From assembly GCA_031213475.1 (NCBI GenBank), contig JARUPZ010000034.1, positions 4,404,940 through 4,468,939 on the forward strand: a stretch of 64,000 nucleotides of DNA, in the 5' to 3' direction. The stretch comes from Nereocystis luetkeana (lineage: Eukaryota; Sar; Phaeophyceae; Laminariales; Laminariaceae). The number at the start of each line of letters is the position of its first letter. Position 1 is the first letter of the stretch. The notes below the pieces were generated by a model, which saw only the letters and a list, made by a program, of their open reading frames with translations, had not been told where the DNA came from and ran no database searches. Below are positions 1 through 64,000 of this stretch, one piece after another. The position numbers and the translations under genes were made by a program.

Positions 1-600
1 TTTTTCTTTTGTGACTGACACCTCACCCTGCCGTTGCCGGATGGCAACTACTACTACTACTACCACTGCTGCTACTACTGCGGTAGTGTTATCAAGTTGT
101 TGAAGAGTGTTCTTTTCAACTCGGAATGGAACGCGTACTTACGATATTTTATCGGAGGCAAAAAATAACCGATATTGAAAGTCACAATGGGTATAAAAAA
201 GTAAGCCGCGTCTCTCACCCGCGTGGATACAGCCGCGGGGTCATCCGGAAACTTGGCTTCAAACCCACGGACTGCGCTAGACAGCGAGTCGCTCGTATTA
301 CGCGTGCTGCGGCTGTCCAGACGTGTTCCGTTCGATCCCTGCAAGCCGCAGGCCTCACAGGGAAAATCGGTGGCAAACCACATCGAAGCGAAACGAGTTG
401 CGCGGCGGAAGGCAGGCAGCGGGTAGCGCTCAGGATTCCATGGGCCATGCAAGCTTACTATGCTTGCACTGCCGCTTACTATGCTTGCACTGCCGCTAAT
501 GACGTGGGGATGGAACATGGACGAGGCGTAGGGCAAACGAGGATTTGCCGATAGAGGGAGGGAGATTTAATCAGGAGCCTTCGAGAAGGGAAAGTAGAAT
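1..600. other. Gene-poor stretch, no gene recognised
   Basis: Open frames exist on both strands at about 75-554. The minus-strand frame has fairly normal amino-acid composition in its middle (about 215-430) and could be a decayed or partial exon, but no family, start or splice sites stand out. A short direct duplication (actatgcttgcactgccgct) lies at 458-497. Confidence 0.4.
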
Positions 601-2300
601 ATACAAGGCGCTTCGATCCGCGGGCGGCCTACGCCGCCCGCTACGCTCGCTCAGGAAGGAAAAATACACCAAATTACTATTGATATACAAAACGGACAGA
701 GGTCCATGATTGAATATACGTAGCTTTTTCATGATCGATCGTAGTTGCAAACTGGCGACTTGATAATGCCAAGAGTCCCGCCGCCATACTTTAGGAGAAA
801 CAGCTCGGACGTCATATACGCTTCGCTTCACGGGCGGTTGCCGGACGTACGTGGCCCTCTACGCTCGCCCACATGCCGTACGTACGTACATCCCCGAGGT
901 AGGGTAATCCTTTTCCTTTTTTGACATGCTTGCTGTATGTACTGCTGTACGAAACACAGCCTTTCCCTCTTTTGACATGGAAAGAGAAAGCACAGCACGG
1001 CACAGCAGCACCGCAAAAACAATGAAAATGAAACCGGAAAAATTGGAAAGAATATAGTCCCCGTCCCCTTATGAAATAACTTGCTGTCTGATTGGAACAC
1101 CTTGCACCGGTCAAAAAATAATAAAAAAAACGTACAGCAGATACAGCAGACCTTCTCTCTCAGCCTCGTACGCCGCCCGCCCCTCCCGCGACAACCTCGC
1201 CACCGATTCGGTCAGGGTAAATTTTTCCTCACTCTCTGCCACAGTGAGCCCCGTCGCCCGCCTCACGTTGAGCCCGGTGCTCACTGTGGCCGTCGCTCAC
1301 CAGCTCGACAACGTTGTTATTCAGACTGGGTACCTCCCTCTGTGATTTTCAGCCCGGTCGCAAAAATAAGCACCGCTTGAATATTATCTTGCAATTTCGA
1401 ACGACCTTAAATCTCGTACACAATATATCCAAAATCACAAATGGAGGCCAGACAGAGCCCGTTCATGCATCTCTCGTGTCTCGAAGCACACGCGACTCCT
1501 AGGCACGAAAATGGCAACAGCGCTCCTTGCAACCCTCCCTATACCCGTCAGCACCCGCAGACACCCGCGACGGCGCCGGGCTCTCCCGCGGTACCGTGCT
1601 CAGAGTACACGCACGCACACCGAACGAAATAAGAAAAAAGGAAGAAAGGACCGAGAGCGCCAAGAGAAATGGAGAAAACCAAGAACCACACGTATCCCTT
1701 TCGAGACGGAGAACTGCTGGAAAGGTCCGCACCGGTCAAGAAAGAAGGAAAACGAACAGCAGAGCTTCTCTCTCAGCCTCGTACCCCACCCGCCCCGCTT
1801 GCGACCAGCTCGCCACCGATTCGGTCCGGGTAAAGCTTTCCTCGCTGTCGGCCACAGTCAGCCCCGTCGACCGCCTCGCGTGAAGCCCGGTGCTCACCGT
1901 AGCCGTCGTTCGCCAGGTCGACAATGTCGGTACTCAGACTTCGCAGCTCCCTCTTTCAGTTTGAGCGTGGTCTCAAAAATAAACACCGCTTGAATGTCAT
2001 CTTGCAACATCGAACGACCCTTATATCTCGTACGTAATCTATCCAAAATCACAAATGAAGGCCAGACATAGCCCGTTCACGCATCCCTCATGTCTCGAGG
2101 CACACGCGACGCCTAGGCACGAAAGCGGCAACTGCGCTCCTTGCAACTCCCTCTCTACCCGCCAGCACCCGCTGACACCCGCGACGGTGCCGGGCTCTCC
2201 CGCGGTGCCGTGCTCGGAGTACACGCACGAACACGAAACGAAAGAAGAAAAAAAAAAAGGACCGAGAAAACAAAGAACCGCTGGAAAGGTCCGGCACGTA
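600..2300 (+). repeat. Long dispersed repeat R1, with two tandem units
   Basis: Two tandem units of about 560-630 bases start near the landmark CACCGGTCA at 1105 and 1730, and a third is cut short near 2284. Each holds the same series of blocks: a CAGCAGA..TTCTCTCTCAGCCTCGTAC block, an ACCGATTCGGTC block, an ATAAGCACCGCTTGAAT block and a CCCGCGACGG block. The upstream flank (600-1090) and the units recur inverted at about 10780-11795. Frames inside are open by composition only; no protein family is recognised. The outer edge carries a GC-rich palindrome at about 620-650. Superfamily unknown. Confidence 0.7.
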
Positions 2301-5098
2301 ATAAAAGGAGGCGGTTTCGAAGTGGGAGCTCTGAGAGGCCAGGGATGTACCAACCGAGCACGCGCAGGGATTGAGAGCTAAGTAAGTGGTTCTATATACC
2401 AGGTACCAGATATATATATATATATATTGGTTGAGAGTGATATATATATAGACTACATGTGTACTACTACTGCGGTGTAAGGAGATATTCGATTCAAGGC
2501 GGAATAGGAACATGTACGTACAATGCGTTGTGGGCGGGAAAACACGACAGTATCATGTAGTACGAGAGCTTCAGTACATGCATGATGACGCTGTGTGTCA
2601 TCATGCAACGACTGACGATTACGATGTTCTCACACCAGGTTATCAGCAGCCCGTGGTCGCGATACTGTAGTGCCAGCCCGCGAGGGAACGGTTCTGACGA
2701 GCTGTGGTGTGCCATCCCGTATCGCTTGAAACGAAATAGTACCACGAGCATATCCACGGTGTGTGTACCCATGTATACCCATAAGCAAAGGAGAAATGGA
2801 AGAAATAAAAGCACGAAGAAGGTAAAAACGAAAACGAAATTATTATTAATAGAAACGAAAAAAGAAAAATAGAGGAAGAAATTGAACAAACATGCGCTCA
2901 GGGTGCAGCATCTAGGCCGGTTAAGCAAGGGAAGGCAAAGGGAAGGCACCCGCCGAAACGTAGCACTGGCCGCCTTTCTATCGCGGGGGATCACAGTAAT
3001 CAGGACCAAATATGCTTAGTATTTGTATTATGTAGGTTTTTGTAGTAGTTGAGACGCCCAGCGACTACGTACTACCTACTGTGTTACAATCCCTGCTTTT
3101 TCGTCTGTTGTGTTGCGCTATTCTCTGCCAAGTTGATGCGCCCCCCAGCCCCCCCGTAATCTGTCATTCTGCCTTGGCTTGCATCACCTTACTTTTGTTT
3201 TATTTTCGTCTTGTTTTCGTGACCCTTTGTTTCTCTACTTTATTAGTTTTTTAGCTCCCCTTTGGCTGTCTGTCTCCGTCCTCTTTTGTGTGTGTTTGTG
3301 TTGTTCTTGATCCACCAGCTGGGCGTACGTAGGGCGGCTCGTTTTCGTTTGTATTCGCTCTTTGTGTCTACCCCCTCACTGCCTTGTCTTCCGTTTGGTT
3401 TTCTGGTGTTGTCCTCATGTTGGTCTATCAGCTGGGCGTATCAGTGGACTGATCGTACAACAGTAGCAAACAGCAACTTTATCCCCTCGGGGCTCGGCCT
3501 GTTGCTGCGCTTCCTTCAACGCCCCCCCCCCCCCCCCGCCCCCGCCCCGCCGGGGCCTTGGGCTCAACGACGCCGTAAGGTGCTGCGCATTTTGTACCTC
3601 GAGCGTTCGTCGTTTCGCTACATTATCCTTGTCCGTATCCAACCATGTACTACTGCTCTGCTGCTTCTTCAACATGTCTGGACCACCTGCACGATTGGTT
3701 AGTTTCGGTGGGCAAGTTAAACAGCGATATATCGTGTTTGAGAAAACCCATCCAGTTCTGTTGTTGACCTCCCAAGCAAACCTTTCCCCCCCTCCAGTTC
3801 CCCATACATCACTCGTTTGGGTAGCCTCTCGTTATCCATACGAACCATGACCCCCGCGAAAAGTACCCTCCGCTTTCGCACCGTCGTCCCGATGCTCTCA
3901 CAACCAGTCTTGGCACGTGCGACTAGACGGCACTGACTATACTACTGTACGTACTGTAGTAGGTGTCATATCTACTACAGCAGTAGTTAATGTACCGAAT
4001 TAAATAAGGTATTACTGAACTACAGCAATACTGTACGTAGACTAAACTACTTACTGTACACCACCACCTGACGTTTTTCTTTGTGCGCGCGTTTCGGCGA
4101 TCGGCTGTCTCCACTATCATTGTTGCTCGCATGATATATCGGAGACACGTTGTTGAATGAAGTTTGATCCTTCGCTTAATTTTTCTCGATATGCACGTAC
4201 CAGTATGATACTGCTGTAATTGCGATTACGCCAGCTGTGGGGAGTTCGTCAGACTGCTTGGCCGACCCCTTCTTGGCTTTGCAAAAAGACTAAAAAACGC
4301 AAAAACATACTACAGGTGCTCCGAAGTACCAGTATATACGCGCTGGTGATATCGTGATTATCAAAGAAAATGGCGCGAAAGTTGCGTTGTTTCGCGCTGC
4401 TTTCAGCAAGTAGGGCCTACTGCTGTTGTGCAAGCAGTATGATCCTACTGCTGTTGTTGTAGTTGCGTGGTGTGTTCGCTGCTGTTCACGCAAAACGTCC
4501 CAACACTCACTCTTAATACAACAACGAAAGCGTTCCTTGAGCACAAGATGTTTTCCCTTTCACCACATCGTTATTAGCTCACCGAGTCTGATATAGTGAC
4601 AGACGCGCCTGCTCCCATGTTCTCGTGCGTGCACCTATCACGATCACTGCTTCCTGGCAGTTACTCGCATCATTGGCAAAAATCCATGTCATCTCCCGGG
4701 GGAATCAACGGATTCACGGCAATAAATTGCTAACTCTTGAGCATCTCCAGGCTAGTCTCCAGACGAGTCTCCAGACGACTTGAGCACAGCTCCGGCAAGG
4801 TTTAGCAAGCTTCGGGTGTGCGCAGTAGAGGAGGGCTGTTCGTTAACGAATAGAACTGAGCAGCCGCAAGGACCGAACGTTCGAGCGCACGGCCCGCCTC
4901 GTCCGCAGTCCGCAATGGCGTACTCGAACTGGCGAATGTGATCCACGACTACGGTTTCAGTTACTTACTCGCACCAAAACGGTTTCAAGAAAACGCCTTC
5001 GCAAGGTGTTGAAAACTTGATTTCACTTCGAATCTCTGTTCTGTTCTCCAGCAAGGATCAAAGGTTTGAAGCCTGAGTTGCGCTGTTGACCTGGCAAC
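2301..5098. other. Intergenic stretch, no gene recognised
   Basis: It holds a (TA)n run at about 2410-2427, a TACCAGGTA motif at 2397, a C-tract at about 3522-3538 and many short CTACTGTA-type palindromes around 3940-4060. The segment at about 3280-3500 resembles 7180-7398 and looks like a dispersed repeat. Open frames such as 3262-3702 have low-complexity composition and match no family. Confidence 0.5.
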
Positions 5099-5323
5099 AT
5101 GGCTAACTTTATGGGCTCTAAGTTCCCGCCAGGCCTTCTTAACCCCGAAAACTCGGCCGCTGCCGATGGTGCCGCCCACTGGTGCGTTCGGTTCCTGGGA
5201 GTCCAGTGCCCCAACCGACAAGAGTTCATTTTCAACTTATTTTTCTCGAGTCGCGGGGTGTGGATGCTGCTGCCGCTCAGCGTGGTGCTGCTGCTGCTCT
5301 ACAGGCTCGTGGGACCTCCCGAG
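5099..5323 (+). CDS. Candidate first exon of an unknown single-span membrane protein
   Basis: The ATG sits in a favourable context (CAACATGGC) and opens 75 residues before a possible GT donor at 5324. Residues 1-50 are a soluble, mixed-composition segment with two cysteines. Residues 53-68 are a strongly hydrophobic helix (WMLLPLSVVLLLLYRLVG). After the donor the frame becomes GTGTGC-rich low complexity, as expected of an intron. I could not find a following exon and recognise no family. It could be the start of a small membrane protein, or chance. The 100 bases before the ATG have no obvious TATA box. Confidence 0.35.
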
Positions 5324-6055
5324 GTGTGCTGGTGCTCTTTGTGCGTGTGCGTTTGTGTGTCAAGTGTGGGCGTGTTTGTGTGTTTCTTTGGCAACTATTT
5401 CAGAGGAGATATACTCGCCCGTTCTGCGTATTGTACGTAGACCTTTGGAGGCTCACTTTTGGTCCTTTGAAACCTGTTGCTGTCCTTCAACCAACACTGC
5501 TACTGCTGCTTGGTCCTGCCTGCTGGAAGCTTTCAACTTTGAGGCATTTTGGACGTCTTATATACGTGACTGCTGTACGAGAGAGGGTAGTGAAGCTGGA
5601 CTGTCGCCGACTCACGAGGCAAGCAGCAAGCATTTGGGGGGGGGGGGGTGGTGATGAATCCCGAGGGCAGCTGCCCGGGGGTCAACAGGAGAACACAGCA
5701 GTAAGGGGTGTACCCAATTATCTCGGGTGCAACGACAACTACTGAATTCGTTCCTTTTTTACCAACTCGTGTGGTGTGGTGGTACCCGGTACCCGGTACC
5801 AGGTACATTGTACCAGGTACCTGGCATGGTGCGTACGTATTCGGCCGTTGCCGACTGCTGACGTACCCATGTATTTCGAGAGAAGCATAATAACGGCAGC
5901 GGTCGAGATCATGTCATCAGTATCAATCACACTATTAATACCAGTAGCAAAAGCAGGAGCACATTAGATGCTGAAGGCCTTGGTTGTTGGTTGGCCTTGG
6001 TCTCTCACGTTTGATCGAATACGTACCAGGTATCATACAGCAGTAGCTCGTTGCC
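5324..6055. other. Intergenic stretch or intron with palindromic TACCAGGTA cluster
   Basis: Contains a G-tract at about 5636-5650 and a cluster of GGTACC-centred motifs at 5780-5825, with TACCAGGTA at 5797, 5811 and 6022. No coding exon recognised. Confidence 0.5.
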
Positions 6056-6525
6056 TGAACTCAACCCCTTCAGGCTGTTTCCTATGCGGTTCGATTTCGA
6101 GCTTCAGATTTGTATTTTTCGATCTCGAAAACGAATGACCCTGCTTATGCAGTCGAAATATGCAAAATCTGACCGGAAAAAAATCGATTTGAGAATCCTA
6201 TGACCCAAGTCGTCGGATTTTGGCCCAAAACCCGACGACCTGGGTCATCAGATTTTCAAATCGAAAAATTGGATGCTCTCTAAATTCAAGATGTTATCCA
6301 TGACAGCAAACAGCAGCAGAACGATCGATGAGTTGGAAGGTTACACAGCTGTATAGCGGCGTAGCTTCGCGCCCGACGCTCGGGCGGCGGGCGGCGCGAC
6401 CCTCCGTGGCCAGACGTCAGTCGCCTGAGTCGCCTGGCGCGGGCTTGGGCCTAGAGACCAAGAGAAGCGCACTCGACACGCACCTCTCCGGGGATACATA
6501 CGAGTACTTGTACGTACACTGCTGT

Positions 6526-6557
<32 letters not shown>

Positions 6558-6975
6558 CAGTCAAAACATGGAACCCAAAATACCAAGACAGGTGATTCTA
6601 GCTCACTCGCCACGTCTCTTCGCCGCCAGACCAGAGATGATCAGCCTTGGCTCGGACGCTTGGGTCCTACGCACAGTGCAGCGCACCCTGCGCGTCTCTT
6701 CGCGGCGCCAAACCACCAAAACAGCAGTTGGTCTCGGCGTTTGCTCAAATCTCTACACACACGATAAATCTGATTTTTCCGCATAGGAAGGCTGTTTCGA
6801 TTTGCCAACTTCACATCTGAAAAGGCGATCGGGCCGAAATCTGAAGCTCAAAAATCGAACCGCATAGGAAACGGCCTTAGAGCTCCAGTCCTGTTTAGGG
6901 GACAAGGCTCTCAGATTCCAAGTACATTTGTCCCCAATTGTCCCCCCAAAACGAGACTGCGGTCCTAAAAGGGTG
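6056..6975. mobile_element. MITE-B copy interrupted by an ~813-bp TIR element
   Basis: The inner element (about 6069-6881) has long terminal inverted repeats: GGCTGTTTCCTATGCGG at the left and its near-perfect reverse complement at the right, both extending about 40 bases. It holds a (CAG)n run at 6528-6555 and no transposase. Three-base flanks TCA and TTA suggest a PIF/Harbinger-like 3-bp target duplication with one change (inference). Outside it, the pieces AACCCCTTCAG and AGCTCCAGTCC look like the split end of another MITE (MITE-B) whose other end is GGACTGCGGTCCT-like at about 6950-6975, so this appears to be a nested insertion. Confidence 0.6.
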
Positions 6976-7179
6976 AAACCCCACATTACGACTGCTCTCC
7001 CGCGTTTCTTCTGGCGCAAGTTGCTGGGGATTATACTTACTAATAGATCACACGTTGCTATTGATACGTACCAGGTATGTAGACGAGTGCACGTACACTG
7101 GAGCGGCTACACTTCCCTCTTGGGACGCCGCGATAAAAAAAAAGCGACCAAAACAACGCTAAGTCTGGTGTCATCAAAA

Positions 7180-7398
7180 CCGTGTACGAGCATCGTGTAC
7201 GAGTGGAGGGTCATGCTGCGCCCGTGCTGTGCCGTAATTACACGACTCCTTGCCTTGCATGGCAACTCGGACACCAGCTTGTGTTCTTGTGACGTCCTTG
7301 TGCTGGGGTCCTTCAGCTGGCTATATCACAGGACTGATCGCACCAGCAAACAGCAACCTTGTCCTCGGGACTCGGCCAGCGGCATGTTTGCTTCGTTT
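7180..7398 (+). repeat. Dispersed repeat related to 3280-3500
   Basis: Shared blocks include TCAGCTGG, GACTGATCG, AGCAAACAGCAAC and CGGGRCTCGGCC in the same order as at 3420-3500. The copy ends exactly where the 7401-9051 element begins, so that element probably inserted into it. Confidence 0.5.
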
Positions 7399-7400
7399 TA

Positions 7401-9051
7401 GAGTTGCACCCCGTCTGACTGAGAACCGGATACCCGGTGGCGGGTACCCGGAACCGTCGGAACCGGAATCGTCGCGGTCCAACTCGCGGAATCGCGGTAT
7501 TTGTACCCTGGGTTCCCGGGTACTCGGGTACCCGTCAATTGTTTTATACGGAACCCCCAAAACTGGGGTATACGTTGATTTATACATACACTGCAGAAGC
7601 TGCGCCCCCAGACTCTCGCCTCTCGCCCCTGCAGACAACAGACCGAGAACAGAGGAGTATCGTATTTTCACCCCGGGTACCCGCTACACGCACACGATAC
7701 CCCTACCAGCGTAAACCAGCGGCCCTACTTTACCGTGGAGCAGGAGATAGACCAATCACAAGAGGTCTCAACCGAAGGTGTCGGGAGACAGGTCAAGCAA
7801 GGCAAAACGTGCGCTGTCAAGGGGCCGCCAACCAAACGAATCGATACGTTGGCAATTGGAATCGTTCTTTGATGCGACACTTTCTCTCACTCAGATGAGC
7901 TGCCCGCGAATTTGAAAAATAATAATTTACGGTAGATACTGCGCCGCTTGTAAAGTGCTCTCAGTTTTACGCTTCTTCCCCCAGCACTGCACCGATGATG
8001 GGGCCGGTTGTTCCACACCAAAATACTATTACGGGGGACCATAGTTAGTACCACCTATGGTATATATATATATTAAAAAACATACCAGGTACCTGGTATA
8101 TATTTGACCATTTTTACTAACAATATTTGGTCCTGTTAACTATGGTCCCCCGTAATGGTAAATTGGTGTCAGTCAAGGTATGTCTAGGCAAAGTTGCTGT
8201 CTGTCAAGAGGGATGATGAAAGTGCTGCCTCCTGATACGTGTTTGGTACCTTTCGATGTTGCTGTTCGCAGGGAGGCCGATGTGATTGTGGCAATGAGAT
8301 CGAACACCGTGGTTTCCCCGCGGGGATGATATTGGATGTTTGATGAGACGATTGGACGGATATCGGCCTGGGTTCTGAAATTTTGGGATTTTTACAGCGA
8401 GGTCTGTTTTGATGTTATACCTGGTATGTGCTTTATTTGTTGCAGCAGTATGGGCGAAGGTTTCCTCAGCATTTCTTGCTTACTTCGTTGTTTCCGGGTG
8501 TGTGTGGGTTTTTGACGCGTGACTTGTTTGATGCGAACTATTCTTTTCGAAGGATCTTCCTGATGACTTGACGAGCGAAATAAGGGTGGACGGAAAATTA
8601 CGTTCCACTGTTGCTTTTATTTCAACTCCCCACTCCCCACTTCTCTACCCGATTCCACAGAGAAAACCCCTACCTGGTATACTTGCCTTCTGCTTTCTTT
8701 CTTAGGCATGATTCCTCGAAAGGGGCGAAATGAAGTCATGCCTTCCCACCTCCCGCCTTACCACGTCGCTGAACAAAAGCTAAAAGGGGAGCAAATAGTG
8801 TATGGTAACCCGGGTACTCGGGTACCCGTGCCCGCCTTACCACGCCGCCGCTCAAAAGCTGCAAGGGGAGCAAATATTGTTCGGTTACCCGGTTACCCGG
8901 GTCCGCCTTGCCCGCCACCGCTCAAACGCTGAAGGGGGGGCAAATAATGTGCGGTAACCCGGGTACCCGGGTACCCGGTTCCGGTTCCGGCTCAACCCCC
9001 CCCGACCCGGTTGGGTACCCGGTTACAAATTTTTAGTACGGGGTGCAACTC
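7401..9051. mobile_element. TA-flanked 1.65-kb DNA element with GGGTACCC arrays
   Basis: Perfect terminal inverted repeats GAGTTGCACCCCGT (7401-7414) and ACGGGGTGCAACTC (9038-9051) are each flanked by TA, so the target duplication may be TA. Subterminal regions at both ends (about 7430-7560 and 8810-9030) are packed with CGGGTACCCGG-type palindromes. At the right end they are part of a three-copy tandem repeat of about 70-75 bases (8753-8980) containing GCTCAAAAGCTG and GGGGAGCAAAT. A MITE-A copy (8032-8152) is nested inside. No transposase, so it is non-autonomous; superfamily unclear. Confidence 0.6.
8032..8152. mobile_element. MITE-A copy 1
   Basis: Flanked by TA on both sides. Ends are CGGGGGACCATAGT and ACTATGGTCCCCCG. 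It shares the interior TTTGACCATTTTTACTAACAA with copy 6 (61907-62013). It contains a TACCAGGTACCTGGTA palindrome at 8083-8098. TA target and long inverted ends fit a Tc1/mariner-type MITE (inference). Confidence 0.8.
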
Positions 9052-10190
9052 TACTTTGTTTTTCTTCCTTTCGTTTTTTCCTGTATTTTTTTTTTTCTCC
9101 TTTTCTTTCTTCTTTCTGTACCCTCCTCGTGTTATTCTTTTTTCAGTTTCCTTTTCATTTTTTCGAGTGTACCTATAATGCCATGGATATGTTCCTTCGT
9201 GTTATCGGGTTGCTTGCAAGTGATACGGGATGGTATACCACATCTCGTTACTAATGGTACGGTTTTCCCTTACGGGCTGGTATGATAACTGCCGTGCGCA
9301 CTATTTCGTACCTGGTGCTTTGTTTTTTCGCTATCGAGATGCATCTTGTTATAGCCTGTTTTGTGACCACGGGCAGGATTTCAGGGAAGTGGGCTAATGT
9401 GATAACATCATCATACAGTAGTCATCATCATCATCACCACCATATCATCCCCCAATGACGCAGTGGCCACAATGGTTGTTGTAGTCGTCGCTTTTTGTCG
9501 CCACAATGGTTGCTGAAGTAGTCCCCAGGAGGGCCAATAGGCAAAAGGTGGTCCTTTTTTCTCTTGTCAAGTAAGTGTGTCTGGGTTGCTGGCGTGCGGG
9601 TTCGTGCGTTTTGTGCTTGTCGTGTATACCCAAGCACGATGATGCCATGTATGGCATTTTGGTTGCACCGTCTACTCTCCTTACTGCATTACGACAAGTG
9701 TAGCGTCTCTGCTTCTGTGTCGACAGTGTTGCGGCCACGGAGCGGGTACGAGTACAGCGCATCTCTCTCTCTTATCAATAGCACGAAGAACCAGCACGGA
9801 TACTGGGGTGCCCCGGATGCCGACGGGTATAAAAGGGACGGTTTATTCAATGCGAAGAAAGACACACGAATATGTATACCTACATATACATACAACACCA
9901 GCAGTGCTGTGCTAAACGGGTCAAGCTAGTCCGAGGCCACGGCAAACTACAATGGCTCTCCAGGCAGGTGGGCAAACTCTGTCGGGGTGCCTGGATGATC
10001 CACTTCGCCTCTCCCGAGAAAGAGCCCCGACCAAAAGCTCAGCCTCAAAAATTCCGAGGAAAATACGAGCGTAAGGCCTTCGGGATCAGTCAACAACGGT
10101 GCAGCAAGTCTCTTATTTTGACGGGGCCAAAAACAACAGAGACCCCTTTCGAGTCACCTGAAGCGTCCGACGTACGCCGCCCGTCAACGC
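9052..10190. other. Intergenic stretch, no gene recognised
   Basis: T-rich low-complexity sequence at 9052-9170, a (CAT)n run around 9413-9445, then mixed sequence with open frames that overlap on both strands and match no family. Confidence 0.45.
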
Positions 10191-10480
10191 ACACAAGTTG
10201 ACGGCAGATCCTTCTGCACGAGTTCCTAGCGACAGCAGTTACACGTTTCGTTTTTTGTTTCTGTTTCTTTCCTTTTTTCCCCATTTATTGCCTTCGCCCT
10301 TCCTCGTTTTGGTAACTCATCTTCCGGGGTCACACAGCAGGCTCTTCTCTCTCCCCCCCCCTCCCCACTGCGGTTCGTTTTTTGCCTTGGAAGGCATTTT
10401 TTGTTCGCGAGAATACTTCATCAGCCGTTTCGCTCCTCGTCGACTCGCTTCGGATCGCGCCTGCCTACCCACGCTACGCC
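10190..10480 (+). repeat. Dispersed pyrimidine-rich repeat R2, copy 1
   Basis: Related to 13960-14250 and 57650-57880. Shared order: a T-rich tract, GGTCACA..AGCAGGCTCTTC, a C-tract, a GCGAGAA block and CGTCGACTCGC. No coding signal. Confidence 0.6.
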
Positions 10481-10569
10481 CTCTCAGCGGCTTATTATTT
10501 TGTTTTAGTTTTGAATATATATATATATATATAAAATATACCTGGTACCTGGTATATACACATACTTAA

Positions 10570-11795
10570 AGTTACCCTTTTCCTAGAATCACTTGATCAT
10601 AAGCACCTGCCTCACGCTCAGCGAGTCTCCCACGTTTTTTTGTCGCTTCGACGATCCTTGCTTTCTTCGCGTTCTTTGCTTTCTTTGCGTGCTTGCTTCT
10701 CGTGCCACACTTTTTTCCCCAGAACAATAGAAAAAAAAACTCGGAAAAAGAAAAGGTCGATTTTGTTTTTTCAGCGGTTTGGGAGGCTCTCTTTCGCTTT
10801 TTTTCACCGGCTGGTTGAAATTTCTTTTGCGCTTTCAGTTTTTTTCCCCTTTTTTCTTCTTCCGTTCCGAGAGCGTGTGTGTAGTCGGAGCACGGTGCCG
10901 CGGGCGAGCCCGGCGCCGTCGCGGGTGTCGGCGGATGCTGGCGGGTAGAGGGGGGGTTGCAAGGAGTGCGGTCGCGGTTTACGTGGCTAGGCGCCGTGTG
11001 TGCCTCGAGACACAAGGGAAGCACGAATGGGCTCTGTTTTGCATCCATCTGAAAAATTAGACTGAGTATGTTCGAGTCCATAAGGGACGTTCGGGATTGC
11101 AAGCTAACATTCAAGCGGTGCTTATTTTTGCGACCACGCTGAACTATACAAAGAGACGAACGCCCGTCTGTGACCATCGACATCGTCGAGCTGGCGAACG
11201 AGGGTCACGGTGAGCACCGGGCTTCACGCGGGGCGGGCAACGGGGATCACTGTGACAGAGAGGGATGAAAGCTTTACACGGACCGAATCGGTGGCGAGTT
11301 GGCCGAGAGAGGGGCGGGCGGCGTACGAGGCTGAGAGAGAAGCTCTGCTGTTCATTTTTTTTCTTCTTTGTTTTCTTTGACTGGTTGGTGCAAGGTGTTC
11401 CAGGGGCAGACAATTATTACATGAGAGGGGACGGGGATTTTTTTCTCTTTCCGAATTTTTCGGTTTCGTTTTCATAGTTTTTGCAGTGCTGCTGTGCTGT
11501 GCCGCTGTGCCATGCTGTGCTTTCTCGTGCGTACATACCAGGTACATATCATACAGCATATCGAAAGAAGAAAGTCAGTGCCCTACCTGGGGTGTGTACG
11601 TACCAGTACGCGCGGCATGTGACTCTTGGCATTATCAAGCCGCCAATTTGCAACTATACAACAATCATAAAAAACATACCAGGGTACGTTCAATCATCGA
11701 CCTTCTGTCCGCTTCGCGTAATTCGACATGTACTTTTTCTTCCAGAGCGAGCGTAGCGGGCGGCGTAGGCCGCCCGCGGAGCGAAGCGCCTTGCT
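10570..11795 (-). repeat. Repeat R1, inverted copy
   Basis: Reverse-complement relative of 600-2300. It has the same order of blocks and the same GC-rich palindromic edge (about 11745-11790, GCGGGCGGCGTAGGCCGCCCGC region). Minus-strand open frames are shadows of repeat composition. A pair of overlapping TACCTGGTA motifs (11807-11822) lies just outside the edge, and another pair (10539-10554) lies outside the opposite edge. Confidence 0.65.
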
Positions 11796-11822
11796 TATAA
11801 TATATATACCTGGTACCTGGTA

Positions 11823-13408
11823 TTATATTATATGTCACCACGCACGGTGGGATTTTGATTCACGGAATCAGCTCTATGAATAGCAGCATCCGAGGGAACC
11901 GCTAAGTAGACCGCCGGGGTGGCCATCTCCATCTTGCTTGAAGACAGTGCGAAACGTACTCTTTTGTAAATAAGACAGCTGCGTTGTCTGTGTGGGCCAG
12001 CGTTACTCGGTTTCTTGTTTGGAGTAAGACCGGTGCTGCTGTGCCACACGTAGTCGGTTCGCTTTTAGTCCCGCGAATCATAAAATAAGAGGCACACCTC
12101 ACGTGCGACAAACATTAACAATAAAAAAACATGATCTGCCACTGCTGCCGCTGCTGCTGGTGCTGCTGGTGCTGTACTGCTGTACTGCTGTGCCTGCGGG
12201 TACTATTGAGTACGAGCGCGCGATGTTACTGGTAGATAAACGTGGAGGATTGAACGAAATAAATAGGGTTTTGTAGAGCTGTATTAAAAACTTATCAGGT
12301 ACCCAGTGTACTGGTGGGAAGCATGTATGACTAGGGGATACATACTCGAGGAAAGCGAAAAACGTAAATTGATATTGAAGTCGCGTGCAGGAGAGAGAAT
12401 ACAAGGACATGACGGGCACTGGAGAAACAAAGCATACGGTAGGGTACAGAACAGCCGAAAGCAACGGCGAGAGGGTCTGCCTGCAAGAAACGCCCACCCT
12501 GAGCAAGGCTACGTAAGGCATTATTGTAACGCCTACCTTGTGCAAACCCCTTTGGGATCCAGGTGTACAGAGACGAAAAGTATGCCAGGTGCAGCAGCAG
12601 CAGCAGCAGTCTCATCTCATCAACCGCCACGTGAGAGCCTGCAGCAGCACGATTATTTCTACTGGAGGCTACATTAATCAGAACCCATGATGAACGCGAA
12701 AACCACCCATTCTCCTATGTTTGCACACCGTAGTTGGCTCTGATTACTGCCCATCTCCCCCCGTCATACGTAGTAACATCATGCGGCAGCGTGGGTGTCG
12801 GAGTCATCCTCGCGTTCTAGCTCGGGTACACCCCCTACATCCCTCAGCGACCCGGGCTGCTTCGTGGGGCAACGACTGATGCTGTAAATCCGTCGCGCTT
12901 TTTTTTTTTTTGGCAAAACACTTTTTTTGCCCGTTCAAGCCTTTTTTTACTTGCTTTCATATACACTTCCGGGTTGGCTATATATAGAACCGTGAGTTGG
13001 ACTACCAAACGTCGCCAGCTATACTAGGTATTACAGCAGTTGGCTAGGTATTGTAGTTGGTTGCAGTGGTGCCAACTACCCGACTATTTGGGTTTCCTTG
13101 CTGGTGAGAGGCTTCTTTGCTACGGGGTTCGCGTTTCTCCGAGACACCACCCGGCTCAGAGAGGGAGAAGTAGATGAGAGTTTTACCGCGAGAACCGTGG
13201 CGCATAGAACAAAAAAATCGCCATCGACAGTGCTGATGCCGGTGGCTGTGCCGAAGGCCGGTGGGCATCTATTTTGACCATTTTTGTGTGTGTGTTTGTG
13301 TGTGTAAAATGCTACCAAATAGCCGCCAGCCGACTATTAATAGAGTGCTGTCGTTTGTATATAGTTGTGTGTGTGTGTTTTTAAAAGCTATATGTGTGTG
13401 TATTTTTA
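11823..13408. other. Intergenic stretch upstream of the NDRG gene
   Basis: Contains a CTG-rich run at 12140-12190, a (CAG)n run at 12591-12609, a T-tract at about 12900-12912 and GTGTGT-rich sequence from 13280. An upstream NDRG exon could hide here because the first recognised exon has an AG acceptor at 13419-13420, but I see none clearly. Confidence 0.4.
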
Positions 13409-14713
13409 ATGTTCCACCAGGTGGACGAGAGAGAGGCGCAGCTGCGACAGCAGTGGGCGGACCACAAGAAGCGCTTCAAGTCGGGGGCCAAGCGCTCCTC
13501 TCTCCGCGGCGTCATCAAGAGCTCCTACCTCACCGAGCTCGGCGGCCGCCCCGACGGCAGAGCCCCCGCCCCCCCCCCACCCCCCGCCGCCGCCGCAGCC
13601 AGTGCTGCTGCTAGGAAACCCCTGGTGTCGGAGGGGGCTTCTCCGTCGCGTCGCTCCGACAATGGCGACGATGGTTGGGAGGACGTGTGCTCTACCGATG
13701 CCACTCCGGCGGCTCCAGCTGGTGCGTGTGCGCAAAGCGTGCGTGCAAAGCGTGCGTTCAAAGCGTGTGTGCAAAAGCATGTGTGCAAAAGGGTGTGTGT
13801 AAAAGCATGTGTGCAAAAGCGTCTGTGCATGGCGTTGGTGTAAAAAAAGAGCCGAGTACACGCATAACACGCCCCCCATGGGTTCACTCAAGCGTGGGTG
13901 CAGGCACGGGCAATGCGAGCTGGAATAGTCCACGGAGAAAATAATATCGAAAAAAAAAGTCCGTCCTTATCCTGTTTAGTACTGCACTGCTGTTATTCAT
14001 TTATTTATTTATCATGTTTATTTATTCATTTCTTTTTTATTTTTTTGTTTTTGTTTGTTGTCATCTTCCTTCCCGTTGATTGTTTTGCCCTTCCTTTTCT
14101 TTCTCCCTCCTACCGGTAGCCAAAGCTCAGATCTGGGGGTCACAAAGCAGGCTCTTCCTTTCCCCCCCCCCCCCGCTAGTGCACATGCCTTCTTATTTTC
14201 ATGGCGAGAAGGGTGCATGCAGCACGTTCTTCCCTCGTCGACTCGCGTCTTATTTTACATAACATACATACACCAAAACATGTGTCTACACTCATTCCAA
14301 GTGTTTTCGTCCCTACAAAGGGAGCGCAGTCATTAAGGCCTCCCTCCCTACACGGGGTTGGCGCTGAACCTTGATGGGGTTACTTTCGCAGTCCTAGGCT
14401 CGCCAGACCAGGCCCGAGGTTACCTGGAAGGCACGTGCATGACACGAGCCAGACACAATTATCGTCCTTGTCTGAAAACCTTGAATCGTTATGTTGAGAC
14501 AACATTATGATTTTGATATTTACCCCCGAGAGGGGATGGAAGGACCACGCGGGCCGGCAGATAGCGGTGGAAATTGGAGGGGGGGGGGGGGGGGGGGGGG
14601 GGGTAGTGGGTAGTGGGGGAAGAGGGAGGGAAAGGGGAGGGGGAGAAGGGGGGGGGGGTAAAGCCTAGGTGTATGCGCGACTGGAAGCGGCGTGGGTGTA
14701 TAGGTTGTCATCT

Positions 14714-14802
<89 letters not shown>

Positions 14803-15329
14803 CCCCCCCCTTCCATTTTACAACGCCTCGCCCCGCCCCACCCCGCCCCTCTCCGCTTCCGACCCTCCCCGCCTGCACGCATGTACGGTAACGGCAGATT
14901 CCGACAACGGTAGGATAAAGGTCGACCCCCGTCTTCCCCCACAGCGGGAGGTTGTCTACGTCTCGACCTCTCCGGGTCCGACTCGGGTCACCATCGTGGG
15001 AGACAGGGGTGGTGGTGGTGGTGGTGGTGGTGGTGGTGGTGGTAGCGGCGGGAGGCGGCTGTCGGTGGTCACCTTGCACGCCGTGGGACATAACCATCGT
15101 ACGTGCCTGGGCGCGCTCGAGAGGGAGGCGGCGAAGGATGGTGATCTTGGGGGTGGAGGGGGGGGGGCAGGGGGGGGGGTGGTGTTTTATCACGTCGATA
15201 CGCCGGGCCATGAGGAGGAAGGGAATGAGATCGAGTGAGTTCTGCTATGCTTCGGCTTTCGCTGCTGCTGCTGTTACTGTTACTGCTGCTGCTGGTGCTT
15301 GCTGATGATGATGACACTGCTAATGTTGC

Positions 15330-15362
<33 letters not shown>

Positions 15363-15689
15363 ACGCTGGACTGTCATGTGTGCTGTTTTTGCTACGCTCT
15401 TGAACTACTCTTTGTGCACGCGCGGCGCGTGGAGTTTGCTGATGCGTCGATGTGGGATTGAGCTACGCTGGGTATTACTGCTGGGTATTACATCTCCCCA
15501 AGAATTATAAATAGCATATTTTTCATTGGTATGTTTGTTTATCATAAGAATGACCGCAACATAATTACAAAAAAAACGAAATGGACACTTTCCGATTCCC
15601 CCCCTCCCCCCCCCCTTCTGCGCCTTATCCGACTTCACGGGCTCTGCGCGTGTGGTATGATAAATCGCGCATCGCTCTTCGTTGTCGCG

Positions 15690-15730
<41 letters not shown>

Positions 15731-18700
15731 GGCTGCTGGTATACTGATACCAGTTGTCTCCCTGGCCATCCCCGCACCCGTCCATGGAGCCTCGCGTGCC
15801 GTTGTTTCTCGAGCGAAAACATTCCCTGGCATCCTGCAACACCTCGCGGGCACTACTACTGTCGCCGCCGCCGCCGCCACCAACCACCGTCATCACTGTC
15901 ACCACCAACAGTCCACTGTTCCAAGAGCTGTGCTCAAGCGAGCTTAACCCGTTTTTAGGACTGCGCTCCCGTTGTGTGGGGAAAAAAACACTTAAAATTA
16001 GAGTCATATTGAGGTTTCTGTTTCGTACCTGTGCATTATAGTGAAGGGGTTAATGTGCTAGCCCCCCCCCTCATCCCGCCGGAACGTGCAAGCCTCCTCA
16101 CTCACATAGAATTACTTGCCCCCCCCCCCCCCCCCCCCCCCAATTTGTTTTTCCCCTGTATATAAATTCCGTCGAAGCAGAGCGAAGGCTTTCTCCATGG
16201 AGGCACAGGCGGCGCAACTGCTCCAGGTCTTGATTCACCTCGGCTTGAGCTGGTTCGTGGGCTTGGGTGTCGGCGCGGGCGCCAATGTTCTCCTCAGGTT
16301 CGCCTGCGACAACCCGGACATGATGGCCGGCCTAATCTTAGCCAACGGGTCTGCTGGAGATGCGGGTGAGACGTTACGAGGGCCGGGGTGGGGGGGGGTA
16401 CGGGGGGGATAGGGGGCGTTTAATCCCCTTGGGCGTTTACTCCCCCGGAATAGGGGGCACGCGCGCCCCCCCCCCCCCCTCTGTGATAGGGGGGGGGGGG
16501 GGGGTGGGAGACAGGGGGCGTTTACCCCCCCTGGGATAGGGGGTAGGGGGGATAGGGGACGTTTCCCCTCTAGAATAGGAGACAGAGTAGGGGGCGTTTT
16601 TTACACCACCAGGAGAGGGGGGATAGGGGGCGTTTACCCCCGTGGAATAGGGGACAGGGGATGGGGAGTGTTCGTCCTGCATAGCTTTTTACCGTAGCAA
16701 TTGGGTCTGCTGAAGACGCGAGTGAGAAATTAAGAGGGCCGGGAGGGGGTGTACTCGATATCGGGGGGGGGGGTAGGTGATGGGGAACGTCCCCGCCCCC
16801 CTGGGATAGGGGATAGGGGATGTTTACCCCCGTGGGATAGGGTGCAGGGGATGTTTACATGTTTCCCCCCCTGGGTTAGGGCATACGGGACGTTTACACC
16901 CCTGGTGTACTTCGTAGGATACAAGGGGCAAGGAGTCTACTATCCTTGGGGTAAGACTAGGGAATGGGAACGTTTACGCCTCTGGGATGTAGGGGGTACT
17001 GGGGGGCAGGGGATGCCATTCTCGTCAGGCGAAACGCTGAACTGAAGAAGCTGTACTCGTAGTCACGATGTGTGTGCCCTTTCCCCCCCCTGGGGTACTT
17101 TTTCCTCATGATTATCGTGCTTGTAGGTTCATTCAGCATTCCCACAGCTCCTCGACTAACCTTGTTTTATTTTCTCTGGCGTACTCAGCGTGCTTGAAAA
17201 AAAAAATGGCGGCGTTTGATGTTGGTGTTTTGTTTTGCTCATATGTTTCATGTCATAAATCAGACAGTATCTTTTGGTACTCGGAAACAACATGAGCAAA
17301 AGTATGCGTAGAATAGTACTGGTCGATACGCTGGTGTGCACGAATATACGTGTTTAAAATGCTGGTACCATAATTGTACACATTGTTGTAGTACGGGGGA
17401 CCATAGTTAATAGGACCAAATGTTGTTAGTAAAAACAGGTCACTCTATAGGTTTTTGTGTGCACCGTAGGTCCTATTCACTACGATCCCCCGTAATAGCT
17501 CGTTATTACAAATGCACAATGCGCAACGCTGATTGGGTTATGTTCGGCCGCGTCCCCAGGTCGCCGCGAGAGAAACGCCTGGCTGTCGGCCCGTTTCCGG
17601 CTCTCATGGGAGAAGAACATGAAGGCCGCACGAGATTCTCTCATTCCGCTGAGCTTTCCGCAGCACTCGTCCCTAGGAAGGTACGCCTGTGTGCTCACCT
17701 GTTTCTGATACAGAGTAGTATATAGTACGCTGTTTCGGTTTCTTAACCCGTCTAGGACCGCAGTCCCGTTTTTGGGGACAAATTACTTACAGTAGGATTT
17801 GACTGCTTTGTCCCCAAAACGGGACTGCGGTTCTGAAAGGGTTGAACCTCAACGGGAACCGATTCGAGGATATAGTCTGTTGGGTTTTTTTTTCGTTGTA
17901 GAGATATTCAGGCGTTTCGGTTTGCGTTCTGTGTGCTTGTTTTTGATAGTTGGCCTTTTTCATGGTGTAGCCGTTTTTGCTTTTGTTTGATCGAGTATTA
18001 GGTGGGGCTAGCGAGTGGATGGACGCAGCACGGGACGGTGCCGGCAGACTGGTTGGAACACGCGGCACAGACAACGCTTTCTTCTGCTAGTAACTGGCCA
18101 GCAGCCCATGGGCCAGACATATCATACCACGCTCGTAAAAAAAGATGGCCTTTGTGGTGGCAATTCCCCTGCCTCCCTCCCCGATTTTGGGCTGACCGCA
18201 CCTGTTGTTTACCGTGATCCTCTGTCTTGCTTCTGTCCTTGGGCAAAATCAGTCGGTACCGCGCCGCTCTAGGGACGATGCACGCTGGCAATGTCCTCAA
18301 GTATGTGGACGCGGCTCTCTGCAGAGATGATGTCACCGCAGCGAGGTTGGAGGTGAGGCGATGGATGCAGAGGGGTGGTTCTGTGATGAGAAGTTGCGGG
18401 TCCGAAAATGAGGGGGTGCAGCGTAAACGGACTCGAGTCCATCTCTCTCTGTGTCTACTTGCTGTTTCTCTCTGCTCTCTCTCTCTCTCTCGCAGTACAG
18501 TGTTTTTTCCCTCTACGAGGTACCTTCTCTCTCTGCTCTCTCTCGTGAGTTTTGTTTTCACGCTCTCTCGTTTCTGTGTCTCCTTTGGTTTATGTATTGT
18601 GCTGCCCCCCTTACCTCTCCGAGCACCTGTTTCTGTCGACGTTAAAACACACGGCACACCCTCGGCCCATTGAGTTTCCCTCGGGCGAATGAAGGTCATC

Positions 18701-19365
18701 AGCGCAGACAGACCCTCCGATACTCCTCCGCCTACCTGTTTCCGCCACACTGCGGATCGGCGGTTCCGAACTGACAACTATTCATTGTTCCGGGCGCTAC
18801 TATCCCTTTTTTGGACTAAATTTCCTTTTCTAGAAAACCGATCATTCTGAATTTATGTTGCAGTTTATGCAGTTGTAAAAGGGTTAAGCAGCCCCCTCTT
18901 ACATTCCCACTCCACCCCCACCTCAACTCCCACCCTACCCCAACTCCATTCCTACCCCTCCCCTACTCCACTCCCACCCCCACCCCCACCCCACTCCCTC
19001 CCTACCCACCCCACTCCCACCCCACCCTCATCTCCAACTTACGCTCTCCGTTGGCGCCTCCCCAGGCCCTAAATGACGTCTGGATTCTCCTTCTTAGTGG
19101 TACGGAAGCTAGCTCCTCGGGCGGAGTTGGGGAGTTCCTAACAGGGATGGTGGCGGGTGTTGATGCAGAAGGGGCGGCGCGGTCCCTCCTGGATAAGCTC
19201 CGTCGAGCGGCCGGGTCTGCAGCAGGAGGGGGGCGGGGAGGGGCGTCTAAGGCGACCTTGGTTACTCTGGGCGGAGGCGGTCAGGGGGGGGGGCTGCTGG
19301 AGGCGAAACCCCTGGAAGCGCTGGCCGCTATCAAGTTGTTCTTGAACAAGTGCTCCTCCTATTGA
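13409..19365 (+). CDS. NDRG (N-myc downstream-regulated) family alpha/beta-hydrolase-fold protein, six exons
   Basis: Exons 13409-13721, 14898-15234, 16181-16365, 17560-17680, 18253-18352 and 19066-19365 join in phase through GT-AG introns to 451 codons plus stop. Family marks: VTLHAVGHNHRTC (compare LTYHDIGLNHKTC), HVDTPGHEEE (HVDAPGQ), GVGAGANVLLRFACDNPD, and a C-terminal EALAAIKLFLNK helix. Residue 249 of GVGAG is Ala where true hydrolases have the Ser nucleophile, as is usual for NDRG proteins, which are thought to be non-enzymatic adaptors in stress, trafficking or growth control. The first ~100 residues are a charged helix followed by a Pro/Ala-rich linker. Exon 2 encodes a run of 12 Gly from GGT repeats and further Gly-rich stretches between strands, which is unusual. 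The start is uncertain: ATG 13409 is in frame, but an AG at 13419-13420 allows an upstream exon. The family call is firm, the outer start is not. Confidence 0.85.
13728..13840 (+). repeat. GTGTGCAAAAGC minisatellite in NDRG intron 1
   Basis: About eight diverged copies of a 12-18-base unit (GTGTGCAAAAGCRTGT) begin just after the exon 1 donor. Confidence 0.7.
13960..14250 (+). repeat. Dispersed repeat R2, copy 2, in NDRG intron 1
   Basis: Same block order as 10190-10480: T-rich tract, GGGGGTCACAAAGCAGGCTC, C-tract, GGCGAGAAGG, CGTCGACTCGCG. It lies inside an intron without disturbing the exons. Confidence 0.6.
14577..14810. repeat. G-tract and (CTGT)n microsatellite in NDRG intron 1
   Basis: A G-run of about 25 at 14578-14602 is followed by G-rich sequence and then by a (CTGT/TTGT)n array at 14713-14801. 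Cys-rich and Asp/Arg-rich open frames over it are artefacts of the repeat. Confidence 0.9.
15235..16180. other. NDRG intron 2 with CTG runs and a MITE-B relative
   Basis: CTG/TGC triplet runs lie at about 15264-15294, 15331-15363 and 15690-15731. A diverged MITE-B copy (TTAACCCGTTTTTAGGACTG at 15945, AAGGGGTTAAT at its far end) spans about 15945-16053. A C-tract at 16121-16141 precedes the exon 3 acceptor. Confidence 0.6.
16385..16990. repeat. G-rich minisatellite in NDRG intron 3
   Basis: At least eight imperfect units built on GGGATAGGGG..CGTTTACCCCC run through this stretch, broken by G-tracts at 16488-16504 and 16765-16773. The G runs could form quadruplexes (inference). Confidence 0.75.
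17394..17492. mobile_element. MITE-A copy 2, in NDRG intron 3
   Basis: TA-flanked. Ends are CGGGGGACCATAGTTAATAG and the near reverse complement CTATTCACTACGATCCCCCG. The interior resembles copies 5 and 7 (GTACCGTAGGTCCTATT). Confidence 0.75.
17743..17845. mobile_element. MITE-B copy, in NDRG intron 4
   Basis: A 103-base near-palindrome. The left arm TTAACCCGTCTAGGACCGCA and the arm GTCCCGTTTTTGGGGACAA mirror TTGTCCCCAAAACGGGAC and TGCGGTTCTGAAAGGGTTGA on the right. Related sequences lie at 6056-6975 (interrupted) and 15945-16053. Confidence 0.7.
18890..19040. repeat. CCCAC-rich tract before the last NDRG exon
   Basis: CACCCCCACC-type low complexity upstream of the exon 6 acceptor at 19064-19065. 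Confidence 0.7.
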
Positions 19366-20582
19366 TTACCTGGCCTGGTGTATATATATACACACCAGTG
19401 TATTGATTGTTGATAATAAGGCATTTTTTTTCTCTCTTTTTTTTTTCTAATTGCAGTAGACATGGGAGCAAGAATGCTGTTATCGGGGGACCGGTCTTTT
19501 GCGGGCCCGTCAAGACCTTTTTTGGCGTTAAGAAACTACTTTTTATGTCGGGAGCGATCAGGCTAGGGTGTCCGACCAATGCCTCTGCAGTGGCGTATTG
19601 GCATGGGAGGAGGCCGGACGGCGTGTGCTTGTTCGGTCGTTCGGAAGTTGTCATGGTTGAACGAATAGCCGCGCGTAAAGCGGGTGTTAAAATGCACGCC
19701 TCCTACGTGTGTGTGCAGGATGGTGGCTCGTTATAATGGTTGCGGCAGAAGCGCGCTAAGTTTTTTTACTGACTTGCACTGCCCGCATTGTGTACGAGAC
19801 CTCAGTACGCCAGCGGAGGGGTGTGGGGGCCTGGTCGACGGATAGAGGCGTGGTGGGCGATAGGGCTTTCGAGGCGTTGATGTACGTCCCTTTCGAGCTT
19901 TCAATGACTGGCCGCCAAATCGACAATTCAAGTAACAAATTACACACCTACGAAGTACAGCAGTACGCATTTGTACCTGGTACGTATCAACCAATCCAGT
20001 CCGTGTACGTAAAGGTTCACGCCTGGGACAGATTATATCGATCATCTACAGATAGATCATATCCTATCCCGCCGTTATGATATATTGCGCAAGATCTGAG
20101 TAGTACAGATCCAGCCCAGGAAACATTTATGCGCTTAGGTAGATCGTACAGATTTTACGGGTCCCATTCGGCAACATGAATGAACTACAGATACACAGAT
20201 CATACCACTCTGGTCGATAATATAAGAAACTTTGGTTATTCATATTTATGTATGAATGCTCCTAATATTCCCGATCGGGAATAGATCTTTTGCTTGAAGC
20301 GTATGTATGATGGAGTGGGAATCGATGACCTGTCCTAGTGATGGAGAAGTTCAGCACCGATTACGGCTCGGCCCGGCCTCGACGAAATGGTTGACTACTC
20401 CTCGTTACATAAAATTCCGAGAAATTTCTCAGGCGGTGATGAAGCGTTATGGGGTTGGAAATAGGGTTTTAATACAAAGGCCACATCCTACGGCAGGGTA
20501 TGAGTGTCGCTTTTTGGCCAAAACACTGACTGATGGGGCTCCTGTACGTCCCAAAATATCGCCGGAAGATCATGAAGACAGG

Positions 20583-20760
20583 TGAACGAGGTAGGGCCGG
20601 GGGGGGGGGGGTACTCATGTCGTGCATGGCCGCAGCCGTATGACCATAGACCCTCGCATCCCTGCAATGCCGGGACGGAGCACATCGGGTTTCCACCGAC
20701 CAGGCAGACATCGCGTGCTTGCACCAAGCCCGAAGCGAAACCTGAGAGGTGTTTTCGGTG
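20583..20760 (-). repeat. Dispersed repeat R3, copy 1
   Basis: Reverse-strand relative of 50200-50400, 50965-51130 and a short piece at 60765-60810. Shared marks: TCAAATGACTAAGGCGAGC or its reverse, GTACTCAT..C, GACCAGGCAGACATCGC and a GGGATGC..GGGTCTATG block. Confidence 0.6.
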
Positions 20761-20939
20761 CGTCCTATGAAGGGTGAGCAGGGTCCTACTGAGAAACGGG
20801 CATATACACCGAGCGGATCACGATCTACGTGGAGTAGATGATCTGTGGATGAATCCTGCAGTACGAGTACACTTCGTATATGATCTGCCGTTCGTTATGA
20901 CATGTTGTGCAGTAGACTACTGCTGCAGCCGTAGCAGTA

Positions 20940-20980
20940 AGTAGTAGTATAGTAGTAGTAGTAGTAGTAGTAGTAGGAGC

Positions 20981-21014
<34 letters not shown>

Positions 21015-21038
21015 TTAATAGTATTAGTAGTAGTATTG

Positions 21039-21075
<37 letters not shown>

Positions 21076-21076
21076 C
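20940..21076. repeat. (AGT)n microsatellite
   Basis: About 45 AGT triplets with a few interruptions. The long Thr, Leu and Tyr open frames over it are artefacts. Confidence 0.95.
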
Positions 21077-21202
21077 GGTACAACACGTGCCACAAACCGG
21101 GAACAACACCCCTGTGTGTGCAAGAAGAGCGGCTGTCGTACAGATAGATCCCTTTCGGTAGACAGCATGATATACTCCACTTCAGACCGCCGTGAAAAAT
21201 AC

Positions 21203-21995
21203 CAGAGCTTTTCGCGGGTCATGACCCGACCCGCGGGTCGGGTCACGGGGTGTTCGAAATTTCACGGGTCGGGTCAGGTCGGGTCAGGAAGTGTTCAAAA
21301 TCGCACGGGTCGGGTCAACAGGTTTTCAAATCTCGCGGGTCGGGTCAGGTCGGGTCAAGAGTTCTTCAAATCTCACGGGTCTCGGGTCGGGTCGGGTCAA
21401 GAAATTTTCAAATCTCACGGGTCGGGTCAGGTCGGATCAAGAAGTAAGTGATGAAAAGCTCACGGGTCGGATCAGGTCATGACCCGCGAGAAACGGGTTA
21501 CTCGCGGGCCGGGCCAGCATGACCCGCGAGTTGGTTTTTGCTGTCCCGCGGGTCGGACCCGCGCATCCGGCTCGCGGATCCGACACTACTTGAAACATTT
21601 CCCGCCCTCTTACCCAACAACGGCTTGTTGTGTCGTTCTAGTATACTCAATAATACTCCTTTGGTATAATAATGTTCAAAAACATCGCCAAATCCATATA
21701 CGCATGCCCGCATCCATCCATACCCACTACAGCCAGGCCACATATCGCTGCGGGGGAAAAAAAAAATGGGTATTTCATTGTGTTTGAAGTGTCAACCCAC
21801 GTGCCGGGTCCGAGGGTCAAAATAAATTATGTCGCTGGTCAAGGTGACCCGACCCGCATGGAACCCGTGTCTGACGATTCTATCGGAAAAGGTGGGGGGC
21901 CGGGTCCCGACCCGACCCGATCCGACACGACCCGATCGGACCCGACCCGACCCGATCCGACCCGTGAGTTTTGACCTGACCCGCGAAAAGCCCTG
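21203..21995. mobile_element. Non-autonomous hAT element with perfect 8-bp TSD
   Basis: Ends begin CAGRGCTTTTCGCGGGTCA in inverted orientation (21203 and 21995). The 8 bases before and after are both AAAAATAC, a perfect target duplication, and the CAGRG ends fit the hAT superfamily. The left arm holds about five direct repeats of a 45-60-base unit made of GGGTCGGGTCAGGTC and TTTTCAAATCTCAC. The right arm has one inverted stretch of the same. There is no transposase frame, so it depends on a partner. The intact duplication suggests a fairly recent insertion. A relative appears at the window end (63826-64000). Confidence 0.85.
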
Positions 21996-22032
21996 AAAAA
22001 TACAGATCATATATGTATCGAAGTATCACACA

Positions 22033-22080
22033 CAGCTTGCAAATATGAGCTTCGACCAAATCCTCGATCTCACAGCTCTT
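22033..22080 (+). repeat. CAGCTTGCAAATATG short dispersed motif, copy 1
   Basis: A 45-base block, CAGCTTGCAAA.ATG followed by TTCGA..AA and TCGATCTCACAGCT, recurs at 56561-56605, 59390-59434 and inverted at 60011-60058. Each copy has an ATG at the same place. Confidence 0.6.
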
Positions 22081-22113
22081 CTTCTTTTTCTCAGTAATTT
22101 TATAAATATTATT

Positions 22114-22430
22114 ATTATTTCTCTTGCCATCCGACAATGTGCAGCATGATCTTCAACACGGATCACTCATAACTTTCCCGAAAAAGAAGAAAACCTCGGA
22201 AACAAAAGGAAACCCATGCACCAAGTCTACCTCCCCTTCCGTGCCAACTTTCGGCTAGTAGTCTACTCTATTTATTCGCTGTATTTGCTCCTTCCTTCTC
22301 ATTACGTTCTATCCTTAAATAAATCCTAAACTGCATCCAAGCTCCATCCCCACGCCATCGGTGTGGGTCTGTCGTCCCTCCCTCCCCTGTTCCTTCTTCC
22401 TTCTCGGCGGTCCCTAAGATATAATATATA
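22114..22430 (+). repeat. Flanking repeat R4, left copy
   Basis: Begins GCCATCCGACAATGTGCAGC and continues through AACTTTCCCGAAA, CCTCGGAAACAAAAGGAAAC and CCATGCACCAAGTCTACCTC. The same series lies at 37313-37575, on the far side of the LTR element. Short pieces of the same end recur inverted at 37181-37211 and 56094-56115. Confidence 0.8.
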
Positions 22431-22433
22431 TAT

Positions 22434-22932
22434 TGTGATATGAATCGAGTGCTCATGGGCTATAGATATAGATAATATTGTCGGCAGTTTCGTAGCCCGA
22501 GGAATACGAGAATAATCCAAAGAATGGATTAACCCGGCGGATATTCCGGTAGTTGAGAGTAACCGTCTTTTAGGAATGTTCTCTAAGGCGGATAGGCCGT
22601 TAGACAAGAGTAATGTTCCTTAACGCAGATAGGATCGTAAAGTGAGAAGTTCTTATATTAGCAGAAGAACGTTCGGTAGCCAAAGGAAAGTTATTTAGGA
22701 GTACGTTAGATAAGAGGAATTTAGGAGAGCTTGTAGCGTGGGGTGGGACGAGTATATCTGAGCGTCGAGTCCCACCCCCCTACCTCTCACTTCTCTACCA
22801 GAGCACCTCCTCAGCTCTAGTCATCAATAAAGAAGATCTATATAAGAAGAAGCGAAGCACTGCTTCCCAGCTGCCAGAAACACCTGCGTCCCTTACCCTT
22901 ACCCTTACCCTTACCTCGGCCATATCTTCACA
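22434..22932 (+). repeat. 5' LTR
   Basis: 499 bases, ends TGTGATATGA and TATCTTCACA. It includes GATCTATATAAGAAG at about 22830-22844, a possible TATA-like core promoter, and about four CCCTTA units near the 3' edge (22890-22914). It also holds the sequence AATAAAG (22826-22832). Confidence 0.92.
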
Positions 22933-22934
22933 TC

Positions 22935-22952
22935 TGGCGTCGACGGCAGCAC
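22935..22952 (+). other. Candidate primer-binding site
   Basis: TGGCGTCGACGGCAGCAC begins two bases after the 5' LTR, where Ty3-type elements place an 18-base site that starts TGG and pairs with a tRNA 3' end. The tRNA is not identified. Confidence 0.5.
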
Positions 22953-25945
22953 ATCTGACGTCTTCGCATTCGACGAACCTTCTGGCCAAGCTGAGGACTG
23001 CAGCGCTTCTTCTAGATCTTCTCACGATCATGTGAGCCATCCCTACCCGGGAGGCAACTGGTTTTGAAGTCAACTTTTTATTTTGTTTCTTTTCGTTTCT
23101 TGTTTCGTTTTTTCTTTCGTTTTCCTCGCGGTCTATTTTCTTTCTTTCTTTTTTTTCTTTTCGAACCTGCGTTCCTGAGTGCGTTTTTAGTGCCGACGAC
23201 TGTGACAAGCTGCCTAGTGGCGACAGTAGACGTTTCTCCCCTCTTAGTATAGGTGAGTAGACGCATTCTTCCCCCCTTATCAGGCACACACGTACAAGTA
23301 CGTACAACTTCTCTCTGCTGTTTCTTAGTAGGTACTTGTCATATAAGTACTATTGTTGCTCTCGGCAGTGTGATGAGGTTTGTTTTTCCGCGCCCTGTAC
23401 CACGCCTCCGCCGTGGAATGACGAGATCGATCACCTCCACGATACGTGACACCATGTGGTTGAATGCACCTGGAGACCCCCCCCAAATGACATCGTGCTC
23501 ATCGCGCACAACAACGAAAGCGTTTTTTACAACAATGACCCCCTCCACTTCGATGTATGCCCGCCCTTTCATAGGGAAGGCACGTAAAGAGTAGGTGGAA
23601 CTGCTCACATTAACCCCCCCGCCATTTTATCTGCACCTTCCTGTATAGACAAGCGTTGTATGGGATTTGACCCTTACCACGACTACAAAGAAGCTGCTGT
23701 AGTACTGGTAGGACACCCGCAGCAGTATACTGATACGTGGAAATTTTTTTTTTAGGAACAGCGGTTGTGTGACTAAATACGCCATTCCTATTATATGCAT
23801 ATGTGAGCAGCCTACGAACGGCTCGGCTATAATTGCGAATTGTATCCATTGGTATCCATCGCGTGGGATATTCGCCTGCGAGTTATTGAACGACCATACC
23901 TGGTACCTGGTACCTGATACTACGTACCTGGTATGAATTAACCATACTGGCGACCCCCCCACAGCGAGAATAGCCATAAATGTACCTGGTATTTTATTTG
24001 AATGCCTTGGTTACAGGATTTCAACACATACCTGGTACATTGTAATATATGGTCCCCCGTAATAGTAGCCTACAAAGTCTGGTATACGAGCGAGGTACCA
24101 ATAGGGGTACGTAACACTATTTTAGTGACGAAATCTCCCGTGAACCCCCCCTTCCTTCCTCACGATATATTTAGGTAGACAAACGATGCACGGTCGGTGC
24201 CCCTTTCTTGATGTGATGGTCCTTTCCTTCCTCACGATATATTTAGGTAGACAAACGATGCACGGTCGGTGCCCCTTTCTTGATGTGATGGTGTAGCACA
24301 TCCACCGTATAGGAATGCATATATTTATACTCGTACGTAGGCGAACCTTACCTGGTTGCACGTATATACAATGCGAAGAACACACACGTACGGGTAGCGC
24401 TCTGGGAATACCAGGTATACCTGTCGACAATTCTTATATGGTTGCACGTAGCTCTTTAGGAATATATCTGCAGGAGGATTTTAAATGTTGCTCATTGGGA
24501 CCAGCTTATATTTCTGCACCCCTCTTCAGATTGCCCGTCCACACGCTGCTTCTACCATGCAGAACAGGCTCTATGAGGCACTACTTTCCTGCTGCTCTAC
24601 TATAAATACAGGACGCATGCTGCGGAAATTAATCGGATTTCTGCCATTTATGCCCCACCCCCACGGCCTATAGGATACAAACGATGTCTGTTATTTTTAG
24701 ATTTTTTTTTCTACTGCTCTTTACGTGCACGTTTGTTTTCCGGCATTCACGACTTAATGCGGCTTTATGTGGCCGAACCTTGTCCGTCTGCTGCCTAGGC
24801 GCATTTAAATTTGCCAGTTTTAAGCCAGAAATAAGGTATATATATGCTGCACAAATATGTCCGGCTACAGCCTCTTACGTGCACGTTCCTCAGCGTTACC
24901 GACGAAACGAGGCTTTGTGGCGCGCAACCTTGCCTACTGCTGTATACGTCTACCCCCCCCCCAGCTGTAGCACATCAAAACAGAATGTATGCTACCTGAT
25001 CTGGCCCGAATATTAGTTTGGTCGTGTTTGTTTTCCCTTTCTTTTTTGTTTTCGACGTGTGCCTTCCTTTTTTTTCTAATCGTTTCTTTTTGCTCCCACC
25101 TTAAATCAAAGCAGGGTAGACACTGTTCAAGTTTGTAACAAGTGTTATTTTCCAACGCACCCCACCCCCACCAGCTTTTACAAATAAAGCAGGGTACAGG
25201 CTGCCTAGAACCGTAACACCACAAAGGCTACACAAACTAGTAAACAACTGTTTCTCCCATGTTTGTCCAGCTCATCACGAAAACAGCTGCTGCAAGCTGC
25301 TCGAATATGGAGCATAGTAACTGTGGCCCGGGCAGTGACCATTTCCGAAAGTGATGAACTAAATGCTGGTCAAACTAACACCAATACACAACATCCTTCG
25401 CGGCGGATTAGCGTCTTCGACTCCCCCAAAGGAGCCAATTGATACTCTTTTCCATGTTTTTACGTACCGGGGTCTATTTCTTTTTTTTCTTTTTTTTTTT
25501 TTTGTTCCCACTTGCACCTCTACGACACCCTAAGTATCTCACAACGTATCGGGCCTCGCGACCCCCGAAATGTATCGGTTGCTGTCTGTTTCTACCACGG
25601 AACGAAAAACTGCCCACCGTTCAAGTAGGGAATCGCCCGATATTCTGTGCAGCTACCAAATAGTGCCGGCATGCTGCAATTTTCCCCCCGACTCGACCTA
25701 CACGTTGCCTTTACGGGTACTCTAATTGTATCCCAACGAAAGGTCTTGCACTGCCCACGCCCAGTAATCGTCACGCCCCGTTATCATTACGAACATTGGA
25801 CATTTCAGACGGAGTTCTGTTCAATTCAGTTCCACTGATATCACTTGAGTGACTCGGGCGCGACTACCGTCAATCACACGCGAGGCGCCTGAAACTAGCT
25901 AGACGTCCTCAACTATAAAAATATCCTTCGACGGGCACTATAATT
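22953..25945 (+). other. Long leader of the LTR element
   Basis: Three kilobases without a recognised domain. It holds a 72-base perfect tandem duplication (24154-24297), a solo MITE-A end (about 24047-24059), six TACCWGGTA motifs (23897-24417) and a minus-strand open frame (23339-23608) of balanced composition that I cannot assign. Leaders this long are known in some large gypsy elements. Confidence 0.6.
24154..24297 (+). repeat. 72-bp tandem duplication in the LTR leader
   Basis: Two consecutive copies beginning CCTTCCTCACGATATATTTA and containing ACGGTCGGTGCCCC; identical over about 68 bases by eye. Confidence 0.9.
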
Positions 25946-27703
25946 GTGGCACACCCCCCTCAATACCCCTTATTGTACGTCCTTACCGTCACTCCTTTCT
26001 GTCCCCTAGATCGGTTTGTTGGTATTGTAGCCGCCTACCCTGATCCAAGCCTGGATCCACCAGCCCTCTCCAACTTCCTCCACCGACATGCCCGGCGCCC
26101 CTTCCACCGACACCACCAACCCCCGCGAGGCGAGGTATGGAGAAGGCCCTCTCGCGCCACGGACGACGACACCCCCGGCTTCGATACCATTCTGAGTGAC
26201 CTCGCTCTACACCCCACCACACCGGGATCTTCTCCACTGGGAGCAGGCACGGCCAGTGCCGGGCCTACCATCAAACCGGAAGTCTCCGCACAGGAAACTT
26301 CCACCCCTGCTCTCAATCCGGGGCACTACCAAGGCGATCCCACGGCTCTCCGTGAGCGCCGCGCGGCCCTCAAAGCCCACCACGAGCAGCTCCTCCTTCT
26401 TGCGAAAGAGAGCGCTGACCTCCTACTCGTGTTACCGCCCTCTCCTACCCCTTCGACCACACCTACGAGACTGCAGCTGCGACCACGGCCACCACGGCCC
26501 AACCGCAGCCGTCGGCTCCGCACCCTGGACCACCCTTTCCGCCCGCCGCGATGTCTAGGACCACCACCTCCCAGCGCCCCCAGAACCAAGCTGGGACCAC
26601 AATGTCCCAGGCACCACTACCGGCCCAATCCTTGCCAGCCCCCAAACCCACTGGGCACCGGCAACCGCAGACGTTCGGCTTTGAGTCAAATGACTGGGTC
26701 TTTCTGGACGCCAAGCTCCGCTGGATGCAGAGTACACGCGACCCGATAGCCTCAGATGTCTCTATAGCGGCACACCGCGTCTGGCGACTGTTCACACCCG
26801 ACTGCGACCCGTCGATCACCTTCGTTCTGGCCCGCGCCGCCACCGAGGGTGCCTCGTCCGAGTTCATCGGGGCCGCCCACACCCTTTTACTCGAGCTAAG
26901 GTATTTCCACTCCAACGCCGGCCGCGGCTACGTGTGGAACCCGACCGAGTCTCGACCCACCCCTCCGACACCCCCAACCACCCGCCCCACAACGGATACG
27001 CCATCGCCGGCGACACCGCCCCTTCTCACCTCGACAACACCTCCCACGACGGCAGCGCCCCCCTCCACACGAGCGCTCAGCCTGATGACGAGAGCCTCTA
27101 CGGAGCCCGTGACGGAGGCGGAACGTCGCGGTGTCCCACGCCCAAGCCCTACGCGCTCACGGTGACCTTTGCCTCAACTGCAATGGCACGGACCATAGCC
27201 AGAAGACCTGCTCCAAGAGCTTCCTCACCACGTCCGGCATCTTAAACCCGGCACTCGGACAGCTAAACGACGACGGTCAGGCCTACCGCCAGTGGCAACA
27301 GAGGATGCTCTCTTACTGCCGGGGGCAATACGAGCGCAACCTGGAGCGGAGTTCCAACCGCTACGACAACAACCGTCGAGGCAACAACACCAACCGTAGC
27401 GGAAACTCCAACAACAGCCGCTCCAACTATAACCACTCCCGCAACTACCGCGGCGACAACGGGCGCTCCAACAACTGGCGCCATAGCAACGGCAGGAACT
27501 ACGACAACGGCAACCGACACTCGCCAGGGCAACAGTTCCGACAACAACGCATCGAGCCTGCCCCCTCGTCTTCCGCGTTGACGGTTCATACCCCTGCGAC
27601 CAACACGTCCGCACCAGCCGCCCCCGCAAACATGCGGATGGGCAGCAACAACTCGACCACCCACTCGAACCAACGGCAGCCGGGAACCTTCCGCACCAAC
27701 TGA
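25946..27703 (+). mobile_element. gag region of the LTR element
   Basis: Gag-type coding region with a Pro/Thr-rich start, a central part containing FESNDWVFLDAKL, and a C-terminal zinc knuckle of the CX2CX4HX4C form (CLNCNGTDHSQKTC, around 27170). This is followed by an Asn/Arg-rich nucleic-acid-binding tail (about 27330-27560). It lies over more than one overlapping frame. Role in the family: particle shell and RNA packaging. Confidence 0.75.
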
Positions 27704-28410
27704 CAAGCCGATGGTGGAGCACCTGCCGCATCTCCACCAACAGCATCTACTGCGACCACCCGAGGCTCTCAGGACGCACGCGTAAATCGCGTGCACCACG
27801 CCTCCCAGACCCCTGCCCCCGCATGCCCCCCCCCTACCCCAGCCCATTTCCCAGCCACTTGCTCAAGCACTGATCCTCTTGCTCAAGTGATTGCCTTGAG
27901 GTGTGGGCGGGAGGAGGCCAAGACGCCGAGCCTCACCAGGATGCTCCACTCGACGTCTTCCGGCGGTGAGCAACGCTACTTGCCGACCATTGCCGAGACC
28001 CCAGACATTGCTACCCTGGGAAACGTCTCGACGATTACGGCTACCAGCGGTTCCGGTTCACACGAAACTACCGTTTCGTCGACCGGGCCATCGCCCCCTG
28101 AGCCTGCCTCTAATTGGCCGCTCCATACGCGCTTGTTCCAGCATGCGCGCCTTTCTTGTGACAGCGTTGGACCCGCGAACGACGGGCTTCCACCCGCTGC
28201 CACGGTGTTGACACCACCGCTGCCCCTGAGCTCGAGGGGCAGTCCCGTATTAAAAACGGAAGACTCGCGACCAACGTCGACCAGGACATGCCCTGAGCCC
28301 CCTGCCCCGTCCTCCTCGCCTGCTTTGTGCAACGCGTGGACACGGGCCCCAGGTGTGGTATCTCCTAGCGAGTATCCCCCTGTCCTCCAAAAGTTGGACG
28401 ACAGGGCCCT

Positions 28411-28750
28411 TCAGGGTCGTCTCGCCCGGCGTATAAGCCCCGGCGTGGACCCCCCCGGTACCTCGGCTTTGCCGAGCAATTCCCCCGCGAACACGAGGGT
28501 TCTGATCAGCACCGCTAGATCGTGGCTGACTCTACCCCCGTCGACGCCAGGTGGCGATAGAAAAATTATCGTCAACACCTTTCAGGGTCGTCTCGCCCGG
28601 CGTATAAGCCCCGGCGTGGACCCCCCCGGTACCTCGGCTTTGCCGAGCAATTCCCCCGCGAACACGAGGGTTCCGGTCAGCACCGCTAGATCGTGGCTGA
28701 CTCTACCCCCGTCGACGCCAGGTGGCGATAGGAAAAATTATCGTCGCCCC
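28411..28750 (+). repeat. In-frame 57-codon tandem duplication in the polyprotein
   Basis: Two units with a 171-base period (starts 28411 and 28582), nearly identical, each encoding GRLARRISPGVDPPGTSALP and a following Ser/Pro-rich part. The unit lies between gag and the NADAR domain. High identity means a recent duplication. Confidence 0.92.
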
Positions 28751-28810
28751 CCACCCCCAACAACCAACACGCCATCAACAGCTCACACCACCGCAGAGGC
28801 CCCCTCATCC

Positions 28811-29272
28811 TTTCACTTGTTCTGGGACTCCTCTTCCGTCTTTTCGCAGTGGTACCTGTGCGACATCGAACACGATGGCGTCACATACAACTGCGCCGAG
28901 CAGATGATGATGGCGCAGAAGGCTGCGCTCTTCGGGGACACCACAACTGAGCGCCGCATCAAAGCGACCCGCGACCCGGCCGACCAAAAAGCACTTGGGC
29001 GCACCGTTTTCGGCTTCGACGAACTCGTTTGGGAGCGACACCGCTACAACATCGTCCTCAACATTAACTTCTCCAAGTTCCGCCAACACTCGGAGCTACG
29101 GCGAGAGCTGGCGGCAACGGACGACAAACACATTGCCGAGGCCAGCCCACACGACCTCATCTGGGGCATAGGCCTCAAGGCCGACCATCCGGACGCCTGC
29201 ATTCCGACGCGTTGGCGTGGTCGGAATCTGCTGGGCCGGGTACTGATGGACGTCCGAGAAAGCTTCGACGCC
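28811..29272 (+). mobile_element. NADAR (YbiA/DUF1768-like) domain inside the LTR polyprotein
   Basis: About 154 residues match the NADAR fold in order: an FSQWY block where the family has LSNFY, YNCAEQMMMAQKA (family: YPSVEHYYQAQKA), an AT..PADQKALGR block, W...R...V......KF.QH.ELR..L.AT, ASPHDLIWGIGL (family: ASPYDRIWGCGL) and WRGRNLLGRVLMDVRE. NADAR proteins are N-glycosidases acting on ADP-ribose-linked or related riboside substrates, and some reverse ADP-ribosylation of guanine. The domain sits between gag and the retropepsin in an open frame with good conservation of its core motifs. The role here is unknown; protection of element nucleic acid from host or rival ADP-ribosylation is only a hypothesis. 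The usual chromovirus plan has no such domain. Confidence 0.88.
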
Positions 29273-29589
29273 GATCGCCTCTCCCAACTTCCTACTGGTA
29301 CCAGTCCCAACGACCCAGAGCAAACACCCGCCTCCACCGACTCAACACGGGTCTTCCCCACCGCCGACGGCATCCACGAGACAAGCCCGACCCCCCCACG
29401 GCAACCGCCTAACTCCCCACTTGGGCTGCTTCTACCGCCGTCTACACCCGACGCCTACCCCATCAGCCACTTCGCCCAAGTGTCCACCATCAACACCGCA
29501 GCCCGCAGCCACCTTCCTACCCGTCGGCCGCCGATACCGGAACACGGACCATGCCTTACAGGCGGCATCATCACCGTCGACGACGCGTC

Positions 29590-29960
29590 GTTCACGACGA
29601 AGGTACTCGTGCACAGCGGCCCCGACGCCACTACCCGCCGCGAACTGGTGGCACTGCTCGATACCGGCTCGCCCCAGTCGTTTATCACCGCAACCGCGAT
29701 GGAACAACTGAAGGCCTCCCAGTCAGCCACCGACGCCTGCGAACGGCACAGTTCCCCCCGTTCATGGGGAGGCTTCGGCACCTCAGCCCCACTCTCCACC
29801 TCCGTCTCTATCCGCTTAAGCATCCAGTTTATGCGCCTCCAGACCCCCACCGCTGCCCTAGCAGTATGGGCCTGCGTAGTTCCTGCTGGAACCATGCAGC
29901 ACCCCATCCTCCTGGGACGAGACAGCTGGATGCGCTTCGAGCACCGCTCGTATACCACGC
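29590..29960 (+). mobile_element. Retropepsin (aspartic protease) of the LTR element
   Basis: The active-site motif LLDTGSPQSFIT is at about 29653-29688, preceded by a beta-strand-like VLVHSGPD segment. It ends with an ILLGRDSWMRF block typical of gypsy proteases (family: ILG.DFL). Confidence 0.85.
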
Positions 29961-30679
29961 TCCGGCAACAGCCCGCCCTCCCCCACCAACCTTCCCGGCA
30001 AACCCGTGGTGAGCTCTCTTTAAGTCACCACGACCCCAACGGAGCCTCAGCATTCATTCCCGACGATCGTTCCACTGACGACGTCTACCACCTCCGATTC
30101 GCCGGCAACAAAGCTATTTCGCTTTCCTCTACCCCACAGCTCGCCAAGGTCAACCTGGTGCGCCAGTCAGGCGCTCCAGCATTGGCCGGGAATTACATGG
30201 TGAACATGCTCCCCCGCGAGAACCCCCTTTCCGACACGGCGATTTTCGTCTCCGACGGGTACCAAACGGTCCCCCTATCTGGATCTGCCGAACTCGAGCC
30301 GGGTGACCTCCTCGGAACCTCCTGCTCCCCACTGGTACAGGTACCGCTCGCCTCCCTTGGGCATCCCTCCTTAAACCCGCCGCTCCCCCCTCCATTTCCG
30401 GACGTACATGCCCTCCACAACAACATCCCGGTGGCCGACCAGAGTCCACCAACAGCCGACCCCTCTACCGCACTAAAAGCCCCGTGCCCACAGCTCCTTG
30501 CACGCCTCGACGCCGACCAGCGCAAAAGCTTCCTCGATCTCTGGGAACGCCTGCCGTTGCACCTACGCGACGTCAACTTCGACCTTCACGGTTCTGGATG
30601 GACCCCATCGGTGATCAACAACTTGGGCGACGTCCTCTGCGAATTCCAGGACGTCTTCTCCACGTCGAAGACCGACTTC

Positions 30680-32000
30680 GGCTCGTGCTCGCTAATGCCG
30701 TTCAAGATCACGGTACCTCCGGACAGCGCACCGGTCACTTCCCGCCCCTACAGGATCAACCCCATCCTCGCCAAAAAGGCCGACGCCGTATTGGACCAGT
30801 ACCTGGCTGCCGGCCTGATCCAGCATTCCACGTCGCCATACTCCAGCCCTATGGTCGCCATCCCCAAGAAAGACGGAGGTGTTCGCATCACAATCAACTA
30901 CAAGAAGCTCAACGCCATCAGCTCCCTCGGACAACTCCCCATCCCCCGCGTCGACGAAGTCCTCGACTCCTTGGGTAAAGGTCGCATCTTTTCCCTCTTC
31001 GACCTGGTCTCCTCGTTCCACCAAATCACCATCGACGAGGACACCATCCCCTTGACAGCGTTCTGCACACCGAACCGGTTATTTGAGTGGCTTGTTATGC
31101 CACAAGGCAGCAGCGCCTCCCCCGGCTGGTTCGTTAAGGTCATCAACGAGGTCATCAAAGGCCTGGAACGCGTCGCCGCGTATCTCGACGACATCATCGT
31201 CTTCGACCCCAACCCCAACGACCATGTTGCCAACATCAGAGCTCTCTTCGGACGCCTCCGGAAGCACCACATCAACCTTTCCCCGGCCAAGGCCAAACTT
31301 GGTGCCACCACCGCCGATTTCCTGGGACACACCATCTCCGCCGGCGGTTACAGCCCCAACTCCGACAAGGTCGCCGCCCTCACCAGAATGCCCATGCCGA
31401 CCGACAAGAAGCAAGTGCGCTCGCTCCTTGGGGGCATCAACTACTACGGCAAGTTCCTGCCGAATCTCTCCCGACGTCTGCGCCCCATCAACGCTTTACT
31501 CAAGCAAGGCGCCACGTTCGACTTCACCCCCGCCATGGAAACCACCGTCCGCGCCATCCTCCAAGAACTTGCCGAACCGCCTATCCTCGTCTACCCCGAC
31601 TGGGACGCCGTTGCCGACAACTCCCGCCCCTTCCGCCTCTACTGCGACGCTAGCATCGACGACTTCGGCGCGACCCTTGAGCAAGAACAACCCGACGGCT
31701 CAGTCCGACCCATCCTTTTCATCAGCCGTGCCACCCTGGACTCCGAACGTTCGTGGACACCCCTCGACCTCGAGGCCGGGAGCATCGTGTGGGCGATCAA
31801 ACGCCTCCGTGGACATTTATGGTCCACCCGCTTCCAGATCTACTCGGACGACAAGGCGCTCGAGAACATCGCCAAGGTCGGAGAACACAACGCCCGCGTC
31901 CGGCGCTGGCTCGAGTTCCTTTCGGCGTACACCTACACGCTGGAATACCGGAAGGGCACGTCCAACGGCAACGCCGACTTCCTCTCCCGGCTCCCCCAAC
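30680..32000 (+). mobile_element. Reverse transcriptase and RNase H of the LTR element
   Basis: RT shows PYRINP, SPYSSPMVAIPKKDGGVRI, FSLFDLVSSFHQI, a palm MPQGSSASP and the catalytic YLDDIIVF (31181). RNase H (about 31630-32000) shows YCDASIDDFGATL, LEAGSIVWAI, YSDDKALENI and GNADFLSRLP. All are standard Ty3/gypsy motifs. Confidence 0.95.
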
Positions 32001-33049
32001 CCGCCACCGACGCCGACCGCACCGGACGCAACCGCCTTACCGGCCCGGACACCGTCGGCATCTACCTCATCCGCCCCTGCGGCTTCGCGCCGAACGACCC
32101 TCCCGCCCCGGGTATCGGCTTGGGTGGGCTCGTATCCCCCCCTCCAAGGCCCATCCCAACCATCCAGCCGCTTCCCTTCACCACCGACGATTTCCGCGAC
32201 TTCCGCCTACTGGGACCACGTATGGAGCACCCCACCCTTTCCCCCGCACCCGACACCTTCGTCGGGCCCATTGCGACCCCTGACTCCACCGCCGGACTGC
32301 TTGTTGGCCCCGAGAACGCCGCCGTGAACAGCGGAGCTCCTCCAGGCTGGGCTTCCAGGCCGTCCGTCATCTCTCCGCCGTCCACCACTGGCGGCACGGA
32401 ACCAGCCGTTTCAGGCCTGATATCTTCTCGGACCCGCCATCGCATCGCCGCTGCCGCGGGAACCCCTCGACCCGCAGCCGACTATCGCTTCGGCCGTCGA
32501 CCACAACCCGTCGTACGCAGACGATCTACACCCACCAGTGCGCCCACGCCCCCGGCCGGGGTCCAGCCAAGACCCCCTCCTCCTACGGCGCCTTCAGCCA
32601 CAGCTCCCGCGCCGCCCGACCCGTTTGCGCCCGCAAACCCAACCCCAACCCCCCCAACAACGCCTTCTCCGCCGGCACCAGCACCACCGTCGCTGCCCCT
32701 CCCGGAGCCCATCGTCGAACCAGATGACGACCCCTACCTCCTCGCCCGCGTCGAGCACTACACCTTTAAAGACTGGGCGCGAGAACAACGAGCAGAGCCC
32801 CTGTGCTGCGCCACCATCCGCTTCCTGTCGTTGGACTCCCCTGCCCCCCCCGCCGAACGACCTCCTGGATTTCATCCCCTCGGCCCGGCGCCCACAACTT
32901 CCGGACGTCCTCACCCTTGCCTCCAAAAGCAAGCTGCACCGTACGGACGACGAAACCACCCTCCTGGTCCAACGACCACCCCCACCCCCACCCGGGAACA
33001 GCCTACCACCACCCGCCCCCCTTACCCCACGCATCTACGTGCCAATGTT

Positions 33050-33620
33050 AATGCGCCCCTGGGTGCTGAACACCTGCCACGCCACCACCTCTCTACACCT
33101 AGGAGTCACCCGAACGGTCCGCATGCTGGCACGTTTCTTTTGGTGGATTGGCATGGACGCTTCCGCCCGCTGGTGGATCCGCCGCTGCCTTCAATGCCAG
33201 GCGCGGAAAACCTCCCGGCACACCATTCGCTGGCCCATCCTTTCTCTTCCTTTGCCCAACGGGCCTGGCATCACCGTCAGCGTCGACTACTTCGGACCCC
33301 TGCCGCTCACGCCGCGCGGCAACGTCCACATCCTTCTCTTCACAGACCGCTTCAGCCGGCGCGCCGATATGTTTGCCGTTTCAGCGGCGCAGTTCACGGC
33401 CGCCGGCACCGCCGACATCTTCCTGAACGAATACATCCCTCTCTGGGGGTGCCCGGTTACGCTTCTCTCCGACAACGGACTACACTTTACCTCCAAGCTT
33501 GCAAACATCGTCTACGAGCGCCTTGGTATCCGCAAGGTCAACACCAGCTCCTACCACCCCTGCACCAACGGCGGCGTCGAGCGCGTCAACCATGTGTTGG
33601 CCCAAATGCTCTCTATGGTC
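33050..33620 (+). mobile_element. Integrase of the LTR element
   Basis: An HHCC zinc-binding region with CHATTSLHLGVTRT and CLQCQARK lies at about 33070-33215. The catalytic core has VDYFGPLPL (first Asp), LLSDNGLHFTS (second Asp) and NGGVERVNHVL (Glu). It is followed by a C-terminal SH3-like part ending near GPFKVLAVGP (34050). Confidence 0.93.
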
Positions 33621-34349
33621 GGCAACGAACAGCAGACCGACTGGGACGTGCTGCTGCCACACGTGTCGTCGGCCTACAACAACTCCGTGAACGCCGCTAC
33701 AGGGCTTGCGCCTAACGAAATCCACATGGGCCGCCTTCCTCGCCTCCCGCTCTCGGTCTTCGAACCCGACAACATCGGCGGCCACCAAAGCTTGGACCGC
33801 GATCATCTTGTCTACATCAACCTCGCCACCGACCGACAACGACGCGCGTACTCCCTCATCCGCGAACTACACCGACTCACCGTCTCGCGTCTCCAGCGCC
33901 GCAACGCGCCCATCATGGCCGCCCTCCGAGCATCCCCCCCCTTCACCGTCGGCGGCTGGGTTTGGGTCTACAACTCCGCCTCAACCATTCGCCAAGGCGT
34001 CAAAAAGGGCACCGACGCAACTGTACTCAAGACAAAGCTTTCCCTGAACTGGAATGGGCCCTTCAAGGTCCTCGCCGTTGGACCGACGCCCGCCTCCGCC
34101 TCGAACACCCCCGACAACCGCCCTCTTCACGACAAGCTACTTTTCCTCGACCTTCCATCCGACCTTCCGGGACGGGACTCCAAGCCACGCGTCTCCGTTC
34201 AACGATGCAAACCTTGCCGGAACCCCGACGACACCAGCGACATCCCCAAGCATCTGCCCGCGGACCTCACTACATACGTACTCACAGCTTCTGCCGCCAA
34301 GTCCCCACCTTACCACGTCACCGTCGACGACGTCACTCCCCCACCGGAA

Positions 34350-34900
34350 CGCCTCGAGGTCGAGCAGATCACCGGCCATCAACTCGTACGCGGCAGCGGC
34401 GGGGTCATCGCCGTTCTGTACGAGACCCACTGGGCTGGACTTCTCAGTCCCTCTTGGGAACGCGAGCTGGACCTTCAACACTTCCGGCGCAACATCCTAC
34501 TCTATTGGTCTGGAGCGCCGACACAACACCGCCAGACGAACCGCCTCTACCGCCAGATGCGCATCGGCGCTGCCCACCGCGAACTGGCACGATCCCAAGG
34601 ACAAATATTTCTCGCCCCCGGCTACGCCCTGGTCTCCCGCAGCCTCTGGCTCCACAACTTCAGCACCACCATCCTCCCCTCTGGAGCGCACATATGGTAC
34701 AAAGCGCGCGACGGCCTCTGGTGGCTGGGCAAGATCGCTCACCGCTCACTCCCGGACGTCTCTTCGGGTGCTCCACCGGAACCTTCACCAGGCGGCTCCT
34801 ACATCATCCGGTTCTTGGATGACCCCGGACCGATCAAGATCGACCTTCAACCCGCCCGCTACACTACAGCACGGAACGCCGTGTACGGATCGTGGTGTCT
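34350..34900 (+). mobile_element. Chromodomain-like and Tudor-like C-terminus of the integrase
   Basis: The first segment (34350-34515) has LEVEQITGHQL, VLYETHWAG, PSWERELDL and ILLYW, the order expected of a chromodomain that can steer integration to marked chromatin. The second (34680-34900) has HIWYKARDGLWWLGKI, YIIRFLDDPGPIKI and GSWCLQ, resembling a Tudor/SH3-like barrel. The first call is fairly firm, the second is by pattern only. Confidence 0.65.
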
Positions 34901-34997
34901 TCAACGCCATGGGAATGGGAGCCTAGCACGTGGGCTGCTGCGGAACTCTGATGTGTCCCGCGGAGCCCCCACGGTTTCCACTCCCCCCCCTGGATAG

Positions 34998-36395
34998 CCT
35001 TGGTTTAGCATTTTTTTTTAGTTCTGGGTACTTGTTTCTGGTTAGTCAACAATGTATTAAAGTAGTTCTTCAGGGTTAGTCTTCAATAGCCACCAACAGC
35101 CAGCTTCTTGGGTGCATATATTTCCGTCTACCTTTTGTTTTCTTCATACCGCCTACACCTCCGTGTTGCCTTCTTACGTTCAGGCCACCGAGTCGTAGCG
35201 ATACCATAATTTTCATATTTGTTTGTACTTCACTAGCCTACCGCAAATTATTGGCAATACTACGCCGAGGTAAAATCGTGTCGTAGCCTGGGCTGTACCC
35301 TAGCCTCCGTCGGTTTCCACCGACCCCTGTTTCAGACGGTCATCGAGCTAAGATTTTATCGAGCTTCCAGCTCGCCCGTGTTTCTTCTATCTTTGCCAAG
35401 TAGGGTCCGGATAGCATTGCCGCCCCGGAAGGCCGCAGAGTTATCAACCATGGCGGTTCTACCAAGATCGATTTTCCCTGACTCGTGTTCCGTTTTCAGT
35501 TAGTTTCCTGGTCCCGATCGTGGTTTGTTTTCTTTTTCTTAGGTTTCTTCATATTTCGTTCGGTATTCCGCGCGCCCCTCTGCTCTGTGGCAAACGACAC
35601 CATCTTTGATGTCGCCCCTGTTGGCCGAGTTGCACACGCTAGTGTTTTAGCCCTGCGCTATATACCATCTTGAACTGCACGCATTAGGCCAATCTTCTTG
35701 CGGATCTTCTTGAGTTTTTCTTGTTGAGTAAAATACCTTGCTACGTTTGCTGGTATAGTTCATACCACGAAGAGGCCTCCCAGACGCCGCGTTGTTCGCT
35801 CCGTCTCCCGGTTTTAATAACCCCTAGTGTACGCAGCCCCCTTTGCACTTTCGCAGTGCCCCGTTTCTCTTGAGTGATGTCTACCACGTTAGGACCTCCG
35901 CCACAAGACAAGGCATTACTCCTACCAAATATATATGTGTTTTTTTTTTGTATTGCGGTCACTGCCTCCTTCGTGAGTTTCCTAGTTTGCCAACCCGGTT
36001 CGGCGACCAACCTCCGTTCGCACCTTTTTGTGCGCCCTTCTTTCGCCTTCACTTCGGTACTAGTTTTCTTCTTCAGCCTTCGCTTCGGCTTTTGTTCTGT
36101 CTCCTGTTTTCTTTCTTCTTTCTTCGGTTTTCGCTTTGCCTTTCTCTGCTTTCGCTTCCGCTTTGAGTTATTTCTTCCTCTCCTTCGGTCTCTACCTTTA
36201 AGTGGTTGTTCTAAGTAAACACCCCTTCGCAGTGTTTGGGTCTTATGACGAGGTGTGGGGGGATCTATAGCCTCATTTCTTTTGTTTCGAATAGCCGCAT
36301 CTTCGACCACCTTTTCCTGGTCTTTTGGGATGAACTTTGTCATCATCCTTCGACCATCTTGTGGTCTGCATATACGACTATTCAGGGTGGGCTAA
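34998..36395. other. Tail of the LTR element between pol and the 3' LTR
   Basis: 1.4 kb with no recognised domain. The stretch 35940-36200 is pyrimidine-rich on the plus strand, so the minus strand reads as a 201-codon Lys/Arg-rich open frame (35741-36346); some large gypsy elements carry extra antisense genes here, but composition alone may explain it. A short purine-rich run CAGGGTGGG (36383-36391) just before the 3' LTR is a candidate polypurine tract. Confidence 0.5.
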
Positions 36396-36894
36396 TGTGA
36401 TATGAATCGAGTGCTCATGGGCTATAGATATAGATAATATTGTCGGCAGTTTCGTAGCCCGAGGAATACGAGAATAATCCAAAGAATGGATTAACCCGGC
36501 GGATATTCCGGTAGTTGAGAGTAACCGTCTTTTAGGAATGTTCTCTAAGGCGGATAGGCCGTTAGACAAGAGTAATGTTCCTTAACGCAGATAGGATCGT
36601 AAAGTGAGAAGTTCTTATATTAGCAGAAGAACGTTCGGTAGCCAAAGGAAAGTTATTTAGGAGTACGTTAGATAAGAGGAATTTAGGAGAGCTTGTAGCG
36701 TGGGGTGGGACGAGTATATCTGAGCGTCGAGTCCCACCCCCCTACCTCTCACTTCTCTACCAGAGCACCTCCTCAGCTCTAGTCATCAATAAAGAAGATC
36801 TATATAAGAAGAAGCGAAGCACTGCTTCCCAGCTGCCAGAAACACCTGCGTCCCTTACCCTTACCCTTACCCTTACCTCGGCCATATCTTCACA
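36396..36894 (+). repeat. 3' LTR
   Basis: 499 bases; no difference from the 5' LTR was found by eye. Confidence 0.92.
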
Positions 36895-37677
36895 ATATAT
36901 ATATATATTATCATTTTATAAATATTATTGTAGATCAGGGACATACACATACATACGTGATGATGTATCTGCCCCGAAGTATCTAAAAACAAGATCTCCT
37001 AATAATAATACTACAGATAGATCACAGACAGGTTCAATGAGGATCTGATCTGCCCTATCTATGTGTGAAACATCGAAATAACATTCAAAAACACGAACGA
37101 CTTTTTATACATTGTTATTTTTATACATTCTTAATCTATTATGGAGCTGTTGATGTGATGACGACGACCTTACAATAAGTGCTGCACACATATTGTCGGA
37201 TGGCAAGAGAAATAATAATAATAAGTGTGTGTATGTGTACTCGCATACATCTACCTGCAGTTAATTCCCTTAAACCTAACAACAACCGTCTCTCTATTAT
37301 ATTACTTCTCTAGCCATCCGACAATGTGCAGCATCATCTTCAACATTGATCATCACTGATAACTTTCCCGAAAGAAGAAAACCTCGGAAACAAAAGGAAA
37401 CCCATGCACCAAGTCTACCTCCCTTTTGTGCTAACTTTCGGCTTGTCTACTCCGTTTTTTGCTGTCCTTGCTCCCCTCCTTCCTTCTTATTACGTTATAT
37501 TCTTAAATCCTAAGCTGCATCCAAGCCCCATCCCCACGCCACATCGGTGTGATGGGTCTGTCGTCTCTCTATTATATTCTATGTTGTTGCGGATTTTTTT
37601 TTTCGTCCGTCCGGTCGGTGTTGTTTCGCGCCATTTAGGGAGTTGTTCGGAAGGACAGTAGTAGTAAGTAAGTAGTA
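36895..37677. repeat. Flanking repeat R4, right copy, and small inverted repeat
   Basis: 37313-37575 repeats the 22114-22400 sequence in the same orientation with moderate divergence. Its start is also the right arm of an inverted pair: GCTGCACACATATTGTCGGA (37181) against CCATCCGACAATGTGCAGC (37314), about 150 bases apart, which resembles a small foldback element. No gene. Confidence 0.65.
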
Positions 37678-38188
37678 CCGTAATCATGCGAAGGTTCGCA
37701 CCGGGTGCGATCGCGTTTTTAAATGGTTCTACGTTGTGTTTTTTATCGCACCCCGGCGCTATCTCTCCGATGCGTGCGTTCTCCCCGATGGGGGTGCGGA
37801 AACACAATTGAATCATGTCGTTCTTCCATTTTGGCGCACCCCCGGTGCGATCTCTCCGATGGGTGTGATACCGAGTACCACAACAGCTGGGTAGGTACCC
37901 ACCCTGTTGCAGATGTAGGGCACAGTAAACACAGCAGTTAACACACACCTTACATCAGCCAAAACGGTGTGCCGGCGAATTGAGAATCGATCCGGCAAAA
38001 TACGGTATAAACCTTTGTAAGCACCGGCCGCACCGACAGGAAGAACAGAGCCGGTCCCATAGCGTAGAGTCTTTTGTTGCACCCCACGAGAGTATTCGAG
38101 CTATTAATAGCAATACCCCGAAAAACGCGGCGGAATTCCGCTGAGATGCACACAAACCCACGGCATCCAGACCACCCCCTGCAGCATC

Positions 38189-41100
38189 ATGTCAGAGGGT
38201 GCAGGCGCCGAGGCTGCCTCTTCACAGGTCAATGAGAGTGCTGCTGCTGCTCCTGCTGCGGCTGCGGACCCTTTGGCAGTAGGAGAGGCAACCGACGAGA
38301 TGCTGGCAGCAAATGATGGCCACCGACAACCCTACAACAAACGCAAGTACCCGGAGCCTGGCTTCGCAGTCGAAAGGTCTGGTTCAAAAGGAGGGAGAGG
38401 GAGCTACACCAACGGCTTCAAACTGAAGGCGGCGGCATTCACGAGGGTCCGCTGCGCGGACGGCAACCCGGTGGGAAACGGCGGAGCGGCGAAAGTTCTC
38501 GGTGTAGCTAAAAAGCGCGTGATCGAGTGGGTGCAGCAGGAGGAAAAACTCAAGGTCATGATCGACTCCGCGCCCAAGCTCTCGCGTGCCAAGTCGCTAA
38601 ACGTTGGGGTTGCAGCTTCGACCGCCGATGTTGACCAAGCCCTGGAGGACTACATCAATGATCAGCGTAAACAGCACCGCGGCTGTGGAAGCGCGGAGGT
38701 CATGAGCAAGCTGCTGGCACTCAAGCCTGATGCCCTCGGGGGTCTTCCCGCCCGCCCTACGCCGAAGGAGGCAGAGGAGTTCAGGGCGAAGTTCAACAGC
38801 TGGTACCAGCGTTTCCGCAAGCGCCGCGGGTTTACCGGTAGTATCCGCCGGCGTACGAGCGTGGGACAGAAGCTGCCCACAGGACACGAGGGCATGGCGT
38901 GGGCGACGGTGATGAAGCTTCGGAAGGCTCTCCTGAAGCGCGCTGGTGAGATTTACGAGAAGTGCAACCCATCCCCGCCCGGCGAGAGCCCCATCAAAGG
39001 GGAGGACCTGACTTCCGAGCAGCTAGAGTCGGTGGCCGAGCAAGTTTTCGAAGAACTCGGCAACATGGACCAGACGCCCGTCCAGCACGAGATGCCGGTC
39101 GAGACGACTCTGGAGAAGCGTGGCACCAAGGATGCTCGCATCAGCACCGGAGGTACGAGTCTTTTACTGCTGCTCTGTATTTTTTGTGTACTCGGCATCA
39201 TTTTATATTTTAGTCTACTGCTGTTTATTTTTTGTGTAAAGTACTCGGCAGCATTTTATATTTTACCGTAATCATGCGGAGGTTCGCACCGATCGGAAGG
39301 TTGGCACCCATCGGAAAGATAGCGCCGGGGTGCGATAAAAACACAAAGTAGAAACATTTAATCGTGTTTTCGCACCCCCATCGGAGAGATCGCACGCGGT
39401 GGGTGCGATCTCTCCGACATAAATAGAAATTTGAGGGCCACCGCAGCGGGTCTGTGGTAGGTAATATTCTCATTTCTTTCATACTCCGATGAGATATCAC
39501 CCGTGCGCCACTCCTCTCAAACGTACTTTACCAACGCATGGTAGGTCAAGTCGTTTTAGGTAGCTTTGAGTCATTTAATTTGTATGCTCTCAACCAAGCA
39601 CACAGCACACATCATCCGGTACATGCTGCCTACCGGTACACATCACAAATCACAGCACCAGCTCGTGGTACGATATTACAATACCTTGTGCAACCGAGGC
39701 AGACAGGAACGACAGAGGAAATCGAGAGCTTCAACTTAAAGCGAACAGCAGACAGACCCATACGATAGTGTACGTGACATTTCAACAAAAACAACCCTCC
39801 GGAGCATCGTTCTCCGTCCTATTGCAACACGCCACAAGCAAACTCGCTTCGGCCCCACAACAAACCCCAACGCCATGTTGATTCGCACCAGACTCCGATA
39901 CCCTTGTGCATTCCAGCCAGCGACAACGGTACCTACGGTCAAGGCACAAAACACCTGTATTGTACTGATCTCCGGCATTTTCAAGTACCGGTTTTGTAGC
40001 GATGTTTCACAGCTCAATCTCTTCCTCTACTTCCCCCCCCCACCACCCAAGAACTCCACATCGCTGTCATCTTCCAGCTGCTCCACATCGCTGTCGTCGT
40101 CCGTGGTGGGTAGCAGCTTCGCGTCCACCTCCTTCTGTGCGGCCGCGATGGGGTTGGTGCCGACCGCCGCGCCCTCTGGTACCACTGGCAGTTGGAGCGG
40201 GGGCAGGGTGACGTCGGGGTGCTGTGCCTCCCACTCGACGCGCTGCTGCTGGAGGAGCTCGGGGTAGCCTTCGCCGAAGTTGTGCGAGCACCAGGCGTGG
40301 TCCTCGCTGCCATCGAGAGCAAGCGTGAGCCCGCAGATCTTGAAGCAAGTCTTGACCAGCTCCGGAGTGATCTGTGCCCACGCCTGCTTGCACCACGTCG
40401 ACACCTGCCCACGTCCCGGCGGCTTCAGCTTGCCCGTCCTGGTGTCGGCGACCGCTGCGGCGGTGTGGGCGGTGTACATCCCCCGCAGCAGCCGCTTCAT
40501 CTGCTTGTTGAGCATGCGGTCCAGCGGCTGGAGCAGAGGAGTCAAACCGCCCGGGATCAGGATGACGATGGTGTTGCCTCTCTTCAGGAGGTCGGCGATG
40601 AAACCCTCGTCTCTGTGGAACTTGAAGTCGCCCAAGACCAAGATGCTTGGGCGCTGCTTGATGATGCTGCCGTTGTTGGGGCGCAGCTTCCAGCTCTCCG
40701 TGAGCCACAGGGTGCACTCCCGCGCGTCGCACCAGCTCTTATCCTGCACTCCAAACGACATGCCGCCGGCGGGGTGCCCGTTGCGGGTTCGGTTCGCGGG
40801 GGCAATCTCTGCCGCGATGGACCCCTTCCGCGGCTGAGTGCTCCTGCCCTTCCCCGACTTGGTCGGCGGGATGAACGGGGTGCCCTTGAAGATGATGCGC
40901 AGTGGAACCTTGCCGCCGTCTGCCATGACAGCAAGACAGAGCGTGAAGCGCTCCTTTTCCTTGCCTGCGAGGGAATCAGTACAAATCGGGGGATAGAGGG
41001 ACGTTCAGTTCATCTTTCACCGTCGTGTTTTTTTATGTGGATGAGAAAGAGACCAAACACCGACAAACAACAGCATTAAAAAAAATTAAACAGCAGCAGA

Positions 41101-43889
41101 CCAAAATGTAAAATGATGCCGAGTACACAAAACATAAACAGCAGTAGACTAAAATAGAAAATGATGCCGAGTTCACAAAAAATATACTGCAGTAGAGTAA
41201 AATAGAAATGATGCCGAGTATTTTACACAAAAAATAAACAGCAGTAGACTTGAATATAAAATGATGCCGAGTACACAAAAAATATAGAGCAGCAGTAAAA
41301 GACTCGTACCTCCGGTGCTGATGCGAGCATCCTTGGTGCCACGCTTCTCCAGAGTCGTCTCGACCGGCATCTCGTGCTGGACGGGCGTCTGGTCCATGTT
41401 GCCGAGTTCTTCGAAAACTTGCTCGGCCACCGACTCTAGCTGCTCGGAAGTCAGGTCCTCCCCTTTGATGGGGCTCTCGCCGGGCGGGGATGGGTTGCAC
41501 TTCTCGTAAATCTCACCAGCGCGCTTCAGGAGAGCCTTCCGAAGCTTCATCACCGTCGCCCACGCCATGCCCTCGTGTCCTGTGGGCAGCTTCTGTCCAA
41601 CGCTGGTACGCCGGCGGATACTACCGGTAAAAACCCGCGGCGCTTGCGGAAACGCTGGTACCAGCTGTTGAACTTCGCCCTGAACTCCTCTGCCTCCTTC
41701 GGCGTAGGGCGGGCGGGAAGACCCCCGAGGGCATCAGGCTTGAGTGCCAGCAGCTTGTTCATGACCTCCGCGCTTCCACAGCCGCGGTGCTGTTTACGCT
41801 GATCATTGATGTAGTCCTCCAGGGCTTGGTCAACATCGGCGGTCGAAGCTGCAACCCCAACGTTTAGCGACTTGGCACGCGAGAGCTTGGGCGCGGAGTC
41901 GATCATGACCTTGAGTTTTTCCTCCTGCTGCACCCACTCGATCACGCGCTTTTTAGCTACACCGAGAACTTTCGTCGCTCCGCCGTTTCCCACCGGGTTG
42001 CCGTCCGCGCAGCGGACCCTCGTGAATGCCGCCGCCTTCAGTTTGAAGCCGTTGGTGTAGCTCCCTCTCCCTCCTTTTGAACCAGACCTTTCGACTGCGA
42101 AGCCAGGCTCCGGGTACTCGCGTTTGTTGTAGGGTTGTCGGTGGCCATCATTTGCTGCCAGCATCTCGTCGGTGGCCTCTCCTACTGCCAAAGGGTCCGC
42201 AGCCGCAGCAGGAGCAGCAGCAGCACTCTCATTGACCTGTGAAGAGGCAGCCTCGGCGCCTGCACCCTCTGACATGATGCTGCAGGGGGTCTTGATGCCG
42301 TGGGTTTGTGTGGATGCTGTGCATCTCAGCGGAATTCCGCCGCGTTTTTCGGGGTATTGTGCCGTATTATACCGTATTTTGCCGGATCGATTCTCAATTC
42401 GCCGGCACACCGTTTTGGGTGGTATAAGGTGTGTGTTAACTGCTGTGTTTACTGTGCCCTACATCTGCAACAGGGTGGGTACCTACCCAGCTGTTGTGGT
42501 ACTCGGTATCGCACCCATCGGAGAGATCGCGCCGGAGTGCATGTACGCAGCACCGTTGCCCCAGTACGGCCCGGTGTATTTCGATTCAGCAGCGCACCCA
42601 TCGGAGAGATCGCGCCGGGGGGGCGCCAAAATAGAAGAACGGCATGATTCAATTGTGTTTCCGCACCCCCATCAGAGAGATAGCACCGGGGTGCGATAAA
42701 AAACACAACGTAGAACCATTTAAAAACGCGATCGCACCCGGTGCGAACCTCCGCATGATTCCGGTAGTCTACTGCTGTTTATGTTTTGTGTACTCGGCAT
42801 CATTTTACATTTTGGTCTGCTGCTGTTTAATTTTTTTTAATGCTGTTGTTTGTCGGTGTTTGGTCTCTCTCTCATCCACATAAAAAAACACGATGGTGAA
42901 AGATGAACTGAACGTCCCTCTATCCCCCGATTTGTACTGATTCCCTCGCAGGCAAGGAAAAGGAGCGCTTCACGCTCTGTCTTGCTGTCATGGCAGACGG
43001 CGGCAAGGTTCCACTGCGCATCATCTTCAAGGGCACCCCGTTCATCCCGCCGACCAAGTCGGGGAAGGGCAGGAGCACTCAGCCGCGGAAGGGGTCCATC
43101 GCGGCAGAGATTGCCCCCGCGAACCGAACCCGCAACGGGCACCCCGCCGGCGGCATGTCGTTTGGAGTGCAGGATAAGAGCTGGTGCGACGCGCGGGAGT
43201 GCACCCTGTGGCTCACGGAGAGCTGGAAGCTGCGCCCCAACAACGGCAGCATCATCAAGCAGCGCCCAAGCATCTTGGTCTTGGGCGACTTCAAGTTCCA
43301 CAGAGACGAGGGTTTCATCGCCGACCTCCTGAAGAGAGGCAACACCATCGTCATCCTGATCCCGGGCGGTTTGACTCCTCTGCTCCAGCCGCTGGACCGC
43401 ATGCTCAACAAGCAGATGAAGCGGCTGCTGCGGGGGATGTACACCGCCCACACCGCCGCAGCGGTCGCCGACACCAGGACGGGCAAGCTGAAGCCGCCGG
43501 GACGTGGGCAGGTGTCGACGTGGTGCAAGCAGGCGTGGGCACAGATCACTCCGGAGCTGGTCAAGACTTGCTTCAAGATCTGCGGGCTCACGCTTGCTCT
43601 CGATGGCAGCGAGGACCACGCCTGGTGCTCGCATAACTTCGGCGAAGGCTACCCCGAGCTCCTCCAGCAGCAGCGCGTCGAGTGGGAGGCACAGCACCCC
43701 GACGTCACCCTGCCCCCGCTCCAACTGCCAGTGGTACCAGAGGGCGCGGCGGTCGGCACCAACCCCATCGCGGCCGCACAGAAGGAGGTGGACGCGAAGC
43801 TGCTACCCACCACGGACGACGACAGCGATGTGGAGCAGCTGGAAGATGACAGCGATGTGGAGTTCTTGGGTGGTGGGGGGGGGAAGTAG
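38189..43889 (+). CDS. Pogo-like transposase (outer copy), two exons
   Basis: Exon 1 is 38189-39152 and exon 2 is 42952-43889. GT (39153) and AG (42950-42951) give a phase-1 junction and 633 codons plus stop. Around residues 90-125 is a helix-turn-helix (AKVLGVAKKRVIEWVQQEEK); residues 150-220 resemble a CENP-B/Tc5-type second DNA-binding domain. The DDE/DDD core has D294 (NMDQTP), D434 (LVLGDFKFH) and D470 (LTPLLQPLD), with 35 residues between the last two; the TxxLQPLD motif is typical of pogo/Tigger/Jerky transposases. An Asp/Glu-rich tail ends the protein. It cuts and pastes DNA at TA sites. The intron is now 3.8 kb because another whole copy lies in it; without that it would be about 0.3 kb. 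Both exons look undamaged, so if the long intron is spliced the protein could still be made. Confidence 0.9.
39266..42764 (-). mobile_element. Inner pogo-like transposon, inserted in the intron of the outer copy
   Basis: 3499 bases in reverse orientation. TIRs are CCGTAATCATGCGGAGG at 39266 and CCGGAATCATGCGGAGG read from 42764, flanked by TA at 39264-39265 and 42765-42766. It is near-identical to the outer element; the exon 2 products are identical over 299 residues. Its arms pair with the arms of the outer copy, making the whole 37.7-44.65 kb a long palindrome. Confidence 0.93.
40027..42275 (-). pseudogene. Pogo-like transposase (inner copy), frameshifted in exon 1
   Basis: Exon 1 is 42275-41310 and exon 2 is 40964-40027, with a 345-base GT-AG intron. 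The sequence is nearly the same as the outer transposase, but exon 1 is two bases longer: a T-run (A-run at 41629-41633 on the plus strand) has five instead of three, which shifts the frame near residue 215, before the catalytic core. The core exon is undamaged. The TIRs are intact, so the copy could still move with transposase from elsewhere (inference). Confidence 0.88.
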
Positions 43890-44652
43890 AGGAAGAGATT
43901 GAGCTGTGAAACATCGCTACAAAACCGGTACTTGAAAATGCCGGAGATCAGTACAATACAGGTGTTTTGTGCCTTGACCGTAGGTACCGTTGTCGCTGGC
44001 TGGAATGCACAAGGGTATCGGAGTCTGGTGCGAATCAACATGGCGTTGGGGTTTGTTGTGGGGCCGAAGCGAGTTTGCTTGCGGCGTGTTGCAATAGGAC
44101 GGAGAACGATGCTCCGGAGGGTTGTTTTTGTTGAAATGTCACGTACACTATCGTATGGGTCTGTCTGCTGTTCGCTTTAAGTTGAAGCTCTCGATTTCCT
44201 CTGTCGTTCCTGTCTGCCTCGGTTGCACAAGGTATTGTAATATCGTACCACGAGCTGGTGCTGTGATTTGTGATGTGTACCGGTAGGCAGCATGTACCGG
44301 ATGATGTGTGCTGTGTGCTTGGTTGAGAGCATACAAATTAAATGACTCAAAGCTACCTAAAACGACTTGACCTACCATGCGTTGGTAAAGTACGTTTGAG
44401 AGGAGTGGCGCACGGGTGATATCTCATCGGAGTATGAAAGAAATGAGAATATTACCTACCACAGACCCGCTGCGGTGGCCCTCAAATTTCTATTTATGTC
44501 GGAGAGATCGCACCCACCGCGTGCGATCTCTCCGATGAGGGTGCGAAAACACGATTAAATGTTTCTACTTTGTGTTTTTATCGCACCCCGGCGCTATCTC
44601 TCCGATGGGTGCCAACCTTCCGACCGATGCGAACCTTCGCATGATTACGGTA

Positions 44653-46007
<1,355 letters not shown>

Positions 46008-49000
46008 ATGGCTCCGACTTCACGATGGATGCTGGGTTCGCTCGGTGTGGCTGCGTTGTTGAGCACCTTCTACGTGTCCCCGGCGGAGGCCGGCTGCTGC
46101 CCTAACGCGTGCTCGGGGCACGGGACCTGCACGGTGGACGACGCGTGCGTGTGCTACAGCAACTGGCAGGTAAATTACACCGTACCCCTCGGCGGTCGTG
46201 GTTCTCGCTGTATGCACCCCTGTTGTTGCCGCTGCTGCCGTGGGGGAGAGATGCATCCCGGCATCACAAACGACCGACCTTCCTCACTCGCGTTTCGGCG
46301 CTGCAGCAAGAAGCAAGCAGATTATGTATGTAGGGCGCACTAAGAGAGAGCCCGTGACTTGGGAATTTGCTTTCAGGCGCACGGCGGTGATGGAAAGCAA
46401 AAATCGACCTCGAGCAAACACAGCTACCTGGTACTAAATAGCCGAGACGCCGACAGCGGGGGTGTCAAGTGTGGCCAAACAACACCTTGCGCCACGACCG
46501 ACCACCTCTCAGAGAGCATTCAAGTCAGATCGCCGTCTTCCTTCTCCTTCTCCTCCTCCTCCTCCTCTTCCTCCTCCTCTCGTTCGCTGTATATACGTAC
46601 ATATACATACTTCGAAGTATTAATATGGTAGCTCTTTGAAACCGTAAAACACAAATTAATAGAAGCTCGGTCGGCCCTACCGCAAAAAGCCGAGTGATGC
46701 GGCGTACGGCGCGAGGCTTTCGGCGCGTGCGAGTGCATGATGAGGGGGGCTTGAAGCGGTCCCCAAACAGCAGCAAGGAGCATCGCTGTGTGGCGCGTGA
46801 GATCACATTTCATCGAGCCTGATCACTCACTCTTCTCTGTTCCACGCACCACACACCGCCGTGTTCTATTTTTCGTACGAGCATCATGTGATCATCACCA
46901 CATATTTATGAAGGGGGTCACTACTCATGTACCAGGTACGATACGAGGCAAAGCAAGACACACGTGAAACACACTTGATGCTGCACTCCGTCTGGTGCGC
47001 TCGGTCTGGAGCCTCGTGTCGTCTTGAATCACGACGTACCGTGAGCAGACTATCCTTACCACGACAGCTTTCTGTCCCTCTCTCTCTGCCTGCGTCATGT
47101 GACCATTATATCTTCGAGCAGGAGAACCGATATAACTTCGAGGCAAAAAGTCGCGATGCTTCGTACCAGGTAGTACCTGGTATCACATACTGGTACCAGG
47201 TACCGGGTACCGGGGTATATGAACAGCCTGTCCGTGACAATTCAGTTCGTGTTTTTTTTTCGCTGCTTGCGCGGCCGACGTGTCGCCCGCCTGGTATCAT
47301 CTATATGGATGGATGTGTCTACAGCAGTAATCTGATCCGACCCATGATCCGTGCCGGTTTGATGCAGAACGGAGAAGAGTTTCACGAGACCGGCGACTGC
47401 GCCGACCGCACATGCCCGTACGAGATCGCCTGGACCGACTCTCCGGACGAGTCGGGGGCGCACCACACGTACGCCGAGTGCGCTAACAAGGGGATGTGCG
47501 ACCGTACCACTGGCCAGGTAAACTGCACAATCAATTGTGCGCAATCATGCCATCATGTCATAATTCTTCCTGCGCGGGACGCATCCATCCCTCCATCTTT
47601 CGTCGTCTCCTTCGAGTATATGTACTCGTACGCACAACTCGTACGCAGATTTTTTTCTTTACATGTACGTACGAGTACGCACTTACTATTAAATGCTGCA
47701 AGCAACAAAGAGATACTTCTTGTCAGTATGAATAGTAAGAATGCCGAATCTCATCTTTGCAAGCTACGAGCGCGCGTTTTCACACGAGTATATACACGCA
47801 CCGTACTCGCACGGGGGTTTCACGTACTGCTGTATGAAACCTCTCTCACAGCTGTGATGACATGGATGCTTCGTCGAACTCCATACCATTTGCAAGCTGC
47901 GTGTGGTATTAATACTATAAGGATCAAAGTGTGGTATCAAGATACGGAGGCGTCCTGTCACTATTCGTAAATTTTCCAGAAGCAAAAAAAAAACAAGTTG
48001 GTTCAGTTTCACAAAATTTGGAAGATTGAAAAATTGCGCGCAAAATATGTGAAAATTATGGATAAAAATCTCTCCGATAAGAATGACCCTTACTATTGAA
48101 CCTTTTTCCAGATATTTCTTTTTTTTTTCCGAGAAAAACAGGAAAGAAATACTAAATATTTCCGCAAATATTACGGAGTATTTATTTTGCCCTCCCGAAA
48201 GGTGCATATATCACATATGTTCTAGGCGAGTCCGACATAAACCGAGCATCCCTTTGAATGCCGCAGTAGGTCTCTCTCTCCTATTGATATCACTCCGCAC
48301 CCCACAAACATCCCATTTTTTCACTTCGTGAAAGTTCGTGAGCAACTAACTATCAGTATTTACTATTGATTGAAAATTCACGAACGAGATATCGGTCGGA
48401 GAGATGCTTCCTAGACGCCACCAACATGAAGTCAACCCTCTCCAACTCCCCCCCTCCAACTCCCCCCCTTCCCCCTTCCCCCTTCCCCCTTCCCCCTTCC
48501 CCCTTCCCCCTTCCCCCTTCCCCCTTCCCCCTTCCCCCTTCCCCCTTCCCCCTTCCCCCTTCCCCCTTCCCCCTTCCCCCTTCCCCCTTCCCCCTTCCCC
48601 CTTCCCCCTTCCCCCTTCCCCCTTCCCCCTCCCCCCTCCCCCCTCCCCCGTCGCCACCACCAGTGCCTGTGCTTCGAAGGCTACGGGGGCAAAGGCTGTG
48701 CCCGCATGACCTGCCCCAACGACTGCTCCGGAAACGGGCGCTGCATGTACGCCGACGACCTCCCCTTCGGGGTCAACCTGGGCTCGTTCTACCACAGCCA
48801 GAACAACGCCACCGACCACCTCGGCGAGCTCGGAGACACGAACGGGAACGACGCGATGACCTTCGACTACCACGGCTGGGACGAGGGCAAGACGCGCATG
48901 TGCCGCTGCGACCCGGGGTACGAGGGGGTGGACTGCTCGTACCGGTCCTGCCCCGCGGGGAACGACGTGATGGTGGAGCGGCTCAACCGCGTCGCCTCTG

Positions 49001-51530
49001 TCAAGTACCAGAAGCAGGTGGGTGTGGGCGGAAGTGGGCGGGTGGGTAGGCGGTGTTGAAAAGGCTTGCCGTAGCTCGGACCTGAGAAAGCGTTGTCGAT
49101 GGGTGCCCACAGGTTTCAACCGCGTGTTGTCCATGGGTGACACCTTTGACCCGTATGTCCGGTCCGGACCTGAATATGCCGCCGGTCTACGAAGGGCGGG
49201 GAGAAAGTTTGGTGAAGGCTCAGTTCGGGTAGGCGCTCAGGTAGCCTTTTACCGGTAGCCCAACACCCCAATACCTTAACCTTTGGCAGCGGGTGGATGG
49301 GAGGGTAGGAAAAGGCATGCTTGCACGCTGTTACGGGGAGCCATAGTGAATAGGGCCTACGGTATACACGAACCTAAATATTTCCCTATTTTTACCAACA
49401 ATAGTTGGTCCTATTTACTATGGTCCCCCGTAGCAGAGTAATAATGGGCAGGTATGTGTCGGTGTGGCAGGGTGGTCCGTGAAAGAAAGTTCGACGGACG
49501 ACGGAGGAGATGAAGTGAAAAAATCCTCGGCCGGCATGCTGGCATGTTGTTTGGTTTGGCTTTGTCCTTATCTCTCTGTATTTTATGAAACATACAAATC
49601 AGTATCCCCAAAACGCTAGGTCCTCACGTCCTAACAGTCGAAACCCCACCTTCTACGTTCCGTACCCTCCTTGCCCCCCCCCCGCCCCCACTCTCAAGGC
49701 CATCTGCCTGTACAGTGCAGGTGCGACCTACTCTACCAATCTCTTCCACGGCTATCCGTACAGCCGACGTGTTTTCGTTATAAGGATTACCTTGGGCTGG
49801 GTAATCGATCGATCTTTTACCCCTATACCTCAGTAGGTAACACCCTCACATTTGTAGGTAACCTTCACAGTTTTGCTATTTGAATTAAAAAACGCCGAAA
49901 CGTCGTACATGTACTTCGAACCATTTTTCTATATTGAATAAAACCATTAACGAGGTACAGTACCGGGGGAGAGAAGGGACGACACCTGTGACCACGTGGC
50001 TTGTCCAGAAGATCGCTGAGGGTAAAAACTTCTACGAGTTAGGCTGGAAAGTAAAAGTGATGACTAAAAATAAAAAAAAAATGTATGTATAACTGAAGCA
50101 TTGCATACCCCCCTCCACAAAAGTCAAAATCTACCCCCACCTTCCGCACCCCGTGCCCATGCCACCCGACCCCCCCCCCCCCCCCCCCGCCCACCCCCCC
50201 TCCAAACGGTGCTCCGTCTCGAAAGGGATGCGTGGTCAATGGTCAAACGACTAGGGCGAGCAAAAAATGAGTACGCCCCCCCCCCCCGCGCGCTTGGCGT
50301 TAGCGATGTCTGCCTGGTCGGTGAAAACCCGACGTGCTCCGTCTCGGCATTTTAGGGATGCAAGGGTCTATGATCATATGACTACAGCCATGCATGACAA
50401 CGAGGACATCCCGCCCCCGCCCTCCCCCCGTCCGCCCGCCCCCTCCGCCTCTTCCTCTCCTACCCCCCCTCTCCCCTCCGCCCTCCCTTAAACAAATCAG
50501 GCCATCTGCCTGTACAGCGCCGGTGCCGCCTACTCCGCGAACCTCTTCCACGACTACTCGTACGAGGCCGGCGTTGGGAGCTGGGTCCCGGTCGAAGCCG
50601 AAGCTTTCAACTTCACGGGGCAGACGTTCGCGCTCACCTTCACCTCCGCGACAGAGGAGCGCTTCACGACCATCCCGATCAACCTCGACGGTCGCCTCAC
50701 CACCGCCGCGGTCACCGCTGCCTACATCGATGCCGCGCTCGAGGGCCTGCCGAACGGCGTGATCGACTCCGTGTCCGTCGCGGTGGAGGAAGACTCCAAC
50801 GGGAGCGGGATTTTCGGCGAGCCGATCGAGGAATTCCCCTGCGATATACTCGTCGTGGTCACCTTCGACGGCGCCCAGGTATGTATGATATGTCGATGTG
50901 ATACGCCGCTCTGGAGATGGATATCAATGACCGTTTCGGAACTTCACTTGTTTCCTCGTATACATAATGTAGTACGGCCGCTATCCCCCCGTCCCTGGTG
51001 GAAACCCGAAGTGCCTCGTCCCGGCCCTGTAGGGACACGAGGGGTCTATTGGCAATAATACTACGGTCATGCATGGAATGAGTACACCTTCCCCCCTCCC
51101 TTCAAGGGTCAAATGACTAAGGCGAGCAAAAAATGAGTACCTTTTCCCCCTTCCCCCCTCCTCCCCCCCCCCCCCCCCCCACCATCTCCCCTCCTTCCCC
51201 TCTCCCTCCTCTCCTCACCCCCCCCCCCCCCTCCTTCCCCCCATCCAGGTCCAAGGAAACCAGCACCTCCTGGAGGTCGAGTGGCGAGCCTGCGGCGACG
51301 GGTGCACGCCGAAGGTAGACGGGCTGCCCCTCTCCACGCTCGAGACCTACGACGACACCCTGAGCTACACGGGTAGATCCCACCGCTCGTACGTGCAGCA
51401 GGCGCAGTCCGCCGACTACGAGTCGTACGTGTGTGGGGGGCGGGGAAAGTGCGACTACACGACGGGAGAGTGCGCCTGCTTCACTGGGTACTACGGGCTC
51501 CACTGCGAGACGCAGACGGCCCTCATCTAA
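46008..51530 (+). CDS. Mastigoneme-type EGF-repeat secreted protein (SIG1/OCM1-like), five exons
   Basis: Exons 46008-46169, 47368-47517, 48664-49017, 50501-50878 and 51249-51530 join at GT-AG introns, all phase 0, into 441 codons plus stop. Residues 1-28 are a signal peptide ending AEA. Then come EGF-like Cys modules: [21 protein letters not shown] with [37 protein letters not shown] and [14 protein letters not shown] non-EGF middle domain has [17 protein letters not shown] and [10 protein letters not shown]. The last module, [20 protein letters not shown], ends with HCETQTALI. Order and motifs match the stramenopile SIG1/OCM1 family of tubular mastigoneme (flagellar hair) proteins. It is secreted and probably assembles on the anterior flagellum. 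The exon 2 acceptor (47366-47367) is chosen by phase and family fit. There is no transmembrane helix or GPI signal. Confidence 0.88.
46170..47367. other. Mastigoneme gene intron 1
   Basis: Contains a (TCC)n run (46544-46579) and five TACCWGGTA motifs (46425, 46930, 47164, 47174, 47194). The last three form a 40-base cluster of overlapping GGTACC palindromes. Confidence 0.7.
48462..48655. repeat. TTCCCCC heptamer array abutting a splice acceptor
   Basis: About 24 perfect head-to-tail TTCCCCC units make up the end of intron 2 and act as its pyrimidine tract; the CAG acceptor follows at 48661-48663. Confidence 0.95.
49334..49430. mobile_element. MITE-A copy 4, in mastigoneme intron 3
   Basis: TA-flanked, ends CGGGGAGCCATAGTGAATAG and CTATTTACTATGGTCCCCCG. 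Its interior is in the opposite orientation to copies 2 and 5. Confidence 0.8.
49699..49766 (+). pseudogene. Duplicated start of mastigoneme exon 4
   Basis: Preceded by a pyrimidine tract and CAAG, the sequence GCCATCTGCCTGTACAGTGC repeats the exon 4 start at 50501 and continues for about 65 bases ([12 protein letters not shown] in both), then diverges. In frame it runs to a stop near 49836, so including it would truncate the protein before the middle domain. It may be a dead duplicate or a regulated poison exon; no clear donor follows. Confidence 0.75.
50200..50400 (+). repeat. Dispersed repeat R3, copies in mastigoneme introns 3 and 4
   Basis: This copy (intron 3) and a second at about 50965-51130 (intron 4) share TCAAAYGACTARGGCGAGCA, AAAAAATGAGTAC and the GGGATGCAAGGGTCTATG-type block with 20583-20760. 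Poly-C tracts accompany each copy. Confidence 0.65.
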
Positions 51531-54130
51531 AAAATCGCTCCGTCCGTCCAAGCTTCGCCTCCGCTGTGCCTGGCGGGTAAAACATATGTGGGGTGGTTTC
51601 CCAGGAGGGGGGGGGCTCTGCCTGCCTGAAGCATCGTCTGCTTTTTTTTTAATATGGGGCTGAGATTTGTATTTGTCGCTCTTTGCGATTTTGTTTTTGA
51701 CTGGGATGTTTAGGCTGCGATATTTCGGCTGCGACGATTTGGGCTGCGATGTTTTTGTTTCTTAAAACTATGTTAATGTATACCCCAGGTATATATAATT
51801 CTTCATTTTTTCGTTTTTGTTTTGTAATTACTTTGGGTTTTTATTCTCTCGATCTGCCGTCTGAGCACGAGTTGTATCGCAAGGAACGCGGACAGCTGCT
51901 GTACGTGTTTCCACATTTATTTCTCGTTGAGTTAAGACACGCGAGTTCAGCGTATATAGGGGGCGAACGGTTTCGCTGGCCTCCCCTTTTACAGGCTGGA
52001 TTCCTCGTCGCCCGCGTAAAACGTGCACCAGTAAGACGGTAAATATTGAAAGATATACTGAAACCTTTGACGGCTTACCCGAAGTTCTTTCTTTGTATTT
52101 GGGACCGGACTGGTACGTATTTTTTCTCAGCATTAAATTTCGTCTCTTTTTTTTCTGTTGCTTTGGGGGCGGGGAGAGGGTAAATACGAGGCGACAATAC
52201 GTTTTGTTCGGCAACAGCGTTTACTAGTAGTGATGGACCTCGTATTTTCCGTTTTCCCTGTCGGCAAGGAACGCTTCGCGAAGTGGTCAGACTAACTGGC
52301 TGTTTTTTTTTTTCTTTCTCTTTTTGGCGGTTGGTTGGGTTTCTTGTATCAACCTGAGGAGAGCGAATCCGCTGTAGATATTATGCCGAACCCGCTCGCT
52401 GTAAAGGAGGGAGTCACACGTACGTACGTTACACACACAGCACACACGAAGGCACTTGGCCGGGCAGGGTTTGGGGGGAGGAGGGAGGGGGTACAGGATG
52501 ATGGAGCCGGTGGGGGTCGGTTCGTCATGTATACCTCCTTTTTTATTCTTAGCGGTGCCAGTACCGACCACACACACACACACGCGCGCGCGCGCGTCGC
52601 GCGCAGACACAGGCTTCCATTTTGTCATGATTTGGTTGACTGAGCTTGAGCTGGTCGAGCGAGTGCACTTTGCTGTGCGCAGGGGGATCAGTCAGATCAG
52701 ATAGATGAAAATATTGTGTGAATAAATCTCAAGAAGACACACGTACTACTGTAGCAAATATGAACTGTATAGGCAGGGCTGCTACGTACCCATCTTGAGC
52801 GGCTACAAAATCTCGACGAAGTTTTTTTTTTATTTTTTATATAGGGGCGGGGAGAGCGGGAGGGGGAGGGGGAGGGGAAGGAGGGGGGGGAGGGAGGGAG
52901 GGAGGGAGGGGGAGGAAGACGGGGGGGGGGAAGGGCAGGTGGAGGGAGGGTATATACGTATGTTTATACCTGGTATGTATGAAGAGGAGTCGAGAGACGA
53001 CGTGTTTGACGACGACCTTTTTTTTTTGCAAGGGTTTCACGAAAAAATGTCGCCGGTTGGGGGGCCGTTTCGTCTTCTTCACCTTGTTTTTTGTTCATAT
53101 CCTGCGGTTTCTCCTGGAAGGGAAGAGTGAAAACAAGCGTTTCCGTTGCGCTACTCGGCGGCACAACCAGCCAGCTAGCCATGCACCCACGCAGGCCGCC
53201 ACGCCTCTCCAGATAATGCCCGATGAGTCTCGCTGGGTGTGCTTACATAACGCCACGCAACACGAGCGCCCCCTGCAGATAAATACCAAGGCACAGGGGG
53301 GGGTGTATCCCACCGCAGAACGAAGTTGTCGTTGTCTCGCCGGATAATCGTCCAGCTCCTCCCACGTACGAACCACGGGAGTTTTACTTGCTAATTTCCT
53401 GACACCCCGCTTGTATTGCTGTACTGACAGCGTGAACCCATTTTTTTTTCTCTACGTATTGTCTGCCCACTGCCTCTGCTGCCATTAGAACGGCATACGT
53501 ACGAGAAAAGGCGCCTCGTTGCGTTATCCCTCGTGTGTTACGCCTCGTGACTCTTCTGTAAACTCCGAGCCTTACTTTGCCTTGCCCTGCCCCGCCTTGT
53601 CTCGCCTCGCCTTGCCTCGCCTTACCTTGCCCCCCCCCCTCAATCCAACGAACGTGGGAGTTGAACTAAAGAACAACGAAAACAGCCCCCCCCCCATCAG
53701 CGCCACAACGTACTGTTTACGGCTAGGGCCTGTGGCGAATAATCACACAGATACATCAGAGTTCACCACGTATTATTAGTATTTCATTTGGCATTCGGCA
53801 ATGCGTAGCAGTGTGAGTGTCAACAACCAAAAATACGATGAAAGGACAGAAATTCCAGAAGACCATGAAAGGCAAGATCGTGAAACGATGCTTGCCAAAC
53901 AGCTTAAAAACTATTCGACACAAACCCTTCGAACGGCCAACTACTCTTTTTTCAGGGGCCTTTCATTGACCAACCAGCACACGCGCGCGAACACACACGT
54001 TTGCACCCTGCTTCCACTCTGCACCCACTATCAGTAGATACTAAACAATGCCATTTTGCTAAAGAGTTAAGGAGCCGCGTCATTCAGAAAACATGTTTAT
54101 CCAAAATGTGCTACACGTATCGTAGCACGC
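51531..54130. other. Downstream of the mastigoneme gene, no gene recognised
   Basis: 3' UTR probably begins at 51531. The rest has (GGGA)-rich runs at 52856-52945, a CACACA/CGCGCG run at 52570-52600 and GTACGTACGT-type short repeats. Open frames show no family resemblance. Confidence 0.45.
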
Positions 54131-54134
54131 GTCT

Positions 54135-54640
54135 TACGGGACGTACGGGAAGCACCGTACGGCATATGCGGTAATCATCGTGTGGCGTAACAAGGAATAC
54201 ACCGTGCTACGGCATGTACGGAAAGCACCGTACGACGTGTACCAGAAACACCGTGCAGCGCGCATGGAAACGAAAGCACCGTGACACGTACTAAAACCAC
54301 AGTGCGGTGTGTATGGCAAAAGAACCATACGGTGTACGGGAAACACCGTGCAGTGTGTGCGGAAAGCACTGTACGGGTGTACCGAAAAGGCCGTACCGTG
54401 AATGTCGCACAAGCACGACGGGAAACACCGTACAGAGTACGGAAAACACCGTACGATGTTCTTCACAACACGGTTTGCAGCGCGCATGGAGAAGCAAAGC
54501 ATAGCACAGCGTGCTGAAACCACAAGAAAGTGCGGCGTTCACGGCACACAGCCTAGTACGGCATCCGGAACTCACCGTGCCGTGTGTGCGGGAAAAGAGG
54601 TGCGCGGTGTACGGAAAAAACACCGTATTACGTTATTACA
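54135..54640. repeat. Diverged GGAAAACACCGTACGGTGT minisatellite
   Basis: Some 20 imperfect units of about 20-24 bases, each with a GGAAA, CACCGTAC or CACCGTGC core. A few more stand at 54915-54975. Minus-strand open frames read a repeating RCFPY-like peptide, but divergence between units includes stops, so I treat it as non-coding. Confidence 0.8.
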
Positions 54641-56347
54641 GTGTGGGCCCGCCAAAACAAGAAGCGCCTATAGTCTGAGTAAGCCTTGGGTCCTTATTGT
54701 GGCACCATTATTGAACAACCTTGAGCATGACAAGACTGTTAATATCATACGCCTGTAGGGTTCAAAGTAGGGCTCACTGCTGAGCACGGTTTCTCAATCC
54801 ACTAGTCTTAGCGTTTTCCCTGAAAAAAAAGTGAGCCTCATGTTCTTATCACAGGCTATTTCTAGTTCGTGGCCCCTTGCTGCTGTAGTAGTAGGGTATC
54901 GCACAACCAGCCGTAGAGGAAAGACACCGTACAGCAGTGTATTGAAAAAAGGTACGAGTCTACGGAACGGCACCGTAATCATGACCATCGCACAAAGGGG
55001 GGTGGGTAAATGGAATGGTTGCACAGCTGTACATCTCGGACGCACCAGGCAGATCAGATGGATAATTTCCACATGATGTTCTAGGTCTTTCGGAGGGCAG
55101 AAAAATGTACCTGATCTGTAGGATCTACGGTAGCTCATCATGTTGCAGGGTGGGAGCCGCATAACCTGCTCAGGATCTACGATATAGCGACCGTTCCCTG
55201 GTTGGGATATGTACTACTACACATCCCGCACAGCACATCATAGCGGCAGGTTAGGAAATACCTCGTCTATGCTGCAGATAGATAGATCATGATCGATCTG
55301 ATCTGTCTGTCCAAGGCGTGGGCGATTGCCTTCCGTCGGCTCTCGGCGGGCCCCACCTTTCGGAGGCGTGTTTGAAGTTGTGATCAGACTAAACGGCATG
55401 TGATCCCCCCCCGCGCGCCCCGGGCTTCCAACGGGACCATAAACGTCATGTTCGTCGAACACCGGTGTTTTGAACAAGTTACCGGCGAGACCTTTCCCTT
55501 CACCAACGACCGCGCCGCAAACGAAGTTAGGCGTCTTCGGCCCGAGGCGCATGCACGAGGCTTTCATACAGCCGAAAAATCACACACGCATCAACCAGAC
55601 GCGCATACACACGATGGATTTATGACTGACGGACCATGTTCACTCTGAAGCCTTGTTCTCTGGATGTATGTGTTCTTTTTTTCCTAAATTTCCATTTTTT
55701 TTCATTTCCAAAAAAAAAATTCAAGACCCTTTTTGTCCTTTTTCCCATCAGCCTTTGGCAGCAAGTTTGTAATCTTTTTTTTTTCTTGTAAATTTTAAAG
55801 TTTGTAAGTTGGTAAAAACAAGCAACAGTGAACAGGGTTTGAGGAACCACCCACAGCAGAATAAATCGTCGGGATGCCGTTTGTGTCACACAGACGACGC
55901 GTCAACAGGATCGAATGGGGTTCTCTTAAGGAGAGGAGTTGTTGTTTTTCTGGTGGATGAGATGGAAGGATGCTGGTTGTGGTAGACTTGACGTGCGTCA
56001 CATCGGTTTTTAATTTGTCGTATGATACTGCCCCGCTTTTTGCTCTGGCGTGTTAATCCCTTTCTGTCCCTCACAGTAGTCTTTTTTAGAACAACAATAC
56101 ACATTGTCGGATGGCAAGCATAATAATAAAAATAATAGAATATACATCACTTTCAGGCCGACGGAACTTCTCACCCGATTAACTACCCGCTGTCCATTCT
56201 GTTTGTGTTGCACAGTTACACAACGTTTAATATGGGTGGGTGAAGGGGCGTGCCGGTCCCCTCGTCGTGTCGGAAGCTTGCAAATCGCCAAACTCAAGGC
56301 CGTGGCCGCGTTTTCAGAGTCGTCCTGCTGCTGGCCTTGTTAGTATA

Positions 56348-56391
<44 letters not shown>

Positions 56392-56644
56392 GATTTATCT
56401 ATATATATGTCTATCACCCAGGGTAGTAGCTACCACCCAAGGGGGTCACCGACCTATGCCCTTAACGTGTTGGAAAGCGATGGCATCCAAATAAAGTTTC
56501 GAGGCCAATGCACCCCGCAGAACGCTCTGATCTTGATGCGAAGTATTAATATTGCACGCGCAGCTTGCAAATATGACTTCCGAAGCAGTTTTCGATATCA
56601 CAGCTAAGGCGACTTAAAAAAAACAACCGAGACGAAGTGTATTC
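54641..56644. other. Intergenic stretch, no gene recognised
   Basis: Contains a (TCTA)n run at 56349-56392, repeat R4 end ACATTGTCGGATGGCAAG at 56102 and GATCTACGG/AGATCAGAT-type fragments at 55060-55290. Copy 2 of the CAGCTTGCAAATATG motif is at 56561-56605. Confidence 0.45.
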
Positions 56645-56647
56645 AAT

Positions 56648-56789
56648 TCACGACGGCGGTTGTCGGCGCAGGAAGTAGTTGCGGTCTAACCACGCGTACG
56701 CCGCAGAAACCCTCTTGAACTCCTGCTCGTTCGCGCTTTTCGAGTCCCCGCCTCCGGGGACGGAGTCGGCATCCGCATCATCTGCGTTC
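56648..56789 (-). CDS. Candidate last exon of an unknown minus-strand gene
   Basis: A pyrimidine-rich stretch and a CAG acceptor (56792-56790) are followed by 46 codons and a stop. The product part reads NADDADADSVPGGGDSK and then FKRVSAAYAWLDRNYFLRRQ, a basic amphipathic helix. The ..F..V..AY..L pattern recalls the last helix of J-domains, but no HPD motif is visible nearby. It could belong to the gene at 60918-62400; the phase does not fit a direct join, so at least one more exon would be needed. Confidence 0.4.
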
Positions 56790-57516
56790 CTGCCGAAAAA
56801 CAGAACAGCGAAAAGCAAGAGGAAACATACAAAAATCAAAAAGGGAAAAGAGAAAGAAAGCTACACGCACGCACATACCAGGTAGAAAAAAGAAAAAAAA
56901 ACGAGGAACGAAGAATACATCGAAAGCCCTTCCCAAGCCAAGCCAGCAGCGTACGAGCACAACTTGGCCCTGGCCCGGCTTGGCCAAAATGTGCACACAA
57001 ACTCCCACGTTTTTTCTTCAGGAATTTTCCGCGAATTTTCCCACGCGGTCGAGATTGGGGTTATATATAGTTCAGGGCTTGAGGGTCCAGCGTCAAGAAC
57101 ATTTCAACAATCTCACGCGTCGGATAGGTCACGATCTTCAGTAGATCATCTAGATGCTACCCTGCCGTTATGATATATTGTGCAGGATCTGTACGGTACA
57201 GGTCACGACCTATCTATCTATATATCTATCTACAGATAGATCACCTACATCCTAAGCTGTGGGTATGAGATGCTGTGCAGGGTATGTAGAGTACAGGCCC
57301 AACACGCGAAACATATCCTACGGTAGGTCGTGCAAATTGTACCGCTCCCGCCCGGAAACATGAGCTAGATCATACAGATCATACAGATCAGGGAGATATA
57401 TGCCCTGAAAGGTCTAGATCATGATCTGTAGATGATCTGTGCGAGGTGTGAACCCATTTAACCAAAGCTGGGCCAATTCATATACAGTACTTAACACCAC
57501 CTCAACCCTTCTATTA

Positions 57517-57621
57517 CGGGGGGACCAGAGTAAATAGGACCAAATATTGTTTTCGTAGTAGAAATAGGGAAATATGCAGGTTTTCGTGTGTACCGTAGGT
57601 CCTATTTAATATGGTCCCCCG
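57517..57621. mobile_element. MITE-A copy 5
   Basis: TA-flanked; ends CGGGGGGACCAGAGTAAATA and TATTTAATATGGTCCCCCG; interior like copy 2. Confidence 0.8.
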
Positions 57622-57649
57622 TACATAGTACTGCGCTATATTTTCACTC

Positions 57650-57880
57650 ATTTTTACATCTGTTTTTTTTTTGTTTACTATCTCCGCCCTTCTTTTTCTC
57701 TTTTCCTCCTCGTCGTAACACAGGTCAACCATTGGGCCACACACACAACCGGCTCTTCTTCCCTCCCTCCGCTACGACGGTCCGTGCTTCCTTGCATTTT
57801 TTTTTGTCGCGAGAAGACTTACCAGCACTTTCTTCGCACGTCGACTCGCGCCGAATTGCGCCTACCCACGCTGTGCGCAT
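57650..57880 (+). repeat. Dispersed repeat R2, copy 3
   Basis: Same block order as 10190-10480, with CCGGCTCTTCTTCCCTCC, CGCGAGAAGACTT and CGTCGACTCGCGC. It begins close to the right end of MITE-A copy 5. Confidence 0.6.
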
Positions 57881-59720
57881 GAATTCAAGTACGAGCTGGT
57901 TTAAGCGTATCCCCGCAGTATTCGTCAGACACGCCTGCCGCGTGCAATAGCAAAACTCAAACTGTCACGTATTTGTTATCTTACTGACCGCCATGAACAG
58001 TGGAAGGGAAGTGACATGGCCAGTTTTTTTTTGGGGGACTTAGCTAGGACTAGCGCTACCGCCGAAAATGGGGCCCGACCAATCACGGGCCTTCAAAAAG
58101 GTCAGCCATAGTCAGGCGTTTCCGTAGGAGCAAACATTTTGTTTCGCGTTGTTTTTCTGAACGAGACGTTTCCAGGTGGCCCAAGGCATGTCTGTACATG
58201 GTTTCACGCAAACGTTCGAAGATCTGACGGCGTACAATCAACAGAAAGTCATACTTGACGCCCAAAATCGATTATATACAGAAACTAGTACTATTATAGT
58301 AAGTAACTCCGAGGTGATGCCATAATTTGCACGTTTACCGCACTAAGGTCCATAAAAAGTCCACGCCGCTTTAGAGAGATCAACCCTGAACTTTTGCACA
58401 CGTGTTGACGCATGCCACAGCAGAGGTGCACCGTTTTTTTTTTTTTTCTGAAGCGCTCCTCACTCACTCAAGGAGCTCCATACCTCACCCGAAAACTGAC
58501 GTCAGCAAAAATCGAATTCCCTCCCCGATGGATAATCCTGATGGCCCAACTATGCAAATAGCCAATTTTCAAAACAAGATTGGCATTCCGACGATTTCGG
58601 GTTAAGGAGCCCTGTCATTGCAGAAAATATTTTAGCGGAAATATGTGGCCTCCATCGTGGCGCGCATCTGCTCTGTATGCCCCTGCCGAAGCAGGAGACG
58701 AATATTTTTTACTCGGTTGTTTTCGTCGCCGAAACTTTGGGAAATTTGGGATCTCCCAATCTCTTCCAAAAAAAAAACAAAAACCGAACATTCTTTTAGG
58801 AAAAAGAAATAAAATATACAACCGCCAACATCAAATTACAGTAGTATGTAAGGCGGAGTGTCCTACCCTAATTTCAGCATGAAAAACGCTCGTTAAACCC
58901 TTTATTTCAGCACTGTTTACAAAATGTTTACCCTACCCTGATTCCCGGCGGATTCTCCCCCAAATCTTGTGTGCAGCTCTATCAAGGGGTTCATTCGTGG
59001 AAAAACAATTTTTCAAACAAAGAAACGTGCCCAAAAATATGTTGTTTTCTTTTTTTTGGGGGGGGGTAACTCTCCATTTCTCAAGCGCTGTCGCGTACGT
59101 ACTGTACACGGCCGTTTTTGTTTTGCTTCGTTTTGTTTTGTTAGTTTGTTTTTTTTTGTTTTTTTTTATAACTCGGCGGATTGGTTAAAATAAAGCTTAA
59201 GCTCGCCACACTTCGTCCTACTACTGTATCGCAACCCGCGCGCCATCGATCCTCAGCCCATCGGGCACAGTAAAACAAATATCGAACGTGCTCGTATCAT
59301 ATACTGCGAAAAACTGTCACATTTTGTGGACTGCTCTAAAACCTACACGCCCCGTTGCACTCTTCGATCGCAGGCAGCAGCATCACACCAAGCTCGCAAA
59401 GATGGGTTCCGAGGAAACTCTTCGATCTCACAGGCTCTTGTTCTCAAAAATACGAGCAAGAAGAACTGTCAATACTATAGTTTTCTCTGCGATCGTCGCG
59501 CCTTATTCGTCCCCGAACCCCCCCCCCCCCCGCCGCCCCCTTCTTCCCGGTACATAATAACGCATATTCTCTTTACTACGGTATATAATACCTATCTGGA
59601 TGAAGATGCAGCGCCCTACCGCGGTAGGCCGCCTTTACCTCCGCTCGGCCAGCCAAGAAATTTGTCACGCCCAGGGTAGACAAGTGCTGCACAACCTGCG
59701 CGGGTCGTACAAAGGAGTTC

Positions 59721-59751
<31 letters not shown>

Positions 59752-60010
59752 TGGCGTTTTCTTTTTGTGACCACGGAGTAAGTTTCGGGCAAAAACGAAC
59801 TCATGCGAGAACATCACCCTCATCATCGTCACATTGTGGGGCGGTAGCGATGGTGTGGAGGGCACACCTAGGTGGGTTGATGCCTCGGGGTCTGCATCGA
59901 AACAGAGCGACAGAGCATGGGTGACCTTGTTTAGGTTGTGCAAAATGAGGCGGTACAATCCGGGGGAAGGGGACCTGGTATCCACAACATATAAGTACAC
60001 GAAAAGGGCA

Positions 60011-60058
60011 TCAGCTGTGAGGTCGAGGGTTTCGTCGAAAATCATCTTTGCAAGCTGC
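60011..60058 (-). repeat. CAGCTTGCAAA(T/G)ATG motif, copy 4
   Basis: On the minus strand the ATG opens a 108-codon frame (to 59719) starting MIFDETLDLTADALF. Related starts are MSFDQILDLTA at 22046 and MTSEAVFDITA at 56572. Whether any is translated is unknown. Confidence 0.55.
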
Positions 60059-60151
60059 GTTTGATGCTTCGATCGCGCGCACTACGGGTTTCGTATATGT
60101 AGTTCGCAGGTTTAGGTTAATCTATAATGGTATGTAGATGGGATTTTGAAC

Positions 60152-60600
60152 AAGGGAAGGCGGGGGGGGGGGGGGGGCTAGGAGAGGGAAGGAGTTCGCC
60201 AGTAACGACCGGCAGCGACCATACCTGGTAGGTTTCGTCTCTCAGCCGCCGCGCATGCGAGTGGCAGCAAACCGAACCGACAGCCGCGACAGCGGCAGTA
60301 GCAACAGCGATAGCAGCAACAGCAACAGCACTAGTAGCAACGATAGCACATAGCAGCAGCAGCAGCAGCAGCAGCAAGAACAGCAATAAGACTACCAACA
60401 AGAACAACAACAGCAACAAGATAACCAACTACAACAACAACGACGTCAACAGTACGTAGCAAAAGAAACGAAACAACAATCGACAACAACGACAACCACC
60501 ACCACCACCACCACAACCGCCACCATCACCATCACCACAGACACCAGTACCACCACGACCACGACCACGAACAACCATTCCACTACCACCAACAAAAACA
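60152..60600. repeat. G-tract and CAG/CAA/CAC triplet-rich stretch
   Basis: A G-run at 60162-60177, then AGC, AAC and ACC triplet runs (60290-60560). Open frames are artefacts of composition. Confidence 0.75.
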
Positions 60601-60917
60601 AAAAAGGGATGATTTTTTTCCGCTCAACCGCAAACCCTTTCCCTGCTTTTCAACCGCTAGGAAAATCGTGCTCCCGCCCCCTCTCACTCGGCACGCACGC
60701 CTCCGATACTCTCTACAGTAAACCAAATAAAACCACAAAAAAAACGCTGGTAAGGAACTGCAGGTCGAAAGGGATGCGCGTTCAATGGTCAAATGACTAA
60801 GGCAAGCAACAAATCAGCCCGCCCTCCCGCCCCCCCTCGGCACGCACGCCACCGATACTCTCCACAGTAAACAAAACGATACCAGCAAACAAAAGGCCGC
60901 AGACGAAAGCCCAGCAC

Positions 60918-62397
60918 CTGGGAATTCAACCGCTGCTCCCCAAACGCCGGTTTTCTACTGTCGTCGAACTCCCACCCCTCCGCCCCGCCCCCACCCAACG
61001 GGTTTCCACCAAAAGAAGGATTGGCACCACCAGCTCCGCCCACCCCCGCCTCCCCTCCCCCACTCCCTGCAGCTCCGGTGGCCCGCGCCTTACTGGCCCT
61101 ATCTCTCGCCGCCTTCGCCATCCTCTCCGTCTCGGCCTTGCGCTGAGCATTGCGGGCCACCTGATCCACCATGGTTTTTCTGCGGGGAGGAGGCGTTCGT
61201 TTTCGTTCCGGGGAGGCAATACATAAATTAGTTCAAGATTAGGCACAACACGTGCTTAAAAGTGACATCCAAAAAACGGATTCGAAAAGGGTAAAAGAAA
61301 AGTACCCTTGAGGGGGCTATGTACCTTCTCATCCTCCACGCTTTTTCTGCAGGGACCACCAATACCAACACCACCAACACCAATACCACCTCCCCACCAT
61401 CACCCTCATCCCCTCCCCACCACCGCCATCACCACCATCGCTACCCCCATCACCAGCACCAACACCAAACCTACCAGGATCATCGCCGTGAACTACAGAG
61501 ACACACCGCGAACACACACCACCACCGCCACCACCACCATCATGCTCTACTTTCCCACGCCCATATACCACGCTATGCCCCGAAAAACCGTGAAAGTTGA
61601 ATAATATATACATACGAAGTATATATATATTCGGTTATTATATTTTGGGGCAGAAGTGGTATCCCTTATGAGGCCAGACCGGGGCCGATGAAACAGCCGT
61701 GGGTCCATGATTTTGGGCCTGATCACCGGCTAAACATGGCTCGAACATCTGAACAGTAGTGGTAGTGGTAACCCAAGAGACCCAAAAGCGAGGTCATATC
61801 ACATCATAGGAGTTGGGAGGGAGAAATGGGGACCATCCCTCCCACGCAGGTAAGCGTAGGGTATTTCTCTACTTCTGCTACAAGGTGGTGGAACATGTTG
61901 ATATTACGGGGGACCATAGTTAATGGAACCTATGGTATACATAAAAAAACTACCTGGTATATATTTGACCATTTTTACTAACAATATTTGGTCCTACTAA
62001 CTTTGGTCCCCCGTAATAGTAATCAGAACCAAAGACGGTGTGTAAACGTGAGGGGATGCTTGTTTTTTGGGGTCGATCGTGGGTTCTGATTCTTACTACA
62101 TTAGCCCACCCGGAATAGGACACACTGATTTATATTGAGGTCTTACCGCGCCAAATCCGAGGCATTTTGTATAAGAGCGGAAACATATCCCAGGCGGGGT
62201 GCGTACCTGAACCGCCGCGCTCCGATAATGTTCCCGGCTACGGCGGTGACGACAATGGCGGCGATAACCTGCCCCTTGAAGCTGAACGTGTCTCCCTCCT
62301 TCTTCCCTCCCTCCTTCCCGGCGGCGGGGGACGCGGCACCAGCAGAAGCGACGGCACCTTCCGGAACGTGACACACATCGGACAGATGGCCGATCCT
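60918..62397 (-). CDS. Unknown small membrane protein with basic helix and Gly-rich tail, two exons seen
   Basis: One exon ends at 62207 (GT donor at 62206-62205); the next runs 61179-60918 (AG at 61181-61180, GT at 60917). They join in phase (2+1). The first encodes an Ala/Gly/Lys stretch, then a helix (FKGQVIAAIVVTAVAGNIIG) that is probably membrane-spanning, ending ARRF. The second encodes MVDQVARNAQRKAETERMAK and a further Arg/Lys/Ala helix, a Gly-rich linker, then WEFDDSRKPAFGEQRLNSQ. The 5' boundary is unresolved: the frame is open to about 62400 without a clear ATG. A third exon is expected downstream on the minus strand. An alternative is that the second exon starts its own protein at ATG 61172. 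No family recognised. Confidence 0.5.
61350..61550. repeat. CAC/CAT triplet-rich run inside the minus-strand gene's intron
   Basis: ACCACCAATACCAACACC-type low complexity; Thr-, His- and Gly-rich frames here are artefacts. Confidence 0.75.
61907..62013. mobile_element. MITE-A copy 6
   Basis: TA-flanked; ends CGGGGGACCATAGTTAATGG and ACTTTGGTCCCCCG. Closest to copy 1; contains TACCTGGTA at 61951. Lies in the intron of the minus-strand gene. Confidence 0.8.
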
Positions 62398-62608
62398 CGC
62401 TCAATGATCTGGATCGTCCAGGGCAGACACACTCCAAATACATACACCCTATTCCCTAGCAGTAGGAGGCTGTGGAGCAGAATCAGCCAGTGCCCTCTCC
62501 CCAAACGAGATGCCGCAGGACCGGATGGATGCCATTTGCAAACAGAGACTTATCCGAGGGGCATGCGCCGTACAGCAAAACATGTGACAACCACAACAAC
62601 AGCTATTA

Positions 62609-62699
62609 CGGAAGACCATAGTAAATAGAACCACATATTGTTAGTAGAAATACGTACAGTTTTTACTGTACCGTAGGTCCTATTTACTATGGCCCCCCG
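62609..62699. mobile_element. MITE-A copy 7
   Basis: Ends CGGAAGACCATAGTAAATAG and CTATTTACTATGGCCCCCCG; TA at the left and TC at the right (one change from TA). Shortest copy. Confidence 0.75.
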
Positions 62700-63825
62700 T
62701 CATAGGAGGGCCCGGTACTGGCTGGCGCAGCCAGTACGCTGGATTCCCTCAGTATACTGTTGCGGCGAAGCCTCAACCTGGCGGCCAAGCCGCTTCTCGT
62801 GGCGAGCCATCGTCCCCGCCCCCCGCTGGCGAGGGGTCCTCCGCCGGAGGAGTTTTTTTGGTGTGTGTGATCTCGCTTCACTCATCATCACAATCCAGGG
62901 CGAAAAGAGTTGGAGTGGGGAGCGCGAGACACAACTTCGTCCATCGTGTGCAAGGTCCCCCTCTCTTTATCTCTACGAGCTCCCTCTCTCGTGTACCCAT
63001 TTATTCATTTGTGACGTTTTCCGTTCTACTTTTGCTGACTCTTATGCGAGCCGGAACCGGGAAAAAGAACAAGGTTTGTAGAGAGACCCAGGAGGAACTT
63101 GGTGCCAGATTATATCTGATTTATGAATCTTACCGATAGACAAAAAAAAAAAATCTCTGAACAAAAAAACGGTATTTCGATCAGAAATGGCCTGGCCAGA
63201 CGAAACCAGATACCAGTTATGTACGGTCCCAGAGCTGGCCGAAACTGAGATTTTGAACCCCGCACAGGAGGCATAACGTGGCGGGCCTAATACTTGTGCA
63301 TATCATCGCTACTACTGCAGCTGCTGTACTCTATCAGAATCTCTGACACTGTATCCCGGCATATAGCGGTAGATAGAGACTCCAAGTTCCGATGATGGCG
63401 AACACCTGACTGCACCGCAGAGGTGGTTGTCGTTGTGTTGTTCAGCTTTCTGCAATGGCAACGCACTGCTCCTTGATGCTGCAGCAGACTGCCAAGCTTT
63501 AGGACCCTTCGCCGAAGGAAGCCAAGCCAGTCCAGGAAGCTCGAGTCTGCGAAAGCTCGCCCCATGTTACCACCGGGCGGGTAACGAACAGGATGCATGG
63601 ATGCCGTGTACTGCTGTGTGTCCGCCGAGTTCAAATATTGCGGTAACTCCTCCCTCCAACGTCCTCCCAACTCAAACGAGACCCCAGCACGTATACTTCC
63701 ACCAAACACCATAAAAGAGGAAAAGACGAAACTCGGTACACGAATCTGGGCCATACGAAAAACAGAAGTGCATGCCGGTTCAGTTTTCCGGTTTCGGCTC
63801 CCATACTCGTAAGATTCAGCCTTGT
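62700..63825. other. Intergenic stretch, no gene recognised
   Basis: The sequence 62703-62855 is GC-rich with short inverted pieces (CTGGCGCAGCCAG, CCTCCGCCGGAGG). A minus-strand frame of 155 codons at 63287-63754 has ordinary composition but no recognised family. Confidence 0.4.
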
Positions 63826-64000
63826 ATCAGCTGACCCGGCCCGACCCGCGAAAATTTTGATACTCGTATGTCCACTTGACCCGACCCGACCCGCGATATT
63901 TTGAAAGCCTCTTGACCCGACCCGACCCGACTCGACCCGTGAGATTTGAAAACCTCCTGACCCGACCCGATCCGCGAGATTTCAAAACCTCCTGACCCGA
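63826..64000. repeat. GACCCGACCCG repeat array cut by the window end
   Basis: At least three units of about 50-55 bases, each CTTGACCCGACCCGACCCGC followed by GATATTTTGAAA-like sequence. It matches the internal repeats of the hAT element at 21203-21995 in reverse orientation, so it is probably one arm of a related element. Confidence 0.7.

What the first reader, a model, noticed from the sequence alone, without database searches (positions are those of the whole stretch)
28811..29272. A NADAR (YbiA-like) domain captured in a Ty3/gypsy retrotransposon polyprotein
Sequence shows a complete-looking NADAR domain between gag and the retropepsin, with the core blocks AEQMMMAQKA, SPHDLIWGIGL and WRGRNLLGRVLM retained. 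The element is young (LTRs look identical), so the domain was in a lineage active until recently. Known: NADAR enzymes are N-glycosidases linked to NAD and ADP-ribose metabolism, and some undo ADP-ribosylation of guanine. Inference: the element may use it to clear ADP-ribose marks from its RNA or cDNA, or to blunt a NAD-based host defence. The standard gag-pol plan has no such domain, and I know of no named family with it here.
Basis: partly seen in the sequence, partly recalled or inferred. Interest (0 to 1): 0.88.

Follow-up and report, generated by a model that had tools for sequence, protein, structure and literature searches.

The report
Retrotransposon with built-in ADP-ribose eraser
A young Ty3/gypsy retrotransposon in what is likely a brown alga encodes, just ahead of its protease, a complete NADAR enzyme domain that keeps every tested ADP-ribose-contact residue and would likely strip ADP-ribose marks from the element's own RNA or DNA; the same kind of fusion was already reported from Ectocarpus in 2025.

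Summary
A full-length NADAR domain (Pfam PF08719, E 8.4e-47) lies between gag and the protease of a 14.46-kb Ty3/gypsy element with identical 499-bp LTRs. [quoted passage not shown]

The host here is a different genome: 465 Mb, and likely a brown alga by its many EsV-1-7 motifs. Of 95 scored RT places in it, 92 have NADAR within 4 kb upstream on the same strand; the other 3 are deletions or truncations. At least four element families carry NADAR. Rows group alike by RT and by NADAR, and synonymous distances match RT for the closest pair, so the domain was co-inherited there.

Best mechanism, inferred: an active guanine-ADP-ribose hydrolase, likely acting inside particles. Against it: 17 of 100 close copies have an in-domain stop, and 10 share one that has spread.

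The parts
22434..22932 (+). 5' LTR, 499 bp, TGTGA...TCACA
   Evidence: identical to the 3' LTR; AT-repeat flanks make the target-site duplication ambiguous
22935..22948 (+). candidate primer-binding site (TGGCGTCGACGGCA)
   Evidence: sequence directly after the 5' LTR; the rule is recalled, no tRNA partner tested
26551..27703 (+). gag region, split between two frames in this copy, ending in TGA
   Evidence: no Pfam match for these pieces over cut-off
27170..27211 (+). gag zinc knuckle C-X2-C-X4-H-X4-C
   Evidence: sequence shows CLNCNGTDHSQKTC in frame; motif rule recalled
28407..28745 (+). tandem pair of a 168-bp unit in the Pol linker before NADAR; 1 to 3 units in other copies
28805..29278 (+). 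NADAR domain (YbiA type), 158 residues, with E32 K39 R66 W76 R80 E112 D117 W120
29540..29989 (+). aspartic protease region, DTGS at 29660-29671
   Evidence: sequence; weak Asp_protease_2 match E 0.0074, below cut-off; 48-74% identical in copies of the other families where it matched
30860..31336 (+). reverse transcriptase (RVT_1), YLDD at 31181-31192
   Evidence: E 9.7e-27
31616..31930 (+). RNase H domain of RT (RT_RNaseH)
   Evidence: E 1.2e-25
33039..33560 (+). integrase: H2C2 zinc-binding domain and rve core, in a different frame from RT in this copy
   Evidence: H2C2 7.5e-16; rve 7.7e-7, below its cut-off
33732..34994 (+). C-terminal part of Pol; no Pfam chromodomain match
36384..36395 (+). 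candidate polypurine tract (AGGGTGGGCTAA) just before the 3' LTR
   Evidence: rule recalled
36396..36894 (+). 3' LTR, 499 bp, identical to the 5' LTR

Best explanation
This is a NADAR domain carried in the Pol polyprotein of a Ty3/gypsy lineage, kept by purifying selection, and it likely works as a guanine-ADP-ribose hydrolase that would clean ADP-ribose from the element's RNA template or cDNA. Shown here: the domain's identity and position, its fold match (model against solved NADARs), the conserved ADP-ribose contacts, co-inheritance with RT, and purifying selection. Inferred: it is catalytically active; the protease next to it releases it or leaves it joined inside the particle, beside the genomic RNA and RT; its substrate is guanine-linked ADP-ribose, which would otherwise block reverse transcription or mark the nucleic acid; and the host or a co-infecting agent makes such marks.
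Against: No activity, substrate or expression was measured. 17 of 100 near-full-length F1 places have a stop in the domain. Of the 16 fetched, 10 share TAG at codon 7, in two haplotype groups of 5, so stop-bearing copies have multiplied; a few small contigs, such as C884 beside C28, may be second copies of one place. This stop also blocks the rest of Pol, so it speaks for help in trans or read-through rather than against NADAR alone. One of these groups also has G65K, at a position invariant in alignments A1 and A3. NADAR is the fastest-evolving of the enzyme domains compared (F1-F2 omega 0.41 against 0.09-0.16), which also fits relaxed constraint. Within families dN/dS is 0.34-0.62. Active-site losses occur in single copies. 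Whether the host makes ADP-ribosylguanine is unknown; searches for PARP (PF00644) and a second family (PF14487, meant as an ADP-ribosyltransferase; accession recalled) did not complete.
Confidence: 0.5

Rival explanations
1. The domain acts in trans on host molecules: free ADP-ribose or NAD-derived signals, or ADP-ribosylated host proteins, and so dampens a NAD-based host response.
For: Proposed for phage NADARs, which are thought to target mainly small ADP-ribose derivatives (PMC9503650 passages). Fast evolution with a fixed active site fits a moving target.
Against: A polyprotein position keeps it near the element's own nucleic acid. The same review argues that NADARs embedded in polyproteins of eukaryotic RNA viruses mainly target macromolecular ADP-ribosylation. 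Tested NADARs act on guanine-ADP-ribose.
Confidence: 0.2
2. A binding or structural module that recognises RNA or ADP-ribose without needing catalysis.
For: Weaker constraint than PR, RT and INT.
Against: The YbiA-class glutamate E112 and also E32 and K39 are kept in 46, 46 and 48 of 48 loci, and all are shared by representatives of four families at about 50% identity.
Confidence: 0.1
3. A housekeeping N-glycosidase of riboflavin-pathway intermediates, as the NCBI family name says, with no link to ADP-ribose.
For: TIGR02464 'riboflavin biosynthesis intermediates N-glycosidase' matches at 152.3 bits, well over its cut-off of 73.7.
Against: No reason for a retrotransposon Pol to keep it. YbiA-type proteins tested hydrolyse guanosine-ADP-ribose (PMC11125620 passages; E. 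coli YbiA on RNA, PMC11833690 passages).
Confidence: 0.07
4. A captured passenger with no function now; copies move with help from others.
For: Stops in 17 of 100 close copies, one stop spread to 10; singleton N:S 49:20, near neutral; pN/pS intervals overlap those of the linkers.
Against: pN/pS below 1 between families, with a conserved active site. NADAR matches over its length in all families, whereas both linkers give no match in F3. 92 of 95 RT places keep it.
Confidence: 0.08
5. Origin rival: NADAR was taken up more than once by this Gypsy lineage, F3 independently of F1, F2 and F4.
For: Careful tree of 69 rows needs 3 changes and puts F3 with two viral contigs (97/80); 0% of 200 bootstrap trees have one clade. 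F3 is 58% identical to a Nannocystis NADAR but about 51% to F1.
Against: The AU test does not reject one clade (p 0.232). The quick tree of 154 rows gives one clade (SH-aLRT 74). Only about 150 columns.
Confidence: 0.3

Closest known systems
NADAR-bearing Gypsy lineage of Ectocarpus (Gypsy-12_Ec32 and relatives; PMC12477816)
   Same: YbiA-type NADAR at the N-terminal region of a Gypsy Pol, conserved through the families of one lineage. LTR elements there reach 14.5 kb; this one is 14.46 kb.
   Different: This host genome is 465 Mb in 1987 contigs, not the 200-Mb Ec32. No Ectocarpus element sequence was on hand, so RT kinship is untested. No Pfam chromodomain match here, where that paper reports putative ones.
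NADAR of Phytophthora nicotianae (8bau) and E. coli YbiA (2b3w)
   Same: Fold and, for 8bau, the ADP-ribose contacts with the YbiA-class glutamate.
   Different: Those are stand-alone proteins, 33% and 29% identical over the aligned parts.
NADAR domains in polyproteins of nidoviruses and other RNA viruses (PMC9503650)
   Same: NADAR embedded in a replication polyprotein; fold matches include yellow head virus and Wenling nido-like replicases.
   Different: Positive-strand RNA viruses without reverse transcription; 20-26% identical in the named rows.
Tx1 LINE ORF1 NADARs of the Pacific oyster (in PMC12477816)
   Same: A retrotransposon carrying a YbiA-family NADAR.
   Different: Non-LTR element, ORF1, divergent; not examined here.

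Membership tests
NADAR (YbiA type) | Profile match over the full domain | tested here: met
   PF08719 159.9 bits, positions 2-161 of 163
NADAR (YbiA type) | NADAR fold | tested here: met
NADAR (YbiA type) | Catalytic E and K, ADP-ribose contacts, YbiA-class glutamate rather than aspartate or histidine | tested here: met
   E32, K39, R66, W76, R80, E112, D117, W120 align with E43, K50, R79, W89, R93, E125, D130, W133
NADAR (YbiA type) | Hydrolysis of guanine-linked ADP-ribose | not testable with these tools
   needs a biochemical assay
Ty3/gypsy LTR retrotransposon | Two LTRs | tested here: met
   499 bp, identical
Ty3/gypsy LTR retrotransposon | Order PR-RT-RH-INT | tested here: met
   PR only weakly by profile; INT in another frame in this copy
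Ty3/gypsy LTR retrotransposon | Target-site duplication | tested here: inconclusive
   both flanks are AT repeats
[quoted passage not shown]
Ectocarpus NADAR-Gypsy lineage (Gypsy-12_Ec32 type) | C-terminal chromodomain | tested here: inconclusive
   no Pfam chromodomain in 34200-34994; not folded or compared further
Ectocarpus NADAR-Gypsy lineage (Gypsy-12_Ec32 type) | RT groups with that lineage | not testable with these tools
   its sequences and supplements were not available
Brown algal host | Expanded EsV-1-7 motif family | tested here: met
   150 of 150 scored places over cut-off, 1704 first-look candidates, 0 of 14 control genomes. One marker only; it is also known from giant viruses

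The most novel reading that the evidence does not exclude
Brown algae fight retroelements by ADP-ribosylating guanines of their RNA or cDNA, and one Gypsy lineage has carried its own guanine-ADP-ribose eraser in its particles ever since, evolving it faster than any of its other enzyme domains. That would make NADAR-Gypsy a marker of an undescribed nucleic-acid ADP-ribosylation defence in a multicellular eukaryote.
Probability: 0.2. Interest if true: 0.88.

Novelty: new member of a known kind. Interest (0 to 1): 0.5.

Why it matters
The fusion itself is in print for Ectocarpus. What is added here is a test of whether the domain is kept for use. In a second, larger genome that is likely a brown alga, four element families carry it with RT, it is under purifying selection, and its active site is conserved while the rest diverges to about 50% identity. 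That makes a simple assay worth doing, and it raises the question of what puts ADP-ribose on retroelement nucleic acid in these algae. The role of eukaryotic NADARs is described as unclear in PMC11125620 (passage).

Tried and rejected
Chance or artefact: rejected by profile, fold and copy number. NADAR found in this one copy only: rejected (150 of 150 scored places match, 783 first-look candidates; 100 near-full-length places at 94-100%).

NADAR-free sister elements: none among the 95 scored RT places (of 2179 first-look candidates); 3 lack NADAR through internal deletion or truncation. More distant RT members were not scored.

Viral-contig origin of the whole element: scans of viral contigs with the NADAR protein and with the RT protein found no relatives. 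Scans with NADAR alignments did find NADARs, but none of the 170 loci held matched the element's RT or INT by tblastn; the 80 loci were not tested for that.

Literature: NADAR, 3,020 papers hold the word; 40 listed, many of them author names; NADAR + retrotransposon, 104; 30 listed; YbiA + retrotransposon, 1; NADAR domain + Gypsy, 1; RNA ADP-ribosylation + retrotransposon, 2; NADAR + brown alga, 80; 10 listed; NADAR + transposable element, 7. Only PMC12477816 was seen to report NADAR in retrotransposons. The library lacks most subscription papers and bioRxiv, so older mentions are not excluded.

Full report
What is there. The window holds a 14,461-bp LTR retrotransposon at 22434-36894. Its LTRs (22434-22932, 36396-36894; TGTGA...TCACA) are identical over 499 bp. 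ORF 27791-33715 carries, in order, a NADAR domain, a DTGS protease, RT and RNase H. The integrase follows in another frame. So this copy is young but has a broken pol, and its gag is split between frames. Ten of the 100 closest places in the genome lie in frames of 2424-2428 aa without a stop in NADAR or RT, so intact Pol frames exist.

Host. The window lies in a 465-Mb assembly of 1987 contigs, so it is not Ectocarpus Ec32 (200.2 Mb; PMC12477816). A search with EsV-1-7 (PF19114, accession recalled, name confirmed by the output) scored 150 of 150 places over cut-off, with 1704 first-look candidates and none in 14 control genomes. PMC12477816 says this motif has proliferated in brown algae and is otherwise mostly known from giant viruses (passage). 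A brown alga is therefore likely; the species is unknown.

Copies and families. The NADAR query matched all 150 scored places (783 candidates). One hundred are near full length at 94-100% identity (family F1). I fetched 20 of the other 50 with 10 kb each. All 20 carry parts of this Gypsy Pol: 19 by RT or INT and L195 by protease and pre-RT. By sequence they are 3 older F1 copies and 17 members of three further families: F2 (4), F3 (8) and F4 (5). In reverse, 92 of 95 scored RT places (2179 candidates) have NADAR within 4 kb upstream on the same strand, 66 of them at exactly 1866 bp; 86 of the 92 distances were printed and lie between 1644 and 2032 bp. Of the other 3, two have internal deletions and one is truncated, each without NADAR. 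NADAR is thus a constant part of this lineage as far as it was scored.

Co-inheritance and selection. An RT tree of 15 rows (the window as the only F1 row) gives F2, F3 and F4 as clades with 99-100% support and joins F1 with F2 (81/81); the same rows fall into the same sets by NADAR identity. For F1 against F2, synonymous divergence is the same in NADAR (0.87, 0.93) and RT (0.88), so the domain was not swapped since they split. NADAR pN/pS is 0.55 [0.41-0.73] and 0.56 [0.42-0.74] there; the linkers on either side are at 0.68-0.72 with overlapping intervals, PR 0.28, RT 0.16-0.17. For F3 and F4 dS is near saturation and only pN/pS is safe (0.44-0.46; the second linker against F4 is 0.52). In F3 neither linker gives a match while NADAR matches over its length. 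Within F1 (28 loci, 27 places: 8 best plus 20 that I picked over the identity range), singleton changes show N:S 49:20 against a site ratio of 3.39, evenly over codon positions, while shared changes show 10:7 and favour third positions; 5 multi-change codons were left out. This is what selection during replication and neutral decay after insertion would give. Within families dN/dS is 0.34-0.62 for NADAR and 0.33-0.47 for RT. Four family representatives share 52 of 158 positions, including all eight contacts.

Against. Seventeen of the 100 close places have an in-domain stop. Of the 16 fetched, 10 share TAG at codon 7 on two haplotypes and one has TGA at that codon; two share a stop at codon 14, one has it at codon 16, one at 100 and one at 125. 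Several of these copies keep the rest of Pol open and have RT 99-100% identical to the window's. Stop-bearing copies have therefore spread, by help in trans or by translation past the stop; some small contigs may repeat a place. NADAR is also the least constrained of the enzyme domains compared. For comparison, 10 of 95 RT places have a stop within 446 codons.

Origin. NADARs of phages, plasmids, bacteria and viral contigs in the listed rows are 41-58% identical to Gypsy NADARs. In a quick tree (140 external rows kept of 250 after removing near-duplicates at 70%; 2 of 252 dropped as too short) the 14 Gypsy NADARs are one clade with SH-aLRT 74. In a careful tree with 55 of those 140 rows they need 3 changes, with F3 apart. 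The AU test does not reject one clade (p 0.232). One capture or more cannot be told apart here.

Mechanism. NADARs reverse guanosine ADP-ribosylation in DNA and RNA (PMC11543638, PMC11125620, PMC11833690; passages). Inside Pol, NADAR would be packaged with RT and the RNA template. The most likely role is to remove ADP-ribose from guanines of the template or cDNA. PMC12477816 itself suggests processing of RNA intermediates. Activity, packaging and the source of the marks are inferred.

Known or new. The fusion is published for Ectocarpus (PMC12477816: section 5 part 1 of 2 read, other passages). This element is a new member of that kind in another host. The selection, active-site and co-inheritance results were not seen in the parts of that paper I read.

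Noticed in passing
window 28407-28745; L172, L178, L197: A 168-bp tandem unit in Pol just before NADAR occurs once (L178, L197), twice or three times (L172) in the 11 copies compared.
   Followed up: partly
G000 contig C1: 50 of the 100 near-full-length F1 NADAR places lie on contig C1, 21.9 of 465 Mb. A repeat-rich region such as a sex-determining region would fit; not tested.
   Followed up: no
L301-L310, L315: Ten close copies share TAG at NADAR codon 7 on two haplotypes and an eleventh has TGA at the same codon, while the rest of Pol stays open in several.
   Followed up: partly
window 27701-27703; F1 and F3 copies: Gag and Pol are in one frame, separated by TGA 368 codons before NADAR in the window and several F1 copies and 352 codons before it in several F3 copies: a candidate for stop-codon read-through.
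   Followed up: partly
window 38111-44652: A 6.5-kb near-palindrome (main arms 97.6-99.5% identical) with a DDE_1 endonuclease frame at 40030-41004 on the - strand, E 3.5e-14: a nested or inverted DNA transposon.
   Followed up: partly
L184, L188 (F3 family): F3 NADAR is 58% identical to a Nannocystis NADAR and 56-57% to that of Pseudomonas phage ZQG1, closer than to the other Gypsy families at about 50%.
   Followed up: partly
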